A DNA stretch of 32,435 nucleotides from Streptomyces sp. LS1784. Its GTDB lineage: Bacteria > Actinomycetota > Actinomycetes > Streptomycetales > Streptomycetaceae. Position 1 is the first letter of the stretch. Every line of letters begins with the position of its first letter. The stretch lies in NCBI RefSeq assembly GCF_020103755.1, contig NZ_JAHSQD010000032.1, positions 1-32,435 on the forward strand, in the 5' to 3' direction. Positions 1 through 32,435 of this stretch are shown piece after piece. The notes beneath the pieces are model-generated. The model searched no databases, was not told where the DNA came from, and worked only from the letters and a program-made list of their open reading frames with translations. The position numbers and the translations under genes were made by a program.

Positions 1-115
1 TCGCCGACGCCGTCCGGCCGCGCCCGCCGCCCCCGCTGCTCCGGTCCGCACCGCCAGACCGCCGGCCCCGTCCGGCCCGGCGGAGGGTGCTGCCGGACCT
101 GGTCGAGCGAGCACC

Positions 116-1174
116 TCACCCCGGGCGGGGGCGTCGTCCGAACCACCTGGCACGAGCCCGCCTGCCCGGCCTGGACCCGGCGGTGAAAGACGGCGAAGGG
201 GACGCCGGGCAGGGTCGCCGGATGCGCGACCAGCGCCACCGCACCGAGCCCGACCCGGCCCCCGGCCCCACCTCCGCCCGTGCGGGCGACAACGACCGAC
301 CGCTGTGGGTCGCGGCCCTCGCCGCCGTCGGCACCGACGTCGTCCAGGCCGGGGACGGCGGGTGTGTCCAGCCAACCGTACAGACCCCACGTCGGTGGTC
401 GGGGCGCCAGGTGGCGACCAGAGCGGCTGCCAGCAGTAGTTCGGCGATGTCGCCGCCGTAGTACATGATCTCGGCGCCTGCCTGGACCTGGTCGATGGGG
501 GCGTGGATGTTGGCCCAGAAGCCGCCGTACATCAGCTGGGAGATGACGGCGTGAGCGGCGATCGCGATGCCGAGGTAGACCAGCCGGGCGCGTACGCCCG
601 GCCGCGTGGGGGCGGGGTCGGGGCCGGCGATGACGTAGGCGAACAAGCATCCGGACAGCAGGAAGTGCGCGTGCATCAGCCAGTGTGCTGGGTGGCTGTT
701 CGTGGTCGCATTGTAGAGGGGGGTGAAGTAGAGGACCGCGAGGCTGCCCGCAGAAAGTGCCAGCGCGACCACCGGATGGGCGGCCACGCGGGCAGGCGGG
801 CTGTGCAGCACGGTGGTCAGCCACCGTCCCCGGGCCGTGGGCAGGGTGCGCAGGAGGAGGGTGACGGGGGCGGCCAGGACGAGCGCGAGCGGCGCGTACA
901 TGCCGATGAGCATGTGTTGGGTCATGTGCCCGCGGAAGTCTTGGTGTGCGAAGCGGGCCACGGGCGGCAGTAGCGCGGCGCCAAGTAGGGCGATACCGGT
1001 CAGGCACCATGCGGTCCGCCATCGGCTCCAGCCCAAAACCGGGTTGCGCCGGCGTGCCCGGTGAGCGAGCAGCAGGTAGGCGCCGGCGGCGGCCAGCAGG
1101 GCGAGGACGGGCAGCAGCCACTCCAGGAGGCCGCTGCCCGCGTCGTGCCCGTGTGCGGGCATGTCGTGGTCCAT
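116..1174 (-). CDS. CtaG/caa3-type cytochrome c oxidase assembly membrane protein
   Basis: Predicted polytopic membrane protein of the caa3-type cytochrome c oxidase assembly factor family (CtaG_caa3), thought to help mature heme-copper oxidase at the membrane. The 352-residue product begins MDHDMPAHGHDAG, a His-rich N-terminus. Hydrophobic segments follow, with family-typical pieces such as GHMTQHMLIGM, HWLMHAHFLLSG and MYYGGDIAELLLA. The ATG overlaps the stop of the upstream DUF2243 gene (TGATG), so the two are translationally coupled. The frame stays open upstream of this ATG, but that part is DUF2243 sequence read out of frame. The recognisable family sequence stops near residue 262 (VATWRPDH). 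The last 90 residues are Pro/Arg/Ser-rich and look like read-through after a lost stop or a frameshift, so the true C-terminus is doubtful. Confidence 0.82.
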   Translation of the reverse strand: MDHDMPAHGHDAGSGLLEWLLPVLALLAAAGAYLLLAHRARRRNPVLGWSRWRTAWCLTGIALLGAALLPPVARFAHQDFRGHMTQHMLIGMYAPLALVLAAPVTLLLRTLPTARGRWLTTVLHSPPARVAAHPVVALALSAGSLAVLYFTPLYNATTNSHPAHWLMHAHFLLSGCLFAYVIAGPDPAPTRPGVRARLVYLGIAIAAHAVISQLMYGGFWANIHAPIDQVQAGAEIMYYGGDIAELLLAAALVATWRPDHRRGVCTVGWTHPPSPAWTTSVPTAARAATHSGRSLSPARAEVGPGAGSGSVRWRWSRIRRPCPASPSPSFTAGSRPGRRARARWFGRRPRPG

Positions 1175-1734
1175 CAGGCTCGTCGGCCCTCGCGCGTGGT
1201 GGGGGAGTTGGGGTCGAAGGGCTGGCCACTGCGCTGGAGCAGGTAGCCGCCGGCGACCAGCAGGGCGCCCAGGACGAGGAAGCCGATGTCCCACCAGACC
1301 TGGCCGTCTCCGGCGTAGACGTGGTGGATGCCGAGGATGTGGTGGTCCAGGACGCCTTCGACGAGATTGAACAGGCCCCAGCCGACGAGCATCCAGCCCC
1401 ACAGCACCCGGGAGGTCCATACCCGCAGCCGGTTGTGGGTGACCCGCGAGTACAGGATGGCGAGGCCGAGGAGGACGGCCAGCCAGCACACGGTGTGGAA
1501 GATGCCGTCCCACAGGGTGTTCATCTCCAGGCCGGAGACGGTGTGGGGGTTGTAGTACTTGACGCCGATGTGGTCCTCGTTGGTGCTGGAGAGCATGTGG
1601 TGCCACTGCAGCAGTTGGTGCAGCAGGATGCCGTCGAGGAAGCCGCCCATCCCCACACCGAGCACGATGCCCGGCAGCCGGATACTCGCTGGTCGTGAGA
1701 GACCGGCTCGGGCCTCGTCCATCATGGTGGCCAT
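1174..1734 (-). CDS. DUF2243 family membrane protein
   Basis: Integral membrane protein of 186 residues matching DUF2243 by its signature pieces: GGFLDGILLHQLLQWHH near residue 30, NTLWDGIFHTVCW near residue 72 and NLVEGVLDHHILGIHHV near residue 122. Several His and Asp residues sit at membrane-segment edges, so a metal or heme link is possible but unproven. It is the first gene of a two-gene unit with the CtaG-like gene and overlaps it by one base. In actinobacteria DUF2243 and CtaG-like genes often occur together, which suggests a shared role in respiratory metal-centre assembly. The exact function is unknown. Confidence 0.85.
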   Translation of the reverse strand: MATMMDEARAGLSRPASIRLPGIVLGVGMGGFLDGILLHQLLQWHHMLSSTNEDHIGVKYYNPHTVSGLEMNTLWDGIFHTVCWLAVLLGLAILYSRVTHNRLRVWTSRVLWGWMLVGWGLFNLVEGVLDHHILGIHHVYAGDGQVWWDIGFLVLGALLVAGGYLLQRSGQPFDPNSPTTREGRRA

Positions 1735-1860
1735 CGCTCGTCTCCGCTCCTGGTTCTGGGTTGCCGGAAAAGTTCCTTCAGGGGGAGGTTCCCTTCCAGT
1801 TCGCTCTCACGCCGTGTGCGTCTCCGCCATCCGGCCCAGCTGTGCCCCGTGGAATCACCC

Positions 1861-2092
1861 CGCGTCGTCGGCGTCCAGGGACGCAGGGGCCGCATGCCGC
1901 CGGCAGGTCGGGGAGCTGCAAGGAGTACCGGCCGAACATGTTGATGTGGTGACGGACGAAGGGGGAGAGCTGGGCAGTGGCACCCCGCGTCGAGTAGCCG
2001 GCGAGGTCGGCCGGCTCGCCGAGGAGGGCCTGGTCCTCGGCGCTGTGGTGGCCGGAAAGAACGTCGTCCAGGGTGAGGTCGCCGCCTCCGCG
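1861..2092 (-). pseudogene. Tn3-family transposase C-terminal remnant (frameshifted)
   Basis: On the minus strand an open stretch reads LTLDDVLSG, then LSPFVRHHINMFGRYSLQL, then PDLP. After a one-base slip near 1903 it continues GGMRPLRPWTP. The order 'LSPxxxxHINxxGxY' followed shortly by 'LRPLR' is how Tn3-family transposases end. No upstream catalytic domain and no start codon are present, so only about the last 75 residues survive, with at least one frameshift. No terminal inverted repeat was recognised. This marks an old transposition or deletion event. Identification is from remembered family pattern. Confidence 0.55.
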
Positions 2093-2235
2093 TCATCCGC
2101 CGACCCCCCGGCCTGGGCCGCCCCTCTCCGCCCCCACCGCCGCATCCTCACCGCTCTCGACCAGCTGCGCCCCGGCACCGTGACGGCCATCGATGTCCGC
2201 GTCGGCCCCGCCCCTGTGATGCAGTACGCCCGGGG

Positions 2236-2325
2236 GTGTTCCTCACGTTCCTGCGCGCCAAGGCCGAAAGCGCCGGACGGGAAGTGATCGCCGTGGACCC
2301 CCGCAACACCTCCCGGACGTGCCCC
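2236..2325 (+). pseudogene. IS200/IS605-type TnpB (OrfB) fragment
   Basis: A 30-codon stretch reads FLRAKAESAGREVIAVDPRN followed by TSRTCP. This matches the TnpB/OrfB segment just before the C-terminal zinc finger, where the usual pattern is 'aGr.v..VdP.nTSr.Cs.CG'. The match stops at the first zinc-finger Cys-Pro, and the following bases code for nothing recognisable, so the element is broken exactly inside the finger. No RuvC-like catalytic residues upstream and no hairpin ends of an IS200/IS605 element are seen. Inactive relic. Confidence 0.6.
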
Positions 2326-2751
2326 GCAACCCCGTCGACAACGTGGCGGTCAATGCGTGGATGGCCGGCCACATCCACGGTGAGGACGGATGTGACGGGT
2401 GCGAGGGCAGTCGCGGACCCTCCGGCCACGGCCGGAATGACCGGGTGAAGCAGATCACGGGGCTGCCCCCTGACATCACCAAGTGGTTCGACCGGGACCA
2501 GTGGAATGCTGCGCTCCACGACAGCGGCTTCAGCGTCCAGCGGCGCTGACTACGAAACGGGAGAAGGCCCGGCATTGCCGGCCAGCGCGGTCCGCAGCCG
2601 GCCGGGGCCCAGGCGGGCCCCGGTTCGGCGCGCCGGGGAGCACAGCAGTGCCTGGCGGCCAGGGCCGCCGGGCACGTCTCCGGCTTCATTTCTCCTGCTG
2701 CTGCGCGATCAGAGCGGGCGGGGCCGCGAGCCCGGGTCGATGCCGGTCCGG
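2326..2751. other. Gene-free stretch with an unassigned coding scrap
   Basis: About 425 bases without a complete gene. The plus frame ending at 2549 finishes ITKWFDRDQWNAALHDSGFS plus a few residues. This resembles the C-terminal tail of class I methyltransferases (W-F/D-x-x-x-W...L..aGF.V) but is too short to assign. From 2550 to 2751 I see nothing beyond the 3' flank of the minus-strand secreted protein gene. Confidence 0.3.
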
Positions 2752-3249
2752 TCAGGGAGTGTTGCCGTGGACCGTCGTGCGGCCGGGGTAGTGGGTCGCC
2801 AGGTAGGTGCGGGCCGCGGTGAGGTCGCCGACGACGCCGACGGTGGTGCGGCCGTCCGGCGCGGCGCCGGTCTGGAAGACCGCGAAGCCGGGCTGATTGA
2901 GTGCCTGGAGGTCGCCTTCGAGCTGGTAGTCGTGGCCGCGTCGAAAGACGAGGTCGGAGGTGATGTGGCCGCGCACGACCCGTGTCCGACCTGGGAAGCG
3001 CTGGTCGAGGGCGCGGCGGGCGTCGTTGAGGTCGCCGATCACTTCGACGGTCTGCACCCTGTCACCGGGGTGGGCACCGACGGTGTCCACGTGCCAGGTG
3101 GCCGGGCCGACGCCGGCGTTGTAGATGGCCTGCTGGAGGTCGGCCAGCGACTGCCCCCGCGGTCCGGCGGGCTGGGCGGCGGCCGCGCCGCATGCGACGG
3201 CCAGGACGGAGACGGTGACCAGGAGCCGGCCGGTGAGTGCAACGTCCAC
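2752..3249 (-). CDS. Small secreted protein with an internal duplication, next to a protease
   Basis: Predicted exported protein of 165 residues. Residues 1-26 form a Sec-type signal peptide: an Arg, a hydrophobic run LLVTVSVLAVA, then an Ala-rich cleavage region. The mature part contains two similar units. Residues about 62-94 and 133-162 both follow 'GD/GR...V..V.GDL..AR..L...(F/Y)PGRT.V..G'. A weaker third GDL unit lies near residue 112. The gene starts 23 bases after the stop of the upstream S1 protease and is probably co-transcribed with it. The repeat also resembles a segment of that protease's pro-region (GRLTLYWHGD...), so it may bind or inhibit the protease, or act as a detached pro-domain. 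That is inference, and no named family was recognised. Confidence 0.7.
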   Translation of the reverse strand: MDVALTGRLLVTVSVLAVACGAAAAQPAGPRGQSLADLQQAIYNAGVGPATWHVDTVGAHPGDRVQTVEVIGDLNDARRALDQRFPGRTRVVRGHITSDLVFRRGHDYQLEGDLQALNQPGFAVFQTGAAPDGRTTVGVVGDLTAARTYLATHYPGRTTVHGNTP

Positions 3250-3272
3250 GGGCGTGCCCTTCTTTCATGCTG

Positions 3273-4520
3273 TCAGGCGATGGAGAGGCCGAACTTGTCG
3301 ACGACCGGCGAGATCGGGGTGTACAGGAGGGTGTCGTAGCAGGTTGTCCGGACAGCTGTGTCCCCGCAAACAATCCTGTTGCCACCACCGGCAACGGCGA
3401 TGCCTCTGGCCTGCATGTCCTCACCGCCGTTGATGCTGGCGAAGACCGGCCCGCCGCTGTCTCCCTGGGCCACGGCGATGGTGCTGTCGTCGGTGCGCTC
3501 GGCGATGTCCATGTCGGTGTGCCAGGTGCCCTCGACGTTGGCGGCGTACTCGGTTTTGGTGATCTTCAGACCGCAGTGCACGCCGGACATGGCCCCGCTG
3601 TCACACACCAGTCCTCCGACGTTGTTGTGCCCGGCGCCGAAGGTCCGCTTGGAGTAGCCCGACGCGTTGTTCCAGGCGCCGTCGTAGAAACGCCCGGACG
3701 GAGTGCCGTTGACATTGATCACGGCCACGTCGAGAGCGGTGTCCGCATCGGAGACCGAGCCGATGACGGCCCCTGTGCCGGTCTTGTAGGTGCCGGAAGT
3801 GCCGCAGTGCGCGGCGGTGAGCAGGACGGCGGTCTTGCCGCGCCAGGCACCGAACCCGCTGCTGCAGAACGCGTTGGCGGGGGAGGTGAGTTCGGCGCCG
3901 GCGCTCCAGGGGTTGGCGTCGCTGTGGCGGGTCGCCGTGGCAGTGGGAGCGGCGGCCGGGGCAGCGTCGACGGGGACACCCGCGAGCTCGGCAGCGCGAG
4001 CGGCGACTTGCTCGCGCGCGCGAGCACCGTCCCGATGTGCAGTGCCCGGGGTGTAGCCGACAACCAGCCCGGTCCCGTCCGCCGTAGGCCCGGCCGAGTT
4101 CCACACCGCGCCCGCGTCGCCGCGCACCGCGGCCGCCACGAGCCGGTCCCGCGCCTCGCGCAGCTGCCGCAGGGTGTAGGGCGCCCGCCGGACCGTGGCC
4201 GTGACCCCCGGCGGGGTGTGCGCCAGCAGGTCGGTGACGCGCTCGGGCACGTCCCCGTGCCAGTACAACGTCAGTCGACCCTCCTGCGGGTCGACAATGT
4301 GCCCGGCGTAGCCCGGGACCTGCGCGCGCCGGTGCTCGGGCACCCCGAGAGCGGCGTCGGCAAGCCGGTCGAGCACCACCTGACGCCAGAGCACCTCAGG
4401 GGCCACGACGCCGGCTGTGCGGCGCGTGCCGAGTGCGGGCGACGCCGTCGCCGCTCGGGCCGGCACCGCGGTGAGAAGGGCGAGCAGGGCCCCGACAGCG
4501 GCCGTCCTGCTGGTTCGCAT
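3273..4520 (-). CDS. Secreted trypsin-like serine protease (S1 family) with pro-region
   Basis: Extracellular serine endopeptidase of 415 residues. The ATG at 4520 (MRTSR) is preferred over an in-frame ATG seven codons upstream because it directly precedes the signal peptide: twin Arg-like start, hydrophobic core, ARA-AT cleavage near residue 24. A pro-region follows to about residue 200. The catalytic domain then shows the His site LLTAAHC (His near 238), an Asp in DTALDVAVINV (Asp near 264) and the Ser site AVAQGDSGGPVF (Ser near 355). Cysteines around these motifs could form the usual disulfides. It is longer than streptogrisins (about 300 residues) because of the pro-region. The repeat-bearing 165-residue secreted protein lies directly downstream in the same direction. 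Confidence 0.88.
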   Translation of the reverse strand: MRTSRTAAVGALLALLTAVPARAATASPALGTRRTAGVVAPEVLWRQVVLDRLADAALGVPEHRRAQVPGYAGHIVDPQEGRLTLYWHGDVPERVTDLLAHTPPGVTATVRRAPYTLRQLREARDRLVAAAVRGDAGAVWNSAGPTADGTGLVVGYTPGTAHRDGARAREQVAARAAELAGVPVDAAPAAAPTATATRHSDANPWSAGAELTSPANAFCSSGFGAWRGKTAVLLTAAHCGTSGTYKTGTGAVIGSVSDADTALDVAVINVNGTPSGRFYDGAWNNASGYSKRTFGAGHNNVGGLVCDSGAMSGVHCGLKITKTEYAANVEGTWHTDMDIAERTDDSTIAVAQGDSGGPVFASINGGEDMQARGIAVAGGGNRIVCGDTAVRTTCYDTLLYTPISPVVDKFGLSIA

Positions 4521-5118
4521 CCGCCCAGTACCCCACAACACGGGTCAGCGGCACCAGCTGCTGGGCCCCGTGTCACCCGCATGAGCGACCCGGCCCGCCC
4601 ACGATAGACGGCGTGTGGAAGCAGCAGGGGCCGGGCGGGCCGCGGCTACCGGCTGCCGGTCGAAGCGGGGGGCGAGACCGTGTCGGTGGTGTCCGGCTCC
4701 AGGGTGACCGTGACGTAGGTCGGTGCCGGAGTGGTCAGTTGCGGACCCGCGGCATGAAAACAGCAGCTCATCACCGCGGGATCGCCCACGCGCTGAGCCG
4801 GCCGCGTCAGCCCAGCCGGAGCCGCCACCCGCCGCCGCGCTCCTTCGGCGGGCCGGCCGCGACCTCACCCAGCGCCCGCTCCTCCTGCACGGCGAGCTGC
4901 GCACGCTGGTCGTCGGTGAACTGCACGACCAGGTCCAGCGCGCGGCGTTGGTCCACATGCTGGCGACATCGGCCATGGCTGCGCCCAGCACGGGTCACAA
5001 ATGGCCTGCGTGAGGGCGGAGATGTCCGTGCTGCTGGCCTGTTCGCCTGCCGTGCTGCGGAGGGATGCCTCGGGCGGCCACCCCGGTTTGTTCGGAACGA
5101 GCCGTAGTGGAGCTGTAT
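4521..5118. other. Intergenic stretch between protease and membrane protein
   Basis: About 600 bases with no intact gene. It should hold the protease promoter on the minus strand, but no clear -35/-10 pair was found. A decayed minus-strand coding piece lies at 4807-4976 (listed separately). A second minus frame ending at 4646 finishes PTYVTVTLEPDTTDTVSPP and also looks once-coding, but it is too short to name. Confidence 0.35.
4807..4976 (-). pseudogene. Short decayed coding fragment, unknown
   Basis: On the minus strand ATG GCC GAT GTC GCC starts a frame with strongly G/C-ending codons. After a one-base slip near 4960 the adjacent frame continues DLVVQFTDDQRAQLAVQEER and ends WRLRLG-stop at 4807, again with strongly G/C-ending codons. 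The simplest reading is a protein of about 57 residues with one frameshift. An unbroken alternative of 63 codons starts at GTG 4998, but its first codons are atypical. No family was recognised. Confidence 0.35.
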
Positions 5119-5147
5119 TTGACCGACCGGGGCCTGATGGCCATTGT
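5119..5147 (+). promoter_or_regulatory. Candidate sigma-A-like promoter, leaderless start
   Basis: TTGACC at 5119-5124 and CATTGT at 5142-5147 are separated by 17 bases. The -10 ends seven bases before the ATG at 5155, so transcription would begin at or next to the start codon, giving a leaderless mRNA, which is common in actinobacteria. No ribosome binding site is visible before this ATG, in agreement. Confidence 0.45.
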
Positions 5148-5154
5148 TTGCCCC

Positions 5155-5898
5155 ATGTCGAATATCAGTACGGGTGGTTCTCCGTCACTCGCTGTCGAGG
5201 AGGGTGGCTCGCAGGCCGCCGACGAGAGCGCCGCGGACCGCTTGAAGGCCCGTTGGGCCGAGCCGGCCGCGCCCGTGCCGCCCTGGTGGAAGCGTGTACG
5301 GCGGGCGACGTGGATCAAAGCGGGTGGTGGGGCAGCGTGCGTGCTCCTGGTCGCGGGGGTGCTGGCGACGAGGCCCGGGCAGGACGACCTGAAGCGCTAC
5401 CGACTGGATCCGCCGCAGACCATCGGTGAGCTGACCCGTGAACCGGACAGCGGCGGGCGCTACGCGCTGCTGGACCAGGAGCTGTTCCCGAACCTTCCCA
5501 CAAAAGTCCGTTACCGGGAACACTTCGTGACCGGCTACAGCCTGCCCGGCAGCGACGAGCCGGACTTCCTGGTGGTCGGCGCCACGGGCTCCTTCGCGAG
5601 CCCGGTCGGAGAGCTGGATCGCCTCCTGGGCGGCGCGGACCCCAAGGACGACCCGGTACCCGAGCACGGGTCCTCGCCGGCCGGGTACACGGTGTTCCCG
5701 CCAGGCCCGCTGGGCGGCTACCTCAAGTGTGCGGGCAACAAGAAGGGGCTGGTGCCGGCCTGCGCCTGGGCCGACCAGAGCGGGACCACCATCGGGAGCG
5801 TTGCGGACTACCGCAGCGGTGCCAACACGGACGACCTGCCGTCTCTCGCCGAGCGCGCCAGAACTGTGCGCGAGGCGATGACGCATCAGGAGAAGTAG
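5155..5898 (+). CDS. Single-pass membrane-anchored protein of unknown function
   Basis: Product of 247 residues starting MSNISTGGSP. Residues 1-50 are polar and probably cytoplasmic. A basic stretch WWKRVRRATWIKAGG leads into one membrane segment (AACVLLVAGVLA, about residues 62-75), and the remaining 170 residues would face outside. The outer part has the aspect of a streptomycete lipoprotein-like sensor or adhesion domain. It contains two Cys residues (LKCAGNKKG and PACAWADQ) that could pair as a disulfide, and ends AMTHQEK. I do not recognise a named family. The start is supported by the promoter at 5119-5147. In-frame ATGs at 5137 and 5065 are less likely because they would fall in or before that promoter. 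Confidence 0.7.
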   Translation: MSNISTGGSPSLAVEEGGSQAADESAADRLKARWAEPAAPVPPWWKRVRRATWIKAGGGAACVLLVAGVLATRPGQDDLKRYRLDPPQTIGELTREPDSGGRYALLDQELFPNLPTKVRYREHFVTGYSLPGSDEPDFLVVGATGSFASPVGELDRLLGGADPKDDPVPEHGSSPAGYTVFPPGPLGGYLKCAGNKKGLVPACAWADQSGTTIGSVADYRSGANTDDLPSLAERARTVREAMTHQEK

Positions 5899-5942
5899 CG
5901 CGTGCGCGTGGGCCATTTTCACGAATCCTCATCACTGTGCCG

Positions 5943-5971
5943 CCCCACCTCCGACAGCGGGGGAGGTGGGG
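5943..5971. terminator. Hairpin between convergent genes
   Basis: Perfect 10-bp stem CCCCACCTCC / GGAGGTGGGG with a 9-base loop, lying between the plus gene ending at 5898 and the minus gene ending at 6025. Position and symmetry suit a bidirectional terminator. There is no U-tract, as is usual in high-GC actinobacteria. Confidence 0.65.
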
Positions 5972-6024
5972 TGGCGATGAGAGTGTGCGATCAGAGCCAG
6001 TCGAGTCCGAGCGCGGCGGCCTGG

Positions 6025-7368
6025 TCATCGGACCTGTTCCAGCGGGTACCCCTGGGCCAGAGCGGCCTTGCGGAAGGCGGCGAGCCGTTCGGCGGGGACG
6101 GCGAAATGGCGCTCCCCCAGCCGGGTCACGAGGGTACGCAGGCGCCGGTCCCCGGCCAGGAGAGCGGCGACGGCACCGTCCGCGCATTCGATCAGGTGGA
6201 CCGGGCCGGTGTCGCGGACCTGGCCGAGGCGGCGAGCGGCGTCGTCCAGGAGCGTCGTGACGGTCTGCGGCAGCGGATGCCGGCTTGCCGACTCCAGGTA
6301 GCGACGCAGTTCGGTGAGGTCGCGTCCGGCGTCGGCGGCTTTGAGCAGGGAGCGGTGGGTGAGGCTCCAGACACGGTCGCTGGTCTTGTCTGCGAAGGCG
6401 TCCAGAAGCAGGGCGTCGCCGGGGGCCAGTCCGTCGAGGGCGGCGATGTCGTGGTTCGGCAGGACGGTGATCCGGCCGGCCGGGGTTGCCGGTTGGGGCT
6501 TGGGGCTGGGGGTGTAGGTGGCCGCTTGATCGGTGGCGTAGGCGCCGAGTGGGTTGAGGCGCAGGGCGAGCAGGCCGTCGTAGCGGCTGAGTTGGTCGAG
6601 GTAGTCGCCGCCCCAGTTGTGCTGGTAGTCGGTGCGGGCTCCGGTGGGCGGGACGTAGTCGATGTCGATCAGGCCGAGGACGGCCGCGTACTCGAAGAGC
6701 ACGGCGAGCGTGTAGCGTCCTTGGAGCAGTGACCAGTCGTGGTGGCCGTCGTAGCCGAGGCTTCCGTACTGGGGGTCTTCCAGGTACAGCTTCCACTGGG
6801 CGCGTTCGGTTCGGGTGATGACGGGGTCCTGGCCGGCTCGGCGCATTTGGGCGAACAGGTCGTCCATGGCGATCCACTGGCCGGTTGTGCGGGCGGCGAG
6901 CGCCTGGCCGACGAGCTCGCGGCGCGGTCGGACGGCGGTGAGCACGTTCGCGGCGCGCTGGCCCTTGATCTCCTCGATCCGGGAGAACTCGTCCAGCAGG
7001 GTGTTCTTCAGCCAGCGGTGCCACAGGGCGGCGATGGTCTCGTGCGCGGGCTTGGCGAGGGCGGTGCGACCACGCGGGGTGAGCGTGAGCCTGCCGGAGG
7101 CGAGGGTCGCCAGGCCACCGGCCTGGAGGAGTAGCGGCCAGGCGAAGGCGGCGATGGCCTCGTGCTCGTAGAAGTCGCCGCCGTCGAGGACCTCGACGAT
7201 CGCGGCGACGGCGGCCGCGCTCGGCCTGCGGGTCTTCTCGCTGCAGCGCAGCTTGCCCGTCGCGCACAGCTGGAGCACTGTGGCCAGGTTGGCCTGCGCC
7301 TCGTGCTCGGTGACACGGATCCGGCGCTCCTTCTCCTGCCGGTCCTCGAGCTGGTGGTCGATGCTCAC
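6025..7368 (-). CDS. Helicase-associated (XPB/Ssl2 N-terminal-like) domain protein
   Basis: Soluble protein of 447 residues carrying the domain annotated in databases as 'helicase conserved C-terminal / XPB-Ssl2 N-terminal' (Helicase_C_3). The best anchor is ITVLPNHDIAAL near residue 298, followed by LLLDAFADKTSDRVWSLTHR and further helices with TVTTLLDDAARRLGQV. The C-terminal unit VHLIECADGAVAALLAGD to FRKAALAQGYPL is family-typical. There is no Walker A or DEAH motif, so it is not itself a helicase. Its N-terminal half looks winged-helix-like. The start ATG overlaps the end of the upstream gene by four bases (ATGA), so the two are one operon and probably one functional unit. The role is unknown, with DNA binding plausible. 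Confidence 0.72.
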   Translation of the reverse strand: MSIDHQLEDRQEKERRIRVTEHEAQANLATVLQLCATGKLRCSEKTRRPSAAAVAAIVEVLDGGDFYEHEAIAAFAWPLLLQAGGLATLASGRLTLTPRGRTALAKPAHETIAALWHRWLKNTLLDEFSRIEEIKGQRAANVLTAVRPRRELVGQALAARTTGQWIAMDDLFAQMRRAGQDPVITRTERAQWKLYLEDPQYGSLGYDGHHDWSLLQGRYTLAVLFEYAAVLGLIDIDYVPPTGARTDYQHNWGGDYLDQLSRYDGLLALRLNPLGAYATDQAATYTPSPKPQPATPAGRITVLPNHDIAALDGLAPGDALLLDAFADKTSDRVWSLTHRSLLKAADAGRDLTELRRYLESASRHPLPQTVTTLLDDAARRLGQVRDTGPVHLIECADGAVAALLAGDRRLRTLVTRLGERHFAVPAERLAAFRKAALAQGYPLEQVR

Positions 7369-8117
7369 AGCTGTCCCATCGCCACGGTGTAGTGGAAGCC
7401 GTCCGGGCCGCAGGACTGCTCCAGGGTGCGGACGATGTGCCGGGCGTCGTCGTACGGGCCGGAGGCGTAGAACGGCTTCCCCCCGCGGCCGAAGACGATC
7501 GCGGGCTCATCGCCTCGCACAGGCCCGAGGTAAGGGGCGGTGTTCGCAAAGCCCGGTGCGGGCGTGAAACCGAGGGAACGCGCGTACGCGACCGCACCGT
7601 GGACGATCGTGCGGGCCTGGTCGAGCTCGATGCTCAACGGCGGCTGGTCGAAGGCCGAGTAGTACCGGCGCAGGTACGAAAGGAGTGAGCCGGCTCCGAT
7701 GACCTCCGGCTCGACGGTGTTCTTGACGCCCAGGCAGTAGACGTCGACCAGGAACCCGCACACCGTCAATCTGCTGGCACGCTCCTGACGGGCCACCAGC
7801 ACCTGGGCGAACCCGCTGGTCTCCGTATCGTCGGAGGCCTGGGGGTACCCCCGGCCGGAGGCTGGGGGAGGGTCGGCCTCCGCCCACGCGGGTACGGCGG
7901 CCAGCCCCAGGCCGGCGCTCCAGCCCGCGTTCACCCAGCACCCGACCACCGGCCGATCGGCCGGGGCCGTCCCTGCCGTCCGGCACTCGGCCACCTGTCG
8001 CAGCAACGCACTCGCCTGCGCAGGGCGCAGGCCGAGCGCCCTCGCGATCTGCTTCGGCCCGCTCCCCGCCGCCCGCAGCTCCAAGACCCTGGCCAGGACG
8101 TCATCGTTCTCCATCAT
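7365..8117 (-). CDS. HTH-containing protein of unknown function, partner of the helicase-domain protein
   Basis: Product of 250 residues. The start is one of two adjacent ATGs (8117 or 8114) giving M-MENDDVLAR. Residues about 5-45 (VLELRAAGSGPKQIARALGL, then RPAQASALL) form a helix-turn-helix of the kind that recognises DNA in resolvases and regulators. The rest includes LTVCGFLVDVYCLGVKNTVE and RYYSAFDQPPLSIELDQA, a combination I have seen only in unassigned actinobacterial proteins. It lies upstream of the helicase-associated-domain gene and overlaps it by four bases, so the two products likely act together. A palindromic ccccggccggaggctggggg-like run around 7843-7868 sits within the coding sequence. 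No enzymatic motif was identified. Confidence 0.65.
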   Translation of the reverse strand: MMENDDVLARVLELRAAGSGPKQIARALGLRPAQASALLRQVAECRTAGTAPADRPVVGCWVNAGWSAGLGLAAVPAWAEADPPPASGRGYPQASDDTETSGFAQVLVARQERASRLTVCGFLVDVYCLGVKNTVEPEVIGAGSLLSYLRRYYSAFDQPPLSIELDQARTIVHGAVAYARSLGFTPAPGFANTAPYLGPVRGDEPAIVFGRGGKPFYASGPYDDARHIVRTLEQSCGPDGFHYTVAMGQL

Positions 8118-8304
8118 CCGGGCATTGTCCACCAGCCCCGGACACCGGAGACACCCGCCCATGACCGTTCGACCCCAACGGCTGGCGCATGCGCCAAACG
8201 GCCGCCGTCGACGTGGCAGTGCCGCTATGCTGGGGCGTTCCAGGGCTGGCGTCCGCCACGATCGGGTCCACCCGACCGCTCACCTCAACCCGACTACGTC
8301 ACCT

Positions 8305-8586
8305 CTGCAACTCGCAGGCCTCCCCGCAACCGCCACTGCCGCCGTGGTCGCCGTCGCCGAACGCGACCGCCGGGGCTACCTGATTCAGGCCCAGCTCGCC
8401 GACACCGGCAAGTACCGCTACGAGCGAGCGATCAAGCTGCTCCGTCGCCTGCGCGCCACTCACACCACAGCAGGCGTCCCCGACGGCTTCACCCGCTACC
8501 TCGTCAAGCTCCGCGCGGAGGCCCCTGCGGACCGGCCGTCTCCGGTCTCTCCGAGCGGTAAAATCGCGCTGGGGGCGGCACACTGA
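8305..8586 (+). pseudogene. C-terminal fragment, possibly of a SWIM zinc-finger / DUF6880-like protein
   Basis: A plus frame with coding-like codon use reads LIQAQLADTGKYRYERAIKL then LRRLRATH and TAGVPDGFTRYLVKLRAE. A Y..A..LL..L R......P..F..Y...LR helix pair occurs at the end of actinobacterial SWIM-finger and DUF6880-type proteins, but the resemblance is weak. No start codon with a ribosome site precedes it and no finger cysteines are seen, so it is treated as a leftover C-terminus. It lies divergently from the HTH gene ending at 8117. Confidence 0.3.
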
Positions 8587-9020
8587 GCAGTCGCTCGGAC
8601 CCGCTGTGGGTGCCGGACCCTCTCGGCACCGTCGAGCGGCTGAACCCTGATGCGGCGGTGGCCACCCGTGCCTTTCTCTTCCAACAGAGCCCGGAACACG
8701 GCTGGACCATCAACGGCATGCCCTACTCGCCCGGCCGCGCACTGGCCCGGCCGAGGCTCGGCACCACCTAGATCTGGCGGTTCGTCACCGACTTCCACCA
8801 CCCCGTCCATCTGCACCTGAACCACTTCCAAGTCCTCTCCCGCAACGGAGGTCCGCCCGGTCCCTTCGACGCGGGTTGGAAGGACACCGTCGACCTGCGC
8901 CCGGCCGAGGCCGTGGAGCTTGCCGTCCGGTTCACCGACCACATGGGGACGTTCATGCTTCACTGCCACAACCTGGAGCATGAGGACATGGCGATGATGG
9001 GTGACTTCGTCACTGTGTGA
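8583..9020 (+). pseudogene. Multicopper oxidase C-terminal domain, 5'-truncated, with a premature amber stop
   Basis: The frame ending at 9020 encodes the last cupredoxin domain of a CotA/bilirubin-oxidase-like multicopper oxidase. It reads GWTINGMPY, then RLGTT, a TAG at 8769-8771, then IWRFVTDFHHPVHLHLNHFQ and HCHNLEHEDMAMM. The HPVHLHL and HCHNLEHEDM copper-ligand motifs (type 3, type 2 and type 1 sites) are intact. The family usually has Glu before the I/V-W-R-F motif, so a single GAG to TAG change explains the stop. The first two domains are absent: upstream sequence from about 8586 back is unrelated. The gene is dead by truncation as well as by the nonsense codon. Confidence 0.85.
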
Positions 9021-9360
9021 CCGGGGCGTGGAAGCGGGGCCTCTGGAATCCGACGGCGGGTAACCAGCATGAGTTCCGGGTGTTGGGTGAAGGCCGGGCC
9101 GTCTCGACCTTCTGGTGGGGTGCCTTGGCGCGGCCTACTGGCGAAGTCGGCGAGGGCCCGGCCGGAGTCGCGCCGGACGAAGTCGGCCAGTGCGGCGTGC
9201 ACGCCGAAGGCCTCGTACGCCTGGTACCGCGATCTCGTCGCGGCACACCGGGAACGGTCTGCGGCGATGGATCATGACGGTCAGTCAACCAAGCTGTCCT
9301 GTATGGCACTCGGGCCGGGTGTCGGGACGATGCGGGCGGCGGGACGGTGTCGCCGCACTA
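9021..9360. other. Gene-free stretch with a beta-glucosidase tail
   Basis: About 340 bases without an intact gene between the multicopper oxidase relic and the promoter region of the metallophosphatase operon. Apart from the short GH1 tail at 9201-9262, both strands show mildly coding-like composition (for example minus-strand LADFVRRDSGRALADF). Nothing was recognisable. Confidence 0.35.
9201..9262 (+). pseudogene. GH1 beta-glucosidase C-terminal scrap (copy 1)
   Basis: The plus frame reads TPKASYAWYRDLVAAHRER. The ending 'PKaSy.WYrdLiaahR' is a hallmark of actinobacterial family 1 beta-glucosidases. Only about 20 residues survive, and sequence on both sides is unrelated to that family. A second, longer tail of the same family is present at 14262-14382. 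Confidence 0.5.
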
Positions 9361-9390
9361 TTGATAGGGAACTTTACTTTCTATTATGCT
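9361..9390 (+). promoter_or_regulatory. Promoter and dyad operator candidate for the metallophosphatase operon
   Basis: An AT-rich island in otherwise GC-rich DNA. TTGATA (9361-9366) and TATGCT (9385-9390) are spaced 18 bases and fit a sigma-A-like promoter. Between them, 9364-9384 forms an imperfect dyad, ATAGGGAA...TTTCTAT. It resembles the AGGAAA-CTTTCCT-type palindromes that often precede secreted carbohydrate-active genes in streptomycetes. A bound regulator would block the promoter. The 5' leader to the ATG at 9554 would be about 155 bases. Confidence 0.45.
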
Positions 9391-9553
9391 GTCGACTGGC
9401 GGCTTGGCGCGGCGTCCGTGCAGGAGGGGCGTGACGCGCTCAGTGAGAGCTCTGACCCGGCCGCCGCGGCGGTGTGACGCCGCTTGCCGGTGAGTTCGTG
9501 TGGTGTGGACCGGAGTCCAGCTCTCGCCGTTTCTCAAGGTCATGGAGTCAGGG

Positions 9554-10909
9554 ATGCGTCTGGGTGTCTCGGCAAGGCCTGTTCGTGTCGGAGTATTCGC
9601 CGCTGTGCTCGCGTTGCTCGGCGGCCTGTTGCTCGGCTGGTCCGAGCGGGCGGGGGCGGCGGGCGATCCGCTGATCTCGCAGGGGAAGGCCGCGACGGCC
9701 TCGTCCACCGAGGGGTCGTCGTACGCGGCGGGGAAGGCGTTCGACGGGAGCGCCTCCACACGGTGGGCGAGTGCGGAGGGAGAGGACCCGCAGTGGCTGC
9801 TGGTGGACCTTGGAGGGAGCGCGGGGATCTCGCGGGTGAAGCTGAGCTGGGAGGCCGCCTACGCGAAGGCGTACCGGGTGGAGGTGTCGGCGGACGGGGT
9901 GACCTGGACGACGGTGGCGGAGGAGAAGGCCGGGAACGGCGGGACGGACGATTGGCCAGGGCTGGGCGCCAGGGGCCGCTACGTCCGGATGTACGGGACG
10001 GCGCGCGGGACGTCGTACGGGTACTCGCTGTTCGAGATGCAGGTGTACGGGGTACCGGACGGCGGTCCGTCACCGACCGGCCCGTCACCGACCGGGACCA
10101 CTCCGGGCGGGGCGTTCACCGTGGTGGCGGCGGGCGACATCGCCGCGCAGTGCACCGCCTCGGACAGCGGCTGTGCGCATCCGAAGACGGCCGCGCTGGC
10201 CCAGCGGATCAACCCGAGATTCTACCTGACGATGGGTGACAACCAGTACGACGACGCCCGGCTGGCGGACTTCCGGAACTACTACGACAAGACCTGGGGG
10301 GCGTTCAGGGCGAAGACCCACCCGGTGCCGGGCAACCACGAGACCTACGACCCGGCGGGGTCGTACGCCGGGTACAAGGCGTACTTCGGCAGCATCGCCT
10401 ACCCGCAGGGAAAGAGCTGGTACAGCTTCGACGAGGGCAACTGGCACTTCGTCGCACTGGACTCCAACGCCTTCGACCAGAGCGCTCAGATCGACTGGCT
10501 CAGGGCCGACCTGGCGGCCAATGCGAAGAAGTGCATCGCCGCCTACTGGCACCACCCGCTGTACTCCTCGGGCGGGCACGGCAACGACCCGGTCTCCCGG
10601 CCGGTGTGGAAGATACTCTACGGAGCCAGGGCAGACCTGGTGTTGAACGGGCACGATCACCACTACGAGCGGTTCGCCCCGCAGGACCCGGACGGGAAGG
10701 CCACCGCGGACGGGATCGTCGAGATCGTCGGCGGGATGGGCGGTGCCGAGCCGTACCCGATCGAGCAGGTCCAGCCGAACAGCCAGAAGCGGATCAGCGG
10801 CGACTACGGCGTGCTGAAGCTGGACTTCACCGACTCCGGCTACGGCTGGACCTACGTCGGAACGGACGGCCAGGTCAAGGACACCGGCCCGAAGTACAGC
10901 TGCCACTGA
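9554..10909 (+). CDS. Secreted discoidin (F5/8 type C) domain - metallophosphatase fusion
   Basis: Exported two-domain protein of 451 residues. The ATG at 9554 (MRLGVSARP) follows GGAG at 9544-9547, so it is preferred over in-frame starts at 9500 and 9542. A signal peptide spans residues 1-36. An F5/8 type C (carbohydrate-binding, jelly-roll) domain spans roughly 40-170, with KAFDGSASTRWAS and YVRMYGTARG typical of it. A Pro/Ser/Thr linker comes next, then a calcineurin-like phosphoesterase domain. Its metal ligands are AAGDIAAQ, TMGDNQYDD, PGNHET, WHHPLYSS and NGHDHHYER. It likely hydrolyses a phosphoester or phosphodiester at the cell surface while bound to glycan. It is the first of three overlapping genes. 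No terminal anchor is seen. Confidence 0.88.
   Translation: MRLGVSARPVRVGVFAAVLALLGGLLLGWSERAGAAGDPLISQGKAATASSTEGSSYAAGKAFDGSASTRWASAEGEDPQWLLVDLGGSAGISRVKLSWEAAYAKAYRVEVSADGVTWTTVAEEKAGNGGTDDWPGLGARGRYVRMYGTARGTSYGYSLFEMQVYGVPDGGPSPTGPSPTGTTPGGAFTVVAAGDIAAQCTASDSGCAHPKTAALAQRINPRFYLTMGDNQYDDARLADFRNYYDKTWGAFRAKTHPVPGNHETYDPAGSYAGYKAYFGSIAYPQGKSWYSFDEGNWHFVALDSNAFDQSAQIDWLRADLAANAKKCIAAYWHHPLYSSGGHGNDPVSRPVWKILYGARADLVLNGHDHHYERFAPQDPDGKATADGIVEIVGGMGGAEPYPIEQVQPNSQKRISGDYGVLKLDFTDSGYGWTYVGTDGQVKDTGPKYSCH
10067..10095 (+). repeat. 14-bp tandem repeat in the linker codons
   Basis: CCGTCACCGACCGG occurs at 10067-10080 and 10082-10095, encoding the repeated linker PSPTGPSPTG. Copy changes of the 15-base unit would alter linker length without breaking the frame. 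Confidence 0.7.
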
Positions 10910-12204
10910 TGATGTACCTGGCCACCACCGGCCGCCGTACGGACGCGCCGCCCCACCCCGCCGGGACGGGGCGGCGCGTCCCCGGCACGGTCATCGCCCT
11001 CGGCGCGGTCAGCCTGGTCACCGACGTCTCCTCGGAGATGGTCACCGCCGTGCTGCCGCTCTACCTGGTGCTGGGGCTCGGCCTCTCGCCACTGCAATTC
11101 GGTTTCCTCGACGGGCTGTTCAACGGCGCCACGGCGCTGGTCCGGCTGCTCGGCGGCAGAATCGCCGACCACGGCGGTGGCCGACACCGGACGGTCGCCG
11201 GGGCCGGCTACCTGCTCTCGGCGCTCTCGCGGCTCGGGCTGCTGCTGGGCGGCGGAGCCGCCGGAGGGATCGCCGCCGCGCTGGCCGCCGACCGGCTCGG
11301 CAAGGGCGTGCGGACCGCCCCGCGGGATGCGCTGATCTCACTCAGCGCACCACCGGAGGCGCTCGGCCGGGCGTTCGGAGTACACCGGGCGATGGACACC
11401 ACGGGGGCGCTGCTCGGACCCCTGGTCGCGTTCGCGGTGCTGTGGGCGACTGCGGACGCGTACGACGCGGTCTTCGCGGTCAGCTTCGCCATCGGGCTGT
11501 TCGGCGTGCTGGTGCTGGCCCTGTTCGTCCCGGCGGGGGCGGTGCCGGGGGCCGGGGTGGCCGGGGCCGGGGCGGGGGCCGGGGTGGCCGGGGCGGCGGT
11601 AGCGGCCGCCGAGTCAACGCCCACCGGAAGGAGGAGGAGCAGGACACTCGGCGATCCGGTGTTCCGGCGGGTCGTCACGGCCGCCGCGCTACTGGGGGCA
11701 GTGACGATCGGCGATTCCTTCCTCTACCTTCTGCTCCAACGCGGCCTGGACCTGCCGCCCCTGCTCTTCCCGTTGCTGCCGCTCGGCGCTGCGGCCGGCT
11801 ACCTGCTGCTGGCCGAACCGGCGGGCCGGATCGCGGACCGGACCGGGAGGCGCATTCCGTTCCTCTGCGGGCACGCCGCGCTGCTCGCCGCCTACCTCAC
11901 CCTGATGGCCCCGCCGGGATGGCCGGCCGCCGTACTCGTCCTGGTACTCCTCGCCGTCTTCTACGCCGCCACGGACGGCGTGCTGATGGCACTGGCCGGG
12001 CCGGTGCTGCCGCTCGACGGCCGCGCGAGCGGCCTCGCGGTGCTGCAGACCGGCCAGGCGCTTGCCCGGCTGGTCGGTGCGGCCGGCTTCGGTGCGGCCT
12101 GGACGTGGTGGGGGCCGCGCCCGGCCCTGGCGGTGGCCGCACTCGGGCTGGCCGCCGCACTCGTCGCAGCATGGCGGATCCTGCCGGAGGGGGAGGCCTC
12201 GTGA
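10909..12204 (+). CDS. MFS transporter
   Basis: Major facilitator superfamily permease of 431 residues with about twelve hydrophobic segments. The first cytoplasmic-loop motif is GGRIADHGGGRHR (residues about 81-93), and its second-half counterpart is AGRIADRTGRRIPF (about residue 305). Other family pieces are SLVTDVSSEMV in the first segment and DRLGKGVRTAPRDALIS in loop 4-5, typical of a subgroup related to putative exporters. The ATG overlaps the preceding stop (TGATG), so translation is coupled to the metallophosphatase. The gene ends in GTGA overlap with the next. The central loop is an Ala/Gly run encoded by a slippage-prone direct repeat. The substrate is unknown. Confidence 0.85.
   Translation: MMYLATTGRRTDAPPHPAGTGRRVPGTVIALGAVSLVTDVSSEMVTAVLPLYLVLGLGLSPLQFGFLDGLFNGATALVRLLGGRIADHGGGRHRTVAGAGYLLSALSRLGLLLGGGAAGGIAAALAADRLGKGVRTAPRDALISLSAPPEALGRAFGVHRAMDTTGALLGPLVAFAVLWATADAYDAVFAVSFAIGLFGVLVLALFVPAGAVPGAGVAGAGAGAGVAGAAVAAAESTPTGRRRSRTLGDPVFRRVVTAAALLGAVTIGDSFLYLLLQRGLDLPPLLFPLLPLGAAAGYLLLAEPAGRIADRTGRRIPFLCGHAALLAAYLTLMAPPGWPAAVLVLVLLAVFYAATDGVLMALAGPVLPLDGRASGLAVLQTGQALARLVGAAGFGAAWTWWGPRPALAVAALGLAAALVAAWRILPEGEAS
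11551..11593 (+). repeat. Direct repeat in the MFS central loop
   Basis: GCCGGGGTGGCCGGGG occurs at 11551-11566 and again at 11578-11593, within a longer G/C-only tract. It encodes the loop AGVAGAGAGAGVAGAA. The 27-base period keeps the frame, so unit loss or gain is tolerated. Confidence 0.65.
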
Positions 12205-13172
12205 AGGCGCGTCCAGTGGTGCTGATCGCAGCCGCTCTGGTACTGCTGGGCGGTTCGCTGGGGTACGTGCTGCACGCCCGGCAGCGCAACGGCGGGCAGC
12301 GGCTCGTTGCCGCGGAGAACTCGTTCACCCTGGACGAGCCCGGGCTCTACTACCGGGACACCGCCACCGGGCGGGTCGCCCGCAGCCCGGGGGTGCCGGA
12401 CGGGCCGTCCTGTGTCCGCTTCCACGCCGGGGGAGACCGGGCCCTGTGCCTGCGGGCGCTGCCCGGCACCCCGGCGCGTACCCAAGCGGTGGTGTACGAC
12501 CGGCGGTTCACCGAGCTCCAGACGGTGACGGTGCCCGGGATCCCGAACCGGGCCCGGGTGTCGGCCTCCGGGCAACTGCTTTCCTGGACCACCTTCGCCG
12601 TGGGGGACTCCTACGCGGCGGGTACCTTTTCCACCCGGACGTCGATCCTGGACCTGCGCACCGGCTACCTGGTCAAGTCGGTCGAGTCCATCCCGCTGAC
12701 CGTCGACGGTGCCCGCTACCACGCCGCTGACGTCAACTACTGGGGCGTCAACTTCGCCTCGGACGACAACCGTTTCTACGCCACCGTCTCGACCGGCGGC
12801 CGGACCCACCTGGTCGAGGGCGACCTCCGGGCGTGGTCGGCCCGCACACTGCGGGAGAACGTCGAGTGTCCCTCGCTCTCGCCGGACGGTACCCGGATCG
12901 CCTTCAAGAAGAAGGTCTCGGCCGACCCGGCGGCGCCCTGGCGGCTCCACGTCCTGGAACTGGCGGGACTGCGCGAGCACCCGCTGGCCGAGTCGCGCAG
13001 CGTGGACGACCAGGCGGCCTGGCTCGACGGGGAGACGCTCGGGTACGCGCTGCCGGCCCAGGACGGGAATGGCACCGATGTCTGGAGCGTGCCGGCGGAC
13101 GGCAGCGGGACGCCGCACCTGCTGGTGCCCGGCGGCTCGTCGCCGGTGACCGTTCCGGCGGCGTCGAAATGA
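12201..13172 (+). CDS. Membrane-anchored TolB/WD40-like beta-propeller protein
   Basis: Product of 323 residues starting at GTG 12201, inside the MFS stop (GTGA). A single N-terminal hydrophobic segment, VVLIAAALVLLGGSLGYVL, acts as signal anchor. The extracellular part shows propeller-like blades: ARVSASGQLLSWTTF, CPSLSPDGTRIAFKKK and DDQAAWLDGETLGYALP, the last two matching the PD40/TolB pattern 'SPDGTRIAF'. In actinobacteria such anchored propellers often sit beside MFS and glycan-related genes. Here it closes the metallophosphatase-MFS operon and probably works with them at the envelope. A binding role rather than catalysis is likely. Confidence 0.75.
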   Translation: MKARPVVLIAAALVLLGGSLGYVLHARQRNGGQRLVAAENSFTLDEPGLYYRDTATGRVARSPGVPDGPSCVRFHAGGDRALCLRALPGTPARTQAVVYDRRFTELQTVTVPGIPNRARVSASGQLLSWTTFAVGDSYAAGTFSTRTSILDLRTGYLVKSVESIPLTVDGARYHAADVNYWGVNFASDDNRFYATVSTGGRTHLVEGDLRAWSARTLRENVECPSLSPDGTRIAFKKKVSADPAAPWRLHVLELAGLREHPLAESRSVDDQAAWLDGETLGYALPAQDGNGTDVWSVPADGSGTPHLLVPGGSSPVTVPAASK

Positions 13173-13318
13173 CCCGGCGGCCGGCGCCGCGCAGCCCCTA
13201 CCGCTCGGTGGGGTGCTCGGCGGCATCACCAACCCCCACCGCGGAGCCCCGCAACGGCGCCCGCGGCCTACCGGCCTGGACGGCGTCCGTTCCGGCCGCT
13301 CATTCATCAGGGAGACAG

Positions 13319-14049
13319 ATGTCGCTTCTGTCTCAGCACCGCAAGACCGTCGTCGGCGTCGTGGCCCCACCACGCTCGCGATCTCCTGCGGCCCGGCCGT
13401 GGCCAGCGGCTCCGCGGCCGTCACGGGCAAGGTCCTGTGGACCCCGAGCACCAGCAGGGGACCGTCCTCCTTCGCTGCCGTCCAGTGCGCGTCGGGCGAC
13501 TTCCGCGTCGTCAAGGACTCCGCCAAGGGCAGTGTGTGGCGGGCGTTCCAGGCCGCGGGCGAGGAGCGCTGCGAGACGCTCAGCCCCGACCTGAAGGAGG
13601 GCGACACCTTCTACCTGGGCTGGTCGTCCAAGGTGGACATCAAGGACTCGAACAGCCGGTACGTCTTCCAGCTCAAGTGCACGCCGAGCACCGACACGGC
13701 GAACCACCCGATCGAGATCGACGCAACGACCGGGCGCATCCGCCTCCAGGAGTGGGACACCGATCACGTCGCGCACACGCTGTGGACCTCGCCGACTGCC
13801 AACAACCAGTGGCACGCCTACGCGCTGAAGATCCGCCTGGGCCGTACCGACGGCACCATCGACTTCTGGTTCGACGGCGTGAAGCAGACCTTCACCATTG
13901 GCTCGGGTACGTTCAAGGGCACCACCTGGGACGGTGACCGCAACTATCTCAAGTGGGGCTCCTACCACCCCTCCTCGGGGGACGCGACGAACACCTTCAC
14001 CAGCCCGGTCATGGCGACCACCCTGGAGGCGGCCACCGCCGGCTCGTAA
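13319..14049 (+). pseudogene. Secreted polysaccharide lyase (heparin-lyase I fold) with a frameshift in the signal peptide
   Basis: From about 13374 the frame encodes a complete lyase-like jelly roll: FRVVKDSAKGSVWRAF, DTFYLGWSSKVDIKD, QWHAYALKIRLGRTDGTIDF, WFDGVKQTF and YLKWGSYHPS. This order matches the 'polysaccharide lyase' family with heparinase I-like fold (Pfam Polysacc_lyase). The natural start is ATG 13319 with GGGAGA at 13310-13315. Its frame gives MSLLSQHRKTVVGVVA and then goes wrong, while the lyase frame supplies TTLAISCGPAVASGSAA. The two join into a good signal peptide if two bases near 13370 (run GCCCCACC) are extra. Either a recent inactivating frameshift or a sequencing error. 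The rest of the gene is undamaged. Confidence 0.75.
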
Positions 14050-14073
14050 GGGCCCGGTGGACCAGCTTGGGGC

Positions 14074-14127
14074 GATTTAGTCGGGTAGCCGGGTCACGGC
14101 AACGTGACCCGGCTACCCGACTAAATC
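14074..14127. terminator. Perfect 25-bp stem hairpin with GCAA tetraloop
   Basis: 14074-14098 is the exact reverse complement of 14103-14127, with the loop GCAA (a stable GNRA tetraloop) at 14099-14102. The arms begin GATTTAGTCGGGTAGCC. It lies 25 bases after the lyase stop. The A/T-rich outer ends give a U-rich flank in both directions, so it can act as a strong terminator for either strand. Confidence 0.85.
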
Positions 14128-14231
14128 ATCTCGGCGACTGCCATCTTGACTTTCTGGTGAGACCAGGATCTCCAAGGTAGCGAAGGCTTCGCAGCGGGCA
14201 GATGACCACCGGCCAGGACGAGCCGCGACTC

Positions 14232-14257
14232 CAATGACAGCCTGTTCGATGGGTCGA
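14232..14257 (+). repeat. 26-base dispersed repeat, copy A
   Basis: Starts CAATGACAGCCTGTTCGA. It matches 16103-16128 in 23 of 26 positions, all three differences being C/T. Each copy lies immediately upstream of a 5'-truncated gene relic, so it may mark a recombination or element boundary. Confidence 0.5.
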
Positions 14258-14261
14258 AGGG

Positions 14262-14382
14262 TTGACTCAAAGATTCGGCCTCGTGCACGTCGACTTCACC
14301 ACCCAGCGCCGCACCCCCCAGGGCCTCCTACACCTGGTACCGCGACCTGATCGCCGCCCATCGTGCGCGGCCGGTGGAGTAG
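14262..14382 (+). pseudogene. GH1 beta-glucosidase C-terminal remnant (copy 2, frameshifted)
   Basis: The frame from 14262 reads RFGLVHVDFTTQRRTP. After a run of six C (14314-14319) the neighbouring frame continues RASYTWYRDLIAAHRARPVE and stops at 14382. Removing one C restores the family ending 'FGlv.VDf.TqrRtpK.Sy.WYrdliaahR' of actinobacterial beta-glucosidases. About 40 residues survive, so this is a 5'-deleted relic with a homopolymer frameshift. Confidence 0.72.
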
Positions 14383-14503
14383 GCAAGCGAGGCGACACCG
14401 GGCGGGCGGGCGGCGGGCCCGCCGCCCGCCCTGACCGGATCGTTCCGCATCCAGGCCCGATGGGGTCTTCACCCGGGCACCCCGCGGCGGTGAGGATCGA
14501 GGC

Positions 14504-15088
14504 ATGACCAACGCACTCCTCGTCATCGACGTCCAGGAATCCTTCCGCCGCCGCGAGAACTGGGCGGCCGTCTCCAACCCCAGGATCGTCGGGCAGGTGG
14601 CCCGGCTCGTCGAGCACGCCCGGGCCAAGGGCGACCTCGTCGTCTGGGTCCTGCACGCCGAGCCCGGCACCGGGACGGTGTTCGACCCCGCCCTCGGTCA
14701 CGTCCGCCTGATGGAGGGGCTGGTGCCGGTGGAGGGCGAGCCGGTCGTCACCAAGACCTCACACAACGCGTTCACCACCACCAACCTGCAACAGCTGCTC
14801 ACCCAGCAGGGGATCCGCGAACTGGTGGTCAGCGGCATTCGCACCGAGCAGTGCTGTGAGACCACCACCCGGGTGGCGGCCGACCTCGGCTACGCCGTCA
14901 CGTTCGTGGTCGACGCGACCGCCACCCATCCGATCGAGCATCGCGACGCGCCTGCCGGGCGCAGTCTCGACGAGATCCTTGCCGATCCGCGCACGCTCTC
15001 CACGGAGGAGATCATCGCCCGTACCGAGTACGCTCTGGCGGGCCGCTTCGCCACCGTCACCACTGTGAAGGAGTTGACCGGATCGTGA
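14504..15088 (+). CDS. Isochorismatase-family cysteine hydrolase
   Basis: Cytoplasmic hydrolase of 194 residues of the isochorismatase-like superfamily, whose members cleave amides or the isochorismate vinyl ether. The catalytic triad is visible: Asp in LLVIDVQESF (Asp9), Lys in EPVVTKTSHNAF (near residue 85) and Cys in GIRTEQCCETT (near residue 118). The usual TTNL segment follows the Lys. The start ATG is preceded by GAGGATCGAGG. Its stop overlaps the GTG of the GlxA-type regulator by four bases, so the regulator is co-expressed and probably controls this gene. The substrate cannot be told from the sequence. Confidence 0.88.
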   Translation: MTNALLVIDVQESFRRRENWAAVSNPRIVGQVARLVEHARAKGDLVVWVLHAEPGTGTVFDPALGHVRLMEGLVPVEGEPVVTKTSHNAFTTTNLQQLLTQQGIRELVVSGIRTEQCCETTTRVAADLGYAVTFVVDATATHPIEHRDAPAGRSLDEILADPRTLSTEEIIARTEYALAGRFATVTTVKELTGS

Positions 15089-16059
15089 CCCGCGTCGTCT
15101 TCCTGCTGGTCCCGCAGTTGCACCTGCTGGACCTCGCCGGGCCCGCCCAGGTGTTCTCGACGGCGGCCGACCACGGGCTCGGCTACGCGGTCGGCTACGT
15201 GGCCGAGCAGGAGGACGTCCCCACGGCGCAGGGGCTCACGCTGCGGGCTTCCGTCGAGTGGCCGCGGCTCACGCCGGACGACCTGATCGTGGTCCCCGGT
15301 TGGCGGGCGTCGACGCTGCGGGCGCACGGGGACCTCTCCCCGGCGACGCTGGAGCGGCTGGCCGTCCACCACACGGCCGGCGGTACGGTCGCCAGCGTCT
15401 GTGCGGGCGCGGACGCGCTCGGCCGGGCGGGGTTGCTGGACGGGCGCCGCTGCACCACGCACCACGACCTCCAGGACGAACTGGCTCGCCGCTACCCGAG
15501 GACGGTGGTCGTGCGCGACGTGCTGTACGTGGTGGACGACCGGGTGGTGACCTCGGCCGGCATCGCGAGCGGCATCGACCTGGCCCTGCATCTGGTCGCT
15601 GTCCGGCACGGGCCGGCAGCGGCCGCCCGGATCGCGCGGGAGATGGTCGTCTACGCGCGCCGCAACGGCGACGAGCGGCAGGTCAGCGTGATGCTTCGGC
15701 ACCGCGCCCACTTGGTCGACGCCGTCCACCGGGTGCAGGACCTGATCGACGCCCGCTTCACCGCCCGGCTCAGCCTCGCCGACCTCGCCAGCGCGTCGGG
15801 CGTCAGCGAGCGCACCCTCACCCGCCACTTCACCGAGGCCACCGGACTCACCCCGCTGCGCTACCAGCAGGAACTGCGCGTCGAGCGGGCAGAGCACCTC
15901 ATCGCGCACGGCGCCACCACGGAGGCCGCCGCCCGCGCGGCCGGCTTCCAGGACGCCCGGATGCTCCGCCGCCTGCGCGCCCGCGCCGGAGTCGTCTACG
16001 CCGGTGCGGTCCGCGGCGTGGACGGGCTGGCAGAGTGCGTCAACTCCTCTGTCGGATAG
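15085..16059 (+). CDS. GlxA-type AraC-family transcriptional regulator (DJ-1/PfpI-like domain + HTH)
   Basis: Transcription factor of 324 residues. The N-terminal half (1-190) is a DJ-1/PfpI-like class I amidotransferase fold: VFLLVPQLHLLDLAGPAQVF at the start and GGTVASVCAGADALGRAGLL at the nucleophile elbow, where Cys is kept. The C-terminal part holds the two AraC HTHs: LSLADLASASGVSERTLTRH then FTEATGLTPLRYQQELRVER, with a second HTH ending near AARAAGFQD. The canonical final motif (S..SFSR.F...G.SP..YR) is altered to ARMLRRLRARAGV, and the end looks divergent. GTG start within the isochorismatase stop. Confidence 0.88.
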   Translation: MTRVVFLLVPQLHLLDLAGPAQVFSTAADHGLGYAVGYVAEQEDVPTAQGLTLRASVEWPRLTPDDLIVVPGWRASTLRAHGDLSPATLERLAVHHTAGGTVASVCAGADALGRAGLLDGRRCTTHHDLQDELARRYPRTVVVRDVLYVVDDRVVTSAGIASGIDLALHLVAVRHGPAAAARIAREMVVYARRNGDERQVSVMLRHRAHLVDAVHRVQDLIDARFTARLSLADLASASGVSERTLTRHFTEATGLTPLRYQQELRVERAEHLIAHGATTEAAARAAGFQDARMLRRLRARAGVVYAGAVRGVDGLAECVNSSVG

Positions 16060-16102
16060 TCGACTTGATGAGAGCCAGTGACTTTCGGTCAAGGTCTTGC
16101 CA

Positions 16103-16128
16103 CAATGACAGCCCGTTCGACGGGCCGA
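16103..16128 (+). repeat. 26-base dispersed repeat, copy B
   Basis: Starts CAATGACAGCCCGTTCGA and matches 14232-14257 with three C/T differences. It lies directly before the truncated 2OG-oxygenase-like fragment. Confidence 0.5.
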
Positions 16129-16553
16129 TGCCGATGCTGCGCCGTTCGGCGCAGGCACTGCCGACGGACGCCAGGCGCACGGCGGGGCTCGACACGCTCG
16201 CGCGCGACTGCGCGGACCGGCTCCGCGCGATCGCCGCACGACAGCCGCGTGCCGCGGACGACTGGTCGATCGCCTGGACCGGTTGCGGCTGCGAACTGTG
16301 CGCCACCCTGGAGACGTTCCTTGGTTCCCGCTCACGACAAGTCCTTGAATGGCCGCTGGCGAAGGACGGACGCCGGCACGTGCACACCAAAATCGACTCG
16401 GCCGGGCTCCCGGTACACCACCAGACCAGGCGGCAGGGACGCCCGTACACCCTCGTGCTGACCAAGACCGAGCAGCTGTTCATCCGTGAGCAGAGCGCCC
16501 GCGGCCAGGCCGAAGCGGACCTGACCTGGCTGACCTCGGCCTGGAACGCGTAG
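16128..16553 (+). pseudogene. C-terminal domain of a large 2OG-Fe(II) oxygenase-like protein, 5'-truncated
   Basis: The frame ending at 16553 encodes a domain found at the end of large actinobacterial proteins annotated as 2OG-Fe(II) oxygenases. The anchors are DDWSIAWTGCGCELCATLET, WPLAKDGRRHVHTKIDSAGL, VHHQTRRQGRPYTLVLTKTE and LTWLTSAWNA. The paired cysteines GCGCELC and the HVH...H residues may bind metal. Full-length relatives are several hundred residues longer, so the body is missing. In-frame ATGs at 16128 and 16134 could start a product of about 140 residues, but no ribosome site precedes them. The deletion point coincides with a 26-base repeat. Confidence 0.65.
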
Positions 16554-16593
16554 TGCTCCAGAGCTGCTTGCCGCTGCCTTTCTCGGTCGGGTC

Positions 16594-16618
16594 GCCCAGC
16601 CGGCGAGCCGGCCTGGGC
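16594..16618 (+). terminator. Imperfect hairpin
   Basis: GCCCAGCCGGC (16594-16604) pairs with GCCGGCCTGGGC (16607-16618), leaving one bulged C and a very short loop. It lies 40 bases after the oxygenase relic and before the endonuclease gene. Confidence 0.45.
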
Positions 16619-16708
16619 GGGCGCTGGCCGCGAGATTGCGCGCTACCTCACGAGCCCGTAGAGCCGCAAGCACTACCAGTGTCGGACTTTCGTGTCCGTG
16701 GTGCCTGA

Positions 16709-16714
16709 TAGCGT
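16709..16714 (+). promoter_or_regulatory. Candidate -10 element giving a leaderless start
   Basis: TAGCGT ends seven bases before the ATG at 16722, which fits the TANNNT spacing of leaderless actinobacterial promoters. No good -35 is visible. It argues for the ATG over the in-frame GTG at 16692. Confidence 0.35.
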
Positions 16715-16721
16715 GCCGGGC

Positions 16722-18080
16722 ATGCCGCACCGCGCCACTCCGCGCCGCACGGGCCACCTTGTGCCCCTGGCCGTCGCCGATGCCCTGTGGGCCGAGTTGA
16801 TGGCCGACAGTGTGTTCCCGGCCACTGGGCAAGCGTTCACCGGCTTCCCTGCCGATCCGCGGGTGGGGTACGTGCTGCTTGGCGCGCGTGCGGTGCCGAC
16901 GGTGAAGGGAGCCGGCGGCCGGTGGCACGTTCAAGAGGCCGATGTACGCCGGGCGGCCGAGGAACTGCGTGCGGTCAAGGTGAGCGGGGTCGGCCTGGTC
17001 CGTGTCGCTCCTTTCCGCGGGTCACTGAAAGCGGGGCAGGGGGACGGGCCGGCACTGCGGTGGCGTCAGCGCCTGGGCCAGGAATGGGCCCGATCCCGCG
17101 TCGATGCCACCCCTGGGCGCTTGCTGCGCGACAGCGACCATCTGCCGCATCTGGCGGGGATCGACTGGCGCCGGTCTCTGAGGGAGCGGACCGGAGCGGG
17201 GGCAGGGGACACGTGGTGGCTGCCTCGCACGCTGGTGAAGGTGCTGGACGTGGCCGAGCACGCCGAGCAGCGGTGGTTGCCGGCCGCGCGGACCTGCCAG
17301 AGGTGCGGCTCCGTGGCGGATCGGCCCGAGCAGTGGCGGGTCCCGGCCGGCAGCAGCTGGCAGACGATCTGCCCCGACTGCCGCACAACCGCGCTGCGCC
17401 CGTACAACGGAGAGCTGGAAGGCCACGTCTACTCGGTGTTCAGCAAGAAGCGCGCCAAGCTGGAGGTGTCCGGCTGGAGGTGCGCCGTCTGCCGACAGGC
17501 ACCTGCCTTCGCGGTCGACCACTGCCACGAGCACGGCTACGTCCGCGCACCCGTCTGCCAGTCCTGCAACACGCGGGAACGGCCGAACTACCTCTACGAC
17601 AACGACGTATACGTCACCAGCCGCTACACGTCCCTCTTCCACACCCACGCCGAGGACTGGCTGCGGCACTGGCACCGCTGCCCCGGCTGCCGCGCCCGCA
17701 CCACGCTGCCATTGCCACACCTGGCGGCACTGACCGCACTCCTGGTCGGCGAACCGCTGCGCCCGACCCACCGCGCCCCTCGCAGCTCCCGCGGGCGTAA
17801 GCCTTGCGGTGAACTGCGCGCCTCCTGGACGGGCAGTCACAACGCGCCCCGCTCCTGCATGATCACCCTGAGTGTGGACTACTGTCCCAGCGGGGAGCAC
17901 CGCGTCCTGGCGCAAGTCCCCTACCGCGAAGCCGTCGACCGATTCCGCACCTGGCTGGCCGAGACAGCCCCGCCGGTGGCCGCTGCCGCGGGGCCCGGCC
18001 GCCATGACACCGTCCCCACGCAGTTCCGGCCCGTCGTTCCGGACACCAGCAGCGAGGGCCTGACGCTGTTCGGAGCGTAG
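16722..18080 (+). CDS. Zinc-rich protein with a recombination endonuclease VII domain
   Basis: Product of 452 residues. Residues about 192-220 form a four-Cys zinc ribbon (CQRCG ... CPDCR). Residues about 252-290 carry the endonuclease VII/HNH-like core, CAVC ... FAVDHCHEHGYVRAPVCQSC followed by N. This includes the DHCH metal/catalytic site and two zinc-knuckle cysteine pairs typical of Endonuclease_VII (phage T4 gp49 family). A further CPGC pair follows near residue 336. The N-terminal 190 residues and the C-terminal 110 (ITLSVDYCPSGEHRV...) match no family I know. The nuclease probably cuts branched or nicked DNA. It stands alone, not in a phage gene set, so defence, mobile-element or unknown roles are open. 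Confidence 0.78.
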   Translation: MPHRATPRRTGHLVPLAVADALWAELMADSVFPATGQAFTGFPADPRVGYVLLGARAVPTVKGAGGRWHVQEADVRRAAEELRAVKVSGVGLVRVAPFRGSLKAGQGDGPALRWRQRLGQEWARSRVDATPGRLLRDSDHLPHLAGIDWRRSLRERTGAGAGDTWWLPRTLVKVLDVAEHAEQRWLPAARTCQRCGSVADRPEQWRVPAGSSWQTICPDCRTTALRPYNGELEGHVYSVFSKKRAKLEVSGWRCAVCRQAPAFAVDHCHEHGYVRAPVCQSCNTRERPNYLYDNDVYVTSRYTSLFHTHAEDWLRHWHRCPGCRARTTLPLPHLAALTALLVGEPLRPTHRAPRSSRGRKPCGELRASWTGSHNAPRSCMITLSVDYCPSGEHRVLAQVPYREAVDRFRTWLAETAPPVAAAAGPGRHDTVPTQFRPVVPDTSSEGLTLFGA

Positions 18081-18522
18081 TCGGGGGTCGATCAGGAATT
18101 GGGCTCTGTCCCGTAATCGGTGGTAGCGCTGTGTGGTGATCACTGGAGGAGGGCGCGCTGGCGGCCCCGAAAGGTCAAGCAGTGGTCAACTCCGGTCCCC
18201 GGAAACGCCGGAGAAGTGGGAAGCCGGCCGGGTCGACTTCCCGCTCCTCCGCCCGCCGCCGGTTCGCCGTCCAGCCGCCCTCGTCATCCAGGGACCCGTT
18301 GCCCGCATCGGCAAGCTCGGCGTCTGCGACCTCAGCATCCACGCGGCCGCGCGCACCGCGACCTCCTCGACACGGATCCCGGCCGGCCCACGCAGACCCT
18401 GCCGGGCGTTCCCGGTGCGCGTCGAACCGGGCGGAAGCGGATAGCCGGCCAGGGACGCCGGCACGGCACCCGGTGGCCCCGCGGCTCGCCGGCGTCGGCC
18501 GATCGTCACCGGCGCCCTTCCG
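18081..18522. other. Gene-free stretch after the endonuclease gene
   Basis: About 440 bases with coding-like composition in several frames but no recognisable protein. GGGCTCTGTCCCGTAATCGG at 18101-18120 looks like the kind of terminus seen on streptomycete IS elements, but no matching inverted end was found, so it is only noted. A plus frame from 18133 (TGGGAAGCCGGCCGGGTCGA region) has no start with a ribosome site. Confidence 0.3.
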
Positions 18523-18734
18523 TCACGTCGCGGTCGGAGTCTCGGCGGAGATGTCGACGCCGACCTCGCGCACCGCTTCGACCACCGTGGGGTTCACGGC
18601 GTCGGCCGGGACGGATCCGGCGGAGAGGGCCTGGACCCGGCCGCGCCGAGGCGGGTGAGGAAGGCGGCGACCATCCGGGACCGGCCGGCGTGGTGGGCGC
18701 AGACGGACAGCACGGACGGGACGGCGGGCGCTCC
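18523..18734 (-). pseudogene. Arsenate reductase (low-molecular-weight phosphatase fold), frameshifted and truncated
   Basis: The minus strand reads AVPSVLSVCAHHAGRSRMVA then AFLTRLG. After a slip near 18630 it continues QALSAGSVPADAVNPTVVEA then VREVGVDISAETPTAT and stops at 18523. This is the N-terminal half of thioredoxin-type arsenate reductase: the CX5R phosphate loop (CAHHAGRS) and the SAGS.PAD.VNP..VEAM.E.GiDis.E.P run are family signatures. The second half with its redox cysteines is gone, there is one frameshift, and the start codon is missing where the piece abuts the P450 stop. Clearly a dead arsC-like gene cut by the boundary of the biosynthetic region. Confidence 0.8.
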
Positions 18735-18735
18735 G

Positions 18736-19926
18736 TCAGTTCTGGAAGGAAACCGGAAGGCTGGCGTAGCCGCGGAAGGTGAGGCGGTCGCGGCGCACTG
18801 CCGTGCCGGTGCGCTGCATGGCGGGCAGGCGCTTCAGTAGCAGCGGGAGTGCCAGTCGCGCCTCCGTACGGGCCAGCGCCGAGCCGAGGCAGTAGTGCGC
18901 GCCGGCGCCGAAGGAGAGTGACTGCGGGGAGTCCCGGAACGGGTCGAACCGGTTCGGATCGGCGAAGTGTGCCGGATCGTGGTTCCCCGCCCCGAGGAAC
19001 AGGAGAATGTGGCTGCCCTTCTCGATCGTGCCGATGCCGTCGATCTCGATCGTCTCGGGTGCCCACCGGCTGGTGAGTTGCAGGGGCGCGTCGAAGCGCG
19101 AGATCTCTTCGACGTACCGGTCGGCCAGGTCCGGGTCCGTCCGCAGCCGGGCGGCGAGGTCGGGGTGGTCCAGCAGGGCACCCAGGCCGTTGCCGAGGAG
19201 GTTGGCGGAGGTCTCGAAGCCCGCCAGCAGCAGGAACACGAGGTTCACGACGAGTTCGCGGGTGGACAGTTCGCCGTTGTCGCGGTCATGTGCCAGCACC
19301 AGCGTGGTGATCAGGTCCTCGCGGGGTTCGGTGCGTCGGAGCCGGGTCAGCTCGGTGACGTAATCTTCCAGTTCGAGGGCCGCGCGGTCGGCCGTGGTGG
19401 TCGGGCCGGCGGGCCGGAACGGTTCGAGGACCGCGGTCGTCTCCTGCGCCCGCTCGCGCAGCCACTGGTGCTCGCCGGCCGGGACGCCGAGCAGTGTGCC
19501 GATGATCCGGATCGTCAGCGGGTAGGCGAACTCGGCCATGAGGTCGACGGCTTCGCCGTTGCGGCCGAGTTGGGCCACGTGGTCGGCGAGGGCGGTCGCC
19601 TCTGTGGTGACGACCTCCTGCAGCCGGTCGGTCCTGCGGGGTGAGAAGGCGTCCGCGGCGAGCCGCCGGACGCGGGCGTGGTCGGGTCCGTTGGCCTTCA
19701 TCATGGAGTTCGCGATGAGGTGTGAGGCGGCGCCGTCCGGCCGGCCCCGGACCTCCAGGCGCGGGTCCCGCAGCAGTGCGTTGACGGCGTTGTAGCCGGT
19801 GGCCGCGTAGAAGTCCGGTCGCAGGCGCACCACGGGCCCGTGGGCGTGGAGAGCGGCGTACGCGGGATAGGGGTCTTGGCGGCCGGCGGGTGACGCCAGG
19901 TACTGATATGCCTCGCCGAGCAGCAT
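18736..19926 (-). CDS. Cytochrome P450 (bacterial class I), last gene of the peptide/prenyl unit
   Basis: Soluble heme monooxygenase of 396 residues. The ATG at 19926 (MLLGEAYQYL) is preferred because GAGGA stands eight bases upstream. A GTG five codons earlier overlaps that site. Visible motifs are the I-helix LLLAGFETSANLL with the oxygen-activating AGFET (235-239), the K-helix EEISR (ExxR, about 274-277) and the heme loop FGAGAHYCLG with Cys near 346. PDHARVRRL is the C-helix. It begins 63 bases after the DUF2332 stop in the same direction. No ferredoxin or reductase is nearby, so redox partners would come from elsewhere. In context it may oxidise or cross-link the aromatic tail of the peptide encoded upstream (inference). 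It could instead oxidise a terpenoid. Confidence 0.9.
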   Translation of the reverse strand: MLLGEAYQYLASPAGRQDPYPAYAALHAHGPVVRLRPDFYAATGYNAVNALLRDPRLEVRGRPDGAASHLIANSMMKANGPDHARVRRLAADAFSPRRTDRLQEVVTTEATALADHVAQLGRNGEAVDLMAEFAYPLTIRIIGTLLGVPAGEHQWLRERAQETTAVLEPFRPAGPTTTADRAALELEDYVTELTRLRRTEPREDLITTLVLAHDRDNGELSTRELVVNLVFLLLAGFETSANLLGNGLGALLDHPDLAARLRTDPDLADRYVEEISRFDAPLQLTSRWAPETIEIDGIGTIEKGSHILLFLGAGNHDPAHFADPNRFDPFRDSPQSLSFGAGAHYCLGSALARTEARLALPLLLKRLPAMQRTGTAVRRDRLTFRGYASLPVSFQN

Positions 19927-19989
19927 GCCGGGATTCCTCACGTAGAGAACGAGCCGCTGGGTCGGCGGCGTGTCGGGAGCGCTCCGAGC

Positions 19990-20952
19990 TCAGGAGTACT
20001 GGATCAGCTGGAGCCGTGGTGGCATCGTCCAGTCGTGGGGTTCGAAGGCGATGCGGGTGAGCGGCAGGGTGGCGGCGGCGTCGGTCATGATCTGTTCCAG
20101 GGCGTCCTGTTGGCCGGGTTCGAGGAATCCCCAGAACAGGCTGTGCCAGACCACGGTGCGCACCGACGGATCGGCCGGCGTGGCCAGCTCGCGCCGCAGC
20201 CACCCGACCGCGTCCGCCTGTTCCACCCGGACCGGGGTGCGGGCGGCGAGGTCAAGCGCGTCGTCGAGGGCGGCTCGCAGGAAGGTGTGTTCGAAGGGCA
20301 GGTAGCTCCGTACGGTCTGCGCGTCGGCCGGATCGGCGGGGTCGCGGGGGTGCAGGTCGCAGCCGGCGCGCGCCACGATGGCGATGCTGCCGGGATCCGG
20401 GCCGTGGGCGGGCAACCGGACCGGTGAGGTGGGGTCGCCCCACTCCCAGCCGGGCCCGAACCACCGGTAGTGGTCGATCAGCAGGTTGAGCCCGGTGCAG
20501 GCGCCGAGTTCGAGCAGTCGGATCCGCGGGGCCCGCAGCAGTGCGAGGCCGTGCAGCAGCGTTGCGGCACGGACGGGCTCGTGCTGCTGCACCGGGTTGT
20601 CCAGCGCAGTGGCGATCTCGGCGGGGTGGTCGGCGATCGCCGTGACGAAGAGCTCCCACGACCGGTCGGTGCCGCGCGGTTCGAGTCCGTCCGTCGCGCT
20701 CGACTCGGCCAGGTGTGCGGTCAGCCGGGGAAGCCGCCCGGCGGTCAGCAGGCCCTGGACCCCGGCCATGGCCCGGATGGTGAACAGGGGTGCGCCGGCC
20801 TGGGGGTGCTGTCCGATCAGGCGGGTCACCGGCCCGCCGTGCTCGACGTCGTCGGCGAGTCTGGCCAGCAGTCCCGATGCGAAGGGAGCGGCCCCGGCGG
20901 ACCGTGCGGCCATCGACCGCAGCAGCTCCGGACGGTCGATCAATTCGTTCAC
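19990..20952 (-). CDS. DUF2332 family protein, methyltransferase-like fold
   Basis: Product of 320 residues matching DUF2332. The GTG at 20952 overlaps the stop of the polyprenyl synthetase gene (GTGA), giving translational coupling. The central LLELGACTGLNLLID (about 146-160) resembles motif I of Rossmann-fold SAM methyltransferases. VRTVVWHSLFWGFL further on occupies the place of a later strand and its loop. The N-terminus (PFASGLLARLADDVE) is the usual helical DUF2332 lead-in. The biochemical role of the family is not established to my knowledge, and methyl transfer is an inference from the glycine loop. Its place between a prenyl-synthetase-like gene and a P450 suggests a tailoring step. 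Confidence 0.8.
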   Translation of the reverse strand: MNELIDRPELLRSMAARSAGAAPFASGLLARLADDVEHGGPVTRLIGQHPQAGAPLFTIRAMAGVQGLLTAGRLPRLTAHLAESSATDGLEPRGTDRSWELFVTAIADHPAEIATALDNPVQQHEPVRAATLLHGLALLRAPRIRLLELGACTGLNLLIDHYRWFGPGWEWGDPTSPVRLPAHGPDPGSIAIVARAGCDLHPRDPADPADAQTVRSYLPFEHTFLRAALDDALDLAARTPVRVEQADAVGWLRRELATPADPSVRTVVWHSLFWGFLEPGQQDALEQIMTDAAATLPLTRIAFEPHDWTMPPRLQLIQYS

Positions 20953-21950
20953 GCGGAAACTCCGTTCGGCACCGCTTGGGCAGAGGTGTGGATCACGCCG
21001 TGCAGCAGCTCCCGGTACGTGCCGTCCGGAGCGAGTCGGTCGAGCACCGCGCAGCAGTGCTGCCGCAGCGACTCGACCCGGCGCCCGTAGCCGTCGAGGA
21101 CGGACGGGTCCCGCAGGGCGGCTCGCAGTTCCGCGCGGGCGCCCGGATCGGTGCCGACCCGGGCACGCAGGCGCAGCAGGTGCTCCCGGTGCGCGGGTGC
21201 GGCGACTTCGAGCGCGTGGGCCAGTAGGAGGGTGCGGGTGCCGTTGGCCAGATCCTCGAACTCCTGTGCCGGGCTGGGAACTCCGTCGTTGCCGAGCTGT
21301 CGCAGGACGCCGAAGAGCTCGCCGAAGGTCCGCCAGGACCGCACGGTTTCGGGCCGGTCCGTGGCGAGCCTGGCCGCCATCGCCGCGTCGCGGCCGTAGG
21401 CGGCGCCGCTCTTGCCCCGGTAGCAGGCCATGACGGACCGCCACGTGACGGCGTCGTCCGCCGGCTCGGCGATGTCGGCCAACTGGCCCTCCAGCGCGTC
21501 CAGCGCGGTGCGGACCAGTTCCTGCTCCCAGGCGAGGCGGATGTCCGGGGCTGTGGAGTGCCGGTCGATCACCCAGTGGGGGAGTGTGCTCCCGCAGGCC
21601 ACGGCTGCCAGGGTGGTGCGCGCCAGTTCGGACCTGCCCCGAGGTGCGGCCGGGCCCTGTCCGTCGGCGAGGTCGTCGAGGGCTTCGGCCCCCGCCCACC
21701 ACAGCCGGGAGACCGCACACACCGTGGCCGCCGGCCGGGGCTCGCCGGTGAGCGTTCCGAGAACGGCCATGCCCAGGAGGCGGAAGGGACTTCGGCTGCC
21801 GCCGTCCGCTGCCAGCAGGCCGGCGGCCGCGTCCGCCAGGCCCGGGTGGTCGCGGCGCAGGTCCTCCAGCACCACGGCGATCTCCGTGCCCACGGCTGCG
21901 AACCAGTCGGGGGGAACCGTCAGCGGTTCGGCAGTCTCGGTGGGATTCAT
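20949..21950 (-). CDS. Polyprenyl-synthetase-like protein, resembling ComQ prenyltransferases
   Basis: All-helical isoprenoid-synthase-like protein of 333 residues. The ATG at 21950 follows AAGGAC at seven bases. The first aspartate motif is intact: WWAGAEALDDLADGQ, DDxxD at 92-96. CYRGKSGAAYG (Lys180) matches the KTG-type diphosphate-binding segment. At the second aspartate motif the usual DDxxD is replaced by RQLGNDGVPSPAQEFEDLA (about 217-235), followed by NGTRTL, which matches the GK.TLP position. Loss of the second DDxxD to an ND form is seen in ComQ-type enzymes, which prenylate a small peptide rather than extend a chain. A 51-residue peptide gene lies directly upstream. Alternatives are a degenerate polyprenyl synthase or a class I cyclase-like enzyme. 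Confidence 0.75.
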   Translation of the reverse strand: MNPTETAEPLTVPPDWFAAVGTEIAVVLEDLRRDHPGLADAAAGLLAADGGSRSPFRLLGMAVLGTLTGEPRPAATVCAVSRLWWAGAEALDDLADGQGPAAPRGRSELARTTLAAVACGSTLPHWVIDRHSTAPDIRLAWEQELVRTALDALEGQLADIAEPADDAVTWRSVMACYRGKSGAAYGRDAAMAARLATDRPETVRSWRTFGELFGVLRQLGNDGVPSPAQEFEDLANGTRTLLLAHALEVAAPAHREHLLRLRARVGTDPGARAELRAALRDPSVLDGYGRRVESLRQHCCAVLDRLAPDGTYRELLHGVIHTSAQAVPNGVSA

Positions 21951-22014
21951 CGATGTGTCCTTGTGGTCGGGCCCGCCGGCGCTCCGGCGGCCGTTCGCGG
22001 TGCGGGGGAGGGGG

Positions 22015-22052
22015 CCCGCACTCGCCCGGGGGACGCGCCGGGCGAGTGCGGG
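22015..22052 (-). terminator. Hairpin between peptide gene and polyprenyl synthetase (attenuator candidate)
   Basis: 15-bp perfect stem CCCGCACTCGCCCGG (22015-22029) / CCGGGCGAGTGCGGG (22038-22052), 8-base loop. It lies 13 bases after the peptide stop and 65 bases before the next start. Such leaky hairpins let a small peptide be expressed in excess over its processing enzymes. Confidence 0.7.
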
Positions 22053-22064
22053 CAGGGACGCCGA

Positions 22065-22220
22065 TCAGCAGTAGGTGTAGAACCCCTCTATCACGGTAAC
22101 GGTCCGCTGGTCCGCGCAGGATGACGGCGTGCTCGGGTCGGTGGGCTGCTCGCCCTCCAGCAGGCGCTCCGCCGCCTCGATCACGGCGAAGGTGTCCTCG
22201 GCAAGCATGTTCTGCGACAA
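22065..22220 (-). CDS. Candidate ribosomal peptide precursor, 51 residues, ends in GFYTYC
   Basis: Short gene easily missed because it starts with TTG. TTG at 22220 has an excellent ribosome site (AGAGGAG) seven bases upstream. The in-frame ATG at 22208 would be 19 bases away. The product has an acidic helical N-terminus (NMLAEDTFAVIEAAERLLEG), a Pro/Ser/Thr hinge (EQPTDPSTPSS) and a C-terminal part with Cys35 and Cys51 around ADQRTVTVIEGFYTY. Leader, hinge and a short aromatic core form a layout typical of RiPP precursors. The hairpin and three enzyme genes downstream (ComQ-like, DUF2332, P450) follow in the same direction. Modification could be prenylation of Cys51 or Tyr, P450 ring closure between Tyr/Phe residues, or a disulfide. 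All are inference. No protease or exporter gene is adjacent. Confidence 0.7.
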   Translation of the reverse strand: MSQNMLAEDTFAVIEAAERLLEGEQPTDPSTPSSCADQRTVTVIEGFYTYC

Positions 22221-22603
22221 CGCAGTTCTCCTCTCGGGGAAAGTGGACCGCCGGCCTGCCGCCGGATGCGGGTCGCGCCGGAGGTCCGAACTGGCCGTGA
22301 CGCTACGGCAGCGGGAGCCGGGACAGTTGTGCGTCCGTGCACGGGAAATGTCCCAGAAGAGAAACTGAACTGACGATCTATCGGTCGATCGGCCCGAGGC
22401 GGGAGGTGAGTTGACCGGATACTCGGAGGCGTCGGCTTCGCGGGGAATGGATGGGCGAAACGCTGGTCGGGCGCGAGCACGACGTGAGGTGGCTCGGCGG
22501 GCTCCTGGTCGATCTCCAAGGCGCTGGCGGGGTATAGGTGCTGGGAGGCCAGGGAGGACCAGGGGGCGGTGGCTGCGCGCCGCCGGGCCGTCGGCCCGTT
22601 GGA
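22221..22603. other. Upstream region of the peptide unit
   Basis: About 380 bases. It holds the minus-strand promoter region of the peptide gene. A minus-strand TAGCGT at 22305-22300 could be a -10, but without a convincing -35. An imperfect dyad CGATCTATCGGTCGATCG at 22374-22391 may be an operator. It also contains a short plus-strand regulator remnant at 22451-22537. Confidence 0.35.
22451..22537 (+). pseudogene. N-terminal remnant of a LuxR-family (LAL-type) regulator
   Basis: ATG 22451 opens a 28-codon frame, GETLVGREHDVRWLGGLLVD then LQGAGGV, and stops with TAG at 22535-22537. 'LvGRe.E...L..LL..a..G.GGV' is how large ATP-binding LuxR regulators begin, immediately before the Walker A loop. 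After the stop the frame goes on VLGGQGGPGGGG, a poor Walker A. The rest of the regulator is absent. It probably was the pathway regulator of one of the adjacent biosynthetic units. Confidence 0.55.
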
Positions 22604-22909
22604 TCAGAGGCCGAAGCGGGTGCGGTGGGTGATGGGAATCAGGTCGGTGTACTCGGGGTGCTTGATCATCCAGTCGCGGATGAAGGGGCAGTAGGGCAGG
22701 ACGGCGAGCTGGTGCTCGCGGGCCGCGTCCAGGGCGGTGCGGGCCAGCCGGCTGCCGAGTCCGCGGCCCTCGAAACGGGGGTCGATTCCGGTGTGGATGA
22801 AGGCGATCTCGTTGCCGGAGCGGTGGTACTCGGCGAAGCCGGCGAGTTCGCCGTCGTCGTGGATCTCGAACCGGGACTTCGCGGTGTTGTCGGTGACGGA
22901 CTGTTCCAT
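22604..22909 (-). CDS. Small GNAT-type N-acetyltransferase (YjdJ-like)
   Basis: 101-residue acetyltransferase of the short GCN5-related group (Acetyltransf_CG). It begins RFEIHDDGELAGFAEYHRSG and carries IAFIHTGIDPRFEGRGLGSR, whose GRGLGS loop binds acetyl-CoA. It ends with PFIRDWMIKHPEYTDLI, also typical. The ATG has a very strong ribosome site (GAGGAGGAA) six bases upstream. Members of this group acetylate small amines or protein side chains; the substrate is unknown. It lies between the two biosynthetic units, reads the same way and has its own upstream A/T-rich region. It is more likely a bystander than a pathway enzyme. Confidence 0.88.
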   Translation of the reverse strand: MEQSVTDNTAKSRFEIHDDGELAGFAEYHRSGNEIAFIHTGIDPRFEGRGLGSRLARTALDAAREHQLAVLPYCPFIRDWMIKHPEYTDLIPITHRTRFGL

Positions 22910-22959
22910 GATTTCCTCCTCGGGTACGGCCGATCGCGGGGTCGTACCCTCGAATTATG

Positions 22960-22973
22960 GTTCAATGCTCAAC
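22960..22973. promoter_or_regulatory. A/T-rich dyad upstream of the GNAT gene
   Basis: GTTCAATGCTCAAC is an imperfect inverted repeat inside an unusually A/T-rich 40-base patch (22950-22990) that must hold the GNAT promoter. CATAAT is a possible -10 on the minus strand at 22958-22953. The dyad would overlap its -35 and could bind a small HTH repressor. Confidence 0.35.
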
Positions 22974-23015
22974 ATTTTCTCGGGTGGCTAGTTGCGCAGC
23001 GACGGCTTCGGCATG

Positions 23016-23051
23016 CCCCCTGCTCATCGCGGTTCGGCGATGAGCAGGGGG
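23016..23051 (-). terminator. Hairpin overlapping the stop codon of the terpene-unit P450
   Basis: 15-bp perfect stem CCCCCTGCTCATCGC (23016-23030) / GCGATGAGCAGGGGG (23037-23051), 6-base loop GGTTCG. The P450 stop (23026-23024) lies inside the left arm, so the last codons double as terminator stem. It separates the terpene pair from the GNAT and peptide unit downstream. Confidence 0.75.
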
Positions 23052-24376
23052 CCGCGCGGGCGGACGGTGGCGGCGGTGGCGTTCTCCCTGACCGGGGTGG
23101 CCGTGGCCGGCCTGAGCCGCAGGCGGGCGAGGACGGCTGCGGCGATGACGAGCATCTCGGTCCAGGCGAAGGACTCGCCGACGCACTTGTGGTGGCCGGC
23201 GCCGAAGGGGATGAACAGCCTGGCTGGGGTGCGATCCGCAGGACGGCGCCAGCGGTCGGGGTCGAATCGCAAGGGGTCGGGGTGGAGCTGGGGGGAGCGG
23301 TGCAGTGCGGTCGGGCTGAAGAGGACCTCCGCCCGCGGAGGCAGGAGGATGCCGCCGTAGTGGAGCGGCGCCACCGTCCGGCGCATCAGGATCCAGTTGG
23401 GGGTGTGGAGCCGGAGGGTCTCGGTGATCGCGTGCCCCGTGCGTTCCAGGTGCGGCAGGTCGTCCGGGGACACGGCGCCGTTGGCAGCGACGGCGCGCAC
23501 CTCCTCGCTCAGCTCGTCCTGCAGGTCCTGGTGCTGGGCGAGTTCGTGGAAGAGCCAGGCGAGGGTGGTGGCGGTCGTCTCGGTGCCGGCCAGGAGCAGC
23601 GAGACCGCTTCGTCCCGTACCTGGGCCGGTGCCATGGCGAGGCCGGTCTGCTCGTCTCGGGTGGTCAGCAGCAGGGAGAGCAGCGTGTCGTCCGGGCCCT
23701 GGTGTTGGCCGGTGGCCTGTGTGACGATCTCGTCCACGACGGCGCGCAGGTCCCGGACCGCCGTGTCGAAGCGCCGGTTGGCCGGCACGGGCAGCTTCTC
23801 CAGCAGCGGTGAGGGGTAGAGCGCCCGTTGGACGAATCCGGTGAGGACCACGGGCACGGCCCGGTCGATCCGGGCTTTCTGGGCGAGGTTCAAGTGGGTG
23901 GCGAACAGCGCCTCGGCCACGATGTCCCGGGCGAGTTCGTGCATGCGTGGCTCGATCGGTGCGGCCCGTCCGGGCTCCCAGCGGGACACCGCCGCCGCTG
24001 CCAGTCGCGCGGTCGACGTGGCGTACCGGCGGATGCTGTCGCGGTGGAAGGCCGGCTGGACCAGCCGCCGCTGGCGGAGGTGGAACGCGCCCTCGGAGAC
24101 GAACAGACCGTTGCCCAGCACGCCGCGGGCCTTGTCGAAGACGAAGCCCTTCTCGGTCTTCGCGGCGTCCTTGACGAGCAGCCGGTGGACGAGTTCGGGA
24201 TCGGTGAGCACGTGAACCGGCCTGCGCCACAGGTGGATCCGCACCACCGGCCCATGGTCGGCCAGTGACTGCAGGAAGGGCACGGGGCGGGTCAGCAGCG
24301 GGAGCAGGTGTCCGAGCAGGGGCAGGCGGCCCGGCGCACGCGGCGCGGCGTCGGCCTGGGGGGCGTCCTGGCGCAT
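23024..24376 (-). CDS. Cytochrome P450 partner of the terpene synthase
   Basis: Heme monooxygenase of 450 residues, longer than the P450 at 18736 and of a different subgroup (resembling CYP183/PtlI-like terpene oxidases). Motifs are SLLLAGTETTATTLAW in the I-helix (AGTETT 263-268), ETLRLH (ExxR 319-322), a DPDRW meander and the heme loop FGAGHHKCVG with Cys398. Its ATG overlaps the terpene synthase stop (TGATG), so the two are coupled. The encoded enzyme likely oxidises the product of that cyclase. Use of a proline-rich N-terminus (PRAPGRLPLLGHLLPL) is typical of the subgroup. No dedicated ferredoxin is present. Confidence 0.9.
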   Translation of the reverse strand: MRQDAPQADAAPRAPGRLPLLGHLLPLLTRPVPFLQSLADHGPVVRIHLWRRPVHVLTDPELVHRLLVKDAAKTEKGFVFDKARGVLGNGLFVSEGAFHLRQRRLVQPAFHRDSIRRYATSTARLAAAAVSRWEPGRAAPIEPRMHELARDIVAEALFATHLNLAQKARIDRAVPVVLTGFVQRALYPSPLLEKLPVPANRRFDTAVRDLRAVVDEIVTQATGQHQGPDDTLLSLLLTTRDEQTGLAMAPAQVRDEAVSLLLAGTETTATTLAWLFHELAQHQDLQDELSEEVRAVAANGAVSPDDLPHLERTGHAITETLRLHTPNWILMRRTVAPLHYGGILLPPRAEVLFSPTALHRSPQLHPDPLRFDPDRWRRPADRTPARLFIPFGAGHHKCVGESFAWTEMLVIAAAVLARLRLRPATATPVRENATAATVRPRGPLLIAEPR

Positions 24377-25371
24377 CAGTGCCTCGCCGGAGGTGTCGGC
24401 ACGTCGAACCGGGAGCTGCTGCGGGACCAGTCGATGTGCCCGCGCAGCCACAGCCCGAGGCTCCGGGCGTACGCGGAGGCCGCGTCACTGCCGCCCGCGT
24501 GGATGGTCCGGCTCAGCTCGACGAACGCGCGCATCTCGGCGTCACGCAGGGCGACGGCCGACTGCCGGGCCTCGGCCGGCGAGCAGCGGTGGTGGCGGGC
24601 CAGGACCTCGACCAGGTTGTGGTGGCCCTGGCCGCCCGCGGTCTCCTTGGCGTGGGAGTACAGGTCGTTGTCCCAGCTCACCAGGTTCGCCGTGAGGTCC
24701 CTGAGCCTGCGCAGCGACGGGCCGTCCGCCTCCGCGGCCGGGACTTCGTAGCCGGCCGCGACGTCGACCAGGGCGAGGCAGGTGTACGTCGCCCCGGCGT
24801 GCCTGCGCATCGCCACGTATTCGGACAGGCCCGGGACCGTGCCCGCCTCGCGGTTGGCGGCCTCCCACACCTGGGCGGAGAGGTAGTCGCGGACCGTGCA
24901 CTCCCAGCGGAACAGCTGTGACGGCGAGGCCTGCGCGGCGACCCGGTCCCGGATCTCCCGCAGGGCCGGCGCATAGGCGCCGACCGGTCCGGACACCTCG
25001 CCGCTGGGCGGCTCGGGGTCGATCACCCGGGCGAGCAGAGCGGTCGTGCGGGCCAACGGCCCGGGGCGGGAGCCGCGTTCACGGTCCTCGCAGTACCCGT
25101 CGTCGAAGGCGAAGAGCCACACGTACCAGTCGGACAGCAGGCGCAGCATCTCGGCGGAGACCTCGGGGTTGGTCCGCGCGGCCAGGTGACCGCTGCGCTG
25201 GCGCCCGATCCGGTCCGACTGCCGCAGCTGTCCGTCCAGCAGCCGGTGGCGCGCCAGCCAGTCCAGGCTCTGCCGGTCGGCCTGCTCGGCGTGGGAGTTC
25301 GTCAGGGAGGGGAAGGGGCACCATAAGCCGTCCGAGAGGTTGCATGGTTGCCCGTCGCGGAGATCGGTCAT
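24376..25371 (-). CDS. Class I terpene synthase (probable sesquiterpene cyclase)
   Basis: Cyclase of 331 residues converting a prenyl diphosphate, most likely farnesyl diphosphate, into a cyclic terpene. The aspartate-rich motif is FAFDDGYCED (Asp90-Asp91 and Glu95). The NSE motif is NDLYSHAKE (Asn235, Ser239, Glu243). Arg189/190 in MRRHAGA supplies the diphosphate sensor. The usual C-terminal RY pair appears as RF in SSSRFDV near the end. Length and motifs are those of actinobacterial terpene synthases of the TS-type Pfam group. The ATG at 25371 follows AGAGGAAGG. It is first in a two-gene operon with the P450. Its product cannot be predicted. Confidence 0.9.
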   Translation of the reverse strand: MTDLRDGQPCNLSDGLWCPFPSLTNSHAEQADRQSLDWLARHRLLDGQLRQSDRIGRQRSGHLAARTNPEVSAEMLRLLSDWYVWLFAFDDGYCEDRERGSRPGPLARTTALLARVIDPEPPSGEVSGPVGAYAPALREIRDRVAAQASPSQLFRWECTVRDYLSAQVWEAANREAGTVPGLSEYVAMRRHAGATYTCLALVDVAAGYEVPAAEADGPSLRRLRDLTANLVSWDNDLYSHAKETAGGQGHHNLVEVLARHHRCSPAEARQSAVALRDAEMRAFVELSRTIHAGGSDAASAYARSLGLWLRGHIDWSRSSSRFDVPTPPARH

Positions 25372-25910
25372 TGTTCTGTCGGCCCTTCCTCTGGTTGGGG
25401 TCGCGGCCGGCTTTCCGTGCCCCCGGGATGACCGCGTGGGGCCGCCCGGCCTGCGGGGAGGCCGAAACTAGTTCGGTTCGGGGCAGGGCTGTGGACTGCG
25501 CGCGCATCCGTAGTTGCCTCCCGGCGCACCGCCGGCCGCCTCGCAACGCTTCGCCTCGCGCCGCCCGGATCTCCGGGCAGTTCGCTGCGCGGCGCGGGCC
25601 ATGGGCTTCCCAGTGGGGCCGTCTTCTGATGGATCGCCATCGCAGTGCCTTGCGCACTCCCCGGTGGGCGCGGGCGACGAGGCTTGCTTGCGGGAGAGCG
25701 GCGATGCCGGACCAGCCTGAACAGCCGGCCGAACGACCCGCCAGGGCGCGGCAGTCAGATGACCCAAGGCGTCGACGCGGCACCGCGCCAATCTGGTTGC
25801 GCGCGTGCGGGACCTCGGCGGCGGGGGGCAGTCGGATGGGCGTGCGGGTGACGACGGCGTCGGTGGCAGACGGCGAGAAGGCGGCCTTTGGGGCTCCTGT
25901 GCCTGCCTTC
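25372..25910. other. Long leader/intergenic region upstream of the terpene synthase
   Basis: About 540 bases without a gene. A minus-strand TAGTTT (25470-25465) inside the dyad-like CCGAAACTAGTTCGG (25463-25477) could be a -10 overlapped by an operator, giving a leader of about 90 bases. No good -35 was found. The remainder shows no recognisable coding sequence. Confidence 0.35.
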
Positions 25911-26070
25911 AGCGTATGGAAGCGCACCCTGATGGTCGAAAACACCGTGGTCGAGGGTGCCCGCTGGGACGAATCGGAACAGTGTGTGGTCGTGTCGGTA
26001 CGGCCTGACGCGCGGCGGCGTGGGCGGTGCGGGCTGTGCCGGCGCTCGCGCCAGTGCCGGCCGAGGTCCG
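25911..26070 (+). pseudogene. ISL3-family transposase N-terminal fragment
   Basis: The plus frame reads SVWKRTLMVENTVVEGARWD, ESEQCVVVSVRPDARRRGRC and GLC. Matching order in ISL3 transposases is 'l..VE.tVVe.v.fD....vVv.VRPr...rgRCg.Cgrr', the N-terminal zinc-binding part. The sequence degenerates after GLCRRS and no DDE domain follows. A relic only. Confidence 0.7.
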
Positions 26071-26600
26071 GGGACAGTGTTCCGGTCAGTGGCGGATGTC
26101 GACGCGGATCCGATTCGTTCCGCGTTCGCGGCCGTGCTCCCCGCCGCGGCTGGCCGCGACGGCGGCGAAACCGCCCCGCGGCCAGCCTCGGACAACGGCC
26201 GCGACGCCGCCACGAACCGCCGGCTGGAGGACCTCCTCGCCGCCCCACCATCTGCCTCGGAGGTGTCAGGTCCAGGGACTGCCTGAGCTCGCGGTGCCCG
26301 CACCCGATCGACGGCTGCCTCACCCGGACCGGTCTGAACATGAACGACTGACCCCAGCCGCCACCGACATCACGAATTCAAGTTCAGTAATACCCGATTG
26401 GCCCACTTGGATTGCCGGCCCCAGTGGAATGCGTCGATCATAATCGTGCAACGCTCCCGGGCCGGAATGCTTCGCCGTCACCCCGAGAGGAGCGTCCTCG
26501 CGCATGTCAGCCAGCGCGTAGCGCGCCTCGGCCTGCCGTCGGTGAACGGGTCAGAACGCCGACGGCTGCGCGACCAACAGCATGAAAGGAAGCGCTCGGT
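26071..26600. other. Upstream region of the SDR gene
   Basis: About 530 bases. The first 220 are coding-like in the frame ending at 26286 (DPIRSAFAAVLPAA, RRLEDLLAAPP) but unassigned. From 26360 the DNA is notably A/T-richer, and CATAAT at 26439-26444 is a near-consensus -10 without a clear -35. AAAGGAAG at 26583-26590 is the ribosome site of the SDR. Confidence 0.35.
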
Positions 26601-27464
26601 ATGGCGAATGCGGAACTCAGGAAGGTCCTTATCACGGGAGCGGGCACCGGCTTCGGGTTCGAAGCCGCCATGCGCCTGGCCGAGAAGGGCTTCGACGTGA
26701 TCGCCGGGGTGGAGATCTACGCCCAGGTGCAGACATTGAAGTGGCAGGCAGTCGAGCGCGGAGTCAAGCTTCAGGTCGAAAAGCTCGACGTCACGAACGA
26801 CGGTGACCGTCGAAAGGCCCTCAGCTGGGGTGTGGAAATCCTCGTAAACAATGCCGGTGTCGGCGAAGGCGGCTCCACAGTTGACATTCCCGAGTCGAAC
26901 ATTCGGCACCAGTTCGAGGTCAACGTCACGGGGCCCCTGGTCCTTACGCAGGGGATCGCCAAGCAGATGATCAAGCGTGGGGCAGGCCGCATCGTCTGGG
27001 TTTCTTCGCGGGAGGGCCTGAACGTCAACCCGTTCACTGGCATCTACTCCGCCTCCAAGCACGCAGTCGAGGCCATCGCCGAGACGATGGCCTACGAGCT
27101 GCAGGAGCACAACATCGAAGTCGCCACGGTCAACCCCGGGCCCTTCCTGACCGGGTTCAACGACCGCATGTTCCAGACCTGGGAGAGCTGGGAGGATGAC
27201 CCGTCCCAGCGGCTCTTCGACTACTCCGAGCTCTCCTTCCCCCGCGCGCAGTTCGACCCTGAAGCGGTCTATGCGACCTTGACGGCCGTCGCTGCCGGCG
27301 AGGTCGACAGTTACCGAAATTTGGAGCCCAAGTTGATGCTTGAAGAAACCAAGCATCTTCAGGAGGTTCCGTGGGAGCGCAAGATCACGGACGGCCTTGG
27401 GACCCGGCACCCGTCCATCCAGCATTCCTACGAAATGAAGCCGGAGACTCCTGTCGCCAAGTGA
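26601..27464 (+). CDS. Short-chain dehydrogenase/reductase
   Basis: Classical SDR oxidoreductase of 287 residues using NAD(P)(H). The cofactor loop is [20 protein letters not shown] (TGxxxGxG form TGAGTGFG), NNAG lies at [12 protein letters not shown], the catalytic Ser in IVWVSSREG and the YxxxK in [20 protein letters not shown] follows as the substrate-loop hinge. The C-terminal extension ([20 protein letters not shown]) is longer than in minimal SDRs. Codons such as CTT, GGA, GTA and GAA are more frequent than in neighbouring genes, suggesting a different origin. A DJ-1/PfpI gene follows in the same direction after 446 bases. The two may act together on a reactive carbonyl, but the substrate is unknown. 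Confidence 0.9.
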
Positions 27465-27910
27465 CCCCCACTCCTCAGGTGATCGCGAGCAGAAGAGACT
27501 CCTGGTTTGCGTCGGCGGTCGCGCACCGCCCATTCTCCGCTGCTGTAAGGGCGTTCGTACCCGAGGATGGCCGTCGCATTTGCTTGGCGGCACGCTCGGG
27601 ACCCGGCAGCCGGTTGCCCCGAACGATGACGTCAACCTGGGGAAGTCCAGCAACGTCAGTTTCCCGACTGCTGTGCACATGGCCTCCGCGTAGGAGGTCG
27701 AGACAAAGTGACGGATCGTCTGATCGGTCACGGTCTGCGATGTCATGGAGTTCTCGACGCCTCGTGATCCCGATGGAAGACCATGCCTTCCGCCGTATCA
27801 TCACCGGTCCCGCCTGCTCTTAACCGACTCCGCAACCGAGTCCCGCCGGATTGCGACCTGAACCGCTTTCGCTGGTATCAGATTCCTCCAACCTTCAGAG
27901 GCGCTCTCTC
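27465..27910. other. Intergenic region between SDR and DJ-1 genes
   Basis: About 445 bases, A/T-richer than average. On the minus strand a frame from 27746 begins [20 protein letters not shown] then [13 protein letters not shown], which looks like the start of a protein. It runs on antisense through the SDR, so only its beginning could be real, perhaps a remnant. No hairpin terminator for the SDR was found. AGAGG at 27896-27900 serves the next gene. Confidence 0.35.
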
Positions 27911-28606
27911 ATGGCCAAGATCCTTTTCGTGATGACCGGAGCAAGCTACTGGACGCTCAGGGACGGTCACCGGCACCCGACCGGCTACTGGGCTGAGGAG
28001 TTCACAAGTCCGTACAGCGTGTTCACCGGGGCCCGCCACGAGGTCACCATCGCCACCCCGGGTGGTGTCGTACCCGTCTGCGACACCATGAGCCTGCGAC
28101 CCCGCTTCACAGGGGGAGAAGATGCATCCGTGAAGCAGGAAGGCATCATCGAGGAGGCTGAGCAGCTTCGCCACGCCATCCCGATCAAGGACGTGGACCT
28201 CCATGACTACAACGCGGTCTACTACCCGGGAGGCCACGGCCCCATGGAGGACCTCTGGTGCGATGCTGATTCCGGGCTGCTACTGAGGAGGGCCCTCGCG
28301 TCCGGCAAACCGCTCGGCCTCGTCTGCCATGCCCCGGCGGCACTGCTCGCCACCCGGGACGAGAAAGGTGACACGCCGTTTTCCGACTACCGCGTCACCG
28401 GCTTCACGAACGACGAGGAGGCGGGCGTCGGCTTCGCCGACAAGGCCAAGTGGCTCATGGAGGACGAGGTCAGAAACCTTTCCACAGACTACTCGCGCGG
28501 CCCGATGTGGGAGTCATACACGGTGGTTGACCGCAACCTGTACACCGGACAGAATCCGGCGTCCTCTGGCCCCCTGGCTACGATCATGCTCAAAAGCCTC
28601 TCGTAG
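27911..28606 (+). CDS. DJ-1/PfpI family protein (Hsp31-like class I amidotransferase fold)
   Basis: Cytoplasmic protein of 231 residues. The nucleophile elbow is LGLVCHAPAALLAT with Cys near 142, preceded by AVYYPGGHGPMEDLW. This pair defines the Hsp31/YhbO-type subgroup with glyoxalase, chaperone or deglycase activity. EVTIATPGG lies near the N-terminus. GFTNDEEAGVGFADKAKWLM is typical of the longer Hsp31-like members. The ATG at 27911 with AGAGG upstream is preferred over an in-frame start at 27851. Codon choice is like that of the SDR upstream, and the pair is flanked by ISL3 and integrase relics, so it may have arrived as a unit. Confidence 0.88.
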   Translation: MAKILFVMTGASYWTLRDGHRHPTGYWAEEFTSPYSVFTGARHEVTIATPGGVVPVCDTMSLRPRFTGGEDASVKQEGIIEEAEQLRHAIPIKDVDLHDYNAVYYPGGHGPMEDLWCDADSGLLLRRALASGKPLGLVCHAPAALLATRDEKGDTPFSDYRVTGFTNDEEAGVGFADKAKWLMEDEVRNLSTDYSRGPMWESYTVVDRNLYTGQNPASSGPLATIMLKSLS

Positions 28607-28640
28607 GGATCACGCGCGGAGCGCGCCGCACATACCTGCG

Positions 28641-29251
28641 GATCGCCGCCACCTGGCCCTGGCGCTCAAGCGCGAGAGGCTGGTCTTCCGCGATCTGGCC
28701 CACAGCCTGCCTGTGGGGGATCTGACAGGAATCCCGCGGCCGGTCCCCGCCGACCTGCCGGCCGGCTTGCTCGACCAGGGCGCGACCGCATTCGCACGGC
28801 TCGCCATCGCCCCGGCCGCCGTCCACGCGGTCCCCGCCGCCGAGATCCGCACCGCGCTCGCCGCCGACCTGGATCTCGCCCGCGGAACCCTTGACCTGCG
28901 CCGCGGGCTGCGGCGGCACACCCTCTACCTGGAGGAGCTCACCCACCGTCTTGCCGCCGACCGGCTGGCCTACCGCCACCAGCGCTGGCCCACCAGCGCA
29001 ATCCCCACCTGCTGGTCACCCAGAAGACCGCCCTCGATCCGGACCACCCGGCCGTGCACCGGATGACCATGCAGGGGGTCCTGCCCAACGGGCCGACCCT
29101 CGACAGGCTCCGCCAGGACCGCATCCTCGACGAAGCCTTCGCCACCGGGGACCCGCTCAGGCTCGTGAGGCTCTTCGGTATCACCGAAGCGACCGCCATG
29201 CGCTACGTCACCGCCGCCTACCCGGAGCGCACCACCAAGCTGCCGCGCTGA
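28641..29251 (+). pseudogene. Site-specific integrase C-terminal part, frameshifted
   Basis: The frame from 28641 reads LALALKRERLVFRDLAHSLP, RGLRRHTLYLEELTHRLAAD and YRHQRWPTSA. A one-base deletion near 29003 then moves the coding to the next frame: NPHLLVTQKTALDPDHPAVH, LDRLRQDRILDEAFATGDPL, RLVRLFGITEATAMRYVTAA and YPERTTKLPR, stop at 29251. This is the C-terminal part of an actinobacterial integrase-like protein common near mobile DNA. The N-terminal DNA-binding part and the catalytic body are missing. It starts only some 30 bases after the DJ-1 gene, so insertion or deletion ended there. Confidence 0.72.
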
Positions 29252-29400
29252 CGCACCTCGGAGCTTGAGGAACATCCAGGGCGCATCGTGATCCGATTGG
29301 CGCCTGGACTCCGGTCTCACGCCTGACAGTGAGCCGGCGTCTTCACCATGTCGGCGGTCAACCCCGCCCGCCGATCATCCGACAGGGCGAGGAGCGCATC

Positions 29401-30075
29401 ATGCCGGTGGACGAAGGCTTGACCGGGCGGGGGAACCAGCCGGGGGCGGGCGGACGTGTCCGTACGGGCCGGCGCAATCGGGTGCGGCCGGACGGCGAGC
29501 TCGTGGCCGACCCGGGGCGGGGGCTGTTCTGGGGGAACCGGGGCGCGCTGCTCGGCGCCGGCGGCCAGCCGACACGCAAGCCGTCGACGCGGGCCTGGGT
29601 CTGCTGCGTGCTGGAGTTCAAGGACTGGTGGCGGGTTCAGTGGCAGCCGGGCCGGCTGACGGAGCTGTACTTTCTCGACGAGGCCACGGCCCTTGCCGCC
29701 GGCCACCGGCCGTGCGGGCTGTGCCGCGTCCCGGACTACCGGCGGTTCCAGCGCAGCTGGGCCGACGCCCGGGGAGGCGGCCTTCCCGGCGCGCCGGAGA
29801 TGGACGGCAGGCTGCAGGCGGACCGGCGAACGCCCGACGGGCGCCAGCGCACCTTCCGGGCGGCGGCCGGCGACCTGCCGGACGGCGCGTTCATCCGCCT
29901 GGACGGCGAGGCCGGGCTGATGCGGCTGGGGCGCTGGCGGCCCTGGTCGATGGCCGGGTACGACGCGGCGCGGGCGGTCGCCCCGGACCTTCGGGTGGAG
30001 GTGCTCACCCCCGCGGTGACAGTGCAGGTGCTGGCCGCCGGGTACGCGCCCGTCCTGCACCCGTCCGCCGGATGA
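29401..30075 (+). CDS. Unknown protein with an Ada-like zinc-binding cysteine motif
   Basis: Product of 224 residues. The ATG at 29401 follows GAGGAG at 29387-29392, so longer in-frame versions are not needed. LYFLDEATALAAGHRPCGLC followed by RVPDYRRFQ (about residues 90-120) resembles the second half of the Ada zinc-binding domain ('F....eA..aGfRPCkrCrP'), giving one CxxC pair. The upstream Cys pair CCVLEFKDWW may complete the site. The rest has WWRVQWQPGRLTELYFLD and PAGDLPDGAFIRLDGEAG-like pieces without known function. It lies next to the sigma factor - alkylguanine alkyltransferase - oxygenase operon, so a role in sensing or handling alkylated DNA is plausible but unproven. Confidence 0.68.
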   Translation: MPVDEGLTGRGNQPGAGGRVRTGRRNRVRPDGELVADPGRGLFWGNRGALLGAGGQPTRKPSTRAWVCCVLEFKDWWRVQWQPGRLTELYFLDEATALAAGHRPCGLCRVPDYRRFQRSWADARGGGLPGAPEMDGRLQADRRTPDGRQRTFRAAAGDLPDGAFIRLDGEAGLMRLGRWRPWSMAGYDAARAVAPDLRVEVLTPAVTVQVLAAGYAPVLHPSAG

Positions 30076-30442
30076 ACGGGAGCGGCTGCGGCTGAGGCCC
30101 GCGCCGGGCACGTTCCCACCGGGTCGGTTGCTGCCGGGTCCCGCCGGGAGGCGCGGGTTCTGCCCGGGCCGCCGCCGTGCGAGTCTGCCTGCGCGCTCGT
30201 CCTCGGCGGCGGTAGGCCAGGGTCCACGGTCCCGGCGGGTGAAATTCGGATCTCACATTCACGGCACCCGCACCGTCTTCCAGGTGAGACAGCAGGTGGA
30301 GAAGGCGGCCGGGCACGGCGACGACCCGAAGACCGAGCGGAGGCCGCCGGACTTGGAGGAGGGCAGTGCCGGCCGCGACCGGCCGGCTGTTTCGGGAGCT
30401 CGAACACATCGGTTCGGATTCAAGGTCTACGGCAGGGCGAGG
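30076..30442. other. Upstream region of the ECF sigma operon
   Basis: About 365 bases. An inverted repeat GTGAA (30239-30243) / TTCAC (30258-30262) with 14 bases between sits 180 bases before the sigma start and may be a regulator site. No reliable ECF-type -35 was recognised, though GGTTCGGATTC at 30410-30420 is a possible autoregulated element. Confidence 0.35.
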
Positions 30443-30934
30443 ATGAGGGAACCATTCGAGAAGGCGGTCGAGCAGCACGGCGCGACCGTGCTGCGGGTGT
30501 GCCGGGCGCTGCTGGGGACACACGACGCCGACGACGCCTGGTCGGAGACGTTCCTGGCGGCGATGCGGGCTTGGCCGGGGCTGCCGGAGACGGCGAACGT
30601 GGAGGCGTGGCTGGTGACGATCGCCCGGCACAAGGCGATCGACGTGCTGCGCGCCGCCGGACGCCAGCCGCTGCCAGCCGAGGAATTGCCGGAGGCGCCC
30701 AGCTCGTTGGGCGTTCCGGGCGCCGAGGACGGGGAGCTGTGGGAGATGGTGGGGCGCCTTCCGGGCAAGCAGCGGCAGGCGGTCACGTTCCGCTACCTGG
30801 CCGGGATGTCGTACGACGAGATCGCGGCGGTCCTGGGCGGGAACACCGTGGCGGCACGCCGGGCGGCGGCGGACGGTCTGAAGAATCTACGAAAACACTA
30901 TCCGGGCGCGACCTCGAGAGGAGCATCTACATGA
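30443..30934 (+). CDS. ECF-type RNA polymerase sigma factor
   Basis: Sigma-70 family factor of 163 residues with regions 2 and 4 only. Region 2 is FEKAVEQHGATVLRVCRALL to EAWLVTIARHKAIDVLRAAG (about 5-75). Region 4 is LPGKQRQAVTFRYLAGMSYD followed by EIAAVLGGNTVAARRAAADG (about 110-155). The ATG at 30443 is close to GGCGAGG, and the frame remains open upstream without recognisable sigma sequence. It overlaps the next gene by four bases (ATGA). No anti-sigma factor gene is present where one is usually found. That place is taken by an alkylguanine alkyltransferase gene. It probably transcribes alkylation-repair genes, including its own operon (inference). Confidence 0.88.
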   Translation: MREPFEKAVEQHGATVLRVCRALLGTHDADDAWSETFLAAMRAWPGLPETANVEAWLVTIARHKAIDVLRAAGRQPLPAEELPEAPSSLGVPGAEDGELWEMVGRLPGKQRQAVTFRYLAGMSYDEIAAVLGGNTVAARRAAADGLKNLRKHYPGATSRGAST

Positions 30935-31548
30935 GCGGCACCCGATCCCACGATGACGTCCTGAGCATGCTGTCGGCTCCCGTCGACGCCGGGACCCTGG
31001 CCCGGCTGCACCGCCGGCTGGAGGCCGAGGCCCAGGCCGCCGCCCTGGTCGACATCGCCTACACCGTCGTCGACTCCCCGGTCGGCCCTCTGCTGCTGGC
31101 CGCCACCGACCGGGGCCTGATCCGCGTCGCCTACGCGGTCGAGAACCACGACCAGGTCCTGCAGACCCTGGCCGACAAGGTCAGCCCGCGCATCCTGCGC
31201 GCCCCCGGCCGACTGGACACCGCCGCCCGGGAGATCGACGAGTACTTCGACCACCGCCGCCAGGCGTTCGACCTGCCGCTGGATCTGTCCCTGTCCAAGG
31301 GCTTCCGGCAGCTGGTCCAGCAACACCTGCCGGAGATCGGCTACGGCCAGACCCGCAGCTACCGCCAGGTCGCCGAACTGGTCGGCAGCCCCAAGGCCGT
31401 TCGGGCGGTCGGCACGGCCTGCGCCACCAACCCGCTGCCGGTGGTCGTCCCCTGCCACCGGGTGCTGCGCTCCGACGGCACCCTCGGCGGCTACATCGGC
31501 GGCCTGGAGGCCAAGACCGCCCTGCTGGAACTGGAGGCCGCGGCATGA
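30931..31548 (+). CDS. ogt: Methylated-DNA-protein-cysteine methyltransferase with N-terminal extension
   Basis: Suicidal DNA repair protein of 205 residues that transfers an alkyl group from O6-alkylguanine to its own Cys. The active site is VVVPCHRVLRSDG (Cys near 174), preceded by the DNA-binding helix SYRQVAELVGSPKAVRAVG and followed by GGYIGGLEAKTALLELE. The Ogt-like N-terminal domain starts at YTVVDSPVGPLLLAATDRGL (about residue 42). The first 40 residues (SHDDVLSMLSAPVDAGTLAR then LHRRLEAEA) are an extra helical segment. The ATG overlaps the sigma-factor stop and has a strong GAGAGGAG site. Sitting where an anti-sigma normally sits, the extension could contact the sigma factor (inference). 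Confidence 0.92.
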   Translation: MSGTRSHDDVLSMLSAPVDAGTLARLHRRLEAEAQAAALVDIAYTVVDSPVGPLLLAATDRGLIRVAYAVENHDQVLQTLADKVSPRILRAPGRLDTAAREIDEYFDHRRQAFDLPLDLSLSKGFRQLVQQHLPEIGYGQTRSYRQVAELVGSPKAVRAVGTACATNPLPVVVPCHRVLRSDGTLGGYIGGLEAKTALLELEAAA

Positions 31549-32330
31549 CCGCCACCACCGTCACCAAGACCAGGACGACGACGAGGAAGACGGCTCCCGG
31601 CGCGGATGTCCCCGCCGGAGCCGGGCCGTGGGCCGGCCGGGCCGAGGCCGCCGACTGGGACGCGGTGGCCGCCGAACTCGACGCGTTCGGAGGCGCGCTG
31701 CTGCCCCAGCTGCTCACCCCCGACGAGGCCGCCCGGCTCCGGGACCTGTACGAGCGGCCCGAGCTGTTCCGCTCCACCGTCGACATGGCCCGCCACCGGT
31801 TCGGGTCCGGCGAGTACAAGTACTTCCACGCCCCCTACCCCGAGCCGGTCGAACAGCTCAAGCAGGCCCTGTACCCGCGGCTGCTGCCCATCGCCCGCAC
31901 CTGGTGGGAACGGCTCGGCCGGACCGCGCCGTGGCCGGACACCCTGGACGAGTGGCTGCAGATGTGCCACGCGGCCGGGCAGTCCAAGTCCACCGCGATC
32001 CTGCTGCGTTACGGCGCCGGGGACTGGAACGCGTTGCACCGTGACCTGTACGGCGACCTGGTGTTCCCGCTCCAGGTCGTGATCAACCTGGACCGGCCCG
32101 GCACCGACCACACGGGCGGGGAGTTCCTGCTGGTCGAGCAGCGCCCCCGCGCCCAGTCCCGCGGCACCGCCACCCTGCTCCCGCAGGGCCACGGCTACGT
32201 GTTCACCACCCGCGACCGGCCCGTGCGTTCCGCGCGCGGCTGGTCCGCCGCGCCGGTCCGGCACGGCGTCTCGGCGATCCGCTCAGGGCGCCGGCACACC
32301 CTGGCCCTGGTCTTCCACGACGCCGCCTAG
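31545..32330 (+). CDS. 2OG-Fe(II) oxygenase (alkylation repair operon)
   Basis: Non-heme iron dioxygenase of 261 residues. The iron ligands are His and Asp in NALHRDLYGDLVFPLQV (HxD) and a distal His in PVRHGVSAIRSGRRHTLALV. The Arg of RSGRRHTL binds 2-oxoglutarate. DHTGGEFLLVEQRPRAQSRG is the strand-loop signature shared with prolyl-hydroxylase-like members. The first 30 residues are Thr-rich and disordered. The ATG overlaps the ogt stop (ATGA). In this context it may oxidatively remove alkyl lesions, as AlkB does, but it is not of the classical AlkB sequence type. It is the last gene. A GC-rich palindrome (GGCGGCCGCCGGCC, from 32339) follows within 10 bases of the stop and could terminate transcription. 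Confidence 0.87.
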   Translation: MTATTVTKTRTTTRKTAPGADVPAGAGPWAGRAEAADWDAVAAELDAFGGALLPQLLTPDEAARLRDLYERPELFRSTVDMARHRFGSGEYKYFHAPYPEPVEQLKQALYPRLLPIARTWWERLGRTAPWPDTLDEWLQMCHAAGQSKSTAILLRYGAGDWNALHRDLYGDLVFPLQVVINLDRPGTDHTGGEFLLVEQRPRAQSRGTATLLPQGHGYVFTTRDRPVRSARGWSAAPVRHGVSAIRSGRRHTLALVFHDAA

Positions 32331-32435
32331 CGTCCCCGGCGGCCGCCGGCCTGTCCGCGTTCACCGGCCCGTACGGCCGCTCCTGCCGCCCGGCTCCCAG
32401 GGGCGGCCGGGCCCTGGGGAAGACCTGCGGCCCGC

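Follow-up and report, generated by a model that had tools for sequence, protein, structure and literature searches.

A conserved terminal-cysteine peptide family beside a ComQ-like enzyme and a DUF2332 protein in Streptomyces suggests a candidate S-prenylated RiPP

What might a 51-residue peptide become when its gene is followed by those for a polyprenyl-synthetase-like enzyme, a DUF2332 protein and a cytochrome P450? The window (the whole 32,435-nucleotide stretch of Streptomyces sp. LS1784 that was analysed) raises this question with a minus-strand row of four genes, described in a first-pass annotation, all of which were verified as open reading frames at their positions (Table 1). The three enzymes gave Pfam scores of 29 bits for PF00348 (cut-off 27), 188 bits for PF10094 (cut-off 25) and 108 bits for PF00067. 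Our answer, to which we assign a probability of roughly 0.6, is that the locus represents a RiPP family in which the trans-IDS-like enzyme S-prenylates the C-terminal Cys of the peptide, DUF2332 likely methylates the carboxylate and P450 or FAD enzymes carry out oxidation.

Table 1. Features of the locus, with positions in the window and the basis of each assignment.
Feature	Position	Strand	Basis
Precursor-like peptide, 51 aa, TTG start, end GFYTYC	22065..22220	-	ORF; conserved in L009 and L010; leave-one-out profile rank 1
Shine-Dalgarno-like GAGAGGAG 5' of the TTG start	22228..22235	-	Sequence; near-identical in L009
Leader motif VIEAAERLLEGE	22149..22184	-	Peptide alignment
Codon of C-terminal Cys51, proposed prenyl acceptor	22068..22070	-	Terminal Cys in 15/15 peptides
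Putative trans-IDS-like prenyltransferase, polyprenyl synthetase fold	20949..21950	-	PF00348, predicted fold, motif losses
First Asp-rich motif DDLAD, residues 92-96	21663..21677	-	DDxxD in 10/10 clade members
Pseudo second motif Asn221-Asp222	21285..21290	-	ND in 10/10 clade members; DD in 6/6 canonical enzymes
DUF2332 protein, putative SAM-dependent (carboxyl) methyltransferase	19990..20952	-	PF10094; predicted SAM methyltransferase fold
Putative SAM-binding glycine loop LLELGACTGLNL of DUF2332	20482..20517	-	Invariant residues among 19 DUF2332 proteins
Cytochrome P450 (P450a), heme motif FGAGAHYCLG	18736..19941	-	PF00067; homologues in clade loci
Second P450 (P450b), pathway membership uncertain	23024..24451	-	NCBIfam below cut-offs; identity to S. 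clavuligerus P450
Class I terpene synthase, pathway membership uncertain	24376..25371	-	PF19086; matches in L009 and L070

The small TTG-initiated ORF goes beyond chance, since it is conserved in two other genomes (G036 and G028) and ranked first among the 306 small ORFs of the window in a search with a profile built without the window peptide and its copy in L009, the G036 locus. The G036 peptide is 77-79% identical to that of the window, lies beside orthologous enzymes and has the same TTG start, preceded by GAAGAGGAG at the place of GAGAGGAG in the window; the copy in G028 is diverged. Ten loci with this enzyme clade, gathered with the prenyl enzyme as search query, were found in Streptomycetaceae, Lentzea and one Frankiales MAG, and nine of them hold a total of 15 peptides with a common leader and a variable tail, apparently the undescribed RiPP-like family that had been suspected, and a rare one; no description of this locus type was found in the titles and abstracts returned from the open-licence literature. 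All 15 peptides end in Cys, which was partly the criterion by which some of them were spotted, and with that caveat the earlier proposal of the terminal Cys as the likely acceptor gains support. In the alignment, Leu21 is invariant (15/15), Gly23 is present in 14 of 15, and, apart from the terminal Cys, no aligned residue with a nucleophilic side chain is shared by all 15 peptides. In leave-one-out profile searches the peptide ranked first in 7/8 loci, and in 6/8 when the terminal Cys was removed.

In nine of the ten clade loci (eight when the leaderless ORFs of Lentzea are discounted) a Cys-ended small ORF lies upstream of the enzyme at a distance of no more than 1 kb, compared with 2/26 other homologue loci and 12.3% of 4000 random windows (20.4% for random windows within the clade loci). 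Where DUF2332 and the prenyl gene occur together, the pairing at which a peptide had been expected, 8/9 loci have one. Lentzea is the exception: no recognisable peptide was present in 16.9 kb, a whole-genome profile search returned nothing under E 0.8, and its four upstream Cys-ended ORFs look random and are without the leader. Across 335 Streptomycetaceae genomes the peptide profile gave three matches at E 1e-13 or better and the G028 peptide at 4.1e-4, all four belonging to the training set. Three others (7.4e-4, 0.0054 and 0.0066) end short of the terminal position; the G028 peptide scores barely better than an unrelated match. No prenyl or DUF2332 match lay within 1.5 kb of these three (0/3). 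The best of them, in G207, was rejected, as it has no start codon in about 40 preceding codons and does not end in Cys, and the 19 kb around it held only a 64-residue match (E 0.005).

In Streptomyces clavuligerus six precursors stand in tandem, identical in the type strain ATCC 27064, and end in QNNC, TNGC, TNHC, THQC, GGSC and PPGC. In four of the six, the leader is 83% identical and the tail 49%. Streptomyces hygroscopicus carries two copies of the peptide, and in S. hyaluromycini 5 kb separate the peptide from the prenyl enzyme. A reading of the small ORFs as regulatory or chaperone-like proteins of the operon could draw on the higher conservation of the S. clavuligerus leader and on the fact that no product is known; we hold it to be very improbable, as tandem copies with varying tails, the duplicate in S. 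hygroscopicus and the terminal Cys are what one expects of precursors that undergo modification. The same six peptides bear on the proposed Tyr-Tyr or Phe-Tyr ring closure: Tyr, Phe and Trp are absent from their last six residues (6/6), which weakens ring closure as a general rule; at loci with a P450a-type enzyme, one of these does occur among the last six residues.

The polyprenyl-synthetase-like enzyme departs from the canonical type at several positions. As the first-pass annotation had read, the window enzyme retains its first Asp-rich motif and has lost the second in a ComQ-like manner; DDxxD and ND are found in all ten clade enzymes. The IPP-binding motifs GKxxRP and RR after the first Asp motif were found in 0/10 clade enzymes versus 6/6 canonical ones, the latter (five from the genome of the window and one from Lentzea) having been chosen without requiring the counted motifs. 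The window enzyme is thus without the full set of both Asp-rich motifs and IPP-binding residues of a canonical trans-polyprenyl diphosphate synthase, and in Lentzea a separate canonical polyprenyl synthase lies about 1 kb from the prenyl-like/DUF2332 pair. The predicted fold of the window enzyme superimposes on that of GGPP synthase 1wy0 (Z 30.8, rmsd 3.1, 313 aligned residues). Gln218 is present in 10/10 clade enzymes and also in canonical enzymes; a review ties this Gln to Trp recognition. Together, motifs and predicted fold suggest a ComQ-like, trans-IDS-like peptide prenyltransferase, the likeness to ComQ, PalQ and ChrPC being judged from published descriptions rather than from aligned sequences.

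The nearest relatives of these enzymes set a limit on this argument. A sister clade of 25 Streptomycetaceae homologues, with tblastn identities of 33-46% to the enzyme of the window or of S. clavuligerus, has the same motif losses and no peptide, so the losses alone do not imply a peptide substrate. In the 26 comparison loci (these 25 and one on a Streptomyces plasmid), no DUF2332 match occurred within the stretch examined, the peptide profile matched only weakly, six times in five loci (E 0.008-0.05, none Cys-ended), and the two Cys-ended upstream ORFs lack the leader. A search for a conserved small ORF near the sister-clade genes returned only apparent antisense or flanking-gene frames. A DICGHLLL frame was seen in four close relatives. 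The sister clade would fit an enzyme that makes or handles a small terpenoid, with the P450 alone oxidising the peptide as a separate RiPP, in the manner of biarylitides or atropopeptides. Such a division would also suit the window and L009, where a terpene synthase and a P450 of a terpene-oxidising type adjoin the peptide, and L070, which has a terpene synthase. However, the window terpene synthase was matched in only 3/10 loci, so that the genes do not always travel with a terpene cyclase, the outcome that had been named as damaging to the peptide hypothesis; both IPP-binding motifs are missing from the enzyme, and the peptide tracks this clade and not its nearest homologues. We therefore consider the terpenoid alternative quite unlikely.

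With regard to the oxidising enzymes, P450s of distantly related types occur in 8/10 clade loci, and homologues of P450a (31-88% identity) in 6/9 of the other clade loci. P450b resembles albaflavenone and pentalenene oxygenases (NCBIfam, below cut-offs) and shares 36-37% identity with the S. clavuligerus P450, an enzyme that differs in type from P450a. None of three P450 queries had a match in the examined stretch of L070, a locus that has a peptide. An FAD monooxygenase is present in some other loci, as are ABC-2 transporters in some; no leader protease was identified. In P450-only RiPPs such as biarylitides, atropopeptides and cittilins, a short precursor with aromatic residues near its C-terminus is encoded with a P450. 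In contrast, the P450 is missing or of another type in some of the present loci, and the constant partner is the prenyl enzyme, which served as the search query.

Which residue would such an enzyme prenylate? ComQ, as described, keeps its FARM intact and preserves the second Asp alone in a pseudo-SARM (PMC5331326), and the ComQ/ComX pair shares with the present locus an enzyme of isoprenoid synthase fold with a pseudo-SARM and an adjoining short precursor modified near its C-terminus (PMC5331326, PMC10853753); it differs in that ComQ targets an internal Trp and the operon includes ComP/ComA, whereas a terminal Cys and the partners DUF2332 and P450 are found here. PalQ/PalX of Paenibacillus alvei likewise combines a trans-IDS-like enzyme with an acceptor required at the very C-terminal end (PMC10853753, PMC13290415), but that acceptor is Trp, other nucleophiles at this place reportedly abolished activity, and Trp is missing from most tails here. 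In ChrPC, described in 2024, a trans-IDS-like P domain attaches a prenyl group to a peptide, and a C domain assists in cyclising that group (PMC13290415); its acceptor is again Trp and both domains form one protein, whereas the enzyme here is free-standing and separate terpene synthases occur in 3/10 loci. The Trp-acceptor trait of the characterised trans-IDS-like peptide prenyltransferases is not shared by this family as a whole. All characterised members target Trp according to a 2026 review (PMC13290415), and peptides of P450a-type loci have Tyr, Phe or Trp among their six C-terminal residues, so prenylation of another group (Tyr, Trp or a carboxylate), with the terminal Cys serving a thioether or macrothiolactone ring, has to be weighed. 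Trp occurs within the last 25 residues of only 4/15 peptides and not in the other 11, the window peptide included, the S. clavuligerus peptides offer no aromatic residue in the last six (0/6), and across the 15 peptides no nucleophilic side-chain position other than the terminal Cys is invariant. These observations make prenylation elsewhere unlikely and favour S-prenylation of the terminal Cys.

The third partner, DUF2332, was found in 9/10 clade loci and is not obligatory, since none was found in 19 kb around the G028 locus. Its glycine loop, noted in the first-pass annotation, reads LLELGACTGLNL, and L146, E148, G150, G154, L155 and L157 are invariant in 19 DUF2332 proteins. Pfam assigned DUF2332 to 19/19 of these members and methyltransferase families to none, a PDB search at E 1 gave no sequence relative, and DUF2332 is unnamed in the open-licence literature searched. 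The suggested methyltransferase fold is supported by structure prediction, which gave a SAM methyltransferase with both Foldseek and VIA-align. SgvM and PPM1 filled the first six Foldseek rows with low TM (E 5e-4 to 2e-3), and LCMT1, like PPM1 a C-terminal carboxyl methyltransferase, is also among the rows; most rows have TM 0.24-0.30. VIA-align returned many methyltransferases (Z 8.4-9.9) over DUF2332 residues of about 120-320; PPM1 and LCMT1 were absent among its best 50 rows, so that carboxyl specificity rests on the Foldseek order and on context. DUF2332 is predicted to be a SAM methyltransferase, probably with a carboxylate as target. By itself it is not a marker of such loci, since a prenyl-gene match up to 1.5 kb away or as far as the contig edge was seen at 0/29 ordinary DUF2332 places of Actinomycetes (those with DNA among 38 places outside the own genome). 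A C-terminal Cys is also the hallmark of AviCys precursors, in which case it would be oxidatively decarboxylated, or it might be otherwise consumed, with no prenylation; the three PF02441 flavoproteins of the genome (1294 contigs) all lie off the window contig and no lanthionine-type enzyme was among the proteins scanned, and we regard this as highly improbable.

From the conserved peptide family, its co-occurrence with the enzymes, the motif losses and the predicted folds, we infer the following steps and their order for S-prenylation. The short precursor, its leader acidic (VIEAAERLLEGE in the window) and its C-terminal residue a Cys, would be presented to an enzyme that has apparently given up IPP binding and would hold an allylic diphosphate via DDxxD, the former IPP site (Q218, N221-D222) accommodating the peptide end, and the prenyl group would pass to the thiol of the Cys. 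DUF2332 would then most likely methylate the Cys carboxylate in a SAM-dependent manner, and the P450, or the FAD monooxygenase in other loci, may oxidise the prenyl chain or the penultimate aromatic residue. A protease would cleave the leader and the product would be exported, possibly by the ABC-2 transporters where these occur.

Fungal pheromones such as a-factor carry a C-terminal S-prenyl-Cys methyl ester. Eukaryotic CaaX transferases have a fold unrelated to the isoprenoid synthase type predicted here, and the present enzyme falls outside the FTase/GGTase and CaaX system; no aaX proteolysis would be needed, since the Cys is already terminal in these peptides. The eukaryotic prenyltransferases are described as zinc-using heterodimers that mostly recognise a CaaX box (PMC10853753, PMC13290415), and tremerogen A-10 as a hydroxyfarnesylated Cys methyl ester (PMC5331326), a product chemistry that fits the set of prenyltransferase, methyltransferase and oxidase found here. 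Likeness to the CaaX pathway or the fungal pheromones would be convergence, not membership. Among prokaryotes, archaeal lipoproteins also have a Cys close to the C-terminus that carries an isoprenoid lipid (PMC13290415), but theirs is a diphytanylglycerol diether (archaeol) on the lipobox Cys of membrane proteins, unlike the short peptide here. It is conceivable, and we put it forward tentatively as the less probable outcome, that the product is a bacterial convergent counterpart of the fungal lipopeptide pheromones, with an S-prenylated, DUF2332-methylated Cys and a P450-oxidised prenyl chain, exported and possibly acting as a signal.

Isoprenylation of Cys is generally regarded as a eukaryotic modification (PMC5331326), and in the sections consulted of a 2026 review, C-, N- and O-prenylation are listed for bacterial peptides and S-prenylation is not (PMC13290415). 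If the proposed pathway is true, the enzyme would be the first among the trans-IDS-like peptide prenyltransferases to S-prenylate its substrate, a branch of DUF2332 would receive its first function, and the terminal-Cys handle would be of use in peptide lipidation. The family would then make up a new class of RiPPs, with prenyl, methyl and oxidation functions in one compact cassette, and its a-factor-like bacterial product would be testable in Streptomyces clavuligerus, a species already cultured in the laboratory, with its six precursors.

The four minus-strand genes claimed by the first-pass annotation at 18736-22220, namely a 51-residue peptide, a polyprenyl-synthetase-like enzyme, a DUF2332 protein and a P450, were all present as described, and the peptide ORF is a real gene. 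The peptide is 77-79% identical to its copy in genome G036 (locus L009), where the same gene order was matched for the whole set listed in the table from the P450 to the terpene synthase, the GNAT gene excepted; the two peptide genes have the TTG start in common and their Shine-Dalgarno sequences are near-identical. Over 51 aligned codons there were 3, 4 and 10 differences at first, second and third positions, with 10 residue-changing and 4 silent codon changes (dN 0.10, dS 0.20), a mild sign of constraint, judged from few changes. Genome G028 (locus L010) carries a diverged form of 75 aa ending in GGTYC, with the P450 on one side of it and the prenyl gene on the other.

Features of the window and of two related loci; the first four, the cluster itself, are from ORFs and domain matches
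Feature	Locus	Coordinates	Strand	Remark
Peptide, 51 residues, TTG start	Window	22065-22220	-	ends GFYTYC
Polyprenyl-synthetase-like enzyme	Window	20949-21950	-	
DUF2332 protein (PF10094)	Window	19990-20952	-	
P450	Window	18736-19941	-	
Small GNAT gene	Window	22604-22909	-	upstream of peptide
Second P450, albaflavenone/pentalenene-oxygenase-like	Window	23024-24451	-	upstream of peptide
Class I terpene synthase	Window	24376-25371	-	upstream of peptide
462-aa protein, recombination endonuclease VII domain (PF02945)	Window	16692-18080	+	just downstream of cluster
O6-methylguanine-DNA methyltransferase and Oxygenase-NA (PF09859) genes	Window	30499-32330		right end; four-base overlap
Terpene synthase	L070	16201-17400		
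Canonical polyprenyl synthase	L073	8064-9233		about 1 kb from prenyl gene-DUF2332 pair

Searches of 70 genus, 394 family and 394 class genomes, plus plasmids and GTDB contigs, recovered ten loci of one enzyme clade: the window, L009, L010, L038 (Streptomyces sp. NBC_01497), L039 (Streptomyces sp. NBC_00271), L040 (S. clavuligerus F1D18), L070 (S. hyaluromycini; the same as L042 of G271), L071 (S. hygroscopicus ATCC 21589), L072 (a Frankiales MAG) and L073 (Lentzea waywayandensis). Small Cys-ended ORFs with a leader were found in nine of them, giving 15 peptides in total; S. hygroscopicus accounts for two of these and S. clavuligerus for a tandem array of six. The S. clavuligerus type strain ATCC 27064 has the six peptides and a prenyl-DUF2332 region identical to F1D18. 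That a RiPP-like family exists is well supported, and the central idea of the first-pass annotation survives the tests that it named. Three of the ten loci (L038, L039 and L040) lie on large linear plasmids, and in L039 the DUF2332, prenyl and P450 genes are kept apart by transposases.

In the peptide alignment, Leu21 and the terminal Cys were invariant (15/15) and Gly23 was present in 14 of 15. The C-terminal hexapeptides are GFYTYC (in two peptides), IGGTYC, GSNTWC, YTSKIC, GGYNYC, GVFWYC, GNNAYC, RPGGYC, RPQNNC, NPTNGC, NPTNHC, KPTHQC, NPGGSC and VSPPGC; some of the added peptides came from homology or database annotation and others from listing Cys-ended ORFs. A Cys-ended small ORF lay within 1 kb upstream in 9/10 clade loci (8/10 without the four leaderless ORFs of Lentzea) and in 2/26 loci of other homologues, as compared to 491 of 4000 random windows and 816 of 4000 windows drawn inside the clade loci alone. 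In L070 the distance from peptide to enzyme is 5 kb. Using leave-one-out profiles, the peptide ranked first among 105-306 small ORFs in seven of eight loci and fourth in S. clavuligerus, the E-values of these first-rank matches being modest (8e-5 to 0.16). With the terminal Cys removed it was first in six of eight, second in Frankiales and third in S. clavuligerus, indicating that the leader is common to the peptides independently of the Cys, weakly so for the latter two. Across 335 Streptomycetaceae genomes, the profile gave strong matches at three clade loci and an E of 4.1e-4 for G028, each of the four belonging to its training set; three further matches (E 7e-4 to 7e-3) look like chance.

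All ten clade enzymes retain DDxxD, have ND instead of DD as the second Asp motif, and lack both the GKxxRP motif and the RR motif after DDxxD, which all six canonical synthases checked possess (five from the window's own genome and one from Lentzea; four in the alignment). The predicted model (pLDDT 88.5) matches GGPP synthase 1wy0 (Z 30.8). These motifs follow the published description of ComQ, in which the first Asp-rich motif is kept and the second (SARM) keeps only its second Asp (portions of PMC5331326 and PMC10853753). The losses of IPP-binding motifs and the ND motif are common also to the sister clade (L013-L037), a larger set of trans-IDS-like proteins in 25/394 Streptomycetaceae genomes, and neither DUF2332 nor a Cys-ended leader peptide was found in the fetched stretches around its genes, so the losses alone are no proof of a peptide substrate. 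Canonical enzymes (SH-aLRT 100), the sister clade (89) and the present clade (69, weak) were separate in the tree.

According to passages of an April 2026 review (PMC13290415), the SARM in such enzymes is repurposed from IPP to the acceptor, Trp is the target of all characterised trans-IDS-like peptide prenyltransferases, and PalQ requires a terminal acceptor, the last a precedent for reading of the C-terminus. Since 11 of the 15 peptides have no Trp among their last 25 residues and, of the alignment positions bearing a nucleophilic side chain, the terminal Cys alone never varies across the 15, S-prenylation is proposed, with this Cys as the likely acceptor.

DUF2332 was present in nine of the ten loci, in L039 6 kb away, on the far side of transposase genes; none was found in 19 kb of L010. 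This branch is rare (3/394 Streptomycetaceae at E 1e-55), and at the 29 ordinary DUF2332 loci checked, out to 1.5 kb or to where the contig ends, a prenyl gene was never found. The predicted model (pLDDT 89.7) contains a SAM methyltransferase domain at residues about 120-320. Foldseek filled its first six rows with SgvM and the leucine carboxyl methyltransferase PPM1 and placed LCMT1 further down, at low TM-scores, and VIA-align gave a tie among many methyltransferases; carboxyl methylation is therefore a plausible activity, suggested by context and a weak fold order.

A P450 occurs in eight of the ten loci, that of L039 lying 5 kb off beyond transposase genes. Seven are homologues of the cluster P450 of the window (31-88% identity to it; those of L038 and L071 are closer to each other, 63%), and the S. 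clavuligerus P450 resembles the window's second P450 (36-37%). An FAD monooxygenase replaces the P450 in L070 and is additional in L072; a TauD-type dioxygenase 1.5 kb off in L073 is perhaps unrelated. Tyr, Phe or Trp falls within the last six residues in peptides of loci with the cluster-type P450 and of L070, and in none of the six S. clavuligerus peptides, so the P450 may act on either an aromatic residue or the prenyl chain. The window's terpene synthase and second P450 might act on a prenyl donor or belong to a separate pathway, and the canonical synthase of L073 is a possible donor supplier. DrrAB-like ABC-2 transporters were found in L038, L070 and L071, and the annotation of L039 includes an ABC protein; among the proteins scanned, no ABC-type transporter adjoined the window's genes.

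Prenylation, carboxyl methylation and oxidation are all putative steps. By analogy, this enzyme set would be expected to give a product like tremerogen A-10, a fungal pheromone that PMC5331326 describes as carrying a Cys methyl ester modified with hydroxyfarnesyl.
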